64,000 bases of DNA from Thermotoga sp. Mc24 (GTDB lineage Bacteria > Thermotogota > Thermotogae > Thermotogales > Thermotogaceae), in assembly GCF_000784835.1 (NCBI RefSeq), contig NZ_JSFH01000009.1, forward strand, positions 1-64,000, written 5' to 3'. Within the stretch, counting starts at the first letter, position 1. Each line of letters opens with the position of its first letter. This document shows positions 1 to 64,000 of this stretch, piece by piece. The notes beneath the pieces are model-generated. The model did not search any database. It was not told the origin of the DNA and saw only the letters and a program-made list of their open reading frames with translations. The position numbers and the translations under genes were made by a program.

Positions 1-201
1 AAATTTTTCGTTACCGGTAATTGCATACTCTGTATCTACCTTCTGATGCTAAATACATACAACACCCACTTTGTGAATGATTGGAACTATCTTGGTTTGT
101 ATGCATAAAACACAATCAGTTTTGACAAATAAATTTCTATCTAACTTCAGATCCTGAATCATTGTCACTTCAAAGTTAACCTTTCCTTAATTGTCTTCGG
201 T
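1..201. other. AT-rich intergenic stretch without a visible gene
   Basis: No open reading frame with a ribosome binding site, no tRNA-like cloverleaf and no CRISPR-like repeat is visible here. A TTGACA at 122-127 has no matching -10 box at normal spacing. The stretch is the upstream flank of the lysine operon promoter; the neighbouring gene on the left is outside the window. Confidence 0.6.
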
Positions 202-230
202 TTGAAATACTGATACAATTAAGCTAAAAT
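202..230 (+). promoter_or_regulatory. Promoter of the lysine operon
   Basis: TTGAAA (202-207) and TAAAAT (225-230) are separated by exactly 17 bp, a near-consensus sigma-70 type promoter. Transcription would start near 237-238, the first base of the lysine riboswitch P1 stem, which supports both calls. Confidence 0.8.
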
Positions 231-237
231 AGTTACT

Positions 238-414
238 GACCCGACGGAGGCGCGCCCGAGATGAGTAGGCTGTCCCATCAAGGGAGGAATCGGGGGCAGC
301 TGAAAGGCGAGGGCGCCGAAGGGTGCAGGGTTCCTCCCGCTCTGCATGCCTGGGGGTATGGGGAATACCCATACCACTGTCACGGAGGTCTCTCCGTGGA
401 GAGCCGATCGGGTC
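238..414 (+). ncRNA. Lysine riboswitch (L-box) aptamer upstream of asd
   Basis: The leader shows the L-box layout: a closing P1 helix (GACCCG at 238-243 with CGGGTC at 409-414), the conserved GAGATGAGTAG loop-E region in P2, the GGGGTATGGGGAATACCC arm, and the final GGAGGTCTCTCCGTGGAGAGCC arm. It agrees closely with the T. maritima asd lysine riboswitch as I remember it from crystallography. Lysine binding should stabilise P1. The following operon makes lysine, so feedback repression is the expected logic. The aptamer call is strong; the ligand is inferred from family identity and gene context. Confidence 0.95.
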
Positions 415-439
415 TGGAATCAGAAAAAGATTTCAGACC
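411..439 (+). promoter_or_regulatory. Hairpin competing with riboswitch P1
   Basis: GGTCTGGAATC (411-421) can pair with GATTTCAGACC (429-439), an 11-bp stem with one G-U pair and a 7-nt loop. Its 5' strand uses the last four bases of P1, so this hairpin and the ligand-bound P1 helix cannot form together. It is the likely switching element. How it communicates with the terminator at 447-473, which it does not overlap, is not clear from the sequence. Confidence 0.55.
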
Positions 440-446
440 TGATTTG

Positions 447-480
447 GCGTCTCTTCGGGGAGTGAAGAGACGCTTTTTTT
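447..480 (+). terminator. Intrinsic terminator of the lysine riboswitch expression platform
   Basis: GCGTCTCTTC (447-456) and GAAGAGACGC (464-473) form a perfect 10-bp stem with a 7-nt loop, followed directly by seven T residues (474-480). It lies between the aptamer and the asd ribosome binding site, so it should end transcription before the operon when lysine is abundant. Confidence 0.92.
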
Positions 481-496
481 ATTATGTCAAGGAGGG

Positions 497-1480
497 ATGA
501 AGGTGAAAGTAGGAGTAGTTGGTGCTACAGGAGAAGTTGGAAGAACGATGGTGAAGGTACTCGAAGAATTCAACGTTCCCGTCACTGAGCTCAGGCTCTT
601 TGCTTCGGAAAGATCCGTGGGTAAAGAAATTGAATTCAAAGGTGAAAAGTTCAAAGTAGAACTTCTCACGGAAGAATCGATGAAATGGAGGTGCGATTAC
701 CTCCTGTTTTCCGCGGGTGCCAGTGTTTCCAAAAAGTTCGCTCCTATTGCAGCTGAAAACGGAGTAACTGTTATAGATAACTCTTCCGCTTTCAGACTGG
801 AGAAGGAAATCCCCCTCGTGGTTCCAGAGGTGAACGCCCATCTTCTCAAGGGATACACGGGAATAATAGCAAACCCGAACTGTTCAACAATCCAGATGAT
901 TCTCTCCATTTACAAGCTCCACGAAGTTTACGGAATTGAAGAGATCTTTGTGTCAACGTATCAGTCCGTTTCCGGAGCCGGTCACAAGGGAATCGAAGAA
1001 CTTTTCGCTCAAGAAAGAGGAGAAAACGTGATGAAGGTCTTCCCGAAACCCATTCACAGAAACGTCATTCCTCTCATAGGTGATATGCAGGAAAATCTTT
1101 TCTCCCAGGAAGAGATGAAGATGGTGAACGAAACGCGAAAGATTCTGAACGATTACTCGATAAGGGTGTATCCAACAACGGTAAGAGTACCCGTTCTGTA
1201 CGGACACTCTGAAGCGGTCATGGTGAGGTTCAAGAAACCTTACGAGTCTCTCGAAAAGGTGAGAGAAATCATAGCCTCTGGAGAAGACGTGGTGGTGACG
1301 GACGATCTCGTAACACCGGTGGATGTCGCAGGAAAGAACGAAACTTACGTTTGCCGCCTCAGAGCAGCCGATGAAAGATCTATTCTCTTCTGGAACGTGG
1401 CGGACAACATTCGTGTGGGAGCCGCGACCAACGCTGTCAGAATTCTTCTGAAGCACGCTGAGATGAACGGAAAGGTGTGA
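497..1480 (+). CDS. asd: Aspartate-semialdehyde dehydrogenase
   Basis: Makes L-aspartate 4-semialdehyde from aspartyl phosphate with NADPH, the branch point to lysine/diaminopimelate and the threonine-methionine family. The 327-residue protein starts with the Rossmann motif GATGEVG (residues 9-15) and carries the catalytic cysteine in NPNCSTIQ (Cys129), as in the bacterial Asd family. The ATG at 497 follows GGAGGG (491-496) with no spacer base, but no better start is present and the start fits the family N terminus. It is the first gene after the lysine riboswitch, so the whole pathway, including the shared Asd step, is probably under lysine control. The kinase that supplies its substrate lies five genes downstream in the same operon. 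Confidence 0.96.
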   Translation: MKVKVGVVGATGEVGRTMVKVLEEFNVPVTELRLFASERSVGKEIEFKGEKFKVELLTEESMKWRCDYLLFSAGASVSKKFAPIAAENGVTVIDNSSAFRLEKEIPLVVPEVNAHLLKGYTGIIANPNCSTIQMILSIYKLHEVYGIEEIFVSTYQSVSGAGHKGIEELFAQERGENVMKVFPKPIHRNVIPLIGDMQENLFSQEEMKMVNETRKILNDYSIRVYPTTVRVPVLYGHSEAVMVRFKKPYESLEKVREIIASGEDVVVTDDLVTPVDVAGKNETYVCRLRAADERSILFWNVADNIRVGAATNAVRILLKHAEMNGKV

Positions 1481-1484
1481 TAGT

Positions 1485-2179
1485 GTGTGCTATTCGGCCA
1501 ATGGGAACACCTTCCTCATAGTTGACAACACACAAAAGAGGATACCCGAAGAGAAAAAACCAGATTTTGTCAGGGAAAATGTGGGCGATCTAGATGGAGT
1601 CATATTCGTTGAGCTGGTCGATGGGAAATACTTCATGGATTACTACAACCGGGATGGGAGTATGGCTGCCTTCTGTGGAAACGGAGCGAGGGCCTTTTCT
1701 CAGTACCTCGTAGACAGAGGCTGGACTGAGGAAAAAGAATTCACTTTCCTTTCCAGGGCTGGAGAAATAAAGGTGATCGTTGACGACGGTATCTGGGTGA
1801 GGATGCCGAGGGTTTCAGAAAAGAAAGAGATGAAAGTGGATGGTTACGAAGGATATTTCATCGTTGTGGGTGTTCCGCACTTCGTTCTGGAAGTGAAAGA
1901 CATCGACGAACTGAACGTGGAAAAACTCGGAAGAGATCTCAGACATAAAACAGGTGCGAACGTGGATTTCTACGAGGTGCTTCCCGATCGTCTCAAGGTG
2001 AGAACGTACGAAAGAGGAGTGGAAAGGGAAACAAAAGCCTGTGGAACGGGTGTTACGTCTGTTTTCGTTGTGTATCGAGATAAAACAGGAGCAAAAGAGG
2101 TGAAGATCCAGGTGCCAGGAGGCACTCTCTTTTTGAAGGAAGAAAACGGAGAAATCTTTCTCAGGGGGGATGTGAAAAG

Positions 2180-2195
<16 letters not shown>
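1485..2195 (+). CDS. dapF: Diaminopimelate epimerase
   Basis: Converts LL- to meso-diaminopimelate, the direct precursor of lysine and of peptidoglycan cross-links. The two catalytic cysteines of the PLP-independent racemase fold are visible: Cys64 in CGNGAR and Cys186 in ACGTGV. At 236 residues it is shorter than the usual 270-280. The start is GTG at 1485, four bases after the asd stop, giving an N terminus with YSANGNTF in place of the common GxGNDF. Its last 16 bases overlap dapA. Confidence 0.93.
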
Positions 2196-3711
<1,516 letters not shown>

Positions 3712-3712
3712 G

Positions 3713-4414
3713 TTGGACGCAAGAGAAATCATAGAAATGATAGCCAAAGCCAAAAAGAAAACTCCCATAGTCGCTTACATAAAAGGTGATTTGGCGGGCA
3801 TAGATTTCTCCAGTTTCAAATTCTTCGGTGATGAAAAGTTCGGAATTCTCTTTGGAGAGTACGAAGATTTCAAAAAGCTTCTCGAAGAGCACAAGGAAAA
3901 AATAGAAGACTACCATCTCGAGGTGAAAGCGAGAAACTCCGCGCTCCCTCTGGCAGATCTCACGAAATACAAAGCAAGAATAGAACCGGGAGCGATCATA
4001 AGGGACATGGTGGAAATAGGGGAAGGCGCTGTGATCATGATGGGAGCTGTCATAAACGTTGGTGCAGTGATCGGTGAAGGAACGATGATAGACATGAACG
4101 CGGTCATTGGTGGAAGGGCGATCATAGGAAAGAAGTGCCACATAGGTGCCGGTGCGGTGATAGCGGGTGTTATAGAGCCTCCGAGTGCAAAACCCGTTGT
4201 CATAGAGGACGAAGTGGTCGTGGGAGCGAACGCTGTAATCCTTGAAGGTGTGACGGTCGGAAAAGGTGCGGTTGTCGCGGCCGGTGCGGTTGTAACGAAG
4301 GATGTTCCTCCCTACACGGTCGTGGCTGGTGTTCCCGCGCGTGTGATAAAACAAATAGACGAAAGAACAAAAGAGAAGACAAAGATAGTTGATGAACTCA
4401 GAAATCTCGAATGA
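3713..4414 (+). CDS. dapH: Tetrahydrodipicolinate N-acetyltransferase
   Basis: Transfers an acetyl group from acetyl-CoA to tetrahydrodipicolinate, which defines the acetylase variant of the lysine pathway. After an N-terminal DapH domain (about residues 1-85), residues of the type I-G-x-G-A-V/I repeat from about 90 to 210 and form a left-handed beta helix, ending in GVPARVIK. The chosen start is TTG at 3713, one base after the dapB stop, because GGGGGTGA at 3699-3706 is then correctly spaced; it gives 233 residues. An upstream in-frame TTG at 3698 and GTG at 3704 are possible but poorly placed. The acetyl rather than succinyl call is supported by the partner deacetylase gene downstream. Confidence 0.93.
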
Positions 4415-4429
4415 ATGGAGGTCTGGGAA

Positions 4430-5635
4430 ATGAACGTGGTGGTTCAAAAGTATGGAGGAAGCTCCGTTGCCACACCGGAGAGAATAAAGAACGTTGCCCA
4501 GAGAATCAAGAAGAAAGTGGACGAAGGGTACAAAGTCGTGGTCGTTGTCTCCGCTATGGGAAAGACAACGGACAACCTCATAAAACTCGCAAAGGAGATC
4601 TCTCCAAAGCCGGATTCGAGGGAACTCGATATGCTCCTTGCAACGGGAGAACAGGTTTCCGCCGCGCTCCTTTCGATGGCCCTGAAAGATCTCGGAATAA
4701 AGGCCAAATCTTTGAACGCGTTCCAGGTGAAAATAAAAACCACTTCACATCACACGAGTGCTCGCATCGTGGATATAGACGACAGTGTGATCTGGGAAAA
4801 TCTGAAAGATTACGACGTTCTCGTCGTAACGGGCTTTCAGGGTGTGAACGAACACGGTGATCTGACCACGCTTGGCCGGGGCGGTTCGGATACATCTGCC
4901 GTGGCGCTTGCAGCAAAACTCAGAGTTCCTTGTGAAATCTACAGCGATGTGGACGGGATATACACCTGTGACCCGCGTGTTCATCCGAGGGCCAAAAAAC
5001 TCGCTTACATCACCTACGACGAAGCACTCGAGCTCACCGCTCTCGGTGCGAAGGTTCTTCACTCAAGATCCGTGGAAATAGCTAAGAAATACGGGATACC
5101 CATTTACTGTGCATCTTCTTTCACCGAAGAGGAGGGAACCATGGTGGTAGAAAGACTTCCGGAGTGGCTGGAAGAACCTGTTGTAACAGGAGCAACGATT
5201 TCTCATGGTCAGATAAAAGTTTCCATATCTTTCCTCCCAAAGGATGTGAAGTACATCACGGCCATCTTCGAGGAAGTTGGAAAGAAAGCCCTGAACGTGG
5301 ACATGATTTCCCTTGTTCCTTCGAACGGCAAGATTTTCCTCTCCTTCACAATTCTCGAAGACCACAAAGAAGATCTGGACGAGGCGCTCAAAGAGGCTCT
5401 CAGAGACGTGGAAGGATGGAAATCCACCTACGAAGGAGGTTTTGCCAAACTCTCCATAGTTGGGGTGGGAATGAGAACGAGCCCGGGTGTGGCCGCCAGG
5501 TTCTTTGAAGCGCTGGAAAGGGCGGGTGTCACACCGGAACTTGTCACGACGTCGGAGATAAAGATCTCCTGTCTCGTCCCTGAAGAGAAAGCGGAAGAGG
5601 CACTGAAATCGGTGATCGAAGAATTCGAACTGTGA
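4430..5635 (+). CDS. lysC: Aspartate kinase
   Basis: Phosphorylates L-aspartate, the entry step of the pathway. The catalytic domain begins VVVQKYGGSSVATPERI with the KYGGSS signature of amino-acid kinases, and has the GRGGSDTSA motif near residue 150. Two ACT domains occupy the last 130 residues, so allosteric feedback by lysine or threonine is expected. The start is ATG at 4430, which follows GGAGGT (4417-4422) at good spacing; an in-frame ATG at 4415 overlaps that ribosome binding site and is less likely. Length is 401 residues. Confidence 0.95.
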   Translation: MNVVVQKYGGSSVATPERIKNVAQRIKKKVDEGYKVVVVVSAMGKTTDNLIKLAKEISPKPDSRELDMLLATGEQVSAALLSMALKDLGIKAKSLNAFQVKIKTTSHHTSARIVDIDDSVIWENLKDYDVLVVTGFQGVNEHGDLTTLGRGGSDTSAVALAAKLRVPCEIYSDVDGIYTCDPRVHPRAKKLAYITYDEALELTALGAKVLHSRSVEIAKKYGIPIYCASSFTEEEGTMVVERLPEWLEEPVVTGATISHGQIKVSISFLPKDVKYITAIFEEVGKKALNVDMISLVPSNGKIFLSFTILEDHKEDLDEALKEALRDVEGWKSTYEGGFAKLSIVGVGMRTSPGVAARFFEALERAGVTPELVTTSEIKISCLVPEEKAEEALKSVIEEFEL

Positions 5636-6805
<1,170 letters not shown>

Positions 6806-7879
6806 ATGAACGAGATCGAACTAAGACACATCCTTCATATGAATCCAGAGCCTTCTTTCAGGGAGTACAGAACAAAAGAGATACTCAGAAAAGCAGTGAG
6901 TGATATTGGATACGAGAAGATCATAGAAGTGGCCGGAACAGGCCTGGTGATAGAAAAGAAGGAAACGGAAGATCCGTACGTTGTTCTGAGAGCTGATATG
7001 GATGCTTTGCCCATAAAAGAAGAAACGGGTTGGGAGTTCGCATCGCGTAATGACTACATGCATGCATGTGGGCACGACTTTCACATGAGTGTCCTCTACG
7101 GTGCTATGAAGAGACTCAAGAACGTGAAAAAGAACTTTCTCTTTGTATTTCAGCCCGCCGAAGAAACGGGTGGTGGAGCAGAAGAGGTTGTGAACTTTCT
7201 CAGAGACAGGTACGAAATAAAAGCCGCTGTTGGGTTTCACGTGACTGACGAGTACGATGCCGGAACTGTGGCATCCCGACCCGGAGTGCTTTTTGCCTCA
7301 GCCACGGAATTCGATGTATACTTTAAAGGTGTCCCAGCCCATGTGGCGTTTGCCGAGAAGGGAAAAAATGCTCTGAAGGCAGCGGTTTCTTTTCTCAACT
7401 GGCTCTACAACAAAAAGTGGAACGCTCTTGTGGGGGTTGGCAAAATCTCGGGAGGACGAGCGAGGAACATCGTTCCGGATGAGGTAAAATTAGAAGGAAC
7501 GATAAGATCAGAAGCGCTGAGAATAACGGAAGAAGTGATATCCGATATGGTAAAACAACTTGGGGAACTGAAGGAAAAAACGGGGGTTGATTTTGCTGTT
7601 GAAAGGGGCAGTGTCTATCCTGAAGTGAGGGTGGATCAAAACCTCTTTGAAACTCTCAGAGAAACCTGTCAGAGGTTGGGTTTTTCTTTCGTTGAATGTG
7701 AGATGAAGTGGACTGGAGAGGACTTTGGGTATTTCTCGCAGATCTTTCCTTCTCTCTCTTTCTGGTTTGGCGTGGGAGAAGGGGAGCGTTTTGGGCTGCA
7801 CCATCCGCGTTTTTTGCCGAATGATAGGTATATACCCATGGCGGCGGATCTTTTGACTGGGCTCGCTATGGTCGTTTGA
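6806..7879 (+). CDS. dapL: M20D peptidase, probable N-acetyldiaminopimelate deacetylase
   Basis: Belongs to the M20D metal-dependent amidohydrolases: HACGHDFHMS (residues 86-95) carries the Cys/His metal-site signature and PAEETGGGAE the general base region. The family includes amino-acid N-acyl hydrolases and N-acetyldiaminopimelate deacetylases. Position directly after lysA (stop at 6805, ATG at 6806) in an operon that contains the acetylating enzyme DapH makes deacetylation of N-acetyl-LL-diaminopimelate the natural function. That assignment is inference from context; an unrelated aminoacylase role cannot be excluded from the sequence alone. Confidence 0.8.
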   Translation: MNEIELRHILHMNPEPSFREYRTKEILRKAVSDIGYEKIIEVAGTGLVIEKKETEDPYVVLRADMDALPIKEETGWEFASRNDYMHACGHDFHMSVLYGAMKRLKNVKKNFLFVFQPAEETGGGAEEVVNFLRDRYEIKAAVGFHVTDEYDAGTVASRPGVLFASATEFDVYFKGVPAHVAFAEKGKNALKAAVSFLNWLYNKKWNALVGVGKISGGRARNIVPDEVKLEGTIRSEALRITEEVISDMVKQLGELKEKTGVDFAVERGSVYPEVRVDQNLFETLRETCQRLGFSFVECEMKWTGEDFGYFSQIFPSLSFWFGVGEGERFGLHHPRFLPNDRYIPMAADLLTGLAMVV

Positions 7880-7893
7880 GGAGAGTGAACACT

Positions 7894-8304
7894 ATGACCA
7901 CAGAAGAGATAATTGAACGTTTGAAATCGAAAAAGGTAAAACTCACAACCCAGAGGATGGAAATTATAAAATTCGTATCCGAAATGAAGGAAGGCCATTT
8001 TGAGGCAAAGGAGCTTTTTGCCATCCTGTCAAAGAAAGTTCCTTCGCTTTCCATAGCCACTCTTTACAGTGTTCTTTACCTTCTAACGGATTTTGGTGTT
8101 GTTTATGCCTTCAGTGATGGTCAGAAAACGGTCTTCGATTTCAATCCGGAGCCACATGGGCACTTCGTTTGCAAAGAATGCGGAAAGATTGAAGACGTAG
8201 AAATAAAGGAACTGAAACTTGGAGAGATAAAAGGCAAAAGAGAAAAAATCGAACTGGTGATAAAAGGTGTCTGTGAGGAGTGTTTGAAGAAGGTGAAAGA
8301 TTGA
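7894..8304 (+). CDS. Fur-family metal- or peroxide-responsive repressor
   Basis: The 136-residue protein has an N-terminal winged helix (residues 1-80, with the recognition region SLSIATLYSVLYLL) and a C-terminal dimerisation domain with two CxxC pairs (CKEC and CEEC) that hold a structural zinc, as in Fur, PerR and Zur. The HGHFVC segment belongs to the metal-sensing site. Which metal or stress it senses cannot be read from the sequence. The ATG at 7894 is well spaced from GGAGAG at 7880-7885; a GTG at 7885 is an alternative. It sits at the end of the lysine operon and may be co-transcribed. No Fur box was recognised in the window. Confidence 0.88.
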   Translation: MTTEEIIERLKSKKVKLTTQRMEIIKFVSEMKEGHFEAKELFAILSKKVPSLSIATLYSVLYLLTDFGVVYAFSDGQKTVFDFNPEPHGHFVCKECGKIEDVEIKELKLGEIKGKREKIELVIKGVCEECLKKVKD

Positions 8305-8693
8305 AGTACCTTGCGCAACTTTTTTCTCTCCTTCTCGTGATCATAGGAATTCTGGGTCTGGTTGTCTGGGCAGGATTGTACTTTCTGGCGCCTTACATTG
8401 AGGGATTTGTAGGAATAAAACTCCCGGAAAATATTTCGAATGTTCTTCTGGGGTGTTTTCTGCCAATACTCGGCTCGGGTGTTCTCCTCAACTTCTACAT
8501 TTCTTCCGGGATCAAGTGGCTTGTTGTATTTGGCTTTGTTGTTCTTTCCGTTTCTTTTGTGAGCGAGATTTATGGGCTGTACATCCTCAGGGGGATCTTT
8601 TTGAAGATCGCTCCCGATTATCTTATCTTCCTTCTCTTCACAATGGTTTCCCTTGCCTATTTTCTCACGATCATCAGGAGGGATGAAGACTGA
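8301..8693 (+). CDS. Small integral membrane protein of unknown function
   Basis: About 130 residues with four hydrophobic segments (roughly residues 3-30, 44-65, 70-92 and 105-125) separated by short polar loops and ending in a charged RRDED tail. I do not recognise the family. The start is taken as TTG at 8301, which overlaps the Fur-gene stop (8302-8304) and has GGTGA upstream; the stop in turn overlaps the tmcAL start. The tight coupling on both sides suggests it is a real translated gene. No catalytic motif or cysteine pair was seen. Confidence 0.65.
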   Translation: MKYLAQLFSLLLVIIGILGLVVWAGLYFLAPYIEGFVGIKLPENISNVLLGCFLPILGSGVLLNFYISSGIKWLVVFGFVVLSVSFVSEIYGLYILRGIFLKIAPDYLIFLLFTMVSLAYFLTIIRRDED

Positions 8694-9967
8694 GGGTTCT
8701 CGGCGTTGTTGTGGAGTACAATCCGTTCCACAACGGACATCTCTATCATCTGACTTCGGCCAAAGATCTCGTGAAGCCGGACTACACGATCGCTGTGATG
8801 AGCGGTAATTTCTGCCAGAGAGGTGAACCAGCCGTCATAGATAAATTCGCGCGGGCAGAGATCGCTCTCAGAATGGGAATAGATGTTGTTCTGGAACTAC
8901 CCGTTGTTTTTGCCACACAGGATGCCGGAGGATTTGCTTTCGGTGCGGTGAGCGTGTTGGATGCAACGGGTGTTGTCACAGATGTGGTCTTTGGAAGCGA
9001 ATCAAACGACATCGGGTTTCTTCAAAGAGTGGCGCAAATTCTTTACGAGCAACCCGACGAATACCAGAAGTTTTTGCATGAAGAGTTGAAAAAAGGCTAC
9101 TCTTTCCCCAATGCCAGGAAGTACGCTCTGATGAGGTATTTTTCCATGAAAGGTTGGAACGAGGAAGAAGTCCTGAGACTCGAAAAGTCGAACGATATCT
9201 TAGGGGTGGAGTACATTCATTCTGCTCTGAAGATAGGTTCTAACATCAGATTCCACACGATAAAAAGGGTAGGAGCGGAGGAGAAAGACACCAGCTTCAG
9301 GGGACGATTCTCCAGTGCAACGGCGATAAGAAACCTTATAAGAGAAGAAAGGTGGGAAGAAGTGAGAGATTCTCTTCCAGAAGATTCTTTTGAGATCCTC
9401 ATGAGGGAGATAAACGAAGGGCGTGGACCCGTTTTCCTCGAGAACATGGGAGATTTTCTCCTTTCATTTTTCAGACTGAAAAACATGGAGTTCTTCGAGA
9501 GAATCCATGGTTTTTCCGAGGGACTCGAAAAGAGGTTTCACATCTGTGCCAGACAAACAGGATCTTACCAAGATTTTCTGGAGTGTGTCAAAGCCAAGCG
9601 TTTCACCTTTTCTCGAATAAGAAGACTCGCTCTCTTTTCGGTGTTCGAGGTGAACAAAGAATTCGTTGAAAAAAGCAACGCAAAGGGGCCTCAGTACATC
9701 AGGATCCTTGGATTCACAGAGAAGGGAAGGAAAATCCTTTCTCTCATGAGAAAGAAGGCAAAACTTCCGATCGTAACGAACATGTCCCTCTACAGGAAAG
9801 TTCTGGAGAAAACAGACCTACCAGTTGATAAACAACTCTTTTTTGAACAGATCGATCTCGACGTGAGGACGACGAACTTCTACTCGATGTTCTTTCCAGC
9901 GGTGGAACAGCGCTGTGGAGAACGAGACTTTTCCATTCATCCCATCTTTCTGAGAACGGAGACATAG
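8690..9967 (+). CDS. tmcAL: tRNA(Met) cytidine acetate ligase (TmcAL), apparent CTG start
   Basis: Family members activate acetate with ATP and acetylate the wobble cytidine of elongator tRNA-Met. The nucleotidyltransferase motif EYNPFHNGH is at residues 9-17 and SSATAIRNLI resembles the second nucleotide-binding motif. The family N terminus is normally M-K/R-x-x-G-x-x-x-E-Y-N-P-F-H-N-G-H. That phase is open only from an AGA-CTG pair after a TGA at 8684-8686, and CTG at 8690 gives MRVLGVVVEYNPFHNGH. AGGAGGG at 8676-8682 lies 7 nt before this CTG. The first ATG/GTG/TTG in phase is GTG at 8711, which would delete the first beta strand. The 3' end overlaps the convergent rsmB by 31 bp. Confidence 0.88.
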   Translation: MRVLGVVVEYNPFHNGHLYHLTSAKDLVKPDYTIAVMSGNFCQRGEPAVIDKFARAEIALRMGIDVVLELPVVFATQDAGGFAFGAVSVLDATGVVTDVVFGSESNDIGFLQRVAQILYEQPDEYQKFLHEELKKGYSFPNARKYALMRYFSMKGWNEEEVLRLEKSNDILGVEYIHSALKIGSNIRFHTIKRVGAEEKDTSFRGRFSSATAIRNLIREERWEEVRDSLPEDSFEILMREINEGRGPVFLENMGDFLLSFFRLKNMEFFERIHGFSEGLEKRFHICARQTGSYQDFLECVKAKRFTFSRIRRLALFSVFEVNKEFVEKSNAKGPQYIRILGFTEKGRKILSLMRKKAKLPIVTNMSLYRKVLEKTDLPVDKQLFFEQIDLDVRTTNFYSMFFPAVEQRCGERDFSIHPIFLRTET

Positions 9968-11232
9968 AAGGGAATTATCGTCTCGTCAGGAAGCATCAGA
10001 AAGCCGTAACCATCCCAGATTCCTTCCACTTCGAATTCTTTCATTTTGTCTCTGGTATCGATCACTTCAACGTCTTTCCTCTCGGAGACGAATCTTTTCA
10101 CCACTTCGGTGTTTTCTTCTTTCGTCACAGTACAGGTGCTGTAGAGGAGGATACCACCCTTTTCCAGAAGCTGCCAGGCCTGCTGTACCATCCTCAGCTG
10201 AATTTCTGAGAACTTCTTGAAATCCTCTTTGTTCACTCTCCTCAAAACCTCCGGATGGTTTCTTGCCGTACCCAGCGAAGTACAGGGAGCGTCCACCAGA
10301 ATCCTGTCGAATGTGTCCTGTACGTACTCTGTGAGTCTTTCGGCATCGGCGATTTTTGTCTCTATCGAAGAGAGTTTCAGGCGTTTCGCGTGTTTTTCGA
10401 CAAGCTGTGTCTTCTCTCTGCTTATATCAACGGCCAGTATCTTTCCCTGGTCTTTCACCAATTCGGCGATAGCGGTGGTCTTGCCACCCGGTGCCGCGCA
10501 GGTGTCCAGTACTCTCAGTCCGGGTTTCAGTTCCATGAAAAAGGGCACAAGTTGTGAAGACTCTCCCTGAACACTTGCGAGTCCATCCTTTATCACTCTG
10601 GAGTCGTTCATCGAAATTCCGAGTTTCCTTACAACCAGAGAAAACGGGGCGTGTTTCCCCGGAACTGCCTCCGTGCCCTCTTCGGCGAGAATTTTGATGA
10701 CTTCCTCTTTAGTGGTTGCAAGTGAATTCACGCGGAGCATGACAGGGAGAGGTTCCTGGTTCCACTTCATAATTCTCAAAACTGCCTCTTCGGGAAGAAA
10801 AGATCTCCAGTAGTTCACGATCCACTCCGGATGTGAGTAGATGAGGTGAAGCTCTTTTGGTTCGGGAACAGTTCTCAATCTCCTCAGCACGGCGTTCACC
10901 AGTTTTTTGAAGTTTTCGCTCTTCACCAGTTTCACAGTTTCGCTGACCGCCGCGTAATCTGGAACACTGTTCATGAAGAGGAGCTGATAAGCCCCCATCC
11001 TCAACGCAACCCTGACAGCGGGTGGGATGTCTTTTTTCTTCAGAAGTTGGTTTATGTACCAGTCCAGAAGCTCTTCTTTCCTCACAACTCCCCACACGAG
11101 TTCTTTGAAGAATCTTCTATCTTTATCGTCCAAAAAAGAGAGGACGCTGTCCACGTCCTCTCTCAATATGAATTTTTCCTTCTCGTACTTTCTCAGAAGT
11201 CTGTAGGCGAGCAGTCTTACGTTTGTTTTCAT
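9937..11232 (-). CDS. rsmB: 16S rRNA m5C967 methyltransferase RsmB
   Basis: Methylates cytosine 967 (E. coli numbering) of 16S rRNA. The first 130 residues are a NusB-like RNA-binding domain. The methyltransferase domain has LDTCAAPGGKTT for S-adenosylmethionine, the release cysteine in DAPCTSLGT and the catalytic cysteine in STCTVTKEENT. Length is 431 residues. It starts in an ATGA overlap with yugP and its last 31 bp run into the 3' end of tmcAL on the other strand, so no room is left for a terminator. Confidence 0.94.
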   Translation of the reverse strand: MKTNVRLLAYRLLRKYEKEKFILREDVDSVLSFLDDKDRRFFKELVWGVVRKEELLDWYINQLLKKKDIPPAVRVALRMGAYQLLFMNSVPDYAAVSETVKLVKSENFKKLVNAVLRRLRTVPEPKELHLIYSHPEWIVNYWRSFLPEEAVLRIMKWNQEPLPVMLRVNSLATTKEEVIKILAEEGTEAVPGKHAPFSLVVRKLGISMNDSRVIKDGLASVQGESSQLVPFFMELKPGLRVLDTCAAPGGKTTAIAELVKDQGKILAVDISREKTQLVEKHAKRLKLSSIETKIADAERLTEYVQDTFDRILVDAPCTSLGTARNHPEVLRRVNKEDFKKFSEIQLRMVQQAWQLLEKGGILLYSTCTVTKEENTEVVKRFVSERKDVEVIDTRDKMKEFEVEGIWDGYGFLMLPDETIIPFYVSVLRKMG

Positions 11233-11921
11233 CTTCTATCACCGAACAGACCAGCAAGTGCTATCATTCTGAGAAGCTGGAGAAATGCCATCAGTGAAGA
11301 CGCGACGTAAGTGAGAGCCGCGGCACCGAGTACTTCTTTCACTCCCTTTAGTTCGTACTCCGGCATCAACATCGTTGTTTCAAGGAGCTTCACAGCACGC
11401 CTGCTGGCGTTGAACTCAACAGGAAGTGTGATGAGAGTGAAGAGTACCACTAAGGAGAACAAAAGAATTCCCAGTCTTATCAAAAACGGTGTCTGGAAAA
11501 AGAGACCAAGAATGAAAATGATCCAAGCAAGCTGAGAACCCGTGACGGCTGCTGGTACCATCAGATTTCTCAGTGCAAGCAGCGGGTATTTTTCTACGTC
11601 CTGAAGGGCATGTCCCACTTCGTGGGCTACAACTCCGAGTGAAGCAACGGAAACACCTCTGAAATTCTGTGGAGAGAGCCTGAGCACCTTCCGGTATGGG
11701 TCGTAATGGTCAGACAGGAAACCGGAAACGACCTCTATCTTCACGTTGTAGATTCCCGCGTTCTCAAGGAGTCTTTTTGCAAGTTCATATCCTGTGAGTC
11801 CAAGAGAGGACCTTACCCGTGAGTACTTGTTATAGGCAGACTGAACCCGTGCCTGCGCCCAGAGAGCCAGAATAATGCCGGGAATCAGAATGATGAACGT
11901 TGGCTCGAAAAAGAAGAACAT
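11229..11921 (-). CDS. Membrane zinc metallopeptidase, YugP family
   Basis: The 230-residue protein has an N-terminal membrane segment, the zinc-protease motif AHEVGHALQ near residue 108, and two to three further hydrophobic segments toward the C terminus. This is the layout of the YugP (zn_peptidase_2) family; its substrates are not known to me. The ATG at 11921 follows GGAGGTGAT. It lies between the DUF1015 gene and rsmB in a probable six-gene operon. Confidence 0.85.
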   Translation of the reverse strand: MFFFFEPTFIILIPGIILALWAQARVQSAYNKYSRVRSSLGLTGYELAKRLLENAGIYNVKIEVVSGFLSDHYDPYRKVLRLSPQNFRGVSVASLGVVAHEVGHALQDVEKYPLLALRNLMVPAAVTGSQLAWIIFILGLFFQTPFLIRLGILLFSLVVLFTLITLPVEFNASRRAVKLLETTMLMPEYELKGVKEVLGAAALTYVASSLMAFLQLLRMIALAGLFGDRR

Positions 11922-11933
11922 CGTATCACCTCC

Positions 11934-13154
11934 TCAGCCGAACACGTGCACTACCAAACCACTCAAAAGTTTTGGCTCAAACCATGTTGATTTCGGCGGC
12001 ATGATCTTTCCTTCATCTGAGACTTTCATAAGCGTTTCTATGTTCACCGGATACATCGCGAAGGCCACATCGAACTCTCCCTTGTCCACCATTCTTTCCA
12101 GTTCGCACAGGCCCTTTATTCCACCAACGAAGTCTATTCTCTCATCTTCGCGAGGATTGGAAATACCGAAGATGGGTTCCAGAACCTCACGCTGAAGAAT
12201 GTTCACATCGAGGCTCTCAACGATTTCCTCCGGCACTCTTTTTGGAATCAGGACGTACCATTTTCTGTTGCCCACGTACATGGTTATTTCGTGTTCTCTG
12301 GATGGTCTTGCAGGTACCTTGTAGGATCTGTACGTTTCGAATTTTTCCTGGAGTTTTTCGAGTAATTCCTCTGGCGTGAGTTGAGATTTCACCACTCTGT
12401 TGTAGTCGAATATTCTGAGCTGGTTGTGGGGGAACGCTGTGGCCATGAAGTAATTGTGAGGTCCTTTTCCTATCTTCTCGTCCAGTATGTCGCTGACCCT
12501 GGCTGCAGCCGCTGCCCTGTGGTGACCATCCGCTATGTAGAGTTCCTCCACTCTCTCAAAGAGCTTCTTTATTTCATTCACTTCGTTTTCATTCTTGACA
12601 ACGAAAAACTCATGGATGACATCGAGATCATCGCGTATTCTATAGACAGGCTCCTGAGAATCAGCAATTTCGGAGAGTTTTCTATCGAATTCTTCAAAGG
12701 CTCTGTAGAAAAGAAAGACCTGTCCTGTGTGTGCACGTGTTTTCAGAATGTGTTGAACTCTTTCCTCTTCTTTCTTTTTTCGGGTAAGCTCGTGTTTCTT
12801 TATTCTACCCTTTTTGTACTCCTCCACAGGAAAGAGCGCTACTATTCCTGTTTGTGTGTGGTCGCCCATCCTCTGACGGTAAATGTAGAACGCTTCTTTT
12901 TCTTCTTGAATAAGGATGCCATCCTCTATGAACTTTTCAAGATTTATCCTGGCTTTCTCCATGTCTTCGGGTGTAGGATCCATCTCTATTTCGTGTGTTT
13001 CTGCTTCAACGCGAGTTACTCTGAGAAAGCTGAGTGGGTTTTTCTTTATCGTTTCTTTGGCTTCAAGAAAGGAAACCACATCGTAGGGTTTGGCCACGAA
13101 TTTTTCGGCTATCTCTTCCCTGGGTCTGAATCCTCTGAAGGGTTTGATCTCCAT
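11934..13154 (-). CDS. DUF1015 family protein, possible free-serine kinase
   Basis: The 406-residue protein starts IKPFRGFRP and has the family hallmark DGHHRAAAA near residue 205, so DUF1015 membership is clear. From memory, some relatives of this ParB-like family act as ATP- or ADP-dependent L-serine kinases; I cannot confirm that here. The start ATG at 13154 is 46 bp inside the end of ybeY and follows GGGGTGA. Context with RNA-processing genes does not explain a serine kinase, so the function stays open. Confidence 0.8.
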   Translation of the reverse strand: MEIKPFRGFRPREEIAEKFVAKPYDVVSFLEAKETIKKNPLSFLRVTRVEAETHEIEMDPTPEDMEKARINLEKFIEDGILIQEEKEAFYIYRQRMGDHTQTGIVALFPVEEYKKGRIKKHELTRKKKEEERVQHILKTRAHTGQVFLFYRAFEEFDRKLSEIADSQEPVYRIRDDLDVIHEFFVVKNENEVNEIKKLFERVEELYIADGHHRAAAAARVSDILDEKIGKGPHNYFMATAFPHNQLRIFDYNRVVKSQLTPEELLEKLQEKFETYRSYKVPARPSREHEITMYVGNRKWYVLIPKRVPEEIVESLDVNILQREVLEPIFGISNPREDERIDFVGGIKGLCELERMVDKGEFDVAFAMYPVNIETLMKVSDEGKIMPPKSTWFEPKLLSGLVVHVFG

Positions 13155-13561
13155 TCACCCCATACCTCCTCAACGTATTTTTTCTGTTTTTCGAACATCT
13201 CTTTGGAGTTTCTGTCTTCGAACTCGTGATCGTATCCTGCAAGGTGAAGTATCCCGTGGATCACCACTTCCAGCAATTCCTTTTCGAAGGTGTTGTTGAA
13301 CTCCCTCGCATTTTCTTCTACGATCAGAGGACAAACGTAAATTTCTCCATAGACGTCTTCTTCCATGAGGGGAAAGGTGAGCACGTCTGTGGGAAGATCC
13401 TGACCTCGAAACTGCTGGTTGAGCTCCTTAATTTCATCTTCACTCACAAGAATCACGTTTACATGTACGTCTCCTATCTCTTTCTTTACGATTTCTTCGA
13501 GTTTTTCTTTCAAATTTTCGAGAAGTTTCGATCCTTTACCTTCACCCAGTATTCTTATCAT
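13109..13561 (-). CDS. ybeY: Endoribonuclease YbeY
   Basis: Single-strand RNase involved in 16S rRNA 3' maturation and ribosome quality control. The three-histidine metal motif appears as HGILHLAGYDHE (H-x3-H-x5-H) near residue 110. The 150 residues include a C-terminal tail of about 15 residues beyond the usual end, which is the part that overlaps the DUF1015 gene. The 5' end overlaps the HD-domain gene by 20 bp. The order phoH-HD-ybeY is widespread in Firmicutes and Thermotogae. Confidence 0.93.
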   Translation of the reverse strand: MIRILGEGKGSKLLENLKEKLEEIVKKEIGDVHVNVILVSEDEIKELNQQFRGQDLPTDVLTFPLMEEDVYGEIYVCPLIVEENAREFNNTFEKELLEVVIHGILHLAGYDHEFEDRNSKEMFEKQKKYVEEVWGEWRSNPSEDSDPGKR

Positions 13562-14918
13562 TTATCTTTACCACCTTCTGAATTTTTTCTTCCTCGGGGT
13601 ATTCAATTCTGGAACTGAACAGGTTCACGAGAACCTGAAGGAACGCGTCGGAAATCTCTTCGAGCTCACTCAGAGTGATGCCTGACTCATCGAGTTGCCT
13701 CTCAAAGAATATGGAAGATATGACATCTTCGACACATTCCTTGATCTGAGAAACAGAGGGTGATTTCAAGCTTCTTGAAGCGGCTTCCACGGAGTCGGCG
13801 AGCATGATAATGGCTGCTTCTCTGAACTGTGGCTTGGGGCCCGGATAGCGGAATTCCTCTTCGGGAATGTCCTCAAACTGTTGTTTCGCCTTGTAGTAGA
13901 AATACTTCTGCGATCTTGTACCGTGATGCTGGGGAATTATGAATTCAACGAGGAGGGGGAGTCGGTATTTTCTTGCAAGTTCCACACCGTACTTCACGTG
14001 CTCGTTCAAAACGAGGTGGCTGAGAGAGGGGGTTATGTCTTCGTGGGGATTTTTACCGTCTCTAATGTTTTCAGTGAAGAAGTGAGGGCGTTTCATCTTC
14101 CCTATATCGTGATAGTAAGCTCCTATTCTTGCCAGAATGGGGTTTGCGCCTATTTTCTCCGCTGCAGTTTCTGCTAAGTTTGCGACGATCACACTGTGAT
14201 AATAAGTTCCTGGAGCTTTAATGGAAAGCATCTTGAGCAACGGATGGTTCAGATTTCCAAACTCTACGAGCCCAAGATTCGAGTAAAGGCGACTTGTGTA
14301 TTCCACGTAAGGCAGTATTCCAAGAACCAGAATACCTGAAAAGATCGGATTCAAAATAGCAGCTACCAGGTCGTACGGCGTGTACTCGATTTTCAGTCCA
14401 AACTTCATGAACAGAGATGTTCCCATAAGAGCAAGAGATGTAAAGGCAGAAGATTTCACCACATCCAGTCTTCTGTTCGCTTTGGAGAGAGTCACTGCCG
14501 CAACAAAGGTTGTTGAAATGAACGGCAGAAGAAGAAAGATATCGTAACTCCATCGATACAGAGCAAGCAAAGCCATCAAAAATCCACTTGTTATGGCTAT
14601 TTCTGGGGAAAAGAACACGAGTTCTATGAGGGCAACCGGTATGTATACAGGTGTCACGAAAGGGCCTATCTCCGGGAAAGAAAATCCAATGAAAGAAGCT
14701 CCGAGCAGGATCAGAGCCAGATGAGTATAGGTGAACACTTCACTGAGCCAGTACTTTCTGTAATATCTGGTGCTCATCTCCACCAGAGCGAACCAGACAA
14801 CGAGGGCGACCAGTGCCTCAAAGGTGAAATTCAAAGGTCGGATTCCTGTACGAACGTGCACCAGCATCAGAGAAAGAATCACTGTAATCGTTACCAGGAG
14901 GAAACGCTTTCGATTCAT
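13542..14918 (-). CDS. 7TM-HD phosphohydrolase, short PgpH/YqfF-like
   Basis: Seven hydrophobic segments fill about residues 5-220, followed by a cytoplasmic HD domain with GTYYHSVIVANLAE, YYHDIGKMKRP and ADSVEAASRSL, which supply the H...HD...D metal ligands. PgpH proteins hydrolyse cyclic di-AMP. This one has 458 residues against about 700 because the large extracellular 7TMR-HDED domain that normally precedes the membrane part is missing. The start is ATG at 14918, in ATGA overlap with the phoH stop. Assigning c-di-AMP as substrate is inference from the family and the conserved phoH/ybeY neighbours. Confidence 0.83.
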   Translation of the reverse strand: MNRKRFLLVTITVILSLMLVHVRTGIRPLNFTFEALVALVVWFALVEMSTRYYRKYWLSEVFTYTHLALILLGASFIGFSFPEIGPFVTPVYIPVALIELVFFSPEIAITSGFLMALLALYRWSYDIFLLLPFISTTFVAAVTLSKANRRLDVVKSSAFTSLALMGTSLFMKFGLKIEYTPYDLVAAILNPIFSGILVLGILPYVEYTSRLYSNLGLVEFGNLNHPLLKMLSIKAPGTYYHSVIVANLAETAAEKIGANPILARIGAYYHDIGKMKRPHFFTENIRDGKNPHEDITPSLSHLVLNEHVKYGVELARKYRLPLLVEFIIPQHHGTRSQKYFYYKAKQQFEDIPEEEFRYPGPKPQFREAAIIMLADSVEAASRSLKSPSVSQIKECVEDVISSIFFERQLDESGITLSELEEISDAFLQVLVNLFSSRIEYPEEEKIQKVVKINDKNTG

Positions 14919-15889
14919 GGCTTCCTCGACCTTTCGTACTCTTCGTAGGCCTTTATGATCTTCTTCACGAGAGGATGCCTCACAACATCGCTTTCGTTCA
15001 GATACACGAATTCTATACCAGAGATTCCTTCTAAAATTTTCTGACACTCTATGAGACCGGACTTTTCTTTCTCGATATCCACCTGGGTGATGTCTCCCGT
15101 TATGACCGCCTTGGAATTGAATCCGAGTCTGGTGAGGAACATCTTCATCTGCTGGTATGTGGTGTTCTGGGCTTCGTCCAGAATGATAAAGGAGTTATTC
15201 AAAGTCCTTCCTCTCATGTAAGCGAGCGGTACGATCTCTATGATGCCTCTTTCACGGTAGCTGTTGAATTTGTCCGGGGATGTGATATCTATGATGGCGT
15301 CGTAAAGAGGTCTGAGATAAGGTTCCACTTTTTCAGACAGATCTCCCGGCAAGTATCCAAGCTTCTCTCCGGCTTCAACGGCTGGTCTTGTGAGGATGAT
15401 TCTGTTCACCTTTCCCATTTTCAGATAGTCTAAAGCAACGGCCACTGCCAGGTACGTTTTTCCTGTACCGGCTGGACCTATCACGAACACCACGTCGTTC
15501 TTTTCGACTGCTTCCAGATACTTCTTCTGGCCGAGTGTCTTCGGCTTCACTTTCTTGCCGATGATCAATCCTCTGCTGTCGTTTGAGAACACTTCTTTCA
15601 CACTTTCTGAGTTCGAAACTCTCTCCACGAGATACTCGAACTCAGTCCAGTCCAGAAGGTGACCGTCCCGTGTTATGGATATGATCTCATCGAGCACCCG
15701 ATGGGCTGCATCGACACTTTTCTCATCCATGCCTTTTATAAGAATCTCACTGTCTCTCACCGCGAATTCCACGTTGAAGAGTTTTTTCAGATACCTCGCG
15801 CGCTTGTCGTACTGTCCGAATATCTCCAAAACGGCCACATCTTCTGGAATTCTTATTCTTCTAACTGCAACCGTGGGTTTCACCTCCAC
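14915..15889 (-). CDS. phoH: PhoH-family ATPase (PhoL-like)
   Basis: The 324-residue protein has an N-terminal RNA-binding region (about residues 1-110) and a P-loop ATPase with GPAGTGKTYLAVA near residue 138 and ILDEAQNT as Walker B, typical of PhoH/PhoL proteins linked with YbeY in RNA metabolism. The best start is GTG at 15889, but it has no ribosome binding site upstream; instead GGAGGTGA lies just inside the reading frame at 15886-15879 with no usable start after it. A TATAAT box at 15916-15911 would give a 5' leader of only about 15 nt. Confidence 0.92.
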   Translation of the reverse strand: MEVKPTVAVRRIRIPEDVAVLEIFGQYDKRARYLKKLFNVEFAVRDSEILIKGMDEKSVDAAHRVLDEIISITRDGHLLDWTEFEYLVERVSNSESVKEVFSNDSRGLIIGKKVKPKTLGQKKYLEAVEKNDVVFVIGPAGTGKTYLAVAVALDYLKMGKVNRIILTRPAVEAGEKLGYLPGDLSEKVEPYLRPLYDAIIDITSPDKFNSYRERGIIEIVPLAYMRGRTLNNSFIILDEAQNTTYQQMKMFLTRLGFNSKAVITGDITQVDIEKEKSGLIECQKILEGISGIEFVYLNESDVVRHPLVKKIIKAYEEYERSRKP

Positions 15890-15910
15890 ACTGGTATACT
15901 TTCTAAGGAA

Positions 15911-15916
15911 ATTATA
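15911..15916 (-). promoter_or_regulatory. -10 box of the phoH operon
   Basis: On the minus strand positions 15916-15911 read TATAAT, a perfect -10 hexamer, 22 bases upstream of the phoH GTG. No good -35 hexamer is present at 16-18 bp. On the plus strand TATACT occurs at 15895-15900 and again at 15913-15918, so the 46-bp gap probably holds divergent promoters for phoH and the DUF1893 gene. Confidence 0.45.
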
Positions 15917-15935
15917 CTACGAGGAGCGTGGTGAA

Positions 15936-16355
15936 ATGGAGGAAACTCTTTTGAAGACAGCTTTGAAAATCTTTGAGGAGAAGAAGCTGAGTTTGCTGGT
16001 TTATAACGGTCGGACGATCTTCGAAAGCAAAGGCAGTGGTCTAAAACCATTGATAGAACTCTACCGAAGCTTCGATAATCTGGAAGGAAGTCTGGTGATC
16101 GACAAGATGGTTGGAAAGGCTGCAGTTTCTTTTCTGTTGAAAATGAGACCCGACCACATCCACGCAAAAATTATAAGTGAGCCGGCTTTAAAATTACTGA
16201 ATGGATACGGACAGTCTTTCAGCTACGATAAAAAGATACCTTTTGTCCTCGCAAGAAATGGCAAAAGTATGTGCCCATTCGAAAAACTGGTTCTGGAGAT
16301 GGACAACCCGGAGGAAATCATAAGGATTGTTCTTTCAAAATTCACGTCACTTTAA
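15936..16355 (+). CDS. DUF1893 protein, cytidine-deaminase-like fold
   Basis: A 139-residue protein beginning MEETLLKTALKIFEEKK. It matches a T. maritima structural-genomics target of the DUF1893 family, which has a deaminase-like fold. The family-typical conserved residues DKMVGKAAVSFL and MCPFEKL are present. No catalytic His-Ala-Glu/PCxxC zinc pair of true deaminases is visible, so enzymatic activity is unproven. The ATG at 15936 follows GGAG and GGTGAA. It stands alone between the divergent phoH operon and the str operon promoter. Confidence 0.75.
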   Translation: MEETLLKTALKIFEEKKLSLLVYNGRTIFESKGSGLKPLIELYRSFDNLEGSLVIDKMVGKAAVSFLLKMRPDHIHAKIISEPALKLLNGYGQSFSYDKKIPFVLARNGKSMCPFEKLVLEMDNPEEIIRIVLSKFTSL

Positions 16356-16408
16356 ATGAAGTTTTAAACTACTTATGATAAATTGATGAGAGGTGCTTGC
16401 TTTCTTTG

Positions 16409-16437
16409 TTGACAATATACAAATTGAAGAGTAAAAT
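16409..16437 (+). promoter_or_regulatory. Promoter of the str-S10-spc-alpha super-operon
   Basis: TTGACA (16409-16414), a 17-bp spacer and TAAAAT (16432-16437) form an almost perfect sigma-A promoter. Transcription would start near 16444, giving a leader of about 33 nt before rpsL. No comparable promoter was noticed further down, so this one may feed a transcript reaching rplQ about 19 kb away. Confidence 0.88.
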
Positions 16438-16476
16438 TAAACTTCGGCTTGGAGTAAAACGGAAGGGAGGATGAAG

Positions 16477-16860
16477 ATGCCAACGATCAATCAATTAATC
16501 AGGTACGGCAGGAAACCGAAGAAGAAAAAGTCAAAAGCTCCTGCTCTTCAGGGAAACCCTCAAAAGAGGGGTGTGTGTATAAAAGTTTCTACGATGACAC
16601 CGAAAAAACCGAACTCCGCTCTCAGAAAGATCGCAAGGGTGAGGCTTTCAAATGGAATAGAAGTCACTGCGTATATTCCTGGAATTGGTCACAACCTGCA
16701 GGAACACTCTGTTGTGCTCGTCAGAGGTGGTAGGGTCAAGGACCTACCTGGTGTCAGGTACAAGATCATCAGAGGGGCTCTGGACGCTGCAGGCGTCGAG
16801 GGAAGAAGACAGTCCAGAAGTAAGTACGGTGCGAAAAGACCCAAGGATCAGAAGAAGTGA
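16477..16860 (+). CDS. rpsL: 30S ribosomal protein S12
   Basis: Decoding-centre protein of the small subunit. The conserved segments [11 protein letters not shown] and [10 protein letters not shown], which contain the lysines altered in streptomycin-resistant mutants elsewhere, are wild-type. Two in-frame ATGs exist. The second (16477) is chosen because GGGAGG ends at 16470, directly against the first ATG but 6 nt from the second, and because S12 proteins begin MPTINQLIR. Length is 127 residues. Confidence 0.97.
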
Positions 16861-16871
16861 GGTGACTGTGG

Positions 16872-17339
16872 GTGCGTAGAAGGAGAGCTGAAATAAGACA
16901 GGTACCACCTGATCCGGTGTACGGAGATGTGCTTGTTGCAAAGTTGATAAATAAAGTGATGTGGGATGGCAAAAAAACAACCGCTCAGAAGATCGTCTAC
17001 GGTGCTTTCGATATCATCAGAGAAAAGACAAAGAAAGATCCTCTTGAAGTTTTCAGGCAGGCTGTAGAAAATGTGAAGCCTGTTCTTGAAGTAAGACCGC
17101 GAAGGGTTGGTGGTGCAACTTACCAGGTTCCCATCGAAGTTCAGGAACCGAGGAGGACCTCTCTTGCTCTCAGATGGATAGTTGAAGCTGCAAGAGCCAG
17201 AAAAGGAAGGCCAATGAAAGAGAAGCTGGCCGAGGAGATCATAGCAGCATACAACAACACAGGTACGGCCATTAAGAAGAAGGAAGACACTCACAGAATG
17301 GCGGAAGCCAACAGGGCATTTGCTCATTACAGGTGGTGA
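16872..17339 (+). CDS. rpsG: 30S ribosomal protein S7
   Basis: Primary binder of the 16S rRNA 3' major domain (head of the 30S subunit). The 155 residues begin [19 protein letters not shown] and contain the family-typical [11 protein letters not shown] and [10 protein letters not shown] segments. The start is GTG at 16872, with GAGGTG (16859-16864) overlapping the end of rpsL. It is the second gene of the str unit and is followed five bases later by fusA. Confidence 0.97.
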
Positions 17340-17344
17340 TAAGT

Positions 17345-19432
17345 ATGGAAAATGTGGAAGCGAGGTATGTTGACCTGGATAAGCTTAGAAATATCGGTAT
17401 AATGGCCCATATCGACGCCGGAAAAACTACGACAACAGAGAGAATTCTCTATTACACGGGAAGGAAACACTTTTTGGGAGACGTCGATGAAGGAAACACA
17501 ACCACTGACTGGATGCCTCAGGAAAAGGAAAGAGGCATTACGATACAGTCTGCTGCCACAACGTGTTTCTGGAAGGGCTATCGAATCAACATAATTGATA
17601 CACCCGGACACGTTGACTTTACGGCCGAGGTTGAAAGGGCGCTCCGCGTTCTCGATGGAGCAATAGCTGTTTTCGATGCCACGGCGGGAGTCGAGCCTCA
17701 GTCAGAAACCGTCTGGAGACAGGCTGACAAGTACAATGTCCCGAGGATCGCTTTCATGAACAAGATGGACAAAGTGGGAGCAGATTTCTACATGGCCGTC
17801 GAAACTCTTGTAACAAAACTCAAAGCAAATCCCATTCCAGTACAGATGCCGATCGGTAGTGAGAAAGACTTCCAGGGTGTGATTGACCTCATAAAAATGA
17901 AGGCGATCTACTGGGTTAGCGAAGACGGATCGGTGTACGAGGAGAGAGAGATCCCAGAAGAACTCAGAGAAGAAGCGGAAATGAGAAGGGAAGAGATGCT
18001 TGAAAAAGTTGCAGAGCTGGACGAAGAAATTCTTGAAAAATACCTCGAAGGTGAAGAGATTTCCGAAGAAGAAATAAAGAGAATCTTGAGAAAAGCAACC
18101 ATAGAAAACAGGGCAGTTCCCGTTCTCTGTGGAGCGGCGAAAGCCAACAAAGGAATACAACCGCTTCTGGACGCGGTTATAGACTATCTGCCGTCGCCCC
18201 TTGATCTTCCGCCGGTGAAGGGCTGGAGGGTTTCCGACGGAGAGATTGTCTACAGAAAACCCGATGAGAACGAACCTTTTACAGCTCTGGTCTTCAAAGT
18301 GCAGGTGGATCCATACATAGGAAAGCTCGTGTACTTCAGAGTGTACTCTGGAAGGCTGGAGAAAGGAAGTTACGTTTACAACTCCACAAAGGGCCAGAGG
18401 GAGAGAATATCGAGGATCGTCTTCATGCACGCAGACAAGAGAGAGGAAGTTGACTACGTCAGACCCGGTGATATAGCGGCAGGGGTCGGCCTCAAAGTTT
18501 CTCAGACTGGAGATACACTCTGCGACGAAAAAGAGCCTGTAATCCTCGAAAAGATCGACTTCCCAGAACCTGTTATTTCTCTTGCTATTGAACCGGCCAC
18601 GAAAGCCGATGAGGAAAAACTCGTGAAGGCACTGCTTGCTCTCTCTGAAGAAGACCCCACTCTTCAGGTGAGGGTTGACAAAGAAACGGGAGAAACCATC
18701 ATTTCAGGAATGGGTGAACTCCATCTTGAAATAGTTGTGGACAGGTTGAAGAGAGAGTTCGGCGTCAACGTGAGAGTCGGACAGCCTCAGGTGGCTTACA
18801 GGGAAACCATCAAGAGGCCTGCTGAAGCCGAAGGAAAATACATTAGACAGACCGGTGGTAGAGGTCAGTACGGTCATGTGATTCTCAGAATAGAACCCAT
18901 ACCCGAAGAGGAAGGAAAGAACTTCGAATTCATTGACAAGACGGTCGGTGGTGTGATACCGAAGGAATTCATGCCCGCTATCGAAGCAGGTATCAAGGAG
19001 GCTATGATGTCTGGGCCTCTTGCGGGATATCCCGTTGTGAGAGTGAGAGCAGTTGTGCTTGACGGATCTTACCACGAAGTTGACTCCTCAGAAATGGCGT
19101 TCAAGATAGCTGCTTCGATGGCATTCAAAGAGGCCATGAAAAAAGCGCAACCGGTTCTTCTTGAACCTATCATGAAGCTTGAGATCACTACACCGGAGGA
19201 ATACATGGGCAACATCATTTCCGATCTCAATTCCAGAAGGGCTAAGATTGAATCTCTCGAAACAAGAGGACATTTGAAAATCGTTGTAGCGAAGATCCCG
19301 CTTTCTGAAACTTTTGGATATGCCACAGTGTTGAGATCGCTCAGTCAGGGTAGAGCGAGCTACATCATGCAGTTCTCGCACTACCAGGAAGTTCCGGAGA
19401 AAATCGCCGAGAAAATCATCAAGGTTGTTTAA
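17345..19432 (+). CDS. fusA: Elongation factor G
   Basis: GTPase that drives translocation on the ribosome. The G domain has [15 protein letters not shown] (P loop), [10 protein letters not shown] (switch I), DTPGHVDF and NKMD; domains II to V follow, with GRGQYGHV in domain IV. At 695 residues it has the normal length. The ATG at 17345 is used because AGGTGGTGA lies just upstream at 17330-17338. The first residues ([10 protein letters not shown]) differ from the T. maritima N terminus as I remember it, one sign that this is a related strain or species. Confidence 0.97.
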
Positions 19433-19443
19433 GGAGGGAGAAC

Positions 19444-20646
19444 ATGGCGAAGGAAAAATTTGTAAGAACAAAACCGCATGTTAACGTTGGAACGATTGGA
19501 CATATCGACCACGGAAAGTCCACACTGACAGCCGCTATAACAAAGTACCTTTCTCTCAAGGGACTTGCCCAGTATGTTCCTTACGACCAGATCGACAAGG
19601 CTCCTGAGGAAAAGGCAAGAGGAATCACCATCAACATCACACACGTTGAGTATCAGACCGAAAAGAGGCACTACGCTCACATTGACTGTCCTGGTCACGC
19701 GGACTACATCAAGAACATGATCACCGGAGCGGCTCAGATGGACGGAGCCATCCTTGTTGTCGCTGCAACCGATGGTCCCATGCCTCAGACAAGGGAACAC
19801 GTGCTTCTTGCAAGGCAGGTTGAGGTTCCCTACATGATCGTCTTCATAAACAAGACGGACATGGTTGACGATCCTGAACTCATCGACCTCGTCGAGATGG
19901 AAGTGAGAGACCTTCTGAGCCAGTACGGTTACCCTGGAGACGAAGTGCCAGTCATAAGAGGTTCTGCTCTGAAAGCCGTCGAAGCTCCTAACGATCCGAA
20001 TCACGAAGCTTACAAACCTATCCAGGAGCTCCTCGACGCTATGGACAACTACATTCCTGAGCCTCAGAGAGAAGTTGATAAGCCGTTCCTCATGCCTATT
20101 GAGGACGTGTTCTCAATCACAGGAAGAGGAACGGTTGTTACAGGAAGGATCGAAAGAGGAAGAATCAAACCCGGTGATGAAGTTGAGATCATAGGTCTCA
20201 GCTACGAAATCAGGAAAACCGTTGTTACAAGCGTGGAAATGTTCAGAAAGGAACTCGATGAAGGAATCGCAGGAGACAACGTTGGATGTCTGCTCAGAGG
20301 AATCGACAAGGACGAAGTTGAGAGAGGACAGGTTCTCGCAGCTCCTGGAAGCATCAAACCACACAAGAGATTCAAGGCTCAGGTTTACGTCCTGAAGAAG
20401 GAAGAGGGAGGAAGACATACACCGTTCACAAAAGGTTACAAACCCCAGTTCTACATAAGAACCGCTGACGTTACAGGGGAAATCGTAGGACTTCCTGAAG
20501 GTGTCGAAATGGTTATGCCTGGAGACCACGTCGAAATGGAAATAGAACTCATCTACCCTGTCGCTATTGAAAAGGGACAGAGATTCGCTGTAAGAGAAGG
20601 TGGAAGAACAGTTGGAGCTGGTGTGGTCACAGAAGTCATCGAGTGA
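19444..20646 (+). CDS. tuf: Elongation factor Tu
   Basis: Delivers aminoacyl-tRNA to the ribosome as a GTP complex. [38 protein letters not shown] and NKTDMVDD mark the G domain, and domains II and III follow to the VVTEVIE terminus; 400 residues. Switch I and the P loop are canonical. GGAGGGAG directly precedes the ATG region. It is followed by a strong hairpin with a T run before rpsJ, so tuf may be expressed above the genes downstream. Confidence 0.98.
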
Positions 20647-20670
20647 GGGGGACGCTTCCCCCTCCTTTTT
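20645..20670 (+). terminator. Terminator or attenuator between tuf and rpsJ
   Basis: GAGGGGGA (20645-20652) and TCCCCCTC (20657-20664) form a perfect 8-bp stem with a 4-nt loop followed by CTTTTT (20665-20670), the form of an intrinsic terminator. A second hairpin is possible further on: CCTCC (20661-20665) can pair with GGAGG (20681-20685), which is the rpsJ ribosome binding site. The two structures share bases and exclude each other. Partial termination inside the super-operon is the simplest reading. Confidence 0.75.
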
Positions 20671-20696
20671 GAGAAAAGAGGGAGGGTGCTTAGAAT

Positions 20697-21005
20697 ATGC
20701 CTGGACAGAAGATAAGGATAAAACTCAAAGCCTACGATCACGAGTTACTCGACGAATCGGCGAAAAAGATCGTTGAAGTCGCTAAATCCACGAATTCCAA
20801 AGTGTCCGGTCCCATTCCCTTGCCAACGGAGCGGACACTCTATTGTGTCCTGAGATCTCCCATGAAACACAAGGACTCCAGAGAACACTTTGAAAAGAGA
20901 GTACACAAAAGGCTAATAGATATCATAGACCCATCTCCAAAGACCATCGATGCTTTGATGAGGATAAACCTCCCAGCAGGTGTCGACGTTGAGATCAAAC
21001 TGTAA
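20697..21005 (+). CDS. rpsJ: 30S ribosomal protein S10
   Basis: Head protein of the 30S subunit and NusE partner in antitermination complexes. The sequence has the family core [18 protein letters not shown] and [15 protein letters not shown]; 102 residues. The ATG at 20697 is served by GGAGGGTG (20681-20688), which can be masked by the hairpin described at 20661-20685. It opens the S10 section of the super-operon. Confidence 0.97.
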
Positions 21006-21023
21006 TCCCTGGAGGTGTCTTTG

Positions 21024-21647
21024 ATGAAGATGATAATTGGAAGAAAAATCGGTATGACGAGAGTATTCGTTGGAAATGATTCCGTTCCCGTTACAGTCAT
21101 AAAGGCGGGGCCCTGTGTGGTTGTCCAGAAAAAAACCGTTGAGAAAGACGGATACAACGCTGTGCAGCTTGGATTCGAGAAGGCTAAGAAGGTCAACAAA
21201 CCTCTCGCAGGACACTTCAAAAAATTCGGTGTGGAACCGATGAAAATACTCAGAGAGTTCAGAGTAGAAAATCCCGACGAGTACGAACCCGGACAGGTAA
21301 TAAAGGTTGACGTGTTTGAAAAAGGTGAGTACGTGGACGTTACTGGCTGGACAAAAGGAAGAGGATTCGCTGGTGCGATGAAAAGATGGGGATTCAGCGG
21401 TGGACCGAAGAGCCACGGTTCCAAATTCCATAGAGAACTCGGTTCTGTTGGTCAGCACACGGAACCTGCCAAGATATGGAAAGGTAAGAAAATGCCCGGA
21501 AGATATGGAAACGAGAGGGTAACTGTCAGAAATCTTCAAGTTGTGGATATCGATCCTGAAAACGACCTTTTAGTGGTCAAAGGTGGAGTCCCTGGAGCGA
21601 GGGGCGGGCTCGTTTTGATCAGGAGCGCCAAGGCCCCGAAAAAGTAA
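21024..21647 (+). CDS. rplC: 50S ribosomal protein L3
   Basis: Early-assembly protein near the peptidyl transferase centre. The loop that reaches the centre is recognisable as [21 protein letters not shown], preceded by [13 protein letters not shown]. The start ATG at 21024 ([15 protein letters not shown]) has GGAGGTG at 21011-21017; a second in-frame ATG at 21030 and a GTG at 21015 are less well placed. Length is 207 residues. Confidence 0.96.
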
Positions 21648-21667
21648 CAGTGGAGGAGGAATAAAAG

Positions 21668-22375
21668 ATGGCTCAGGTGGATCTGTTGAATGTGAAGGGA
21701 GAAAAAGTAGGGACCCTGGAAATCAGTGATTTCGTTTTCAACATCGATCCCAACTACGACGTGATGTGGAGATACGTGGATATGCAGCTCTCCAACAGGA
21801 GAGCTGGAACTGCCTCTACGAAAACAAGAGGAGAAGTCTCCGGTGGTGGCAGAAAACCCTGGCCGCAGAAACACACCGGAAGAGCAAGACACGGTTCCAT
21901 AAGATCCCCCATCTGGAGGCATGGAGGAATTGCACACGGACCTAAACCGAGAGACTGGAGCAAAAAGCTCAACAAGAAAATGAAGAAGCTCGCTCTGCGA
22001 TCTGCTCTCTCTGTGAAGTACAGAGAAAACAAACTCTTCGTACTCGATGATCTGAAACTCGAAAGGCCGAAGACGAAATTTCTGAAGGAAATCCTCCAGA
22101 ACCTTCAGCTTTCCGACAAGAAAACACTGATCGTCCTTCCATGGAAAGATGAAGGATACATGAATGTGAAACTCTCTGGAAAGAACCTTCCCAACGTGAA
22201 GGTAATAATTGCGGACAATCCGAACAACAGCAAAAATGGTGAGAAGGCAGTAAGAATAGATGGACTCAATGTTTTTGACATGCTCAAGTACGATTACCTT
22301 GTGCTCACCCAGGACATGGTTTCCAAGATAGAGGAGGTGCTCGGAAATGAAGCAGGAAAAGCTCTCACTGAATGA
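21668..22375 (+). CDS. rplD: 50S ribosomal protein L4
   Basis: Exit-tunnel protein and, in E. coli, autoregulator of the S10 operon. The extended tunnel loop is visible as [19 protein letters not shown]-type sequence at about residues 59-77, preceded by STKTRGEV. The 235 residues are longer than the roughly 205 of E. coli L4. Its 3' end overlaps the rplW start by 29 bp. Confidence 0.96.
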
Positions 22376-22649
22376 TGTTCTAATCAGACCCATCATCACA
22401 GAAAAGGCTCTTATCCTCCGCGAACAGAGGAAATACGTATTCGAGGTCAATCCACTTGCAAACAAGAACCTGGTAAAAGAGGCTGTTGAAAAGCTCTTCA
22501 ATGTCAAAGTAGAAAAGGTGAACATTCTCAACATGAAGCCCAAGCCGAAAAGAAGGGGTATCTTTGAAGGAAAGACCCGCAGCTGGAAAAAGGCTGTTGT
22601 AACTTTGAAGGAAGGTTACACAATCAAAGAACTGGAAGGCGAACACTGA
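22347..22649 (+). CDS. rplW: 50S ribosomal protein L23
   Basis: Tunnel-exit protein that docks trigger factor and SRP. The core [22 protein letters not shown] and the [18 protein letters not shown] loop are typical; 100 residues. The ATG at 22347 lies inside the rplD coding region after GGAGGTGC, so translation is probably coupled to L4 synthesis. Confidence 0.96.
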
Positions 22650-22662
22650 GAGGGGTGAAGTC

Positions 22663-23493
22663 ATGGGACTCAAAAGATTCAAACCGGTTACCCCGGGAAG
22701 GCGTTTTATGGTTATCTCCGATTTTTCGGATATCACAAAGACAGAACCTGAAAAGTCGTTGCTCGCACCTCTCAAGAAAACAGGTGGAAGGAATCATCAC
22801 GGAAGAGTTACTGTAAGGCACAGAGGTGGCGGGCACAAGAGAAGATACAGAATAATAGATTTCAAGAGATACGACAAAGCTGGAATTCCTGCGAAAGTGC
22901 TGGCCATTGAATACGATCCCAACAGATCAGCCAGAATAGCGCTTCTCCTTTACGCTGATGGAGAGAAAAGATATATTCTGGCACCCAAAGGTGTGAACGT
23001 GGGAGACACTCTCATGAGCGGACCCGATGCGGAAATAAGGCCAGGAAACGCACTTCCTCTTGAGAAGATACCCGTCGGTACCCTTGTCCACAACGTGGAG
23101 TTCACACCGGGCAAGGGTGGTCAGATCGCAAGAGCAGCTGGTACATACTGTCAGATCATGGCGAAGGAAGGGAATTACGCTCTGCTCAGAATGCCTTCTG
23201 GAGAACTGAGAAAGGTACACATCAAATGCTACGCCACCGTCGGTGTTGTGGGCAACGAAGATCACAAGAACGAAGTCCACGGAAAGGCTGGAAGAGTGAG
23301 ATGGCTCGGTAGAAGACCGCATGTCAGAGGAGTTGCCATGAATCCGGTGGATCACCCGCACGGTGGTGGTGAAGGAAGAGGTAAAGGTCACCATCCAACG
23401 AGTCCATGGGGCCTGCCAACCAAGGGCTACAAGACGAGACGTGGAAAGAGACCTTCTGACAAATTCATCGTCAGGAGAAGGAATGAAGCGTAA
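22663..23493 (+). CDS. rplB: 50S ribosomal protein L2
   Basis: Conserved core protein required for subunit association and peptidyl transfer. The hallmark segment [20 protein letters not shown] with the critical histidine near residue 229 is present, as is [13 protein letters not shown]. Length 276 residues, normal. The ATG at 22663 follows GAGGGGTGA. Confidence 0.98.
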
Positions 23494-23506
23494 GGAGGTG
23501 AATTGA

Positions 23507-23794
23507 ATGGGTCGTTCCAGTAAGAAAGGACCCTATGTAGATAAAAAATTACTCGAAAAGATCAGAAAACTCAACGAAACTGGTGAAAAGAAAGTTATCA
23601 AAACATGGAGCAGAGCCTCTATGATCATTCCTGAGATGGTAGGGCACACGATCGCAGTTTACAATGGTATGAAACACATACCGGTGTACATTACTGAAAA
23701 CATGATCGGACACAGACTTGGAGAATTTGCACCAACCAGAAGGTTTGGAGGTCATGCCGACAAAAAAGCGAAAAAAGGTGAATTGAAGAAGTGA
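23507..23794 (+). CDS. rpsS: 30S ribosomal protein S19
   Basis: Head protein contacting the tRNA A/P region and 23S bridges. Begins [18 protein letters not shown] and contains [21 protein letters not shown] and [11 protein letters not shown], the family signature. The 95 residues are normal length. The ATG at 23507 follows AGGAGGTG; rplV follows closely. Confidence 0.97.
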
Positions 23795-23805
23795 GGAGGG
23801 AAAGA

Positions 23806-24285
23806 ATGAAGCTCCAGGTACCCAGAAGCAGTTTGAAGCGTTCAATTTTTCATAAAAAGAGAAAAGAGCTCCTGTCTTCTCTTCCGAAGATTGAAGCTAA
23901 GGCTGTGGCAAGATACATAAGGATCTCTCCAAGAAAAGCCAGAGCCATAGCAAACACAATAAGAGGGAAATCCGTCGAAGAAGCTTTCCAGATTCTTGCT
24001 TTTTCACCGAAGAAGGCCGCAAGAATAATGGAAAAGGTATTGAAGTCGGCTGTCGCGAATGCCGAAAATAACTTTGGGTTGAGTGTTGAGAATCTCTATG
24101 TTTCCGAGTGTTACGTTAACGATGGACCAAGGATGAAAAGGATCTGGCCCAGAGGAAGAGGCAGGGCGGATATCATTCAGAAGAGAATGTCACACATCAC
24201 AGTTGTAGTGAGAGATCGCAGTAAAGAAGATGAATACAGGAAGGCTCTTGAGGAATTACAAAAGAAGATATCATCCGAAGAGTGA
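23806..24285 (+). CDS. rplV: 50S ribosomal protein L22 with N-terminal extension
   Basis: Tunnel protein whose beta-hairpin lines the constriction. The canonical L22 domain starts near residue 33 ([17 protein letters not shown]) and ends with the hairpin segment [18 protein letters not shown]. At 159 residues the protein is about 45 longer than usual, with a basic extension of about 30 residues at the N terminus and a short one at the C terminus. The ATG at 23806 is chosen from GGAGGG at 23795-23800, 5 nt upstream. Confidence 0.95.
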
Positions 24286-24294
24286 GGTGATACG

Positions 24295-24924
24295 GTGGGT
24301 CAGAAAGTGCATCCCCGCGGCTTCAGGTTGGGTCTGAGTGCCGACTGGCAAGCAAAATGGTTCAACGAAAAGAATTACAAAGAGTGGCTCCTCGAGGATG
24401 AAGAGATAAGAAAGTTCATAAAGAACAGGTATTACCATGCTGGGATTAGCGAGATATACGTAGAAAGACCTGACGCTGAAAGGATCAACATAACCGTGAA
24501 AACAGCAAGACCTGGAATCATCATAGGAAGGAAAGGTGCGGAGATAACGAGTTTGAGAGAGGAGCTGGAGAGGAAGTTCAACAGAAGGGTTGTTATTAAT
24601 ATTGAAGAGATAAAAACGCCCGAACTCGATGCACAGCTTGTTGCCGAGTCTATAGCTTCCCGTATAGAAAAGAGGGCATCTTACAAAGTGGCAATGAAGA
24701 GAGCAATAATGAACGCCATGAGAAAGGGTGCACAGGGAATAAAAGTGATGGTCGCTGGAAGGCTCGGTGGAGCTGAGATCGCCAGAAGAGAATGGTACCT
24801 CAGAGGAAGACTGCCTCTTCAGAAATTGAAGGCGATCATAGATTATGGAACGGCCACTGCGTGGACCAAGTACGGTACTATCGGCATCAAAGTGTGGATC
24901 TACAAAGGAGATGCTGATATCTAA
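24295..24924 (+). CDS. rpsC: 30S ribosomal protein S3
   Basis: mRNA-entry protein of the 30S head with helicase function together with S4 and S5. [13 protein letters not shown] at the N terminus, the KH-type [17 protein letters not shown] motif and [32 protein letters not shown] identify it. It has 209 residues, a little shorter than E. coli S3 at the C terminus. The start is GTG at 24295 after GAGGTGATAC. Confidence 0.97.
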
Positions 24925-24938
24925 GGGAGGTAATTGCC

Positions 24939-25367
24939 ATGTTGATGCCAAGAAGGGTCAAATACAGAAAACAACAAAGAGGAAGAATGAAAGGAAAAGC
25001 CAAGGGAGGAACATTTGTTCAGTTCGGTGAATGGGGTCTCAAAGCACTCGAACCAGCTTGGATCACAGCCCAGCAGATAGAAGCTTGCCGAATTGCCATG
25101 CTGAGGGCTATGAAAAGATCCGGAAAGATCTGGATAAGAATATTCCCTGACAAACCTTACACGAAAAAACCACCTGAATCCAGGATGGGAAAAGGTAAGG
25201 GTAACGTTGAAGGATGGGTCGCCGTTGTGAAACCCGGGAAGATTCTCTTTGAAGTGGCGGGAGTCGATGAGGAAACAGCCCATGAAGCTCTCAGGTACGC
25301 TGCGAGTAAACTTCCCATAGCTACTAAGGTAGTTCCCCGTCACCATATTGGGGGTGAGGCAGTATGA
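24939..25367 (+). CDS. rplP: 50S ribosomal protein L16
   Basis: A-site proximal large-subunit protein. Starts [20 protein letters not shown] and has the conserved [20 protein letters not shown]-like and [19 protein letters not shown] segments. Length 142 residues. GGGAGG precedes the ATG at 24939. Ends in an ATGA overlap with rpmC. Confidence 0.97.
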
Positions 25368-25564
25368 AGGCTTCCGAACTCAGGAATTACACAGATGAAG
25401 AATTGAAGAATCTTCTCGAAGAAAAGAAGAGGCAGCTTATGGAACTCAGATTCCAGCTTGCAATGGGACAGCTGAAGAATACTTCTCTCATAAAGCTCAC
25501 TAAAAGGGATATCGCAAGGATAAAGACCATTCTCAGAGAGAGGGAGTTAGGCATAAGGAGGTGA
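25364..25564 (+). CDS. rpmC: 50S ribosomal protein L29
   Basis: Small tunnel-exit protein next to L23. The 66 residues form the two-helix family pattern ([21 protein letters not shown], then [20 protein letters not shown]). It overlaps the rplP stop as ATGA. Nothing unusual. Confidence 0.96.
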
Positions 25565-25568
25565 AAAC

Positions 25569-25892
25569 ATGCCAAGGAAACGTTTGACTGGAATAGTTGT
25601 GAGCGATAAAATGGACAAGACAGTAGTTGTTGCCGTTGAAAAACTCGTACAGCACCCGATTTACAAGAAATACGTGAAGAGGACGAAAAAATATCACGCA
25701 CACGATGAAAGAAACGAGTGTAAAATAGGAGATGTTGTCGAAATAGAAGAAACTCGACCTCTCAGTAAAACGAAGAGATGGAGAGTCGTTAGGATCATTC
25801 AAAGGTTTGAACCCGAAAGAGTCCTGAAAGAAGAAGAGGACATACAGGAAGAGATAGAAGCAGTCGAGGGCAAGGGAGGGGTTGAATCATGA
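25569..25892 (+). CDS. rpsQ: 30S ribosomal protein S17 with acidic C-terminal tail
   Basis: Binds 16S rRNA early in assembly. The OB-fold core runs from [19 protein letters not shown] through [16 protein letters not shown]. The family is usually about 85 residues; this one has 107, with an extra C-terminal tail rich in Glu ([17 protein letters not shown]). The function of the tail is unknown. It overlaps rplN by four bases. Confidence 0.95.
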
Positions 25893-26257
25893 TACAGCAA
25901 GAGACCTATCTCAATGTGGCCGACAACTCTGGTGCCAAAAAGCTCAGAGTCATAAGAGTTATCGGTGGGTTTCATAAAAAGTACGGAACAGTTGGAGATA
26001 TAGTTGTGTGTTCAGTCAGGGAAGCCATCCCGAATTCTGATGTGAAGAAAGGAGACGTAGTCAGAGCGGTGATTGTGAGAACAAAGAAAGAAATCAGAAG
26101 AAATGATGGTACTTACATCAGATTCGATGACAACGCGGCTGTTCTCATTGATAAGTTCAACGCTCCCAGAGGCACCAGAATCTTTGGTCCGGTTGCGAGG
26201 GAACTCAGGGAAAAAGGATTCATGAAAATAATATCCCTCGCACCAGAAGTTTGGTGA
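25889..26257 (+). CDS. rplN: 50S ribosomal protein L14
   Basis: Intersubunit-bridge protein. [19 protein letters not shown] at the start and [24 protein letters not shown] later are the L14 signature. It has 122 residues. ATGA overlap with rpsQ suggests coupled translation. Confidence 0.97.
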
Positions 26258-26269
26258 GGTGATACGGAG

Positions 26270-26587
26270 ATGAGGATAAAGAAAGGTGATCTTGTCGAAG
26301 TGATTTCTGGAAAAGACAGAGGAAAAAGGGGAAAGGTTCTCAGAGTGATCCCGAAAGAAAACAAAGTCATCGTTGAAAACGTGAACATGGTGAAAAGACA
26401 TCAAAGACCCATCCCCCAGCTTCGTGAGGGTGGAATCATAGAGAGAGAAGCACCGATCTACGCTTCCAAAGTTATGGTTGTCTGTCCTGCTTGTGATAAA
26501 AGAACGAGAGTCGGCTACAGGTTCACCGAAGATGGGAAAAAGGTAAGATACTGCAAGAAGTGTGGTGAGATCATTGACAAGGATTGA
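26270..26587 (+). CDS. rplX: 50S ribosomal protein L24
   Basis: Assembly initiator of the 50S subunit. Has the KOW motif [20 protein letters not shown] at the N terminus. In the C-terminal half CPAC (near residue 72) and CKKC (near residue 95) form a four-cysteine set suitable for zinc, a feature of many thermophile L24 proteins. Length 105 residues. Confidence 0.96.
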
Positions 26588-26600
26588 GGGAGGAATCGGT

Positions 26601-27155
26601 ATGAGATATGAATACGTTCCTCTGAAAGATCAGTACGAGAAGGAAATAGTACCTGCTTTGATGAAAGAGTTCAACTACAAGAACATTCATCAGGTTCCGA
26701 AGCTGGTCAAAATCGTTATAAACATGGGAATTGGTGAAGGTTCCAGAAACTACGATCTCATAGAACGCCACGCGAACGAACTCGCAAAAATCACGGGACA
26801 GAAACCAATCGTTACAAGGGCAAGAAAGAGCATTTCCAACTTCAAGATAAGGAAGGGAATGCCGATAGGTTTGAAAGTAACCCTCAGAGGAGCAAGGATG
26901 TACAATTTTCTCTACAAACTCATAAACATCGTGTTGCCCAAGGTGAGGGACTTCAGAGGACTCGATCCCAACTCCTTTGACGGAAGAGGGAATTACTCCT
27001 TTGGTCTTTCAGAACAGCTGGTTTTCCCTGAACTGAGTCCAGATGAAGTCAGAAGGATCCAGGGAATGGACATCACCATCGTCACAACTGCAAAGACAGA
27101 TCAGGAAGCCAGAAGGCTTCTTGAGCTCTTTGGAATGCCTTTCAAGAGAGGATAA
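26601..27155 (+). CDS. rplE: 50S ribosomal protein L5
   Basis: Binds 5S rRNA and contacts P-site t[36 protein letters not shown] and [17 protein letters not shown] are diagnostic. The ATG at 26601 is spaced 7 nt from GGGAGG (26588-26593). In-frame upstream codons reach back into rplX but lack a suitable ribosome binding site. Length 184 residues. Confidence 0.97.
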
Positions 27156-27169
27156 CGGAGGTGAGATGA

Positions 27170-27355
27170 ATGGCCAAGAAGGCAATGATAGAAAGATGGA
27201 AGAAACCGAAGAAGTACAAGGTACGTGAGTACACAAGGTGCCACATCTGTGGACGCCCGAGAGCGGTGTACAGAGAATTCGGACTCTGCAGGGTTTGTTT
27301 CAGGAAGCTTGCTCTGGAAGGAAAGCTCCCTGGAGTTCGGAAGGCAAGCTGGTAA
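27170..27355 (+). CDS. rpsN: 30S ribosomal protein S14, zinc-binding type
   Basis: Short (61 residues) S14 of the type often called RpsZ/S14 type Z. CHIC and CRVC in [21 protein letters not shown] supply four cysteines for one zinc. Only this form appears in the window, so there is no sign of a zinc-independent paralogue here. It lies in the usual place between L5 and S8. Confidence 0.96.
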
Positions 27356-27370
27356 GGGAGGGATGGTGCT

Positions 27371-27775
27371 GTGTGGAGCGATCCGATTGCCGACATGCTA
27401 ACAAGAATCAGAAATGCCAATATGGTTTTCAAAGAATACACGGATATACCTGCTTCCAACCTCAAGAAGAAGATCTGTGAGATCTTGAAAAGAGAAGGAT
27501 TCATAGCGGACTACAAATACATCGAAGACGGAAAGCAGGGAATACTGAGGGTTTACCTCAAATACAAAGGCGGAAGGAAGAACAGAGAAAGAGTCATTCA
27601 CGGTATCGTCAGAGTGTCTCACTCAGGTAGGAGAATCTACGTCGACAAGGACCACATCCCGAAAGTGAAAAACGGCCTTGGAATAGCCATACTCACTACT
27701 TCAAAGGGTGTTCTAACAGATAAAGAAGCACGTCAACTTGGAGTCGGCGGAGAAGTAATCGCTTACGTCTGGTGA
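27371..27775 (+). CDS. rpsH: 30S ribosomal protein S8
   Basis: Binds the central domain of 16S rRNA; in E. coli also represses the spc operon. [14 protein letters not shown] at the start and the C-terminal [26 protein letters not shown]-like region identify it (134 residues). The start is GTG at 27371 after GGGAGGGATGG. No S8-binding mimic of 16S rRNA was recognised around rplE as in E. coli. Confidence 0.96.
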
Positions 27776-27788
27776 GGAGGTGTTTTGA

Positions 27789-28343
27789 ATGTCTCGACTT
27801 GCAAAAAAGCCCATAGTCTTACCACAGGGTGTTACGGTTGAAATAAAAGACAACATTGTTAAGGTGAAGGGACCAAAGGGAGAGCTCAGTCAGGAATTTC
27901 TCCCTTACGTGAAAATAGAAGTTGAAGGTAACGAGGTCTGGGTAAAACCCAACGAAAGTCAGATCATAAGAAAGTCTGACTGGAGAAAGATAAAGATGTT
28001 CCAAGGAACTTATTGGTCTCTCATTAGAAATATGGTTGTTGGTGTAACAGAGGGCTACAGGAAAGAGCTGGAGATTGTGGGAATCGGTTACAGAGCGCAG
28101 CTTCAGGGGAATACAGTAGTGATGAATCTTGGATACGCTCATCCCGTTGTTTATGAGATACCCTCAGATGTGAAGGTCGAAGTTCCAGCACCAAACAGAA
28201 TAGTTGTTTCTGGCATCGATAAACAGAGAGTAGGACAGGTTGCTGCTGAGATCAGAGCGTTCAGGCCACCAAATGTCTACACTGGAAAGGGAGTCAGGTA
28301 CGTTGGTGAAGTGGTGAGACAGAAAGAAGGTAAGAAAGCATAA
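27789..28343 (+). CDS. rplF: 50S ribosomal protein L6
   Basis: Stalk-base protein near the factor-binding site. Two L6 repeats are visible, the second with [21 protein letters not shown]. The C terminus carries [14 protein letters not shown], the L6 signature. It has 184 residues. AGGAGGTG precedes the ATG at 27789. Confidence 0.97.
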
Positions 28344-28357
28344 AGGGGGTTGTTGAA

Positions 28358-28726
28358 ATGATAAAGAAGGAGTCAAAAAAAGAACAGCGACTCAGAAGGC
28401 ATAGAAGAGTTAGAAAAAAGGTGTTTGGAACTCCTGAAAGACCAAGGCTCTGTGTTTTCAGAAGCAATAAACACATATACGCCCAGATCATAGATGACAC
28501 GATAGGTCATACCCTTGTTTCCGCTTCTACTCTTGACCCCGAACTGAGGGAAAAGCTCCAGAAAACGTGGAACATAGAGGCAGCTAAAGAAGTAGGACTT
28601 CTCTTAGGAAAAAGAGCCCTCGAAAAGGGAATAAAGAAGGTCGTGTTCGATAGAGGCGGATATAAGTACCATGGTAGGGTTAAGGCACTGGCGGATGGAG
28701 CCAGAGAAGCTGGACTCGAATTCTGA
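28358..28726 (+). CDS. rplR: 50S ribosomal protein L18
   Basis: 5S rRNA-binding protein. A basic N terminus ([25 protein letters not shown]) and the C-terminal [26 protein letters not shown] are the family pattern. It has 122 residues. AAAGGGGG lies before the ATG at 28358. Confidence 0.97.
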
Positions 28727-28740
28727 AGGAGGGTGGTACT

Positions 28741-29277
28741 GTGGAAACACAGGGAGTTATAAAGGAGATACAGTACGAAGAATTCGAAGAGAAGATAATA
28801 GAAATAAGGAGAACCTCTAAAGTTACAAAGGGTGGAAAGAATCTGAGCTTCAGGGTTGTGGCCATTGTTGGAAACAAAAACGGTAAAGTGGGACTGGGAA
28901 TAGGAAAAGCAAGAGAGGTTCCCGAAGCGATCAGAAAGGCCATATCTGCTGCAAAGCGAAACATCATAGAAGTTCCTGTGATCAACGGAACCATTCCACA
29001 CGAAGTCGTAGGAAAACAGGACGCTTCCAAAGTGCTTTTGAGACCAGCCGCACCGGGTACAGGTATCATCGCCGGTGGTACTGTCCGAGCCGTTGTTGAG
29101 CTCGCAGGAATCCAGAACATACTCACGAAATCTCTCGGGTCCACCAATCCTTTGAACCTTGCTCTTGCAACGATGAACGGTTTGAAGAACCTTCTGGATC
29201 CAAGAAAAGTTGCAAAACTCAGGGACATATCGGTCGAAGAAGTGTTCAAAGGCGTGGGGAGGGAGAACAATGCCTAA
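28741..29277 (+). CDS. rpsE: 30S ribosomal protein S5
   Basis: Fidelity and mRNA-entry protein. [27 protein letters not shown] and [23 protein letters not shown] are typical. The start is GTG at 28741 after GGAGGG. It has 178 residues. The 3' end overlaps rpmD by 8 bp. Confidence 0.97.
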
Positions 29278-29473
29278 GAAGCTGAAGATAAAACTGGTCA
29301 AGAGTCCCATTGGTTATTCCTGGGATCAAAAGGATACAGTGAAAAGACTTGGACTCAGGAAGCTCAACCAGGTGGTCGTAAAGGACGACTTGCCACAGAT
29401 CAGGGGTATGATCAGAAAGGTGAAACATCTGGTAGAAGTAGAGGAGATCGAGGAAGGGGGTAACAACGCATGA
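29270..29473 (+). CDS. rpmD: 50S ribosomal protein L30
   Basis: Small 50S protein; [29 protein letters not shown] is the L30 core. The start is set at ATG 29270 (MPKKLKIK) because GGGGAGGGAG lies just upstream at 29257-29266 and the protein then has the usual length (67 residues). It overlaps rpsE and ends in ATGA overlap with rplO. Confidence 0.95.
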
Positions 29474-29913
29474 GGCTTGAAGATCTGAGACCAACTCCTG
29501 GGGCGATGAAGAAGAGAAAGAGAGTCGGTAGGGGTCCCGGATCCGGGCACGGAAAAACCAGTGGAAGGGGACACAAAGGACAGAAAGCCAGGGGAAGTGG
29601 AAAGGTCCACATCTGGTTTGAGGGTGGACAAACTCCTCTGCACAGAAGACTTCCCAAGAGAGGATTCAACAATATAAACAAAAAAGTTTATGCAGTTGTT
29701 AATGTCAAAGTTCTCGAAGAAAGGTTCGAGGCCAACGAAGAAGTGACTCCAGAAAAACTCATCGAAAGAAAAATCATAAAAGATCTGAGAGATGGAGTAA
29801 AGATCCTCGGCGATGGAGAACTCACCAAACCACTAGTAGTCAAAGCACATGCTTTCAGTAAGAGCGCTGTAGAGAAGATAGAAAGTGCTGGTGGTAAGGC
29901 TGAGGTGATATAA
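29470..29913 (+). CDS. rplO: 50S ribosomal protein L15
   Basis: Late-assembly 50S protein. A glycine- and lysine-rich N terminus ([22 protein letters not shown]) and the compact C-terminal domain with [15 protein letters not shown] mark the family. Length 147 residues. It directly precedes secY, as in most spc operons. Confidence 0.97.
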
Positions 29914-29914
29914 A

Positions 29915-31210
29915 ATGTGGCAAGCTTTCAAAAACGCTTTTAAAATACCAGAACTTCGCGACAGGATTATTTTCACACTCCTTGCTTTGATCGTTTTCAG
30001 GATGGGGATTTACATCCCCGTTCCTGGGTTGAACCTGGAAGCGTGGGGGGAAATCTTCAGGAGGATAGCAGAAACCGCTGGTGTCGCTGGAATTTTGAGT
30101 TTCTACGATGTGTTCACTGGAGGAGCTTTGAGTCAGTTCTCTGTTTTCACCATGAGTGTCACTCCATACATAACCGCGTCGATCATCCTTCAGCTTCTGG
30201 CATCTGTTATGCCTTCGCTCAAGGAGATGCTCAGAGAGGGTGAAGAGGGAAGAAAGAAGTTCGCAAAGTACACAAGGCATCTCACACTCTTGATAGGTGG
30301 TTTTCAGGCTTTCTTTGTTTCCTTTTCGCTTGCAAGATCGAACCCGGACATGATAGCTCCCGGTGTTAATGTGCTCCAGTTCACCATTCTCTCCACCATA
30401 TCCATGCTTGCCGGAACCATGTTTCTGCTCTGGCTCGGTGAAAGGATCACAGAAAAGGGTATAGGAAACGGTATTTCGATCCTGATCTTCGCGGGAATAG
30501 TGGCAAGATACCCAAGCTACATTAGACAGGCATATCTCGGTGGTCTGAATCTTTTGGAATGGATCTTTCTCATAGCTGTTGGCCTTATCACGATATTTGG
30601 AATCATACTCGTTCAGCAGGCAGAGAGAAGGATAACCATACAATACGCAAGAAGGGTCACAGGAAGGAGAGTGTATGGAGGAGCCAGCACGTATCTTCCT
30701 ATAAAGGTGAACCAAGGTGGTGTGATCCCCATCATCTTTGCGAGTGCCATAGTTTCAATACCTTCTGCGATCGCTTCAATAACGAACAGTGGAACTCTTC
30801 AAAATCTCTTCAAAGCAGGTGGATTCCTCTACCTTCTCGTTTACGGATTGCTGGTGTTCTTCTTCACTTACTTCTATAGCGTTGTGATTTTCGATCCTAA
30901 GGAAATCTCTGAAAACATTCAGAAGTACGGAGGTTACATCCCGGGCTTGAGACCTGGAAGATCAACGGAGCAGTATCTCCACAGAGTTCTAAACAGAGTG
31001 ACATTTATCGGAGCCGTCTTCCTCGTAGTCATAGCCCTTCTTCCCTACTTGGTTCAGGGAGCCATAAGAGTGAACGTCTGGATCGGAGGAACTTCTGCTT
31101 TGATCGCTGTGGGAGTCGCTCTTGACATCATTCAACAGATGGAAACCCATATGGTGATGAGACACTACGAAGGATTCATCAAAAAGGGTAGAATAAGGGG
31201 GAGAAGATGA
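29915..31210 (+). CDS. secY: Protein translocase subunit SecY
   Basis: Central channel of the Sec translocon. Ten hydrophobic segments are present, with PVPGLN in the first periplasmic region, [23 protein letters not shown] for the plug and TM2 area, and [16 protein letters not shown] in the C5 cytoplasmic loop that meets SecA and ribosomes. Length 431 residues. The ATG at 29915 begins one base after the rplO stop, without a strong ribosome binding site, so translation is likely coupled to L15. Confidence 0.97.
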
Positions 31211-31869
31211 TGGCATATCTCGTCTTTCTGGGACCTCCGGGTGCGGGAAAGGGAACTTACGCAAAAAGATTACAGGAAGCGACTGGTATTCCACATATAT
31301 CTACCGGTGACATTTTCAGAGACATTGTAAAAAAGGAGAACGACGAACTTGGAAAGAAGATAAAGGAAATCATGGAGAAAGGGGAACTCGTTCCAGATGA
31401 ACTTGTGAACGAAGTTGTGAAAAGAAGGCTCTCAGAAAAAGATTGCGAAAAAGGATTCATACTGGACGGTTATCCAAGAACTGTGGAACAGGCAGAATTC
31501 CTTGACGTCTTTTTGAAAACTCAAAACAAAGAGCTCACAGCCGCTATACTTTTCGAGGTTCCTGAGGAAGTGGTTGTTCAGAGGCTCACATCCAGAAGGA
31601 TCTGTCCAAAGTGTGGAAGAATTTACAATTTGATTTCACTTCCTCCAAAAGAGGATGAACTGTGCGATGATTGTAAAGTGAAGCTCGTTCAGAGAGAAGA
31701 CGACAAAGAGGAAACAGTGAGGCACAGGTACAAGGTTTATCTCGAAAAGACACAGCCGGTGATTGATTACTACGATAAAAAGGGTATTCTCAAACGAGTG
31801 GACGGTACCATAGGAATAGACAACGTGATCGCCGAAGTGTTGAAGATAGTAGGGTGGAGTGATAAATGA
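31207..31869 (+). CDS. adk: Adenylate kinase
   Basis: Interconverts ATP + AMP and 2 [17 protein letters not shown] is the P loop. The LID domain has CPKCGRIYN and CDDC, a four-cysteine zinc site of long bacterial adenylate kinases. Two adjacent ATGs (31207 and 31210) are possible; AGGGGGAG at 31196-31203 favours the second by spacing, while the first gives the 220 residues remembered for T. maritima. It overlaps the secY stop. Confidence 0.96.
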
Positions 31870-32618
31870 TAAGGATAAAGACACCCTCTGAGATCGAGAA
31901 GATGAAAAAAGCAGGAAAAGCGGTTGCAACGGCTTTGAGGGAAGTTGGAAAAGTGATCGTTCCGGGGAAAACCGCATGGGACGTTGAAGTTCTTGTCCTG
32001 GAGATCTTCAAAAAACTCAGAGTCAAGCCGGCTTTCAAGGGATACGGTGGTTACAAGTACGCAACGTGTGTTTCCGTAAATGAGGAAGTGGTGCACGGTC
32101 TTCCCCTCAAGGAGAAAGTTTTCAAGGAAGGAGACATAGTCTCTGTAGATGTTGGAGCGGTGTATCAGGGACTTTACGGTGATGGAGCCGTCACATACAT
32201 AGTTGGAGAAACTGATGAAAGAGGAAAAGAACTGGTGAGAGTAACAAGAGAGGCACTGGAAAAAGCTATAAAAATGATAAAACCCGGCATTAGGCTTGGA
32301 GATGTTTCGCATTGCATTCAGGAAACGGTTGAATCAGCAGGTTTCAATGTGATCAGGGATTATGTGGGTCATGGGGTGGGAAGAGAACTCCACGAAGATC
32401 CTCAAATTCCAAACTACGGAACGCCCGGAACGGGTGTGGTCTTAAGAAAAGGTATGACGCTGGCCATAGAACCTATGGTGAGTGAAGGAGACTGGAGAGT
32501 TGTTGTAAAAGGAGATGGATGGACAGCCGTTACTGTGGACGGTTCCAGATGCGCTCACTTCGAACACACGATTCTGGTAACAGAAAACGGGGTGGAGATA
32601 TTGACCAAGGAGGGATGA
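31866..32618 (+). CDS. map: Methionine aminopeptidase type I
   Basis: Removes N-terminal methionine from nascent proteins. The pita-bread metalloenzyme ligands are visible: [16 protein letters not shown] (two Asp), [10 protein letters not shown] (His), EPMV (Glu) and FEHTILVT (Glu). It has 250 residues. ATGA overlap with adk. Encoded, as usual, between adk and infA. Confidence 0.97.
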
Positions 32619-32619
32619 A

Positions 32620-32844
32620 ATGGGAAAGGAAGATGTCATCCGAATGGAAGGGACTATAATAGAGGCTTTACCTAACGCTATGTTTAGAGTAGAATTAGAC
32701 AATGGGCACAAAGTGCTCGCTCACGTTTCTGGCAGAATGAGAAAAAATTTTATAAGATTGGTCCCCGGAGATCGGGTTATTGTTGAGCTCTCTGTGTACG
32801 ATCTCACCCGAGGACGAATCGTTTATAGAAAAAAACCAGAGTAA
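32620..32844 (+). CDS. infA: Translation initiation factor IF-1
   Basis: OB-fold factor that blocks the A site during initiation. [22 protein letters not shown] and the C-terminal [11 protein letters not shown] are diagnostic. It has 74 residues. The ATG at 32620 starts one base after the map stop, with AAGGAGGGA inside the end of map as ribosome binding site. Confidence 0.97.
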
Positions 32845-32861
32845 CGAAAGGAGTGGGAAAA

Positions 32862-32978
32862 ATGAAAGTACAGGCTTCTGTGAAGAAGAGATGTGAACAC
32901 TGCAAAATAATCAGAAGAAAGAAGAGAGTCTATGTTATCTGTAAGGTTAATCCAAAACACAATCAGAAGCAAGGCTAA
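32862..32978 (+). CDS. rpmJ: 50S ribosomal protein L36, zinc-binding type
   Basis: A 38-codon gene reading [20 protein letters not shown] at its start and KPKHNQKQG-like at its end. It has the zinc ligands of the C+ form of L36: CEHC, a later Cys (VICKVN) and His (KHNQ). AAAGGAGTGGG precedes the ATG at 32862. It sits between infA and rpsM as in most bacteria. Confidence 0.97.
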
Positions 32979-32993
32979 GGAGGAGGGAAATGA

Positions 32994-33371
32994 ATGGCTC
33001 GTATCGTAGGTGTTGAGCTTCCAAACAACAAAAAGGTCTGGGTGGCGTTGACCTACATCTACGGGATTGGAAGGAGCAGATCCTTCGAAATTTTGAAAAA
33101 CACTGGTATAGATCCGGAAAAGAGAGTGGGAGACCTCACCGATGAGGAGATCAGCAAGATCACCAAGTACATTCAGGATCACTTCAAGGTAGAAGGAGAA
33201 CTCAGAAGCGAGGTTGAAAGAAACATCAGACGGCTCATAGAGATAGGGTGTTACAGAGGTATCAGACACAAACTTGGGCTCCCCGTTAGGGGTCAAAAGA
33301 CCCGATCAAACGCAAGGACAAGAAAAGGACCCAGACCGAGCAGAATAAAGACCAAAAAGAAATCTTCATAA
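32994..33371 (+). CDS. rpsM: 30S ribosomal protein S13
   Basis: Head protein that contacts P-site tRNA and bridges the subunits. [25 protein letters not shown] and the basic tail [16 protein letters not shown] are the signature. It has 125 residues. AGGAGGG lies before the ATG at 32994. Confidence 0.97.
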
Positions 33372-33389
33372 GACAAGGGAGGGAATTGA

Positions 33390-33782
33390 ATGGCAAGAAA
33401 AAGAGGCAGTTCTTCAAGAAAACAGAAAAAAGTTAGCTTCGATTACGGAGTGGTGCATATAAAATCTACTTTCAACAACACCATAATCACTCTCACCGAC
33501 AAAGATGGAAACACGCTCACCTGGGCCAGTGGAGGAACGGTGGGATTCGAGGGAACAAGGAAGGGTACACCTTATGCCGCTCAGCTGGCGGCCGATAAAG
33601 TGGCACGAGAAGCCCTCAGAATGGGCATCAAAAAAGTCGATGTTCTTGTGAAGGGACCTGGTCCAGGAAGGGAACCTGCGATAAGAACGCTTCAAGGTGC
33701 AGGTCTTGAAATCAACCAGATAAAGGATGTTACTCCCATTCCATTCAACGGTTGCAGACCCAAGAAAAGAAGAAGAGTGTGA
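33390..33782 (+). CDS. rpsK: 30S ribosomal protein S11
   Basis: Platform protein that binds the mRNA exit region. [36 protein letters not shown] and the C-terminal [18 protein letters not shown] are diagnostic. It has 130 residues. GGGAGGG precedes the ATG. Confidence 0.97.
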
Positions 33783-33794
33783 GGAGGGAACGAA

Positions 33795-34424
33795 ATGGCG
33801 AGATATACAGGACCTCTTTGCAGACTTTGTAGAAGGGAAGGAATGAAACTGTACCTTAAAGGGGAAAGGTGCTACACCGACAAGTGTGCTTTTGACAGAA
33901 GACCTTACGCACCGGGTCAGCACGGACAGAGAAGAACCAAACTCACGCAGTACGGTATACAGCTCAGAGCGAAGCAAACTGTCAAGAGAATCTACGGTAT
34001 ACTCGAAAGACAATTTGAAAGGTACGTTGAGAAGGCTATGCAAAAAGCGGGAGATACTCGAGAAAACCTGATCCAGATCCTTGAAGCCAGACTGGACAAC
34101 GTTGTGTATAGAATGGGATTCGCTATAAACAGAAGACAGGCGAGACAGCTGGTCAATCACGGCCACTTCCTTGTGAATGGAAAGAAAGTGAATATACCGA
34201 GTTACCTTCTGAGACCGAACGATGTAGTTGAGTTGAGAGAAAAAAGCAGAGATCTCGAAGTGATCAAAAAAGCTGTGGAAGTCAACAAAGACAGAAACGT
34301 TGTGCCTTGGATAGAGGTTGATTACGAGAATTACAGAGGTACTTTCATGAGATATCCAAGCCTTGAGGAAGTTACCGATCTTCCAGTTGATCTCCAGACT
34401 GTTATCGAATTCTACTCGAGGTGA
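33795..34424 (+). CDS. rpsD: 30S ribosomal protein S4, zinc-finger type
   Basis: Nucleates 16S rRNA 5'-domain assembly; in E. coli it also represses the alpha operon. The N terminus has four cysteines (CRLC, then ERCYTDKC) that form a zinc knuckle, the C+ form of S4. An S4 RNA-binding domain covers about residues 99-160 ([29 protein letters not shown]). It has 209 residues. Confidence 0.97.
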
Positions 34425-34429
34425 TGTGA

Positions 34430-35440
34430 ATGATAGAGTTTGTTATACCGAAAAAATTAAAGGTGGAGGAAGAGAGAGAGGAAAAGGATTATTACTACGC
34501 AAGGTTTTCGCTTTCTCCACTTGAAAGAGGATACGCTATCACAATAGGAAACGCGTTGAGGAGAGTTCTGCTTTCTTCAATACCTTCGCTCGCAATCATT
34601 GGAATAAGGTTCATAAAACCCGAAAAGTATCACGAATACGACTATATCGAAGGAGTAAAAGAAGATATACTGGATATAATCCTGAACCTGAAGAAAGTTC
34701 AGTTTCGGGTCAATGTGACTGTGAAAGATACAATAAAGATGGAAGTAGAAAAGAAAGGACCGGGCGAACTCGTCGCAGGTGATATAAAGACACCAGCTGG
34801 CATTGAAGTGGCGAATCCAGATCTGCACATTGCCACCTTGAATTCCAAAGCAGACCTTTTCTTCGAAGTTTACGCAGAAGTGGGAAAAGGATTCGTTCCT
34901 GTATCTGAAAGAGAAGAAAAGCCTGAAGTTGGATGGATTCCAATAGACGGTGTTTTCAGCCCTGTGATTAAAGTGAATTTCCTGACAGAAAACGTTCGTG
35001 TTGGAAAAAGGACGGATTACGATAAACTCATTCTTGAAATCTGGACAAAGAAGTCGATAAGACCTGAGGAAGCTCTCAAAAAGGCGGCGGACATCCTGAT
35101 AAATCATTTCAAAATTGTGACGGAAGGACTGCCTGAACTGAAAATCTCTGAGGAATACATCATCGCATCTGAGGAAGAAGAAGCAGAAATCCCCATCGTT
35201 GAGCATGAAGAAGAAAACAGAGAGAATCTGGATGTGTACAACAAAAAGATTGATGAACTCGAACTCTCGGTCAGGTCTCTCAACTGTTTGAAGAGAGCTA
35301 AAATAGAAACGATCGGAGATCTTCTCAGCAAAACAGAAGAAGAACTATTGAAGATAAAGAATTTTGGTCAAAAATCTCTCGATGAGGTCAAGGAGAAACT
35401 GAAAGAAAAATTCGGTCTTGAGCTCAGGAAGGGGGAATGA
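34430..35440 (+). CDS. rpoA: RNA polymerase alpha subunit
   Basis: The N-terminal domain (about residues 1-230) contains [27 protein letters not shown], the dimerisation and beta-binding region. An acidic linker rich in Glu ([18 protein letters not shown]) leads to the C-terminal domain with [22 protein letters not shown], used for UP elements and activators. It has 336 residues. The ATG at 34430 lies three bases after a GAGGTGATGTGA stretch that includes the rpsD stop. Confidence 0.97.
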
Positions 35441-35443
35441 AAG

Positions 35444-35839
35444 ATGAGACACAGAGTGAAAAGACACAGACTCGGAAGATATGGGAGCCACAGAAAAAGT
35501 CTTTTGAGAAACCTTTCAAGGGAGATCGTCGAACACGGCTCGATAGTTACCACAACGGCGAAAGCAAAAGCCCTGAAGATATTCATGGACAAACTTGTCA
35601 GCAAAGCTATTGAAGCCGCCATAACTGATGATAGAGCCAAGAGTGTTCACCTGAGAAGACAGATAAACGCTGTGCTCGGAGACAGACGATTGACAAATAA
35701 GCTTGTGGATGAAATAGCGAAGAACTATATTGGAAGACGCGGAGGCTATGTGAGGGTCCTGAGGATAGGTTTCAGAAGAGGAGATGCTGCTGAGATGTCG
35801 CTCGTTCAGCTTGTGGAGGCATCCAGTCAGGAAGGCTGA
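35444..35839 (+). CDS. rplQ: 50S ribosomal protein L17
   Basis: Last gene of the alpha section. [33 protein letters not shown] identifies L17. It has 131 residues. Its final codons form the 5' arm of the terminator that follows. Confidence 0.97.
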
Positions 35840-35856
35840 TGCCTCCTTTTTCTTTC
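35815..35856 (+). terminator. Terminator of the ribosomal super-operon
   Basis: GGAGGCATC (35815-35823) pairs perfectly with GATGCCTCC (35838-35846) around a 14-nt loop, and TTTTTCTTTC follows. The 5' arm lies inside rplQ and the loop contains its stop region. It separates the ribosomal genes from rho. No promoter was recognised between the hairpin and rho, so some read-through probably serves rho. Confidence 0.82.
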
Positions 35857-35893
35857 CCGCCCCTGTTGCCTTCCATCAGTAGGAGGTGAAAAA

Positions 35894-37177
35894 TTGACAG
35901 AAGAACAGAAAGCCATTAGCATATCAGAGCTGGAATCCATGAACATAAAACAGCTCTACGAGATAGCGAAATCTCTGGGTATTCCTCGATATACTTCTAT
36001 GCGAAAAAGAGATTTGATTTTTGCCATTTTGAAAGCGCAAACCGAATCTACCGGTTATTTCTTTGGGGAAGGTGTACTGGAAATCCATCCTGAAGGTTTT
36101 GGTTTTTTAAGAAGACTCGAGGACAACCTTCTTCCAAGCAACGACGATATATACATATCCCCTTCTCAGATAAGAAAATTCAATCTGAACACGGGAGATA
36201 TAATTTCCGGGGTTATAAGAAAACCAAAAGAAGGGGAAAAGTATTTTGCCATGATAAAAATCGAAGCGATAAATTATCGACCAGTCGAAACGGTCAATGA
36301 CAGAGTGAACTTCGACAATCTAACACCCGATTACCCCAGAGAACGTTTCATCCTTGAAACCAATCCGAAGATATATTCCACCAGATTGATAGACCTTTTC
36401 GCCCCTATTGGGAAAGGTCAAAGAGGAATGATCGTGGCACCTCCAAAAGCTGGTAAAACAACCATCCTCAAAGAAATAGCGAACGGTATCGCTGAAAATC
36501 ACCCGGATACAATAAGAATAATCTTGCTGATCGATGAGAGGCCAGAAGAAGTTACGGATATAAAAGAGTCAACGAATGCGATCGTCATAGCGGCTCCTTT
36601 TGACATGCCGCCAGACAAGCAGGTGAAGGTTGCCGAGTTGACCCTGGAGATGGCAAAGAGGCTGGTGGAATTCAATTACGATGTTGTTATACTCCTTGAT
36701 AGTTTGACGAGACTCGCACGAGTGTACAACATAGTTGTTCCTCCCAGCGGGAAACTTCTAACGGGCGGTGTGGATCCAGCTGCCCTTTACAAACCCAAGA
36801 GATTCTTTGGAGCGGCGAGAAACACCCGTGAAGGCGGAAGCCTCACGATCATTGCTACTGCCCTGGTGGAAACAGGTTCGAAAATGGATGAGGTCATATT
36901 CGAGGAATTCAAAGGAACAGGTAACATGGAGCTAGTTCTTTCGAGGCAGCTGGCAAACAAAAGAATTTTCCCGGCCATAAACCTTCTGCTTTCCGGAACA
37001 AGAAGGGAAGAATTGTTACTCGACGAAGAAACTCTCAAGAAAGTGTGGCTCTTGCGAAGGATGCTTTCTGCGATGACAGAAGAAGAAGGTTTGACACTCA
37101 TACTGAACAAACTTTCAGAAACTTCTTCGAACGAAGAATTTCTGAAATTGATAGACAAGGAAAAAGCAAGATATTGA
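35894..37177 (+). CDS. rho: Transcription termination factor Rho
   Basis: Hexameric RNA helicase that ends transcription. An N-terminal SAP-like domain (MNIKQLYEIAKSLGIPRYTSMRKRDLIFAIL), an OB-fold RNA-binding domain starting FGEGVLEIHPEGFGFLR, and a RecA-type ATPase with APPKAGKTTILKEIA and VVILLDSLTRLARVYN are visible. It has 427 residues. The start is TTG at 35894, well placed after AGGAGGTGA (35881-35889). Rho stands between the ribosomal super-operon and a sugar kinase gene. Confidence 0.97.
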   Translation: MTEEQKAISISELESMNIKQLYEIAKSLGIPRYTSMRKRDLIFAILKAQTESTGYFFGEGVLEIHPEGFGFLRRLEDNLLPSNDDIYISPSQIRKFNLNTGDIISGVIRKPKEGEKYFAMIKIEAINYRPVETVNDRVNFDNLTPDYPRERFILETNPKIYSTRLIDLFAPIGKGQRGMIVAPPKAGKTTILKEIANGIAENHPDTIRIILLIDERPEEVTDIKESTNAIVIAAPFDMPPDKQVKVAELTLEMAKRLVEFNYDVVILLDSLTRLARVYNIVVPPSGKLLTGGVDPAALYKPKRFFGAARNTREGGSLTIIATALVETGSKMDEVIFEEFKGTGNMELVLSRQLANKRIFPAINLLLSGTRREELLLDEETLKKVWLLRRMLSAMTEEEGLTLILNKLSETSSNEEFLKLIDKEKARY

Positions 37178-37193
37178 GCAGGAGGTGCCGAAG

Positions 37194-38138
37194 TTGAAGC
37201 TCATAGGAGTTGATCTTGGAGGAACTACCTTCTCGGTAGGGCTTGTGAGTGAAGATGGAAAAATATTGAAAAAAGTAACTTGTGATACTCTCGTAGAGAA
37301 TGGAAAAGAGGATGTGATAAGAAGGATCGCCGAAGCGATTCTGGAGATATCTGATGGAGAAGAAACGCCCTATGTTGGTATTGGATCTCCAGGTTCAATA
37401 GATAGAGAAAATGGAATCGTCAGATTTTCTCCAAATTTTCCAGACTGGCACAACGTTCCTCTAACCGATGAACTGGCAAAGAGAACTGGGAAAAAGGTTT
37501 TTCTTGAAAACGATGCGAACGCGTTTGTTCTTGGAGAGAAGTGGTTCGGTGCTGGAAGGGGATACGATCACATAGTGGCACTGACTCTTGGAACTGGTAT
37601 TGGTGGAGGAGTTGTCACTCATGGGTACCTCCTCACGGGAAGGGATGGAATAGGAGCAGAACTTGGACACGTTGTCGTTGAGCCCAATGGACCCATGTGC
37701 AACTGTGGCACAAGGGGCTGTCTTGAAGCTGTGGCATCCGCAACGGCGATAAGGAGGTTTCTCAGAGAGGGTTACAAGAAGTATCACAATTCACTGGTGT
37801 ATAAACTTGCAAGTTCACCTGAAAAGGCGGATGCCAAACATCTCTTCGACGCTGCAAAGCAGGGAGATAGATTCGCTCTGATGATAAGAGACAGAGTGGT
37901 GGACGCCCTGGCACGAGCCGTAGCGGGCTACATACACATATTCAACCCGGAGATAGTGATCATAGGTGGAGGAATTTCAAGAGCGGGAGAGATTCTGTTT
38001 GGTCCCCTGAGAGAGAAAGTGGTGGATTACATCATGCCATCCTTTGTGGGAACCTACGAAATAGTGGCGAGCCCTCTCGTCGAAGACGCCGGAATCCTCG
38101 GAGCGGCTTCCATAATAAAGGAGAGGATAGGGGGGTGA
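37194..38138 (+). CDS. glk: ROK-family glucokinase
   Basis: Phosphorylates glucose with ATP. The ATP motif GVDLGGTTFSVGLV is at the N terminus, ENDANAFVLGE carries the catalytic Asp, and ELGHVVVEPNGPMCNCGTRGCLEA is the ROK zinc motif (His plus three Cys). The start is taken as TTG at 37194 because GGAGGTG (37181-37187) is then 6 nt away; a GTG at 37185 lies inside that ribosome binding site. Length from TTG is 314 residues. Glucose specificity is from similarity to the T. maritima enzyme as remembered; other ROK hexokinases look alike. Confidence 0.9.
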   Translation: MKLIGVDLGGTTFSVGLVSEDGKILKKVTCDTLVENGKEDVIRRIAEAILEISDGEETPYVGIGSPGSIDRENGIVRFSPNFPDWHNVPLTDELAKRTGKKVFLENDANAFVLGEKWFGAGRGYDHIVALTLGTGIGGGVVTHGYLLTGRDGIGAELGHVVVEPNGPMCNCGTRGCLEAVASATAIRRFLREGYKKYHNSLVYKLASSPEKADAKHLFDAAKQGDRFALMIRDRVVDALARAVAGYIHIFNPEIVIIGGGISRAGEILFGPLREKVVDYIMPSFVGTYEIVASPLVEDAGILGAASIIKERIGG

Positions 38139-38142
38139 ACTG

Positions 38143-39009
38143 ATGAAGGTAAAGATTCTCGTTGACAGCACAGCCGATGTTCCTTTTTCCTGGATGGAAA
38201 AATACGATATGGACAGCATTCCACTGTACGTGGTGTGGGAAGACGGAAGATCCGAGCCTGACGAAAGAAAGCCGGAAGAGATAATGAACTTTTACAAGAG
38301 AATAAGAGAGGCAGGCAGTGTGCCAAAAACTTCCCAACCGAGTGTGGAGGATTTCAAGAAGAGATATCTGAAGTACAAAGAAGAGGGTTACGATGCTGTT
38401 CTGGTTCTCACTTTATCGTCGAAGCTTTCCGGAACTTACAATTCCGCCGTTCTCGCATCCAAGGAAGTGGACATACCCGTTTACGTTGTGGATACCCTTC
38501 TTGCTTCGGGTGCGATACCCCTTCCAGCTCGTGTGGCTCGTGAAATGCTCGAAAATGGTGCCACCATCGAGGAAGTACTGAAAAAACTCGATGAGAGAAT
38601 GAAGAACAAAGACTTCAAAGCGATCTTCTATGTTTCAGATTTCGACTACCTTGTCAAGGGAGGAAGGGTGTCGAAGTTCCAGGGATTCGTGGGAAATCTT
38701 CTCAAGATAAGAGTGTGTCTTCACATAGAGAACGGTGAGCTCATCCCTTACAGAAAGGTCAGAGGAGACAAAAAGGCAATAGAAGCCCTCATAGAAAAAC
38801 TGCGTGAGGATACTCCTGAAGGTTCGAAACTGAGAGTGATAGGCGTTCACGCGGACAACGAGGCCGGAGTCGTGGAGCTTTTGAACGCTCTCAGAAGAAG
38901 TTACGAGGTTGTCGACGAGATCATATCGCCGATGGGAAAGGTGATCACGACTCATGTGGGACCCGGGACGGTTGGGTTTGGAATCGAGGTTTTAGAGCGA
39001 AAAAGATGA
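38143..39009 (+). CDS. DegV family fatty-acid-binding protein
   Basis: FakB-like protein that holds a fatty acid. ILVDSTADVPFSW at the N terminus, KTSQPSVEDF and TLSSKLSGTYNSA are the DegV signature. FakB proteins present fatty acids to FakA for phosphorylation; no fakA gene is in the window, so the lipid role is inferred from family only. It has 288 residues. The last 65 bp overlap the convergent DUF5317 gene. Confidence 0.92.
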   Translation: MKVKILVDSTADVPFSWMEKYDMDSIPLYVVWEDGRSEPDERKPEEIMNFYKRIREAGSVPKTSQPSVEDFKKRYLKYKEEGYDAVLVLTLSSKLSGTYNSAVLASKEVDIPVYVVDTLLASGAIPLPARVAREMLENGATIEEVLKKLDERMKNKDFKAIFYVSDFDYLVKGGRVSKFQGFVGNLLKIRVCLHIENGELIPYRKVRGDKKAIEALIEKLREDTPEGSKLRVIGVHADNEAGVVELLNALRRSYEVVDEIISPMGKVITTHVGPGTVGFGIEVLERKR

Positions 39010-39451
39010 AAACACCGACGAACACGAGTATGTCTCCCACACTTATAACGAACTTCCTTCCCCACGGAAGATAAACTGGTATGTAGTCTGCGAGGAAAGT
39101 TTTCCAGGAAAATTCAGTGAATGCAATGTGTTTGAAATCGAGATCCAGATTGAGAAGTTTAAGGGTGGGCTCCCATACTGGCATCCTTCCACCGTTGACG
39201 CTCATGGTGAAGCCGTTCAGAACAGCACCGACTGCCATCGGTTTGAAGCCGGGAATATCTCTGTTCCAGATAAAGAAAAGAAAGAGCATCACAAACGATA
39301 GGGGAACGAGAATTTCCTTCCATGGAAGAAGCTGAAGCACAAAAGGAACGGCGAATAGATAGAGCCCTTTGTAGTTGTATTTCAAAACGTTTTTGATGTT
39401 TCCCGTCAGTATCGAAAGAAGCAAAGCTATAAGAAAAACATCGATCATCAT
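38945..39451 (-). CDS. DUF5317 family membrane protein
   Basis: 168 residues with five to six hydrophobic segments, beginning MMIDVFLIALLLSILTGN. The short basic link NGFTMSVNGGRMPVW in the middle is typical of DUF5317 proteins as I recall them. Function unknown. It overlaps the HD-GYP gene as ATGA, so the two are probably co-translated and may act together at the membrane. Its 3' end lies under the end of degV. SD-like GGAGGAAG precedes the start. Confidence 0.75.
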   Translation of the reverse strand: MMIDVFLIALLLSILTGNIKNVLKYNYKGLYLFAVPFVLQLLPWKEILVPLSFVMLFLFFIWNRDIPGFKPMAVGAVLNGFTMSVNGGRMPVWEPTLKLLNLDLDFKHIAFTEFSWKTFLADYIPVYLPWGRKFVISVGDILVFVGVFIFFALKPRFQTQPSRVPHES

Positions 39452-40734
39452 GTTTCTTCTTCCTCCTTTTCTTTTTCGAGGATCTCAAAGAGCAGATCGA
39501 CGAGTCTGGGATCGAGAACGGTTCCCTTCATGTTTTTCATCATGATTTCCTTTGCCTCTTCGTGACTGAGTGCTTTTCTGTAAGGTCTGTCACTTGTGAG
39601 CGCTTCGTACACATCGGCAACGGATATTATCCTGGAAGGCAGAGGGATCTCTTCTCCTCTCAGACCATCGGGATATCCTTTCCCGTCCCACCTTTCATGG
39701 TGGTGCCTTACCCATTTGCTCTCTCTGTTGTTGAATATGTCAACTTCCCTCAGTATGTCTTCACCCATGATAGGGTGGTTTTTCACCATCATCATTTCTT
39801 CTTTTGAGAGGATGGTGGGCTTCTTCAGAATGTGGTCTGGAATTCCTATTTTTCCTATGTCGTGCAGGAAAGCGGCGTTGTAGATTCTTTCAACCATCTT
39901 CGGTGAAAATCCAAGTCTTTTGGCCATTTTCTTTGCAAGTTCTGCCACTTTCTCGCTGTGACCGCGGGTGTATTCATCTTTTTCTTCAAGACTCTTTGCA
40001 AGGAGTTTCAGGTGTTCCAGTTTTGCTTCGTAGTACTTGTACCTGTAGTAGTTTCCTACCTGAATGGAAAGAACGGCTGCCAGAGATACGGGAATGGCTA
40101 CGAACCCGATGTACTGATAAAGAATGTAAATGACTGCTATGACAGGTATCATGAGGGCCATGCTCGTGACAGGACCTGACAGAACCTTGGAAGCGGTTTC
40201 ACGGATATCACCTTTGGTGAGGATGTAAACTCCAAAAAACACAAAGACGTTGTTGATTAGAAAATAGACAACGGTACTCAGTAGAATAGCGAGAATATTT
40301 TGAAAGGTGTTTGTTCCGGATAGACGGTGGAAGAGGAGGCTTGTTATATAAGTGGTCACAGCCAGCTGAGAGAAATTGAAAATATAGCGGCTGACAGGAT
40401 AACGCTCTCCGAAGAAGAGCTTTATCATCTTGAAGGTAATAGCCGATGATGCTGCCACAAGGGAAGCTTCTAACGGATTCAAAAGAGCTGCCGTGAAGAT
40501 GTTTACAATGAAAACAGCAGAAGTTTCCACTTTTCCCCGTGTGAATTCAAGAGTTTTTATATTGACAGCATCAAAAAACAGGTTTGTGAGAAAAAAGAGA
40601 ATTATCAAACCCCAGTTGTGAGGACTCTGAAAAAGATTCTCCAGGTCCGGAAAGAATAAGAACAAGAACCCCATGAGTATTAGAAAAGAATAGATAAGGA
40701 AATTTTTTTCAGCCAAGTCCTTTTTCTCTCTCAT
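39448..40734 (-). CDS. Membrane HD-GYP phosphodiesterase
   Basis: About 230 N-terminal residues contain seven to eight hydrophobic segments (a membrane sensor of unknown ligand), then a short helical linker and a cytoplasmic HD-GYP domain. The domain has AAFLHDIGKIGIPDHIL and HHERWDGKGYPDGL, the latter matching the HHExxDGxGYP signature of cyclic-di-GMP phosphodiesterases. The start is ATG at 40734, with AAGGAGTGAG upstream, giving 428 residues. A perfect TATAAT lies about 40 bases upstream. The substrate is inferred from the intact motif. Confidence 0.88.
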   Translation of the reverse strand: MREKKDLAEKNFLIYSFLILMGFLFLFFPDLENLFQSPHNWGLIILFFLTNLFFDAVNIKTLEFTRGKVETSAVFIVNIFTAALLNPLEASLVAASSAITFKMIKLFFGERYPVSRYIFNFSQLAVTTYITSLLFHRLSGTNTFQNILAILLSTVVYFLINNVFVFFGVYILTKGDIRETASKVLSGPVTSMALMIPVIAVIYILYQYIGFVAIPVSLAAVLSIQVGNYYRYKYYEAKLEHLKLLAKSLEEKDEYTRGHSEKVAELAKKMAKRLGFSPKMVERIYNAAFLHDIGKIGIPDHILKKPTILSKEEMMMVKNHPIMGEDILREVDIFNNRESKWVRHHHERWDGKGYPDGLRGEEIPLPSRIISVADVYEALTSDRPYRKALSHEEAKEIMMKNMKGTVLDPRLVDLLFEILEKEKEEEET

Positions 40735-40772
40735 ATACTCACTCCTTGTGAGGGATACGAGGGCAGGGGACA

Positions 40773-40778
40773 ATTATA
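40773..40778 (-). promoter_or_regulatory. -10 box for the HD-GYP/DUF5317 operon
   Basis: Reading 40778 to 40773 on the minus strand gives TATAAT, about 40 bases upstream of the HD-GYP ATG. The -35 region is weak. The box overlaps one copy of a 16-bp inverted repeat (40759-40775), whose other copy is at 40975-40990, so a regulator or RNA pairing could act here. Confidence 0.6.
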
Positions 40779-40802
40779 CGCTGAGTATTTAATGCCAAAC
40801 TT

Positions 40803-40889
40803 TTACCAGATTTTGTTAGCCCCAACAACTGCCATCAGTGTTCCGAACAGGCTCCCAAGAACGAGGACTATTTTCATGAGCTTTCTCAT
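40803..40889 (-). CDS. Hydrophobic small ORF, 28 codons
   Basis: ATG at 40889 to TAA at 40803 encodes a 28-residue peptide: a basic start (MRKLMK), a hydrophobic stretch IVLVLGSLFGTLMAVVGA, and a short NKIW end. A strong GGGGGG purine run sits 6-11 nt before the ATG. The pattern fits a single-span membrane peptide or a short leader/signal-like peptide. No family recognised. It lies alone between engB and the HD-GYP gene. Translation is plausible from the ribosome binding site, but not proven. Confidence 0.5.
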   Translation of the reverse strand: MRKLMKIVLVLGSLFGTLMAVVGANKIW

Positions 40890-41004
40890 GGTTTCCCCCC
40901 TTTCGTTGCTTTATTTCAAAGCTTCGCTCGTTACCGGATCTTCGCTGACCACATCTCGTGTCTCTCCGCTCAAAAATTGCCCCTGCCCTCATAATTCTAT
41001 TTTA
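40890..41004 (-). promoter_or_regulatory. Candidate structured leader upstream of the small ORF
   Basis: A 115-nt gap after the engB stop. On the minus strand it reads GAGGGCAGGGGCAATT early on, has the repeated word GCGAAG twice, and ends with a GCTTT-GAAAT-AAAGC hairpin just before the ribosome binding site of the small ORF. An AT-rich start (TTGAAA about 30 nt before the G-rich element) could hold a promoter. It does not match a riboswitch class I can recall. This is a hypothesis from composition and small inverted repeats. Confidence 0.35.
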
Positions 41005-41592
41005 TCAATTTTCTTTCAACAGTGTTGATATCAAATCCAGAAGTTCACTTATTCCCTCTCCAGTGACTGATGAGGTCGGTATGATCGTGTACTCCCCGTA
41101 TCTTGAGAACACCTTTCGATGTTCCTCGAGCTTTTTTGCCCTCTCTGACATCTTCACTTTATCCATCTTAGTGAGAACGATGGTAAACGGAATGTTCAGG
41201 CTTTTCATCCACTCTATCATCATGAGGTCGCTGTCCTGAGGAGGGAGCCTTCCATCCACGAGGAGAAAGACCATCTGAAGGGACCATCTGTTCTTGAAAT
41301 AGTCCTCTACGAGTCGCTTCCAGAGCATTCGTTCTTTTTTGGAAACTTTCGCGTACCCATATCCCGGAAGATCCACGAAGTAGTATTTTGAGTTAACAAG
41401 ATAGAAATTTATCGATCTTGTTTTTCCGGGAGTTTTGCTCACAAAAGCGATCTTTTTGTTAAACAGCGAATTGAGAAGGGAAGATTTACCCACGTTCGAT
41501 CTTCCAACAAAAGCAACCTCACCTTTCAAGGGAGGAGGATAATCACCTGGAGTTCTGGCTACTTTAACTAGTTCTACATCCCGAATAATCAT
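41005..41592 (-). CDS. engB: Ribosome-biogenesis GTPase EngB (YsxC/YihA)
   Basis: GTPase required for late 50S assembly. [19 protein letters not shown] is the P loop, [14 protein letters not shown] the switch II region with DLPG, and LTKMDKV the NKxD equivalent. It has 195 residues. The gene starts at ATG 41592 and is read divergently from cobO across a 49-bp gap. Confidence 0.95.
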
Positions 41593-41641
41593 ATTTTCTC
41601 ACCCTTTTTCATGCTAACATACGAGTGAGGAGGGATGCAAG

Positions 41642-42154
41642 TTGAAGGGATACATCCACGTCTACACGGGCAACGGAAAAGGAAAAACAACGGCAGCACT
41701 CGGACTTGCAACAAGAGCAGCATGTGCGGGGATGAAGGTGTTCTTTGGACAGTTTCTGAAGGGAAGAGAAACTTCTGAGCTCAAAATAAGCGAGTTCTTT
41801 CCAAATTTTGAAATCGTTCAGTACGGAACTCCTGAGTTCATCGTGGGAAATTCTTCGGAGGAACAGATAAAAAAGGCGAAAGACGGTCTTGCCGACGCGA
41901 AAGAAAGGCTTGTCTCCAGAAAATACGATGTGGTTGTACTGGACGAACTCTGTGTGGCCATACATCTTGGACTTTTCTCAAAAGGGGAGATAGAAGATCT
42001 TTTGAACGTCAAACCGGAAAGTGTGGAGCTCGTGATAACGGGAAGATACGCTCCTGAATGGTTGATAGAGAAGGCTGATCTTGTTACAGAAATGAAAGAG
42101 GTAAAACATTACTATAAGAAGGGAGTTGCAGCGAGGAAGGGAATCGAGTATTAG
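41642..42154 (+). CDS. cobO: Cob(I)alamin adenosyltransferase, CobO/BtuR type
   Basis: Adenosylates corrinoids to make coenzyme B12. The P-loop-like GNGKGKTTAALGLATRAA near the N terminus (residues 10-27), VVVLDELCVAIHLGL and ELVITGRYAPEWLIEKADLVTEM are the family signature. It has 170 residues. The start is TTG at 41642 with GGAGGG at 41629-41634. It is followed by psuG 11 bases later. No other B12 genes are in the window, which suggests a salvage role. Confidence 0.93.
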   Translation: MKGYIHVYTGNGKGKTTAALGLATRAACAGMKVFFGQFLKGRETSELKISEFFPNFEIVQYGTPEFIVGNSSEEQIKKAKDGLADAKERLVSRKYDVVVLDELCVAIHLGLFSKGEIEDLLNVKPESVELVITGRYAPEWLIEKADLVTEMKEVKHYYKKGVAARKGIEY

Positions 42155-42165
42155 GAGGTGTTTCT

Positions 42166-43023
42166 GTGATCATAGAAAGCAGGATAGAAAAGGGGAAGCC
42201 CGTTGTAGGAATGGAAACCACAGTGTTCGTTCATGGTCTGCCCAGAAAGGAAGCCATAGAGCTGTTTAGAATGGCGAAAGAAATATCCAGAGAAAGAGAT
42301 TTCCAGCTTGCGGTTATAGGCATCCTGAAAGGAAAGATCATCGCTGGTATGAGTGAAGAAGAACTCGAGATAATGATGAGAGAAGGTGCCGATAAAGTAG
42401 GCACGCGAGAAATTCCCATTGTGGTGGCTAAAGAAAAAAACGCTGCGACTACTGTGAGTGCTACCATCTTTCTCTCTAGACGAATCGGAATAGAGGTCGT
42501 TGTAACCGGAGGAACTGGGGGCGTTCATCCCGGATGTGTAGACGTTTCTCAGGATCTCACTGAGATGGCTTCTTCACGTGCTGTTCTTGTATCCAGCGGG
42601 ATAAAGTCCATTCTCAATGTGAAAGCAACTTTCGAGATGCTTGAAACCCTGGAGATTCCTCTGGTTGGTTTCAGAACAGACGAGTTTCCGTTGTTCTTCT
42701 CGAGGAAAAGTGGCCGAAGGATTCCGAGAGTTGAAAATGTAGAGGAAGTCCTGAAGATATACGAAACCATGAAAGAAATAGAACTTGAGAAAACCCTCAT
42801 GGTGTTGAATCCCGTGCCAGAGGAGTACGAAGTACCACGCAATGAAATAGAACATCTCCTTGAAAAGATCGAACTGGAAGTTGAGGGGAAAGAAGTGACT
42901 CCTTTTCTTCTCAAAAAACTCTTGGAGATGACAAACAGAAGAACTCTGAAGGCGAATCTTGCTCTTCTCGAAGAAAACGTGAAACTCGCGGGAGAGATTG
43001 CGGTAAAACTCAAACGCTCGTGA
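42166..43023 (+). CDS. psuG: Pseudouridine-5'-phosphate glycosidase
   Basis: Splits pseudouridine 5'-phosphate into uracil and ribose 5-phosphate (the family was once called indigoidine synthase A). GMETTVFVHGLPR at the N terminus, the active-site region KVGTREIPIVVAKEKNAATTVSAT and GGTGGVHPG are conserved. It has 285 residues. The start is GTG at 42166 after AGGAGGTG. The partner kinase psuK is not adjacent; pseudouridine phosphate must come from another gene. Confidence 0.92.
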   Translation: MIIESRIEKGKPVVGMETTVFVHGLPRKEAIELFRMAKEISRERDFQLAVIGILKGKIIAGMSEEELEIMMREGADKVGTREIPIVVAKEKNAATTVSATIFLSRRIGIEVVVTGGTGGVHPGCVDVSQDLTEMASSRAVLVSSGIKSILNVKATFEMLETLEIPLVGFRTDEFPLFFSRKSGRRIPRVENVEEVLKIYETMKEIELEKTLMVLNPVPEEYEVPRNEIEHLLEKIELEVEGKEVTPFLLKKLLEMTNRRTLKANLALLEENVKLAGEIAVKLKRS

Positions 43024-43026
43024 ATA

Positions 43027-43035
43027 TGATATACT
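43027..43035 (+). promoter_or_regulatory. Extended -10 promoter of rpmH-rnpA
   Basis: TG at 43027-43028, one base, then TATACT (43030-43035) forms an extended -10 element (TGnTATACT). No -35 hexamer at normal spacing. It lies right after psuG and about 40 bases before the rpmH ATG, so the rpmH-rnpA-yidD-yidC-khpB unit has its own promoter. Confidence 0.6.
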
Positions 43036-43075
43036 AATGAGAGAATAGACACTGTTGAGGAGGAGGTCAAGCAGA

Positions 43076-43210
43076 ATGAAAAGAACGTACCAGCCTTCTA
43101 GAAGGAAGAGAAAGAGAACACACGGATTTCTAGCACGCAAGAGAACACCAGGTGGAAGAAAAGTTCTCAAGAACAGGAGAAGGAAAGGACGCTGGAGACT
43201 GACTGTATGA
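43076..43210 (+). CDS. rpmH: 50S ribosomal protein L34
   Basis: A 44-codon gene. [20 protein letters not shown] and the basic end [18 protein letters not shown] are unmistakable. AGGAGGAGGTC lies just upstream. It overlaps the rnpA start (ATGA, 43207-43210), so the two are coupled. Unlike in many bacteria, dnaA is not the neighbour here. Confidence 0.98.
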
Positions 43211-43560
43211 CAGAAAGTTTCACCAGCAGAGAACGCCTGAGGCTCAGGAGAGATTTCCTGCTAATATTCAAAGAGGGAGAAGGCCTTCAAAACGAGTACT
43301 TTGTGGTTCTTTTCAGGAAAAACGGGCTTGATTATTCCAGATTGGGAGTAGTTGTGAAGAGAAAGTTCGGAAAGGCGACCAGAAGAAACAAACTGAAAAG
43401 ATGGGTAAGGGAGATCTTCAGAAGAAACAAAGGCGTAATTCCAAAGGGTTTTGACATAGTAGTGATTCCCAGGAAAAAATTGTCAGAAGAATTCGAACAA
43501 GCGGATTTCTGGACGGTACGTGAAAAGCTTTTGAATCTCTTGAAGAGGATAGAAGGATGA
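43207..43560 (+). CDS. rnpA: Ribonuclease P protein component
   Basis: Basic protein subunit of RNase P, which matures tRNA 5' ends together with the RNA subunit (not seen in this window). The RNR motif region [21 protein letters not shown] is clear; [14 protein letters not shown] precedes it. It has 117 residues. It overlaps both neighbours by ATGA. Confidence 0.97.
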
Positions 43561-43802
43561 AAAAACTGCTTATAATGCTTATAAGGTTTTATCAAAGATA
43601 CATTTCACCTCTCAAACCTCCAACCTGCAGGTTCACTCCAACCTGTTCGAACTATTTCGTACAGGCCCTGGAGAAACATGGGCTCTTGAAGGGGACATTC
43701 CTGGGCCTCAGGCGCATTCTCCGATGCAATCCCCTATCAAAAGGTGGTTACGATCCTGTTCCCGAGGAATTTTCATTCAAACCAAGGAGGCGATGGTCTT
43801 GA
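43557..43802 (+). CDS. yidD: Membrane protein insertion efficiency factor YidD
   Basis: Small amphipathic protein that helps YidC. Contains [33 protein letters not shown] and [17 protein letters not shown], the YidD signature with its three conserved cysteines. It has 81 residues. The 3' end overlaps the yidC start. Confidence 0.96.
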
Positions 43803-45130
43803 GAAAAGTTGTAGCAATACTGCTCGCCGTACTTCCAATCTTTTTGTTTGCTGTGGAACCAATCAAGGTTGTTCGCTCCGAGAAAGAAATAGTTGTTCTT
43901 ACCAGGTTTGAGGAGTATCACTTCGATCTGGAAAAGGGCATACTCAAGGACTTTTACACCATCTTCGATGGTCGAAAGCACGTTTTCACCTATGGAAACG
44001 ATGGCTTCGATGTACTCGATGAAGGAACACCTCTGACGGTGATTGAAGAACCGATAGTAACCGGTGTGGGGAAAATATCCGAGGGTTTCTCTGACGAGGT
44101 AAGTATCGTGTACAACTACGGTTACGTCAAGAAGATTTTCACAATAAAGAACGACGAGAATTATACCTTCTTCGTTGATATAGAAAGCTCAAAACCAGTT
44201 GAGATGACGGTGCCAAGAGTTTCTATCGATACCTCCACGGATAGATACCTGGAAAACTATTTCGCGTCCTTCAATCCCGGAACGCGAACTCTGGTACTTT
44301 TAAAACATGACGAAGGTCTCCTCTTTGAAGGTACTTTGAAGGTAAACAGACACAAAAGTTTCACCGTTTTCATAGGACCGAACAAGAGAACTCTCATAAA
44401 GAAAGCCTTTCCAGAGGATTACGATGTTCTCATAAAAGCCCTTGTGAAAATACCGGGATTCAACAAATGGTACGATTCTGTGTTCTACGGTCTGGTCTGG
44501 TTCTTCTGGTGGCTGAAAGATCTCACAAAGAATTTTGGATGGGCGATTGTGCTCTTCACTCTGATCGTGAGGTTGATACTTTATCCTCTCTACCACGCTC
44601 AAACGAAATCTCTCATAAATATGAGAAAGTTACAGCCACAGATAGAAGCCATCAAGAAGAAGTACAAGGACCCGACGAAACAGCAGGAAGCCCTCTTGAA
44701 ACTCTACAGAGAAGCGGGAGTGAACCCAGCCAGCGGTTGTCTCATGCTCCTTATACAGCTACCTATCTTCATGCTTTTGTGGTCGGTCATCAGATATTAC
44801 GTCGAAGAATTTGCCTACAGCGGAAATTTCCTCATCTGGAAAGATCTCTCCTCGGGTGGTTTTTCTAACAACTGGCTGTTTCTGATAATCACCATAGTGG
44901 CGAGTTACTACTCGACTCTTCTCACGAGCCAGGACGCAAGAACAGCCTGGCAGGGTATCATCATGTCGGTGATCTTCCCGTTCCTGTTTGTGGGACTTCC
45001 AAGCGGACTGTTTCTATACTATGCAACTAACACCCTGATTCAACTTGCGGTGACTTACTATACCTACAAACGCTACAAAATAAAAGGTCTCACAACGAGA
45101 GAACTTCTCGGTCTTCCGAAAAAGGCATGA
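43793..45130 (+). CDS. yidC: Membrane protein insertase YidC
   Basis: Inserts and folds inner-membrane proteins. An N-terminal membrane anchor ([16 protein letters not shown]) is followed by a periplasmic beta domain (about residues 20-215) and five core segments from [23 protein letters not shown] onward; the hydrophilic groove arginine lies in [13 protein letters not shown]. The ATG at 43793 gives 445 residues. A TTG at 43799 is better spaced from AAGGAGG (43784-43790) and may be the true start. Confidence 0.95.
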
Positions 45131-45141
45131 GGGGGGATTAG

Positions 45142-45807
45142 ATGAAGAAAATAGTAGAAAAAGCTCCTACAGTAGAGGAAGCGGTTGAAAAGGTGGTTGA
45201 AAAATACGGTCTCGGAGAAGGAGAGTATACGGTCAACGTGCTGGAAAAAGGATTTCATGGAATATTCGGTCTCTTTTCAAAAGAAGCGGTTGTTGAGGTG
45301 CAGATCAACAAAGCTTACTTCGAGAGAAGGTTGAAGGAATTTCTGACTGAGATTTTGCAGGTGGTAGATCCTGAAGTCAAAATAACTGTAAAATCTTCTG
45401 GAAGGAGTTTCTTTGTTGACGTGGAGAGCGAAAACGTAGGAAGGCTCATAGGTAAACACGGAAAAACCATGGGCGCACTTCAACACATAGTGATGATCTT
45501 CCTCAACAGATTGAGTGATACAAAGCTAAACGTGATTCTGGATATGGGAGATTACAGGGAAAAGCGGAAGAAATCTCTTGAAAAGATAGTAGAAGAAGCC
45601 GTCAAAAAGGCCATTTCTGAGAAGACCAAAGTGGTACTGGATCCCATGTTTTCATTCGAAAGGAAAATGGTTCACAAGCTTGTGAGAAAATACAGAGGTG
45701 TGATAAGCTACTCGGTTGGTGTGGAACCCTACAGAAGAGTTGTGATAGAGTATTCTGGAACAAGGCGAGAGGGGAGAAGAAAACATGATATTAAGGAAAG
45801 CATATGA
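45142..45807 (+). CDS. khpB: RNA-binding protein KhpB (Jag)
   Basis: Jag-N domain (residues 1-50, ending FGLFSKEAVVEV), a KH domain with GRLIGKHGKTMGALQHIV, and a C-terminal R3H domain (SFERKMVHKLV through YRRVVIEY). The set matches KhpB/EloR, which binds RNA and regulates envelope growth. It has 221 residues. Position after yidC is the usual one. Confidence 0.94.
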   Translation: MKKIVEKAPTVEEAVEKVVEKYGLGEGEYTVNVLEKGFHGIFGLFSKEAVVEVQINKAYFERRLKEFLTEILQVVDPEVKITVKSSGRSFFVDVESENVGRLIGKHGKTMGALQHIVMIFLNRLSDTKLNVILDMGDYREKRKKSLEKIVEEAVKKAISEKTKVVLDPMFSFERKMVHKLVRKYRGVISYSVGVEPYRRVVIEYSGTRREGRRKHDIKESI

Positions 45808-46129
45808 TGTCACTCCCCAGGAAATTTCGACTGATAAAGTACGAGGAGTTCGTAAAAGAGTCCTCATAGGCTTGAAAAACGCTCCGAACTTTGTCATGAG
45901 ACTTTTCACGGTGGAACCTGGTGGTCTCATTGACAGACATGATCATCCATGGGAACACGAGATATTCGTTTTGAAGGGAAAACTCACGGTTTTGAAAGAG
46001 CAAGGGGAGGAGACGGCAGAAGAGGGTTTTTGCATCTTCGTGGGCCCCAATGAAATACACGGTTTCAGAAACGATACAGATTCCGAGGTGGAATTTCTCT
46101 GTTTGATACCTAAGGAAGGCGGAGAGTAA
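45785..46129 (+). CDS. Small metal-binding cupin
   Basis: A 114-residue single cupin barrel. The four histidine ligands of the T. maritima Mn/Cu-binding cupin are at the same places: His52, His54 and His58 in RHDHPWEHE and His92 in NEIHGF. The T. maritima protein can cleave alkenes with peroxide in vitro; the physiological role is unknown. The ATG at 45785 lies 23 bp inside khpB, so it is probably co-translated with an RNA-binding protein, which offers no obvious functional clue. Confidence 0.9.
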   Translation: MILRKAYDVTPQEISTDKVRGVRKRVLIGLKNAPNFVMRLFTVEPGGLIDRHDHPWEHEIFVLKGKLTVLKEQGEETAEEGFCIFVGPNEIHGFRNDTDSEVEFLCLIPKEGGE

Positions 46130-46162
46130 TTCTTCTTTAAAATATCCGAAAAGAAAGAGTAG

Positions 46163-46257
46163 TAAAATACTCTTCGCTGGTGCGTGGGGTGCGTTTCAAA
46201 TCCCTCAAGGGTACGTACCTCAGCATCTGTATACCATGTGATTGGGAGGTGAAGGTG
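46163..46257 (+). promoter_or_regulatory. Probable L21 leader (promoter and autoregulatory mRNA element)
   Basis: TAAAAT at 46163-46168 may be a -10 box. Downstream, GGGTGCG (46187-46193) can pair with CGTACCT (46214-46220), enclosing the tetraloop hairpin CCC-TCAA-GGG (46202-46211). Alternatively ACCTC (46217-46221) can pair with GAGGT (46246-46250), which is the rplU ribosome binding site. The two pairings compete for the same bases. This is how an autoregulated L21 leader could be built; L21-leader RNAs are known in Firmicutes, but identity to them is not shown here. Confidence 0.5.
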
Positions 46258-46572
46258 TTGTACGCCATCGTGGAAACGGCTGGCAGGCAGTACAAGGTCG
46301 AGGAAGGAAAGATTCTCTACACTGAAAGGCAGAAAGATTACTCCCCGGGTGACGAGATCGTCTTTGACAGAGTTGTGTTCCTCAGGAAAGATGGAGAAGT
46401 GCTTGTCGGAAAACCTTATGTTGAAGGTGTCAAAGTCATTGGAAGGGTCTTGGAACACGCAAAGGCCAGAAAAGTGAAAACCGTGAAGTACAGACCCAGA
46501 AAGAGCAGCAAGGTGGAAAAAGGACACAGACAGTGGTACACCGCCATCAGAATTGAAAAGATTGAACTATGA
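46258..46572 (+). CDS. rplU: 50S ribosomal protein L21
   Basis: The protein begins [18 protein letters not shown] and ends with the [22 protein letters not shown] region of L21; 104 residues. The start is TTG at 46258; GGGAGGTGA at 46244-46252 supports it. A GTG at 46255 is the alternative. It opens the usual L21-Prp-L27 trio. Confidence 0.96.
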
Positions 46573-46842
46573 TAAAGGTGACTGTGACTAATACTTTTTT
46601 TGAAGTAACAGGACATACACCAGACAAAACACTGTGCGCTTCAGTTAGTCTTTTGACACAACATGTGGCGAACTTCCTGAAAGCCGAGAAAAAAGCGAGA
46701 GTAGAAAGAGGATCCGGTTATCTGAAAGTGAAATTTGAGAAACTCGAAAACTGTGAAGTGAAAGTACTAGCAGCTATGGTGAGATCTTTGAAAGAACTCG
46801 AACAAAAGTTTCCTTCTCAGATCAAAGTGGAGGTGATCGATA

Positions 46843-46853
<11 letters not shown>
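46569..46853 (+). CDS. prp: Ribosomal-processing cysteine protease Prp
   Basis: A 94-residue DUF464 protein. The catalytic His and Cys are His16 and Cys23 in [15 protein letters not shown]; the gap between them is shorter than the roughly 11 residues of S. aureus Prp. Known Prp proteins cut a short N-terminal extension off L27. It overlaps the rplU stop by four bases and the rpmA start by 11, the conserved rplU-prp-rpmA arrangement. The neighbouring L27 has no such extension, see the findings. Confidence 0.92.
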
Positions 46854-48092
<1,239 letters not shown>

Positions 48093-48111
48093 AAAATGAG
48101 GAGGGAGAAGG

Positions 48112-48516
48112 ATGGCTGAAGTGATAGGATACTACGGAACAGGAAGGAGAAAGACCGCTGTTGCGAGAGTTTACCTGAGACCGGGAGAAGGAAAAGTGAA
48201 GGTCAATGGAAAAGAGTACGACAGCCTGAATGACTATTTCAAAAATCCCGCGTGGACAAAGCACGCGATAGAACCCCTCGAAGTAACCAACACACTTGGC
48301 AAATTCGATCTTGTCATAAGGGTTAACGGTGGAGGTTTGTCTGGCCAGTCCGGTGCCGTGAGGCTTGGCATCGCCAGAGCCCTCCTTCAGTACGACCAGA
48401 AGCTGAGGCCTGTTCTCAAGAAATACAAGATGCTCACAAGGGATCCAAGAGAAGTGGAAAGAAAGAAGTACGGCTTGAAAAAGGCAAGAAGAGCTCCTCA
48501 GTTCTCCAAGAGATGA
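48112..48516 (+). CDS. rpsI: 30S ribosomal protein S9
   Basis: [28 protein letters not shown] at the start and the C terminus [14 protein letters not shown], whose last basic residues contact P-site tRNA, identify S9. It has 134 residues. GGAGGGAG precedes the ATG. A terminator follows. Confidence 0.97.
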
Positions 48517-48541
48517 TTTTGCTGGCAGCAGACAATCGCGG

Positions 48542-48570
48542 GGTCCGGTTCTCCCGGACCTCTCTTTTTC
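48542..48570 (+). terminator. Terminator after rpsI
   Basis: GGTCCGG (48542-48548) pairs with CCGGACC (48554-48560) around a 5-nt loop, followed by TCTCTTTTT (48561-48569). It ends the rplU-rpsI operon just before the transposon remnant. Confidence 0.88.
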
Positions 48571-48605
48571 TGTTTATCGAACAAAGTGCAAAGAAAGCAC
48601 CATAA

Positions 48606-48668
48606 CGCAAAAGTGCCTCGTCTAAACTCATCAAGAAAGAGTTCCCGCAAATCAAAGATAAACTTTTC
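48606..48668 (+). pseudogene. Fragment of IS200-type Y1 transposase (tnpA)
   Basis: One frame, open from a TAA at 48603-48605, reads R-K-S-A followed by SSKLIKKEFPQIKDKLF. This matches the C-terminal region of Y1 transposases (S-x-x-x-I-K-K-x-F-P-x-L-K-x-x-L-W). The usual W-G-G and YFV-TVG end is not preserved and the catalytic HUH and Tyr regions are absent. A 21-codon remnant only. Confidence 0.6.
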
Positions 48669-48711
48669 TGCTTTGAGGTTCTTAGGGAGCAATCTCAAAG
48701 GAAGGATAAGG

Positions 48712-48930
48712 ATGCTCAAAACCTACAAATTTTGTATCTACCCCACGAAAGAACAAGAAAAAAAACTGGCTAAACATTTTGATCACACCTTGCGAAGAAT
48801 TTGGCCAGGTATGGCTTGATGCCATCAGTAGGGGGGAGCCGTTCGAATTCATGCCCGTGGACCGTGCTCTGGCGGAACCCAAAATGGGTCTACGAGCCAT
48901 CACGGGTTGAAGCGGGAAGCGCACCTTATG
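48712..48930 (+). pseudogene. tnpB remnant: N terminus joined to C terminus
   Basis: ATG at 48712 (after AAGGAAGGATAAGG) starts MLKTYKFCIYPTKEQEKKLA, the standard N terminus of IS605-family TnpB. After about 25 codons the sequence changes to DHTLRRIWPGMA and stops at 48819. From about 48821 another frame reads SRGEPFEFMPVDRALAEPKM, like TnpB C-terminal tails, and the final tail GLKREAHLM-stop (ending about 48932) is in a third frame, so a frameshift lies near 48905. RuvC and zinc-finger regions are missing. No functional nuclease can be made. Confidence 0.7.
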
Positions 48931-48966
48931 TAAGGTGTGGTAGTTTACCAACCGAGGAGTGAGAGT

Positions 48967-50664
48967 GTGATTCCTCGAGAGGTCATCGAGGAAATAAAAG
49001 AAAAAGTTGACATCGTAGAAGTCATTTCAGAGTATGTGAATCTCACCCGGGTAGGTTCTTCCTACAGGGCTCTCTGTCCCTTTCATTCAGAAACCAATCC
49101 TTCTTTTTACGTTCATCCGGGTTTGAAGATATACCATTGTTTCGGCTGTGGTGCGAGCGGGGATGTCATCAAATTTCTTCAGGAAATGGAAGGGATCAGT
49201 TTCCAGGAAGCGCTGGAAAGACTTGCCAAGAGAGCTGGGATTGATCTTTCTCTCTACAGAACAGAAGGGACTTCTGAATACGGAAAATACATTCGTTTGT
49301 ACGAAGAAACGTGGAAAAGGTACGTCAAAGAGCTGGAGAAATCGAAAGAGGCAAAAGACTATTTAAAAAGCAGAGGCTTTTCTGAAGAAGATATAGCAAA
49401 GTTTGGCTTTGGGTACGTTCCTAAGAGATCCAGCATCTCTATAGAAGTTGCAGAAGGCATGAACATAACACCGGAAGAACTTGTCAGATACGGTATCGCG
49501 TTAAAAAAGGGTGATCGATTCGTTGATAGATTCGAAGAAAGAATCGTTGTTCCAATAAAGAACGACAGTGGACATATTGTGGCTTTTGGTGGGCGTGCTC
49601 TCGGCAACGAAGAACCAAAGTATTTGAACTCTCCAGAGACCAGGTATTTTTCGAAGAAGAAAATCCTTTTTCTCTTCGATGAGGCGAAAAAAGTGGCAAA
49701 AGAGGTCGGTTTTTTCGTCATCACTGAAGGCTACTTCGACGCGCTCGCATTCAGAAGGGATGGAATACCAACGGCGGTCGCTGTTCTTGGGGCGAGTCTT
49801 TCAAGGGAAGCAATTCTGAAGCTTTCGGCGTATTCGAAAAATGTCATACTGTGTTTCGATAATGACAGAGCAGGCTTCAGAGCCACTCTCAAATCCCTCG
49901 AAGACCTCCTTGAATACGAATTCAACGTGCTTGTAGCAACCCCCTCTCCTTACAAAGATCCGGATGAACTCTTTCAGAAGGAATGGGAAGGTTCGCTGAA
50001 AAAGATGCTGAAAAACTCACGTTCGTTCGAATATTTCCTGGTGACTGCTGGTGAAGTCTTCTTTGACAAAAACAGCCCCGCGGGTGTGAGATCCTACCTT
50101 TCTTTCCTCAAAGGTTGGGTCCAGAGGATGAGAAAGAAAGGATATTTGAAACATGTAGAAAATCTCGTGAAGGAAGCTTCGGCTTCTCTCCAGATACCAG
50201 AAAACCAGATTTTGAACTTTTTTGAGAGTGAAAAGTCTAACACTATGCTTGTTCATGGATCCAGGTCGTCAAAGGTTTACGATGAGGGAAGAGGACTTGC
50301 TTACCTGTTTTTGAACTACGAAGATTTGAGGGGAAAGATTCTGGAGCTGGACTTAGAGGTACTGGAAGATGAAAACGCGAGAGAATTTTTCAAGAGGGTT
50401 TCATCCGATGAAGATTTAAGCGAAGCTATAGAAAACTTTCCAAAAGAGTTGAAAGATTGGGTTTTTGAAACGATAGAAAGCATTCCTCCTCCAAAGGATC
50501 CCGAGAAATTTCTCGCTGACCTCTCCGAAAAGTTGAAAATCCGGCGGATAGAGAGACGTATTGCAGAAATAGATGAGATGATAAAAAAGGTTTCAAACGA
50601 TGAGGAAAGGCGTCTTCTTCTCTCTATGAAGTTGGATCTCCTCAGAAAAATAAAGAGGAGGTGA
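48967..50664 (+). CDS. dnaG: DNA primase
   Basis: Makes RNA primers for replication. The CHC2 zinc domain ([26 protein letters not shown]), the primase catalytic core, and a TOPRIM motif ([12 protein letters not shown], then CFDNDRAG) are visible. The C-terminal region would bind DnaB. The start is GTG at 48967, with GAGGAGTGAG upstream; 565 residues. The transposon remnant ends only about 20 bp before it, so the native promoter region may have been displaced. Confidence 0.95.
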
Positions 50665-50669
50665 TCGGT

Positions 50670-51893
50670 ATGGCGAAGAAGGAAAAAGTCACAATGAACG
50701 AAGAACAGCAGGTTCTTCAGGAACAGCACCAGGAGCAGACGCAGGAGCAGACACAGGAACAGAAAGAAACGCTTCCTCCTCAGGTAGAAAAACGTATAAA
50801 AAAACTCATCAGTTTAGGAAAAAAGAAAGGTTACATAACATATGAGGATATAGATAAAGCTTTTCCTCCAGACTTCGAAGACTTTGATACGAATCTGATA
50901 GAGAGAATACATGAAGAACTGGAAAAACATGGAATAAACATTGTGGAAAGTGAATCTGAGGAAGAAGAAATGAGTGTTCCCGGTGACGAACAGGAACTAG
51001 AAGAACTTTTGGAGAGAGAATCCCCTGAGATACACGATTCGAGCAACGTAAGGGATTCCATCAAGATGTATCTCAAAGAGATAGGAAAAATACCACTTCT
51101 AACACCAGCTCAAGAACGTGAACTCGCAAGACGAGCACAGATGGGCGATAAAAAGGCCAAAGAGAAACTAATAACATCGAATCTGAGGCTTGTTGTCAGT
51201 ATAGCTAAGCGCTACATGGGACGCGGTCTTTCTTTCCAGGACCTCATACAGGAAGGAAACATAGGACTTCTGAAGGCGGTAGAGAAGTTCGACTGGAGGA
51301 AGGGTTACAAATTCAGTACGTACGCTACCTGGTGGATCAGACAGGCAATCACAAGAGCGATAGCGGATCAGGCAAGGACCATCAGGATACCTGTCCACAT
51401 GGTGGAAACTATAAACAAACTGAACAGGTTGAGAAGAGAGTACTATCAGAAACACGGTGAAGAACCATCCATAGAAGAACTCGCAAAGATGATGGGCAAA
51501 CCCCCAGAAAAGATAAAGGAAATACTCGAAGCAGCGAAGGAAACCATATCCCTGGAATCTCCTATAGGTGAAGATGAAGATTCTTCCATCGAAGACTTTG
51601 TGGCTGACGATTCCATAGCCTCTCCAAAGAAAGAGGCCATGAGGATGCTCATGAGGGAAGAGCTCGAGAAAGTCTTGAAAACTCTGAGCCCGAGAGAAGC
51701 GATGGTTCTGAGAATGAGGTACGGCTTGCTCGATGGAAAACCAAAAACGCTTGAAGAAGTTGGCCAGTATTTCAATGTCACAAGAGAAAGGATCAGGCAG
51801 ATAGAAGTCAAAGCACTGCGGAAGTTGAGACATCCATCGAGGAGCAAGTATCTGAAATCACTGCTCTCTCTGATGGATGAAAACGAAGGGTGA
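50670..51893 (+). CDS. rpoD: Primary sigma factor SigA (RpoD)
   Basis: Housekeeping sigma-70. Region 1.1 is reduced to a [25 protein letters not shown]-type segment. Region 1.2 starts [22 protein letters not shown]. Region 2 has [29 protein letters not shown] and [19 protein letters not shown]. Region 4 ends in the helix-turn-helix [24 protein letters not shown]. The start is ATG at 50670, 407 residues. The N terminus contains a 12-bp tandem repeat encoding QEQ(H/T/T/K), listed separately. dnaG-rpoD is the classic macromolecular-synthesis pair. Confidence 0.96.
50718..50765 (+). repeat. 12-bp in-frame tandem repeat in rpoD
   Basis: Four tandem 12-bp units of CAG-GAR-CAG-NNN (50718-50729, 50730-50741, 50742-50753, 50754-50765) encode [16 protein letters not shown] near the N terminus of SigA. 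The T. maritima protein, as I remember it, has one unit fewer. Such units can change copy number by slippage while keeping the frame. Confidence 0.85.
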
Positions 51894-51917
51894 GCCCTGC
51901 TCACCCTTTCATTTTTT
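51887..51917 (+). terminator. Terminator shared by rpoD and the convergent mfd
   Basis: AGGGTGAGC (51887-51895), a 3-nt loop and GCTCACCCT (51899-51907) form a 9-bp stem, followed by TTCATTTTTT. It spans the rpoD stop and lies against the mfd stop. On the minus strand the downstream side has no T run, so it should work mainly for rpoD. Confidence 0.85.
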
Positions 51918-54590
51918 CAGTAAGTCCATGAGAAACTCCACCGGATTCTCCCTGGTGTAGAGAACAACACTTCCCGACCGTCTATTGTATCTCGGATGAT
52001 TCAAAAACGGCGAGTCTCTGTTTGGAAAGATTTCCACCATTGAGTGATCGAATCTGATCTTCTTTACTCCCAGCTTCGAAGCTCTGATCCTCAATCTGAA
52101 GTAATCAACGAGTAACTTCACTTCTTCGGGTGGTTCTCCGAATCTATCCCTCATTTCCTCCAGTATTTCCTCGAGATCTTCCTCATCAAGAGAGGATGCG
52201 AGTCTTCTGTAAAGTCTCAACCTCTCTACAGGATTCTGCACGTAATCTTCCGGTATGAAAAATCTGCCCGGGGGATTTTCTATTTCAACGTTCACAGAGT
52301 GTTTCTTTTCGATTCGTCTTTCTTTGAATCTCGTGATGGTCTCTTTCAAGATTTCGTTGTACAGTTTCAAACCAACGGACACAACGTTTCCATGTTGTTC
52401 CAAACCGAGGACATCTCCCACACCTCTCAGTTCCATATCTTTCAGTGCTATTTGAAGACCGCTTCCAAAGCCTGTGTAGGATTTAAGCACCTTCAGTCTT
52501 TCAAGAGCGCTTCTTGGAGTACCCTTCGGGTACAGGAAGTACGCAAAGGCCCTTCGGTCGCTTCTACCCACCCTTCCTCTGAGCTGATAGAGCTGTGAAA
52601 GGCCGTATCTCTGTGCGTCATCCACTATGAGTGTGTTTGCATTCGGTATATCAACACCATTCTCGATAATTGTGGTACACAGAAGAACATCGATGTTCCC
52701 GCGGTAGAACTCGTGGACAATTCTCTCCATGGTTTTTCTGGACATCTTTCCGTGGGCAACCGCTATTTCCAACTCCGGAAACATCCTTTTCAGTTTTTCG
52801 AAAACCTCCGGTAGTTCTTCCACGCGGTTGTGAACGTAGATCACCTGACCTCCCCTGTTTATCTCCCTGATCACCGCTCCCTTGACGAGATCATCGCTGT
52901 ACTCTGCGACATAAACGTATACTGGTTTTCTTCCAGGGGGAGGAGAATTTATCACAGAAAAATCTTTCATTCCAGAGAGGGCCATGTGGAGGGTGCGTGG
53001 AATAGGTGTAGCACTCAGGGTTAGCACGTTCACCGAGAGTCTCAGTTTCTTGAATCTTTCTTTTTGCTCAACTCCAAACTTTTGTTCTTCGTCGATGATG
53101 ACAAGACCAAGATCGGAGAATTCGATCCGTTCGTTCAGCAGAGAGTGTGTACCTATGATGATGTCTATTTCTCCCTTCTTCAGCTTTTCGATGATCTCCT
53201 TCTTTTCTCTCGCTGTTCTTGAACTGTCCAGGAGTTCCACTTTTACACCGAACGGTTCCATTCTCTCTTTGAAGTTCTCGTAGTGTTGTCTTGCCAGAAC
53301 GGTGGTTGGGACGAGCACCGCTACCTGCTTACCAGATGCGACTGCACGAAACGCAGCTCGCAGAGCTACTTCTGTTTTTCCAACACCCGCGTCTCCGCAC
53401 AGGAGCCTGTCCATTGGTTTTTCAGAGGCAAGATCGCTTAGTACTTCTTCTATACTCTGCTGCTGATCAGGAGTTTCAATGTATGGAAAAGATTCCGCGA
53501 ATTTTTCTTCCAGTTCTGGGTCACCTGGAAGAGAAAGACCCTGGGCCTCCTGTCTTTTCATGTAAAGTTCAACGAGTTCTTTGATCTTTTTCTCGATGTC
53601 TTCTCTCACTTTCTTCAGTGTTTGTTTCCATTTTCCGCGGTTCATCCGGTCGAGTTTAACCTGCGAAGGATCACCTATATATTTATGAACTCTGTCGATC
53701 TTCTCGATGGGAACGTACAAAATTGCGTCTTCATATTTCAACTTCAAATAATCCCTCTCTCCGAGAACTCCCTTGAGACGAACAATCCCCTCGAAAATGG
53801 CTATTCCGTGCTCTCTGTGAACTACGAGCCCACCCTCTTCGATCTCATCGACATCCAGAATGGGCAGCGATTCTTTTTTCTCAACACGTGTTGATAGCGG
53901 TGCAGAACCCTTCTCAACGTTTTTGAGTATCACTTCGACTACTCTTTCATCGAAGAAGTCGTTGTAGCGTTCCTTCAAAAGGTCCCTCATTTCTTTTCTG
54001 AACTTTCTGTACTCATCCAGAACCTTTTGAAGATCTTCACAGATGAAGCGAGCATCTGTCTTTAAGAAATCAAGCAAGGTGCTTTCACCGTAGAAATCAA
54101 CAAAAGGAAGTATCAGAGTCTTATCAACACCTTGGAATGAACGCTGGGTGTCTACCTTGAAGAAACGAATTTCTTCAATTTCGTCTCCAAACAGTTCTAT
54201 CCTCACGGGAAAGTCGTTCCCTGGAGAGTAAATGTCGATTATATCTCCGCGAATGGCAAATTCTCCCACGTTCTGAACAGTGAAAACAAGTTCATATCCC
54301 ATTTCGACGAGTTTTTCTGGGGACAGCGTGAGTTTTGTGGATCGTGCTATCATCAGGGAGTTTTCTCTCAGAAAATCGGGTGAGAACACCTTTTCGGTGA
54401 GCGCTTTCAGGGTAGTGGCTATCTTGAGGTTCTCCCCGTTTAGAAGCCTCCACAGGATTTCTATTCTTTTTCCTTTTATCTCGGGTGACAAAACAACATC
54501 TTCGAGAGGCAAAACATCTCTCGAAGGATAGAAAATGTATCCTTCTATATTCGAAAACCTTTCGTTCGGCAGCAGAAGAATCTCAACCAT
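51909..54590 (-). CDS. mfd: Transcription-repair coupling factor Mfd, short form
   Basis: Removes stalled RNA polymerase and recruits UvrA. After a shortened UvrB-homology region, the RNA-polymerase interaction domain (ESLPILDVDEIEEGGLVVHREHG, DYLKLKYED) is followed by the RecG-like motor: LLCGDAGVGKTEVALRAAF (Walker A), IDEEQKFGVEQKE and LSATPIPRTLHMAL, then the C-terminal TRCF domain. It has 893 residues against about 1150 in E. coli. The missing part is at the N terminus: the first residues align with the middle of domain 1 and domain 2 is absent. The start ATG at 54590 overlaps the TPR gene by 8 bp. Confidence 0.94.
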   Translation of the reverse strand: MVEILLLPNERFSNIEGYIFYPSRDVLPLEDVVLSPEIKGKRIEILWRLLNGENLKIATTLKALTEKVFSPDFLRENSLMIARSTKLTLSPEKLVEMGYELVFTVQNVGEFAIRGDIIDIYSPGNDFPVRIELFGDEIEEIRFFKVDTQRSFQGVDKTLILPFVDFYGESTLLDFLKTDARFICEDLQKVLDEYRKFRKEMRDLLKERYNDFFDERVVEVILKNVEKGSAPLSTRVEKKESLPILDVDEIEEGGLVVHREHGIAIFEGIVRLKGVLGERDYLKLKYEDAILYVPIEKIDRVHKYIGDPSQVKLDRMNRGKWKQTLKKVREDIEKKIKELVELYMKRQEAQGLSLPGDPELEEKFAESFPYIETPDQQQSIEEVLSDLASEKPMDRLLCGDAGVGKTEVALRAAFRAVASGKQVAVLVPTTVLARQHYENFKERMEPFGVKVELLDSSRTAREKKEIIEKLKKGEIDIIIGTHSLLNERIEFSDLGLVIIDEEQKFGVEQKERFKKLRLSVNVLTLSATPIPRTLHMALSGMKDFSVINSPPPGRKPVYVYVAEYSDDLVKGAVIREINRGGQVIYVHNRVEELPEVFEKLKRMFPELEIAVAHGKMSRKTMERIVHEFYRGNIDVLLCTTIIENGVDIPNANTLIVDDAQRYGLSQLYQLRGRVGRSDRRAFAYFLYPKGTPRSALERLKVLKSYTGFGSGLQIALKDMELRGVGDVLGLEQHGNVVSVGLKLYNEILKETITRFKERRIEKKHSVNVEIENPPGRFFIPEDYVQNPVERLRLYRRLASSLDEEDLEEILEEMRDRFGEPPEEVKLLVDYFRLRIRASKLGVKKIRFDHSMVEIFPNRDSPFLNHPRYNRRSGSVVLYTRENPVEFLMDLLKK

Positions 54591-55005
54591 TTTTCATCAG
54601 GTCTTTTACAATCCTCTTCTGGTCTTCATCGAGTCCTTCCATGGGGTCTGGAAGGTTGAGCTTTATCTTACACAGGGCTTTCACTATCTTCACTCTGGGA
54701 TCTGTCAATCCCTGTTCCTCGGCCTTTTCCAGCAGTTTCAGAGCCTCGAAAAATTTCCCCATCTGATAGTATGCGCTTCCCAGATTGAAAAGAACAACCG
54801 GATTTTTTTGATCTATTTCCAGCGCTCTTTTGTAGCTCTCAATAGCCTTTGCCAGAAGGTTCATTCTTCTGTAGATGTTCCCTATGTTGACCCAGACTTC
54901 TACTGATTGTTCTTTTTCGGCTATTTTCAAAAATTTTTCCAAGGCACTCTCCAGCTTTCCTTCTTCAAGTTCACGGTATGCTTCTTCAAATTCACTGGAG
55001 ACCAA
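54583..55005 (-). CDS. TPR-repeat protein
   Basis: 140 residues with about three tetratricopeptide repeats (around residues 4-35, 36-69 and 70-103), for instance VWVNIGNIYRRMNLLAKAIESYKRALEID and VVLFNLGSAYYQMGKFFEALKLLEKAEE. No signal peptide. Probably a protein-interaction scaffold in the cytoplasm. The start is TTG at 55005 with AAGGTGATAG upstream, overlapping the end of the preceding gene by 14 bp; its end overlaps mfd. Function unknown. Confidence 0.8.
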   Translation of the reverse strand: MVSSEFEEAYRELEEGKLESALEKFLKIAEKEQSVEVWVNIGNIYRRMNLLAKAIESYKRALEIDQKNPVVLFNLGSAYYQMGKFFEALKLLEKAEEQGLTDPRVKIVKALCKIKLNLPDPMEGLDEDQKRIVKDLMKNG

Positions 55006-56581
55006 GTTCTATCACCTTCTTTGTGACGTATATGGTGTCTGAATAGTTCATGTCGGGTGTTTTGAAAGAAACGGAAATAGGAATGATCTCTTCGGTTATA
55101 GGCTTCACATAAGAAAAGCTGAAGACCCAGAGGTTATGTTTTAGGAAGTGGGGTTCACCGATGCCTCCTCCCGATCTGTAGCAAAAATCTTTCAGAGCTG
55201 CGCTCGCTTCAGGAGAGGTGTAGAGCTTGACGTTTTTGAGTTTCAAAACGGCGAGCTGTTCGTTTGAGAAGGTAATATCCGGGGGCACTACAACGCAGTA
55301 TCCCTTTCGATCGTTTATCTGGTAGACTTTCTTAGAGAGAAACTCCTCATCGCTTATGTATACTGTGTATTCTCTCAGCTCGTGTGAAACTTCGAAGGGT
55401 ACTCTTCCGCGCGCTTCGAAAAGATCTGAGAAGAGCTGAACCAGATCGATATCACGTCCAAAGGCATTCTCCACCCTCACGTACAGGAACATTTTGTCGA
55501 CAGTCAATTCAAAAGAATCGATGTGAACAAAGATAGGTTCCGAGGACTTGAGAAGGGAGATCTCAATCGAGTTCTTGTCCCAGTTCATTCCAAACAGGTA
55601 TGGATATTCGTACTCTATGTTCACGTACTGGGGAACCTGCCCTATTGTTTGAAGTTTTTTTCCATCGAAATGGAAGAGATTTCCAGACTGATCCAGGAGA
55701 AGATAAGAACCATCGTAAAAGATTTCAAAGGAACGTGTTGGAACGGGGAGAGGGATGTTTTTCTGTGATTCTGTATCCACGTTGATCACGATGAGAGAAT
55801 TGCTCCAGGTGTCAAGAACGACAACCTGCCTGCAGTACACCTCCGCATCGACGATCAGGGGTTTCCCATCGATTGGTATTTCTCTCTTCAAACCGTTTTC
55901 TGAGATCAAAACGATTTTATCCACATCTGCCAGGGTAAACTCTCCAGAATTCAAAACACCTGCTCCTATCGGATTGAGAAACTTCCCTATTTCCTTTTCA
56001 TTCTTGAAAACCCTTCCGTCTCTTGAGATCAAGAAGACGTTTCCGTCCCTATCGGTGAACACCTGCTCCGGTTGGAAAGATAAGTTTCTAACGGTGAAAT
56101 TGAAACCATCGCTTTCGATAAGACGGTTGTTGACCGGATCAACGATGTATATACTCTCACCAAAAATTGACACATCCGTGGGTGTGAGAAAATATTCTAT
56201 TCCATCTTTAAAACCCTGGAGTGTTTTTAACGTTTTCATGTTGAAAGAATCAGATTCTTTGTCCTGCAGTATGAATTCCAGATTGTTAACCAGCGAGAGC
56301 ACTTCAGGCTGATCCGGTACGATAACAAGCAGGTTTTTCAGATCCTCGTAAGCCTCTCTCACTCTTCCTGTTTCTATCATCAATTTTGCTCTCAAATACC
56401 AAAACTCTGCGAGATTCTCAGCGGGGATGGGTTTGTAGAAGATCTCCTCTATCTTCTGCTGTGCGGAAGATATATCTCCCTTTGCCCAGTCTATGATCGC
56501 TTCTGAGAACATCTCTCTAACGCTTTGAGCGAAAAGAGCAGAAAAAGTTAGCAGAAACAAAAGCAATATCGTTTTTTTCAC
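54992..56581 (-). CDS. Exported protein of unknown function, TPR plus propeller-like
   Basis: 529 residues beginning with a Sec signal peptide (MKKTILLLFLLTFSALFAQ, likely cleavage near residue 19). Residues about 22-110 look like TPR helices (WYLRAKLMIETGRVREAYEDLKNLL). Residues about 125-330 contain short repeats of the NHL or beta-propeller kind (PTDVSIFGESIYIVDPVNNR, DGNVFLISRDGRVFKNEK). The C-terminal third is a mixed alpha-beta region I cannot assign, with two cysteines. Probably periplasmic or under the toga. The ATG at 56581 lies four bases after plsY. Confidence 0.7.
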   Translation of the reverse strand: MKKTILLLFLLTFSALFAQSVREMFSEAIIDWAKGDISSAQQKIEEIFYKPIPAENLAEFWYLRAKLMIETGRVREAYEDLKNLLVIVPDQPEVLSLVNNLEFILQDKESDSFNMKTLKTLQGFKDGIEYFLTPTDVSIFGESIYIVDPVNNRLIESDGFNFTVRNLSFQPEQVFTDRDGNVFLISRDGRVFKNEKEIGKFLNPIGAGVLNSGEFTLADVDKIVLISENGLKREIPIDGKPLIVDAEVYCRQVVVLDTWSNSLIVINVDTESQKNIPLPVPTRSFEIFYDGSYLLLDQSGNLFHFDGKKLQTIGQVPQYVNIEYEYPYLFGMNWDKNSIEISLLKSSEPIFVHIDSFELTVDKMFLYVRVENAFGRDIDLVQLFSDLFEARGRVPFEVSHELREYTVYISDEEFLSKKVYQINDRKGYCVVVPPDITFSNEQLAVLKLKNVKLYTSPEASAALKDFCYRSGGGIGEPHFLKHNLWVFSFSYVKPITEEIIPISVSFKTPDMNYSDTIYVTKKVIELGLQ

Positions 56582-56585
56582 GTTT

Positions 56586-57176
56586 TCACCTCTTGAAGAG
56601 GTTTACCTTCCTTTCTGTACCGTTCAGGAGACGCTGGATGTTTTCGGAGTGTCTGAGAGTGGAAAGAACCGCGAGAATGAGAAACAGCATTCCCGTATCG
56701 TAGCCCTTGAGCAGATATCCCAGAAGAGCAGAAACGTAAAGAGCTACAAGAGATCCAAGCGAAGCGTATTTAGTCAGCATTACGATGACAAGCCAGGTCA
56801 GTGTGAACACTAGTCCCGTAGGCCACGAAAGACAGAAAATGATTCCAAGGGTGGAAGCGACTCCTTTTCCACCTTTGAACTTCATGAAAATCGGAAAATC
56901 GTGTCCGAGGACAGTCGCGATCGCCGTGAGTGATACGATCTTCGAATCTCCTGAGAAAGTAATGGTAATGAACACAGGGAAAAATCCCTTCAAAGCATCC
57001 AGAAGAAGACAAATCCCTCCAACGGCAGGACCTGTGGTTCTTATAGCATTCGTCGCTCCAACGTTGCCACTCCCCACTTTTCTCACATCAATACCCTTCA
57101 GCCACTTCGGGATCAAATAACTGAAGGGGATGGACCCTGTGAAGTAACCGAGAATTGGGAAAAGCCACCAGTCCAC
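56586..57176 (-). CDS. plsY: Acyl-phosphate glycerol-3-phosphate acyltransferase PlsY
   Basis: First step of phospholipid synthesis: acyl phosphate plus glycerol 3-phosphate. It has the PlsY motifs GSIPFSYLI, KVGSGNVGATNAIR and FKGGKGVAST and about five membrane segments. 196 residues. The start is GTG at 57176 after AGGTGAT. Follows der by four bases. Confidence 0.94.
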   Translation of the reverse strand: MDWWLFPILGYFTGSIPFSYLIPKWLKGIDVRKVGSGNVGATNAIRTTGPAVGGICLLLDALKGFFPVFITITFSGDSKIVSLTAIATVLGHDFPIFMKFKGGKGVASTLGIIFCLSWPTGLVFTLTWLVIVMLTKYASLGSLVALYVSALLGYLLKGYDTGMLFLILAVLSTLRHSENIQRLLNGTERKVNLFKR

Positions 57177-57180
57177 GATA

Positions 57181-58500
57181 TCACCTGCTCTTCTTGAACT
57201 TTAAGAATATAGGGGATCCCTCGAACGGAAAGACGTAGTCCCTGATCAGTTTTCTGAGGAAAACCTTTTGTGGATTTTTTATCTTCTCTATATTGTTCAC
57301 AAAGAAAAGGAAAGTGGGTGGCTTTATGTCCACCTGAAGGCCGAAAAAGATCTTGAGGCCACGAGGGAGATTCGTGAACGCGAGCACTTTCTGAAGAGCC
57401 GAATTAATGGCACTGGACGGCACTTTCGTTGTGTAAGAAGCGTACGCTAAATTGATAGCGTCTATCACTCTGTCTATGTTCCAGCCTTTGTCAGCGGAGG
57501 TAAAGATAAGCGGACTGTAATCGATGAAATAGAGCTTCTCTCTGAATAATTTGGTGAATTCGTCGTACCTTTTTTCACGGTGTTCAACGAGATCCCATTT
57601 GTTGAAAACAACGACGCTGGCTCTCCCTCGTCTTTCCACAAGGCCGGCTATTCTCTGGTCCTGTCTTGTGATACCCTGAGTTGCATCAAGAACTATCACA
57701 ACAACGTCCGCTTTTTCTATGCTGTCCACAACCCTGTAGTTGCTGTATTTTTCAACAGTCCTGGGTTCGACCCTGGATTTTCTCCTCAAACCAGCCGTGT
57801 CAACGAATACGTATTTTCTTCCGTCTATAAACACTTCGTCGTCAACGGGATCCCTCGTTGTTCCAGGTATCGGTGACACAAGAGCTCGTTCTTTGTTCAA
57901 TATAGCGTTGAAGAGTGTGGATTTTCCCACGTTCGGTCGGCCAACGATGGCAACTTTTATTGCGTCGGTGATTTCGGGCTTTGATTCTAAATCCAGCCCT
58001 TTTTCTTCGAGCTTTTTGATGATCGTCTCCAGGAGAGTATCGAGATTTATGTTGTGCTCTGCAGAAACGGGTATTGGTTCTCCAAATCCTAAACTGTAAA
58101 GCTCCGGCTTCACTTCTCTTTCGAACTCTCTGAGATTTTCCGCTTTGTTCGCCACAAGGATAGTATCAACGGTGGATTTCCTGAGAAAATCGGCAAGCGA
58201 TTCGTCTTCTTTTGTAATTCCTCTTTTTCCATCGACAACGAACAGAACGAGATCAGCTTCTCTGATCATGTTCAGGGTAACTTCCTTCATCTTTTGGGAA
58301 ATGATGTCCTGTGGATTGTCGAAGACTCCACAGGTGTCCACGAGTTTAAAGGTTTTCCCGTACCACTCTACAGTATCTTGAACGGGGTCACGGGTGACCC
58401 CTTCTTCGTCTTCGACAATAGCCTTTTTCTTCTTTACCAGCTTGTTGAACAGAGTAGACTTTCCAACGTTTGGTCTACCAACTATCAGAACCGTCGCCAT
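57181..58500 (-). CDS. der: Ribosome-biogenesis GTPase Der (EngA)
   Basis: Tandem-GTPase factor for 50S assembly. Two P loops (VGRPNVGKSTLFN near residue 7 and again near 187), two switch II motifs (VDTCGVF and VDTAGLRR) and a C-terminal KH-like domain ending HPFPFEGSPIFLKF-like. It has 439 residues and matches the T. maritima protein of known structure. Confidence 0.96.
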   Translation of the reverse strand: MATVLIVGRPNVGKSTLFNKLVKKKKAIVEDEEGVTRDPVQDTVEWYGKTFKLVDTCGVFDNPQDIISQKMKEVTLNMIREADLVLFVVDGKRGITKEDESLADFLRKSTVDTILVANKAENLREFEREVKPELYSLGFGEPIPVSAEHNINLDTLLETIIKKLEEKGLDLESKPEITDAIKVAIVGRPNVGKSTLFNAILNKERALVSPIPGTTRDPVDDEVFIDGRKYVFVDTAGLRRKSRVEPRTVEKYSNYRVVDSIEKADVVVIVLDATQGITRQDQRIAGLVERRGRASVVVFNKWDLVEHREKRYDEFTKLFREKLYFIDYSPLIFTSADKGWNIDRVIDAINLAYASYTTKVPSSAINSALQKVLAFTNLPRGLKIFFGLQVDIKPPTFLFFVNNIEKIKNPQKVFLRKLIRDYVFPFEGSPIFLKFKKSR

Positions 58501-58503
58501 ATT

Positions 58504-60135
58504 TCACTCTCCATTCTTTTTGAGAAGGTCTCCAATGGATTTCTGAGAGCTCTCCTTCTCCACCATTTTTTTGTACTCCTCTATGTTTTTCCTTTCTTCA
58601 TACCGCTTTTCGCTCAGTATCATTCTTCCACCGAACACCTCGTCGGGATCTATTCTAAGAACGACGAGGTTTAAAGCTTTTCCCGTTTCAGGCTCGCTGA
58701 GAAGATGGTTGTTCGGCACGAAACCCTCCACATCGTACTCTTCGACTTCCACTACCACTCCCGAGTTCACGATCTTCTTTATGGTTCCACTCACGATGGA
58801 ATCTGGTTTCAACTCTTTGAGAGCACGTTCCCAGGGATTTTCCTGTGTTCTTTTTATGCTGAGAGTGATCTTTCTGTTCTCTTTGTCTATCTTCAAGATC
58901 TTCACTTTCACCTTTTCGCCGATCTTTAGAATTTCTCCAGGTTCATCAATTCTTTTCCATGAAATTTCAGAGACGGGAACGAATCCTTCAACACCTTCTT
59001 CTAACTCGACAAAAGCTCCCTGTTTTATGATTCCCGTCACCTTTCCTGTCACCACGTTGTTGACATTGTACCTGTCTTCGATGTTTTCCCATGGATCTCC
59101 CTTTGCCTTTCTGTAGCTCAAAGTGAGTTTTCTGTTTTCTTTGTCTACATTGATAACTTCAACCTTCACCAGATCTCCAACACTCACCACTTCTTCAAGA
59201 CTTTTTCTTGCGTTCCCCCAGAAGACTTCAGACCTTGGCACAAGTCCTTCCACGCCGGGCTCCAGTCTCACAAAAAATCCGAACGGATGAATCGAAGTCA
59301 CTTCTCCACTCACCACTTTTCCAACCGGATACTTCTCTTCCACTTTTTCCCACGGATCGGGCATGAGTTTCTTCAAACTCAGGATGACATTCTTTTTCAC
59401 CTTGTCCAGTTCGATTATCTTCGCTGTTATGTTCTGGCCGGGTTTCACTATGTCTTCAGGAGATATTCTGGTGTCGTAGCTGAGTTCGCTCCTGGGAATG
59501 AATCCCCTCACTCCCTCTGAAATTTCAACTTCGACACCTGCGTTACTGATCCCTTTCACGGTACCTTCTACGATGTCTCCCACTTTCTTCTCTGAGAAGA
59601 ACTCCTCGATCTTCTTATCCTGGAGAGCTCTTCGCGAAACAACGATTCTTGGTCCCCGTCTCGTCTGAGCCATTTCCAAAATGATGACTTCTATTTCTTT
59701 TTCAGGCATGGGATCGTTCCTTCTGAGGAGGGAGTGTGATCCTGGAAGAAAAGCAGAGACTACTCCTTTCAGTAAAACGTTGTATCCTCCTTTCGTCTGC
59801 GAAACGATGCGGGCTTTCACAGGTTTCTTTTCTTCGTAATCTTTTCTCAACTCTTCAAGCGTTTTTCGAAGAACTGGTCTCCTCTCCGAGAGAATAGATC
59901 TCTCTTCGTAGTTCAGATTCAGTATTTGAAGGGTGAGATTCTCACCCACTTTGTACTCATCTAAGGATTTGATCAGTTCGTTCTCCGGTACGAATCCCTC
60001 GCTTTTTCCCCCGAAGTCCACCACCACACCATCGTCTTCCTTGCCGATAACCACACCTTTTACAATCTGTCCTCTTCTGAACTCCTCAGGTTCGTACTGG
60101 CTGAGGATTTCATCGTTGAATTCAAATGGTTCCAT
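58504..60135 (-). CDS. rpsA: 30S ribosomal protein S1 with six S1 domains
   Basis: Binds mRNA and presents it to the 30S subunit. Six S1/OB repeats can be counted across the 543 residues; the clearest are GEVTSIHPFGFFVRLEPGVEGLVP, GKVTGIIKQGAFVELEEGVEGFVP and GTIKKIVNSGVVVEVEEYDVEGFVP, with DKENRKLTLS-type ends. The ATG at 60135 follows GAGGGGAAGAG and lies 14 bp inside ispH. Confidence 0.94.
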   Translation of the reverse strand: MEPFEFNDEILSQYEPEEFRRGQIVKGVVIGKEDDGVVVDFGGKSEGFVPENELIKSLDEYKVGENLTLQILNLNYEERSILSERRPVLRKTLEELRKDYEEKKPVKARIVSQTKGGYNVLLKGVVSAFLPGSHSLLRRNDPMPEKEIEVIILEMAQTRRGPRIVVSRRALQDKKIEEFFSEKKVGDIVEGTVKGISNAGVEVEISEGVRGFIPRSELSYDTRISPEDIVKPGQNITAKIIELDKVKKNVILSLKKLMPDPWEKVEEKYPVGKVVSGEVTSIHPFGFFVRLEPGVEGLVPRSEVFWGNARKSLEEVVSVGDLVKVEVINVDKENRKLTLSYRKAKGDPWENIEDRYNVNNVVTGKVTGIIKQGAFVELEEGVEGFVPVSEISWKRIDEPGEILKIGEKVKVKILKIDKENRKITLSIKRTQENPWERALKELKPDSIVSGTIKKIVNSGVVVEVEEYDVEGFVPNNHLLSEPETGKALNLVVLRIDPDEVFGGRMILSEKRYEERKNIEEYKKMVEKESSQKSIGDLLKKNGE

Positions 60136-60949
60136 CTCTCTTCCCCTCCATCTCTTTCAGTTTTCTGACAACGTTTTCTATCAGAGAATTGGGTGTAGAA
60201 GTACCGCTGAACACACACACCGTACCATATTTTACTACGTCCGCTGGTAATTCGTCAGGTGATTCTATCCAGATCGTCTTTGAGTGTTTTGAAGCGATTC
60301 TGAAGAGTTTTCCTGTGTTTGAACTGTGCTTTCCTCCGACCACTATGGAAAGATCACAGATCTTTGAAAGCTCCTCCACTTCCCTTTCTCGGTTCACAGT
60401 TACGGGGCATATGGTGTTGAGGAAAACGGCTTCTTCGAATTCGTTCATCCTGATCATCGCTGCAACGAACTCTTTATATTCTTCGAGCGAAGAAGTGGTC
60501 TGAGAGAGAAAGACCACCTTTTTTTCTTCGAGCTTGAACGGAACTTTCGTGACGATGGCAGGAGCGTATCCTCTCAGTGCCACCATTTCCGGGTGGTCTT
60601 CTTTTCCAAAAACGATGACTTTCCTCTCTTTGGCATATCTTTGAGCGGTTTTGAACAGTTGAGAAACTATGGGACAGGTGAGATCGACGACCTCTGGAAA
60701 GATCTTTTTCAGTTCTTCGAGTCTATCTTTCGGGATACCGTGAGCCCTTACAACGAACACCTCTCCATCTGTCATCTCCGAAGACACTTTCAATCCTTTC
60801 TTTGTCAGTTGCTCCATCACCTGTTTGTTGTGGACTATCTCACCATCTGTTACCACTTTCTTTCCTTCATCGAGTAACTCCTCCACGGTTCTTATCGCTC
60901 TTTCCACTCCAAAACAAAAACCGATATTCTTTGCCACTACTATTTTCAA
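60122..60949 (-). CDS. ispH: 4-hydroxy-3-methylbut-2-enyl diphosphate reductase
   Basis: Last step of the MEP isoprenoid pathway, an iron-sulfur enzyme. The three cluster cysteines are in GFCFGVERA (Cys12), LTCPIVSQL and NTICPVTVNRE. VRAHGIP carries a substrate histidine. It has 275 residues. It overlaps cmk as ATGA. In some Firmicutes IspH is fused to S1; here the genes only overlap. Confidence 0.95.
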   Translation of the reverse strand: MKIVVAKNIGFCFGVERAIRTVEELLDEGKKVVTDGEIVHNKQVMEQLTKKGLKVSSEMTDGEVFVVRAHGIPKDRLEELKKIFPEVVDLTCPIVSQLFKTAQRYAKERKVIVFGKEDHPEMVALRGYAPAIVTKVPFKLEEKKVVFLSQTTSSLEEYKEFVAAMIRMNEFEEAVFLNTICPVTVNREREVEELSKICDLSIVVGGKHSSNTGKLFRIASKHSKTIWIESPDELPADVVKYGTVCVFSGTSTPNSLIENVVRKLKEMEGKRDGTI

Positions 60950-61608
60950 GTGTTCATCCTCTCCCTGACCAGTTTTAGGATCCTGTCGAGCACTTCTTCC
61001 ACACTCATACTGGTTGTGTCTATGATCACAGCATCTTCCGCTGGTTTCAATGGGGCTACGTTCCGCTTGGAATCCTGCTCATCCCTCGAGATGAGTTCTC
61101 TTTCAACTTCTTCTTTTGTGACCTTTAGACCTCTTTTCTGGTACTCTTTCAACTTTCTCTCTACGCGCGCTTCCAGAGACGCTGTGAGAAATATCTTCAG
61201 GTGAGCGTTTGGAAGCACAACCGTTCCTATATCCCTTCCCTCGACCACGATGTTTTTGTCGTCACATATTTCCCGCTGGATTCTGACCAGGTGCCTTCTC
61301 ACAACTTCAAGCCTGGCAAAATTTGAGGCAAGAACCCCCGCCTCTGGACTTTGAATCTTTTCTGTGTAATCCTCTCCGTTGATGTAGACTCTTCCGTTCA
61401 CATAGTCTATCTTCAGATCTTTCAGCACGTTTTCGATCTCTTCTTCAGCGGAAGAGGAACTGAGCCCTTTTTCGTGCAGATAAACTGCAACGGCACGGTA
61501 CGTTGCTCCCGTGTTCAGATGATCGAAGCCGAGTTTTTCAGCAAGAAGCTTTGCTATTGTGGACTTTCCAGACGCTGCGGGACCGTCTATTGCTATTTGA
61601 AACCCCAT
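60946..61608 (-). CDS. cmk: Cytidylate kinase
   Basis: Phosphorylates CMP and dCMP. GPAASGKSTIAKLLAEKLG is the P loop near residue 8; VVEGRDIGTVVLP and the CMP-binding insert follow. It has 220 residues. The ATG at 61608 follows GGAGGCGTGAA. cmk-ispH-rpsA-der is a common Firmicute/Thermotogae order. Confidence 0.95.
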   Translation of the reverse strand: MGFQIAIDGPAASGKSTIAKLLAEKLGFDHLNTGATYRAVAVYLHEKGLSSSSAEEEIENVLKDLKIDYVNGRVYINGEDYTEKIQSPEAGVLASNFARLEVVRRHLVRIQREICDDKNIVVEGRDIGTVVLPNAHLKIFLTASLEARVERKLKEYQKRGLKVTKEEVERELISRDEQDSKRNVAPLKPAEDAVIIDTTSMSVEEVLDRILKLVRERMNT

Positions 61609-61609
61609 T

Positions 61610-61942
61610 TCACGCCTCCTCCACTGTATCGGTGATTTTGAAGATCTTATCGAGATGGGTAAGTTTTAGTATTCTCGATATGCTTTCTTTCAGTGAGCTG
61701 AGGATGAACTCCTTTCCGTTGATTTTCGCGTCCTTCAAAATCACAACGAGTGTTCCAAGGCCCGCGCTGTCCATGTAGGAGACAGACGAAAGATCGAGGA
61801 CGATCTTCTTCTTGCTGGTGGTCGAGATGAAGTTTCTAAGCTGTTCCTTCAACTCCGAAGAATTGTAAGCGTCTATGTCCCCCTGCACTCTCACGATGGC
61901 TTTGTCATCCTGTTCAACGATATCGAGTTTGAGGTTGTTCAT
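61610..61942 (-). CDS. STAS-domain anti-sigma factor antagonist homologue
   Basis: 110-residue SpoIIAA/RsbV-like protein. The phosphorylation loop [20 protein letters not shown] has the conserved serine in DSAGLG. It corresponds to the T. maritima STAS protein of known structure. No SpoIIAB/RsbW-type kinase, PP2C phosphatase or partner sigma factor is in the window. It lies between aspS and cmk, two bases after aspS. Confidence 0.9.
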
Positions 61943-61943
61943 G

Positions 61944-63683
61944 TTATCCCTCCTCTATTCTAATTCTGAGTTCTCTGAGTTGCCTTTCATCAACTTCAGC
62001 GGGGGCTCCCGTCAAGAGGCACACACCGTTTCCTGTTTTTGGAAACGCTATCACTTCTCTTATAGAACTCTCACCGGCTATGATGCTCACCAATCGATCC
62101 AGTCCGAAAGCTATCCCGCCGTGCGGCGGAACGCCGTACCTGAACGCTTCGAGGAAGAAGCCGAATTTTTTCTGTGCTTCCTCTTCACTCAACCCAAGAA
62201 GTTCAAAGATTTTCTCCTGAATATCTCTTCTGTGAATCCTGATGCTTCCTCCACCGACTTCGTAACCGTTGATGACGAGATCGTAGGCTTTCGCCCGGAC
62301 CTTTGTGTAATCATCACCTAAGGTTTCCAGAACGGGCATTGTGAAGGGGTGGTGCCGCGCCACAAATCTTTCTTCTTCCTCGCTCCACTCGAAGTATGGA
62401 AAGTCGACTACCCAGAGTACATCGAATCCTTTTGCAAGGTGTGAGAAGTGCTCTTTTCCGATTTCCAGCCTCAGCGTTCCAAGGGCTTCGTTGAGGAGGT
62501 TTCTATCAGTGTGGGCCGCTATGAGACAGACGTCTCCTTCGTTCATGTTTTCCGTTTCTGCGATCTTTCTGAATTCTTTTTCGAGGTGTTTCAGGTGTGG
62601 TGACGTGATTCCACCGTCCAATTTGAACCAGATGAGACCGCCGAGACCGAGTTCTTTCATTCTTGCCATGAGTTCTTCGCCTTTCTTTCTGCTCATCTCC
62701 GAAGCGAATCCGGGAACGATGAAACCCTTCACACTTCCTCCTTCATTGAGGACGTTCCTTATCACCTTGAACTCCGTGGTCTCAAAAGCGTATCCAAAAT
62801 CTCGAAGTTCCATTCCGTATCTTCTGTCTGGCTTGTCTGTTCCATACTTTTCCATCGCATCGTCGTACGGAATTCTGTCGAAGGGAACCTTGAGATCGAT
62901 GCCAGAAGATTCTTTGAACACTCTTGAAACCATTCCTTCGCTCACATTCAGTACATCTTCCACATCGACAAAGGACATCTCCACGTCAACCTGGGTGAAC
63001 TCCGGTTGCCTGTCTGCTCTGAGGTCTTCGTCCCTGAAGCATCTGACTATCTGGAAGTATCTGTCGAAGCCGGAGATCATCAGAATCTGCTTGAAGAGCT
63101 GAGGAGATTGAGGCAGCGCGTAGAACTTTCCGGGTCTGAGTCTCGAAGGTACGAGGAAATCCCTCGCCCCTTCCGGAGTGCTTCTTGTGAGAAAGGGAGT
63201 TTCTATTTCAAGGAAACCGAGTTCATCGAAGTAATCTCTGATGATTTTCGATATTCTGTATCTCAAAATGATATTTCTCTTCATTCTCTCGGAACGAAGA
63301 TCTATGTATCTGTACTTGAGTCTCATTTCTTCTTTAGGTGTTTCTCCAGGATAAAAAGGAAGCGGATCGGCAAGAGACAGGATCTCTATTCTTTCGGCGA
63401 CGACTTCTATTTCTCCTGTTTCGATGTTCGGATTTTCCGTCCCTTCTGGCCTTTTTCTCACGGTTCCCTCAACCAGAACGACGGATTCTCTTGTGAGTTC
63501 ATCTACAACACTGTAAGCCTCACTGTTCACATCGCACACGATTTGAGTCTCACCGTATCTGTCTCTCAAGTCGATGAATCTCACACCACCGAGATCTCTG
63601 ATCCTGTCCACCCATCCGCACAGCTTCACTTTTTTTCCCTCGTCTGTTGCTCTCAGCTCTCCACACGTGTGTGTTCTCAGCAT
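61944..63683 (-). CDS. aspS: Aspartate-tRNA ligase
   Basis: Charges tRNA-Asp. An N-terminal OB anticodon domain ([23 protein letters not shown]), class II motif 2 [16 protein letters not shown], a bacterial GAD insertion (around residues 290-400) and motif 3 [15 protein letters not shown] are seen. It has 579 residues. Whether it also charges tRNA-Asn is not decidable from the sequence by eye. The ATG at 63683 follows GGAGGGAC and overlaps the upstream gene by 7 bp. Confidence 0.96.
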
Positions 63684-64000
63684 AATGTCCCTCCCTCAGG
63701 GTCGGTTATTATCGCCGTTATCAACTCAGACGGTACCACTTCAAAAAGGTTTGTATCTTTCAGCTTCTTCGAACCGAATTTGAAGGGATCCGCCACAACG
63801 AAGAACGGTTTCCTCAACTCTCTGCTCAGAATAGCCAGGGTGGTGGTTCCCACTTTGTTTAAAACATTCCCCGATTCGTCCACGTAGTCGGCTCCCGTCA
63901 AACAGACGTCAACCATTCTGAGAATCCTGTAGGCCAGCAGATCTTCTACAGGTTCAGCGCGAAGGTGTATCTTCCTCAAAGATTCTACCAGTATTTTCCC
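63677..64000 (-). CDS. eIF2B/MtnA-family sugar-phosphate isomerase, 5' end outside the window
   Basis: The reading frame is open to the right edge of the window, so only the last 107 residues are seen. [25 protein letters not shown] and [13 protein letters not shown] followed by [17 protein letters not shown] are the C-terminal signature shared by eIF2B alpha/beta/delta subunits, methylthioribose-1-phosphate isomerase (MtnA) and ribose-1,5-bisphosphate isomerase. Which of these it is cannot be told from the fragment. Confidence 0.8.

Follow-up and report, generated by a model that had tools for sequence, protein, structure and literature searches.

The window, a 64,000-nt stretch of DNA from a Thermotoga genome (G000, 1.82 Mb), contains a 28-codon gene on its minus strand, flanked on that strand by engB (41005–41592) and a membrane HD-GYP gene (39448–40734). 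We propose, with somewhat better than even confidence, that this gene encodes an exported peptide and that the neighbouring membrane phosphodiesterase, of the c-di-GMP type, senses it; of this proposal, we infer the export, the cut and the binding. The strongest support for this ligand–receptor reading is the pairing of the two genes, together with a peptide tail that is fixed among diverged tandem copies. Its weakest points are the three inferred steps and the thinning of the pairing outside Thermotogota.

Results

A conserved 28-codon gene downstream of engB

The small gene has the following features in the window:

40803–40889, minus strand: 28-codon ORF for the peptide precursor MRKLMKIVLVLGSLFGTLMAVVGANKIW, followed by a stop codon; conserved in 8/8 loci, dN/dS 0.19
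40895–40900, minus strand: GGGGGG ribosome-binding run, conserved in alignment A1

The first-pass annotation had argued that this ORF is translated, on the grounds of a charged start, a hydrophobic span and the GGGGGG run. All three are present, and AAAGGGGGG sits 5 nt 5′ of the ATG. We compared the ORF across eight loci, comprising the 7/7 genomes of the genus with the region downstream of engB and one genome from a sister genus (G041). Every locus has 28 codons with an intact start and stop and no indel; the claim of translation thus stands, with no stop or frameshift in any of the 8/8 loci. Pairwise differences, summed over pairs of the eight copies, are distributed over codon positions 1, 2 and 3 as 167:49:271. 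The Nei–Gojobori dN/dS that yields the value of 0.19 gives 0.52 and 2.8 for the other two forward frames at the same loci. Complementary frame −2 also has a low dN/dS (0.249) because its codon positions mirror those of the true frame. For the related peptides of families f2 and f8, dN/dS is 0.063 and 0.118. We conclude that the 28-codon ORF is a real gene.

Two further coding candidates were rejected. A 58-aa ORF that would make the leader itself coding (40816–40992) has a frame that is broken by indels between species, and some species have an in-frame N-terminal extension, MKGGEA, which the window genome and G041 lack.

The peptide gene pairs with MASE9–HD-GYP genes throughout Thermotogota

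The neighbour downstream, which had been called a membrane HD-GYP phosphodiesterase, was recognised by Pfam profiles as a MASE9 plus HD-GYP protein, and the MASE9 (PF20972) match scores 197.8 bits against a cut-off of 24.3:

39448–40734, minus strand: MASE9–HD-GYP protein, candidate receptor phosphodiesterase (Pfam MASE9 E 2.5e-58, HD_5 E 2.6e-38)
40066–40734, minus strand: membrane sensor part (MASE9), with an ECF S-component fold predicted from structure models

We searched 103 Thermotogota genomes with a profile of the eight peptides (A3). The strong matches were only those eight; weak matches adjoin engB directly on its 3′ side in f2 genomes, or precede similar genes elsewhere. The long frame that follows the peptide encodes MASE9 plus HD-GYP in 10/12 loci checked, and of the remaining two, one is cut by a contig end (G013) and the other does carry MASE9 and HD (G100). 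MASE9 itself was found in 42/103 genomes, with one gene each, one of them split by a contig end. Upstream of MASE9 there are one to three hydrophobic ORFs of 25–36 codons with a ribosome-binding site at 39/39 of the loci with >300 nt of upstream sequence, and the peptide tail is still visible at three loci cut by contig ends (G033, G036, G101).

A second profile, A6, built from 28 peptides, matches 42/103 genomes, each with an E value of 7.8e-8 or better. These are the MASE9 genomes minus G101, where only the tail is present, plus G016, whose next gene lies off the contig because the peptide ends 39 nt before the contig end. An extra peptide copy in G033 is likewise at a contig end. Only two A6 matches are weaker than 1.1e-5, both with E 0.017 and both inside long frames. 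No unlinked peptide copy, without MASE9, was found in the 103 Thermotogota genomes except at contig ends. The seven peptides tested have no above-cut-off match in Pfam or NCBIfam; the peptides are a family without a model in either database, and exemplify functional families smaller than those usually annotated. We conclude that the peptide gene pairs with MASE9–HD-GYP throughout Thermotogota.

The strict pairing with one receptor-like gene, the lack of unlinked copies in the 103 genomes other than at contig ends, and the low dN/dS all argue against a type I toxin, in which a stem joining the two ends of the RNA, and perhaps an antisense RNA, would restrain a small, hydrophobic, lethal peptide. 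The size and hydrophobicity of the peptide would suit a toxin, as would the base pairing between the two ends of the unit (described below), but we consider this explanation very improbable.

The tail is the most constrained part of the precursor among diverged tandem copies

The window precursor can be divided into two parts:

40830–40889, minus strand: signal-peptide-like part, codons 1–20, with a predicted cut after Ala20 (Ala or Ser at this place in 44/44 precursors)
40806–40829, minus strand: predicted mature octapeptide VVGANKIW, codons 21–28 (tail kept synonymously in G039, G038 and G040)

In 44 distinct Thermotogota precursors, we located the tail by its [AVTLIM][VI][GA] start. The residue before the tail is Ala in 25 and Ser in 19, and the front part has 17–21 residues in all 44. 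The tail is 8 residues long in 35/44 and 13–15 residues long in 9/44, and contains W in 43/44, the exception being that of G102. Position −3 is occupied by Leu (17), Ile (13), Val (10), Ala (3) or Phe (1); Leu or Ile, found there in 30/44, is tolerated, not typical, for signal-peptidase sites. The precursors have the charged start, hydrophobic core and small −1 residue of signal-peptidase I substrates. Judged from sequence, the layout looks like a signal peptide followed by a short mature peptide, with a putative export step and cut.

Tandem copies allow the two parts to be compared within a genome. In G039, three tandem copies have the common tail LVGNVTWW; the numbers of identical, synonymous and nonsynonymous codons in the 8-codon tail are 3/5/0, 4/4/0 and 4/4/0 for the three pairs, as against 3/1/14, 3/6/10 and 1/5/12 in the remaining codons. 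The pair in G038 differs by 6/2/0 in the tail and 2/2/13 in the rest, and the pair in G040 by 5/3/0 and 3/5/12. In G034 and G035 the tandem copies hardly differ anywhere along their length, and therefore give no evidence that only the tail matters. Across the Thermotoga set, amino acids are no better conserved in the tail than in the front part (pN 0.165 versus 0.117 for codons 2–20), though the tail has the lower dN/dS (0.10 versus 0.24). The tail thus varies between Thermotoga species (VVGANKIW in the window genome, VVGGNQIW in G001; another genus has AVGNIEVW) while being fixed among tandem copies, indicating that tails are fixed per genome and differ by species. Where tandem copies have diverged, no other part of the precursor is under as strong a constraint as the tail.

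The same comparison bears on the possibility that the peptide is an uncleaved single-span microprotein with its N-terminus inside, either forming a subunit of MASE9 or inhibiting it, in the style of MgrB–PhoQ, with the tail as an outer contact. The charged start, a hydrophobic span of membrane length, GxxxG-like spacing and strict pairing with one membrane protein are all consistent with such a protein, and constraint on the tail would also fit a contact face. However, Ala or Ser directly precedes the tail in 44/44 precursors, some genomes have several precursors for one receptor, and the fronts of tandem copies diverge by 10–14 nonsynonymous codons around a fixed tail, which would be unusual for a helix that packs on a partner. 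We therefore regard an uncleaved microprotein as unlikely, though with more weight than any of the other alternatives considered here.

A predicted ECF S-component fold for the MASE9 sensor

The HD-GYP motifs of the window protein (H291 D292, H345 H346 and G353 Y354 P355) are conserved over 53 sequences, and alignment A7 shows no change at H291 or D292 in the 41/42 Thermotogota MASE9 genes of sufficient length. An AlphaFold model of the whole protein, made with 53 sequences (pLDDT 91.8), matches solved HD-GYP structures (4mcw, E 2.9e-11). The motifs are intact and the model has the HD-GYP fold, and hydrolysis of c-di-GMP or cGAMP is the putative activity.

Residues 36–212 of the whole-protein model resemble ECF S components (FolT, 5d0y, Z 15.5; TmRibU, 5kbw, Z 14.3). 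When the sensor part was modelled alone (32 sequences, pLDDT 86.8), the top 19 entries were all ECF proteins, comprising 18 S components and CbiM, with Z scores from 14.3 (FolT, 5d0y) to 12.1, a level to be read with the caveat that helical bundles can reach Z ~13 through shared arrangement, with 12–14 possible. We take the S-component match as probably real because a single family is on top and is followed by a drop to Z 8.1. Sequence identity to S components in the structural alignments is 6–14%. MASE9 is accordingly predicted by these models to have the S-component fold. The S components of ECF transporters bind ligands from outside, and the predicted fold makes a ligand-binding role likely for MASE9; its fusion to an enzyme argues for a sensor.

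The sensor part diverges faster than the HD part in 5/7 relatives of the window protein, either by a wide margin or over residues 1–45. In G002, G004, G005 and G041, identity to the window protein is 54–59% over residues 46–212 and 26–36% over residues 1–45, compared with 81–88% over residues 213–428. The proteins of G006 and G001 differ from it mainly in residues 1–45 (36–37% identical), and that of G003 is close to it throughout.

A candidate peptide signal and its receptor

Under the ligand–receptor reading, the 28-codon ORF would give rise to a precursor consisting of a signal peptide of ~20 residues and the 8-residue tail VVGANKIW. The precursor would enter the inner membrane and be cut after Ala20, placing the octapeptide outside the cytoplasm, where it could bind an outward pocket in the MASE9 domain of the neighbouring protein. 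Binding would alter the activity of the cytoplasmic HD-GYP domain, in either direction, and so how much c-di-GMP, or a related cyclic dinucleotide, is present. Together the genes may encode a peptide signal that the cell makes itself and the phosphodiesterase that receives it, with the signal acting between cells or within a cell.

The pairing extends, in patches, outside Thermotogota

A contig scan with the MASE9 alignment gave just two Thermotogota loci, and we therefore sampled other phyla through a genome search. A first draw of 390 genomes at growing distance included 61 with MASE9, 19 of those outside Thermotogota. We fetched 23 outside loci, 22 of which had upstream sequence, in some cases <800 nt; three outside MASE9 matches (L149, L150, L151) fall under the Pfam cut-off. 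We applied a strict definition of the peptide ORF: 18–45 codons, a ribosome-binding site, 11/14 hydrophobic residues and W among the last three residues. Such an ORF, as exemplified by MKAKVLKALFVLASLLLAGGAHFRW in G276, is present at 10/22 first-draw outside loci. The remaining sequence of all the loci analysed, read on both strands (363,538 bases), contains three strict ORFs, so ~0.15 would be expected at the 22 loci where 10 were observed. Grouped by output, 10/18 loci encoding HD-GYP proteins have a strict ORF versus 0/4 with other or no outputs. No such ORF was found upstream of MASE9 in G238 or G325, nor in G162b, where there is no W.

We made a second draw from the phyla of G319 and G115, which added 21 MASE9 loci, with proteins that mostly carry HD-GYP-like, often degenerate, domains. 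A strict ORF is present at 2/21 (G404 and G424, the latter from the genus of G319), an ORF of the relaxed definition only is present at three more (G455, G478, G479), and no such ORF was found at 16/21, three of which have <250 nt of upstream sequence. Over both draws, 12/43 MASE9 loci have a strict ORF, compared with ~0.3 expected by chance. This count leaves out weaker look-alikes (G311, G295, G263 with its cut-off tail, and G455, G478 and G479) and the repeated 13-aa ORF of G177; G203b is doubtful. We conclude that the peptide–MASE9 pairing outside Thermotogota is real but patchy.

From these data we entertain, at a little under even odds, a broader picture in which linear-peptide signalling of this kind is widespread. 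Mostly W-containing tails would be cut from signal-peptide-like precursors and read by an S-component-like MASE9 domain that drives a c-di-GMP phosphodiesterase; the tails would be species-specific and the sensors fast-changing, like pherotypes, and the system would be near-universal with MASE9 in Thermotogota and partly present in several phyla.

Several outside loci have individual features. MASE9-like domains are fused to a sigma-54 activator, a SpoIIE phosphatase and a histidine kinase (L137 in G203, L139 in G211 and L149 in G295), and no W-ending ORF was found upstream of these three, of which L149 is under the cut-off. A 5-codon ORF, MNKWG followed by a stop codon, precedes the MASE9–HD-GYP genes L145 and L158 (G177), L143 (G319) and L157 (G424). 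Three 96-bp tandem repeats come after it in G177, each containing MNKWGRTKCERWA and a stop codon; in G319 and G424 it is followed by a longer peptide that itself begins with MNKWG and ends with KWG. This pattern hints at the KWG end as the signal. In G276 (L144), the tail of a second, cut-off copy (LAGGAHFRW and a stop codon) lies directly upstream of the complete peptide and has the same end.

Relation to known signalling systems

The SHP/Rgg and ComS/ComR systems of streptococci likewise start from very short, unannotated precursors whose N-terminus is charged and whose body is hydrophobic; the C-terminal peptide is short (with tryptophans in ComS), and its gene adjoins the receptor gene. 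There, the peptide is imported and acts on a transcription regulator in the cytoplasm; the receptor proposed for the window peptide is instead a phosphodiesterase of the c-di-GMP type, located in the membrane of bacteria that have an outer envelope. An adjacent gene for a cytoplasmic receptor of the Rgg/ComR type, as in RRNPP systems, is absent from the window locus, where the neighbours are engB and MASE9–HD-GYP.

In MgrB–PhoQ (PMC8404706) and DbfQ–DbfRS (PMC12714742), too, a membrane sensor is acted on by a small protein of the membrane or periplasm, and DbfQ, like the window peptide, is encoded beside its partner. MgrB and DbfQ are larger and act on histidine kinases, whereas the window family consists of peptides of 25–36 aa paired with an HD-GYP enzyme. 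The ECF S components FolT, RibU and ThiT have in common with MASE9 the predicted fold, but MASE9 is fused to a signalling enzyme. With the HD-GYP c-di-GMP phosphodiesterases 4mcw, PA4781 and DvhD, the window protein has in common the catalytic domain, its motifs and its fold; it differs from them in that its input is a MASE9 sensor with a peptide gene next door.

Peptide-based density signalling was reportedly described in T. maritima in 2005, and TM0504, the gene of that report, was not mentioned in the literature that our search returned. The T. maritima transcriptome map lists 13 putative ncRNAs, four of which have small ORFs of <40 aa without peptide evidence (PMC3636130). In the literature searched, which leaves most subscription journals outside, we found no occurrence of the word MASE9 and no description, for bacteria with an outer envelope, of a peptide signal that feeds straight into the breakdown of a second messenger; the search also returned nothing that brings together three of the subjects energy-coupling factor, S component, sensor domain and HD-GYP. 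For most membrane sensors joined to c-di-GMP enzymes no ligand is known. At this locus the ligand seems to be encoded next to its sensor, which makes the question testable with synthetic octapeptides.

The leader RNA and promoter-like sites

The leader and its surroundings have the following features:

40922–40928, minus strand: leader word AGCGAAG (AGCGRAG recurs in other leaders)
40940–40946, minus strand: leader word AGCGAAG
40964–40970, minus strand: leader word AGCGGAG
40980–40990, minus strand: 5′ arm of a closing stem, GAGGGCAGGGG (compensatory changes; perfect stems in other genera)
40759–40769, minus strand: 3′ arm of the closing stem, CCCCTGCCCTC, which pairs with the 5′ arm
40999–41028, minus strand: promoter-like TCAACA-18-TAAAAT with TG before the second hexamer (a consensus match only, 9/12)

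The leader sequence is conserved across the close genomes. Four properties had been assigned to it in the first-pass annotation: a G-rich inverted-repeat copy, a repeated word, a hairpin just before the ribosome-binding site and a lack of fit to known riboswitch classes. The inverted repeat was borne out, with GAGGGCAGGGG at 40980–40990 (minus) and 40759–40769 (plus) giving two window matches versus 0.02 expected. The resulting closing stem connects the beginning of the leader with the spacer, a short distance ahead of the HD-GYP start, and two of its pairs have changes on both sides among eight close genomes. Other perfect stems occur at the equivalent place (CGCCGGGGCAT in G008; CCTGCCGGGG in G009, G011 and G012; GCCGGGGTGCA in G015; CGGGCACCGCGACC in G102; GGGTGCAGCACCCC in G100; and, outside the phylum, AAATGGACCGACATCGAA in G375), each matched by 0/100 spacer shuffles. 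The stem is also visible in G010 and G013, and was not found in the five f3 and eight f8 loci examined.

The repeated word held up as a cluster of three; a single AGCGRAG is common, with 23 window matches versus a shuffle mean of 15. It occurs one to three times within 150 nt before the peptide at 27/33 Thermotogota loci, and up to four times before the peptide at 5/6 loci outside Thermotogota; loci with tandem copies were left out of this survey of words and stems. The hairpin (GCTTTGAAATAAAGC) pairs well in the window genome, but is disturbed in other species and absent from the consensus folds of the close genomes. The absence of a known riboswitch class was upheld, as the leader has no match in Rfam 15 at gathering scores; with E values up to 10, the best match was a chance miRNA match outside the leader, and the leaders of 18 loci have none up to E 0.5.

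We considered and rejected AGCGRAG pairs as the mark of a regulon. The tandem pattern has 3–6 matches per genome in seven Thermotoga genomes versus 0–6 in a reversed control; two matches per genome are the peptide leader, and some of the others recur between species. An extra AGCGGAG is located just before the HD-GYP start in seven f2 loci (L085, L089, L090, L091, L092, L097, L098), where, by its sequence, it can be used as a ribosome-binding site.

Promoter-like sites number two in our search versus 1.0 expected, and the TAAAAT is kept in 8/8 close loci. A perfect TATAAT is present between the peptide and HD-GYP genes in five f3 genomes (G030, G031, G033, G035, G037) and also in G000, G001 and G039, a count that stands without a chance control in spacers that are AT-rich and have poor −35 matches. 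For these reasons the TATAAT is only a hint of separate transcription of the HD-GYP gene.

A small membrane regulator or an RNA-controlled leader peptide had both been thought conceivable at the outset. The first, taken as a translated small ORF that may regulate the HD-GYP neighbour, is now strongly supported by its coding conservation and by its pairing with MASE9–HD-GYP genes over a phylum. The second, as the main function, is unsupported because the peptide is conserved in f3 genomes while the AGCGRAG leader and stem are missing from 5/5 f3 loci examined, because some genomes have tandem peptide copies, and because selection acts on the amino acids. In a leader-peptide or RNA switch, the closing stem would let either translation of the 28 codons or binding of a ligand to the leader control the HD-GYP gene in cis, as the conserved leader, the compensatory changes in a stem that ends shortly before the HD-GYP start, and the AGCGRAG before that start in f2 genomes could suggest. 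Set against it, beyond the three points just given, are the lack of an Rfam family and, weakly, the TATAAT between the two genes in the five f3 genomes, which is found in G000, G001 and G039 as well. We consider control of this kind quite improbable. Attenuation and arrest leader peptides also combine a short ORF and a structured leader upstream of a gene, but the window family keeps its peptide without the leader in f3, has tandem copies and is tied to one partner protein.

The leader may have a part in setting expression under the ligand–receptor reading; as a guess, the closing stem and the AGCGRAG words might serve to make different amounts of peptide and receptor. Elsewhere in the window, a lysine riboswitch at 237–415 on the plus strand (103 bits) is the sole Rfam match at gathering scores.

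Follow-up and report, generated by a model that had tools for sequence, protein, structure and literature searches.

Immediately upstream of the primase gene dnaG lies what remains of an IS605 element, and the locus raises the question of whether its 3' end still provides an omega-RNA (ωRNA) that a TnpB nuclease encoded elsewhere could use. The locus belongs to the window, the whole 64,000-nt stretch of DNA analysed here, which comes from a Thermotoga-like genome assembled in 12 contigs (the source genome, G000). An initial annotation had proposed that the remnant supplies an orphan guide RNA. The element is very probably an inert relic, namely an eroded and probably immobile copy of an IS605-group element with tnpA and tnpB, whose ωRNA core is damaged. 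It belongs to a known kind, of which it is an unremarkable, decayed example.

An IS605 insertion between rpsI and dnaG

The insertion was called from an alignment of the rpsI–dnaG interval in seven congeneric genomes. The left neighbour of the element is a gene that, from its sequence, we take to be rpsI (ribosomal protein S9), and its operon ends in an intrinsic terminator that is kept in all seven genomes. The interval is compact and empty in the five relatives G001, G002, G004, G005 and G006, and it is filled in G003, which is identical to the window over the compared interval. As the source genome and G003 are identical there, selection at the insertion is not measurable. The element, flanked by two essential genes, is a single IS605 insertion of 371 bp (48578–48948) that adjoins the motif TTTAT, its target or presumed transposon-adjacent motif (TAM). 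The same motif stands before the left end of family copies in G003 (L048), on contig C4 of the source genome (L017), in G086 (L164) and in G001 (L052 and L050), and it also precedes the left ends of most solitary elements. The locus therefore has the fixed short target at the left end and the lack of a long target duplication by which IS200/IS605 insertions are recognised. The annotation of an IS605 remnant is borne out by its blastn copies, the five empty sites and the identical filled site in G003; the bounds first given, 48580–48945, needed correction at both ends. The features of the locus are collected in the table.

Features of the rpsI–dnaG locus, in window coordinates
Feature	Position	Strand	Basis or remark
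rpsI	48112–48516	+	ORF
rpsI-operon intrinsic terminator	48540–48569	+	alignment; kept in the five relatives with an empty site
TTTAT, target or presumed TAM at the left boundary	48573–48577	+	precedes other family copies
Left end of the element (~25 bp); 3' arm of the left-end hairpin deleted	48578–48602	+	87–94% identity to intact left ends
tnpA (Y1 transposase) remains: KSASSKLIKKEFPQIKDKL, internal deletions, then the TnpA C-terminus	48609–48737	+	tblastn, E 2e-13
tnpB codons 1–26 (MLKTYKFCIYPTKEQEKKLAKHFDHT)	48712–48789	+	Pfam PF12323, E 4.8e-9; 81–89% DNA identity
tnpB 3' end (120 bp), out of frame with the 5' piece, TGA at 48908–48910	48791–48910	+	sequence comparison
ωRNA scaffold remnant (122 nt)	48827–48948	+	model R1, 111.4 bits, E 1.5e-22
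Stem 1 and loop position: lacks one C, right arm with C to T, GGAGC in place of the loop GGAAC	48831–48844	+	
Stems 2, 3a, 3b and inner hairpin, all paired (CCCG/CGGG, CCGTG/CACGG, CTC/GAG, ACC/GGT)	48854–48916	+	
Stem 4, the right-end hairpin (CGCACCTT ATGT AAGGTGTG)	48920–48939	+	
Right terminus TTTAC, carrying the 3' half of the pseudoknot	48944–48948	+	
Would-be guide CAACCGAGGAGTGAGA, holding the dnaG Shine-Dalgarno sequence	48949–48964	+	sequence; target search
dnaG (primase), GTG start	48967–50664	+	ORF; start aligned with relatives

The fragments were mapped against two relatives, a complete element in G086 and a tnpB-only element in G003. The element of G086, a genome of the same order (contig C1, locus L164rc 991–2751), carries a left end, a Y1 tnpA, a tnpB and a right end, and its tnpB product is 84% identical to the G003 protein. 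In the Thermotoga copies of G003 and G001, a 405-aa tnpB is accompanied by only the C-terminal part of tnpA; these copies had suggested a tnpB-only parent, a view that was corrected by the complete G086 element and by the tnpA fragment of the window itself. This fragment, of about 60 bp, lies at 48609–48665, gives a blastn match of 90% identity (48609–48666), matches the open TnpA frame of the G086 element in tblastn, and is followed by a further C-terminal portion up to about 48737. Between tnpB codons 1–26 and its last 120 bp, an internal deletion has removed about 1.0 kb, and the 3' piece (48791–48949) matches other IS copies of the genome's own assembly at 83–90% identity (blastn). The window thus holds the remnant of a member of the group and no working member, with a hairpin at the right end only, a fragment in place of the Y1 tnpA gene and two pieces of tnpB that are out of frame with each other. 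The initial annotation was right that the transposase and most of tnpB are lost; it missed the persisting tnpA pieces and the first tnpB codons, and put the surviving tnpB 3' end at about 115 bp. As the left-end hairpin is lost, the copy is probably immobile.

These fragments are best explained by the insertion of an element with tnpA and tnpB in the lineage that gave rise to the source genome and G003, at a point 3' of TTTAT that lies after the rpsI terminator and before the dnaG ribosome-binding site. Deletions then took the greater part of tnpA, some 1 kb of tnpB and an arm of the left-end hairpin. In the 3' scaffold that is left, the peripheral stems still pair, while the TnpB-binding core, formed by stem 1 and the pseudoknot, is degraded. 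A different outcome of such deletions would be a non-autonomous mobile element, internally deleted and mobilised in trans by a Y1 transposase, like MITEs or the palindrome-associated transposable elements (PATEs), which arose in this way in Haloquadratum (PMC3119063). Pieces of both ends are indeed left around the internal deletion, and the source genome has a Y1 TnpA gene. This gene, however, adjoins a TnpB whose locus gave no match to the scaffold model R1 (see below), each genome has a single copy, and this copy lacks the 3' arm of its left-end hairpin and carries a mutated right-end site. PATE-type elements are multi-copy, share an internal junction and have both palindromes, whereas a single locus with its left palindrome lost was found here, and such mobility is highly improbable.

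Scaffold identity and a damaged core

Rfam gave only chance matches over the remnant, so that a dedicated covariance model had to be built; at gathering thresholds, the stretch contains no match other than a distant lysine riboswitch (window 237–415, RF00168, E 2.6e-26). Related tnpB loci from several phyla have in common a 3' block of 97–138 nt with a GGGCRGGRAC hairpin, a CCYG/CRGG pairing and a terminal hairpin, after which come TTCAC and a non-conserved flank. In an alignment of 14 copies, 94% of the cells are paired, changes on both sides of a pair occur in 36 cells (13.5 in shuffles), and the covariation score is 0.308, as against 0.05–0.11 when the partners are slid. The structure rests on this covariation, since thermodynamic folding alone does not separate the scaffolds from shuffles (z -0.2 to -2.7). 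Model R1 was made from ten tnpB-linked scaffolds, with the window copy left out. The window matches it over its full length (model positions 1–127), with a score of 111.4 bits against the 146–156 bits of tnpB-linked Thermotoga copies. The match is far above chance, and the scaffold spans the tnpB 3' end and the right end, with the guide directly after the terminus, as in an ωRNA; the initial identification of this 3' end as ωRNA scaffold therefore stands.

The peripheral parts of the scaffold are intact. Stems 2 and 3 and the right-end hairpin are all present, and the palindrome at 48922–48937 is, as first described, perfect, with arms CACCTT/AAGGTG around the loop ATGT and a stem that reaches 48920–48939. 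The core is not. In stem 1, one C-G pair has gone with the deleted C, and the alignment of the window reads x::x| (at best |::-| after moving the gap), whereas the stem is fully paired in nine of the tnpB-linked copies, the tenth being a degenerate copy in G087. Stem 1 is absent from the minimum-energy fold predicted for the window, but present in the folds of all five tnpB-linked copies for which one was computed. The pseudoknot, GAA/UUC in its usual form, has become GAG/UUU and would consist of G.U, A-U and G.U, as against three Watson-Crick pairs in eight of the ten tnpB-linked copies; the terminus, TTCAC in nearly all of these, is TTTAC. Part of this decay is common to others: a further relic also has GGAGC, and one degenerate G087 copy also ends in TTTAC. 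Compared with intact copies, as the initial annotation had proposed, helices are thus broken in both parts of the core, which is the result it had named as telling against its own reading.

The weight of these changes can be judged from the ISDra2 system, in which UUC near the 3' end (-5 to -3) forms the pseudoknot with GAA in the stem-1 loop (PMC10097598). In a deep mutational scan of this system, pseudoknot deletions and inactivating truncations were depleted, while the stem that overlaps the right-end hairpin, which is named stem 1 there, is highly tolerant of mutation (PMC11844463). Since this hairpin is the most tolerant region in ISDra2, the perfect palindrome is, by analogy, the least diagnostic part of the scaffold. 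G.U pairs can be tolerated, and the tolerance seen in ISDra2 may not be transferable to the family of the window. A right-end hairpin by itself says little about whether an ωRNA works, since the palindrome can remain perfect when the core of stem 1 and pseudoknot has failed.

A search with the full element shows three decayed insertion loci in Thermotoga: the window, C4:162.3k (G001:138k, G003:805k) and C2:9.6k (G001:442k, G003:493k). All three keep the right-end scaffold, which is suggestive only. Selection for the ωRNA was considered as the cause and dropped: three loci are too few, the core is damaged in the window, the terminus is mutated in a second relic, and the ends may survive just because the deletions are internal. 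The second locus is one insertion site (L049/L269 at 805 kb on G003 C1, L015 at 162 kb on C4 of the source genome, L050 at 138 kb in G001) with an orthologous scaffold (4 differences in 128). Its left part is tnpB-less in G003 and holds a decayed tnpB in the source genome and G001, a contrast that suggests internal exchange between element copies.

Guide, transcription and supply of TnpB

A guide would come, as had been foreseen, from the dnaG leader, its first base being 48949. No promoter match was found on the + strand between 48450 and 49100, and the rpsI terminator, directly before the insertion, is the sole + strand signal upstream. This absence does not rule out an RNA, since read-through from rpsI into dnaG across the remnant is plausible and TnpB can process the 5' end of its own ωRNA (PMC10278001). 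A search of the seven genomes for TTTAT followed by guide bases 1–15, in which at most three mismatches were allowed, returned no target besides the locus itself, with TTTAC, in the source genome and G003, and a G004 site with the poor motif TCTTT.

Cognate tnpB genes exist, the gene being an intact 405-aa ORF in G001 and G003. In the source genome, its 3' 225 codons are open at the edge of contig C10, and a matching left-end half at C9:418265–418482 is taken as the other part of this copy; a second cognate copy, on C3, is frame-shifted. The source genome has three further long TnpB frames (411–418 aa), at loci that R1 does not match.

The proposal of a functional orphan ωRNA holds that the remnant is transcribed, bound by such a TnpB and directed to cut a match of the dnaG leader next to TTTAT. 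The presence of cognate tnpB genes (truncated by a contig edge in the source genome) agrees with it, and so do the full pairing of stems 2–4, the strong R1 match that remains and the near-perfect scaffolds of tnpB-less elements in related genera. A usable guide is nevertheless left unsupported by the damage to stem 1 and the pseudoknot, the lack of a + strand promoter and the lack of a TTTAT-plus-guide target. Furthermore, the TTTAC terminus is a TAM with one mismatch before the remnant's own guide, so that the RNP, if active, might cleave the locus from which its guide comes. This reading is very unlikely.

The remnant could instead act as the dnaG 5' UTR, in which TnpB binding or folding of the scaffold would mask the Shine-Dalgarno sequence inside the guide. 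Its exact position, with GAGGAGTGAG contained in the guide, would fit such a TnpB-responsive leader. There is also little space for a dnaG promoter after the rpsI terminator at the empty sites, so that dnaG may be, and probably is, transcribed by read-through from rpsI. The insertion is, however, found in two genomes only and its TnpB-binding core is damaged, and a regulatory role of this kind is scarcely credible. If the element is an inert relic, as preferred here, no working RNP would form, and any RNA from it would be at most part of the dnaG leader transcript. The decay of an IS605 element is thereby documented next to an essential gene, with little import for the window itself.

Elements without tnpB in Thermotogota, and known systems

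Across Thermotogota, R1 finds many scaffolds with no tnpB in the ~1.6 kb upstream. G026 carries a 247-bp IS605 element without tnpB (L270, C3:189009–189255), a copy of it at a different site that is 99% identical over 227 bp (L277, C4:339474–339700), and further copies, less similar, at C7:43909, C3:190177 and C27:38044. The best of these scaffolds score 138–155 bits, on par with tnpB-linked copies. Homology of the C3 element's surroundings to a congener's genome ends about 10 bp before its left boundary. The multi-copy group of ~247 bp (L270, L277, L251, L249 and L252) is characterised by a left-end hairpin, a TATAAT-like box, a 5' hairpin and a near-perfect ωRNA scaffold ending in TTCAC, and each copy has its own flank and hence its own guide. 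In several copies, the TATAAT box lies 26–39 bp before the scaffold, and a hairpin of 6–7 bp stands directly upstream of it, whose arms vary in sequence while their complementarity is kept (GGTTGCA/TGCAACC, GGTCATA/TGTGACC, ACGACC/GGTCGT, GTTGCTA/TAGTAAC). As a TATAAT-like box also precedes tnpA in the complete element of G086, these elements look, from their sequence, like the element's own promoter fused to an ωRNA. The window copy is not one of them.

Other derivatives of the family also occur. L239 (G008 C51:16783–16918, minus strand) is a solitary scaffold with no recognisable left end and a perfect TTGACA-18-TATAAT 35 nt upstream; with its terminus TAGTCCAT, the pseudoknot would be GGA/UCC and fully paired, and it is possibly a settled stand-alone ωRNA gene. 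In L247 (G048 C4:47708–47843, minus strand), the left end and TATAAT box are fused directly to the last tnpB codons and the scaffold, a separate internal deletion that led to the same result. At G026 C12:28002–28090, a left end (~50 bp) is joined directly to a right end (~44 bp) with no scaffold, a terminal-only, PATE-like derivative.

It is conceivable, if on balance doubtful, that this family has repeatedly yielded mobile elements without tnpB whose sole recognisable cargo is a directly promoted ωRNA with a site-specific guide. Such parasites of a parasite would rely on TnpB supplied in trans to cut the empty site again once they had excised, which would keep them from being lost, and the window would hold an eroded relic of their parent element. 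No description of ωRNA-bearing elements without tnpB was found in the literature, the coverage of which was incomplete, so that this is weak evidence. If they are active, the guide RNA can be separated from the TnpB nuclease, and a single TnpB could compel a host to retain many non-autonomous elements; the two nearly identical G026 copies at different sites make this separability directly testable. The tnpB-less ωRNA elements of related genera merit a study of their own, and as a by-product they outweigh the window copy.

Among known systems, the complete G086 element of the IS605 group has in common with the window the TTTAT-adjacent left end, the Y1 tnpA, the tnpB subfamily and the scaffold, its right end being TTCAC; the window, in contrast, keeps only fragments of both genes and no left-end hairpin. 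With the Thermotogota elements such as that on G026 C3, the window has in common the element family, TTTAT, the scaffold, the right end and the absence of tnpB, but it has none of their intact left-end hairpin, TATAAT box, 5' hairpin, several copies and (in the best of them) intact scaffold. The PATEs of haloarchaea are likewise IS605 derivatives that lost their core by internal deletion (PMC3119063), and a 489-bp PATE with a highly expressed end has been described (PMC10544981); they keep near-terminal palindromes and are multi-copy and mobile, whereas the window has a lone copy from which one palindrome is missing. The ωRNA (reRNA) of ISDra2 TnpB (PMC10097598) is different in sequence and subfamily, and its stem 1 and pseudoknot have only degraded counterparts in the window. 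Both scaffolds overlap the tnpB 3' end and the right end and have the guide directly after the terminus. By the mapping inferred here, they are also alike in the order of stem 1, stems 2–3 and right-end hairpin, and in a pseudoknot that joins the loop of stem 1 to the 3' end.
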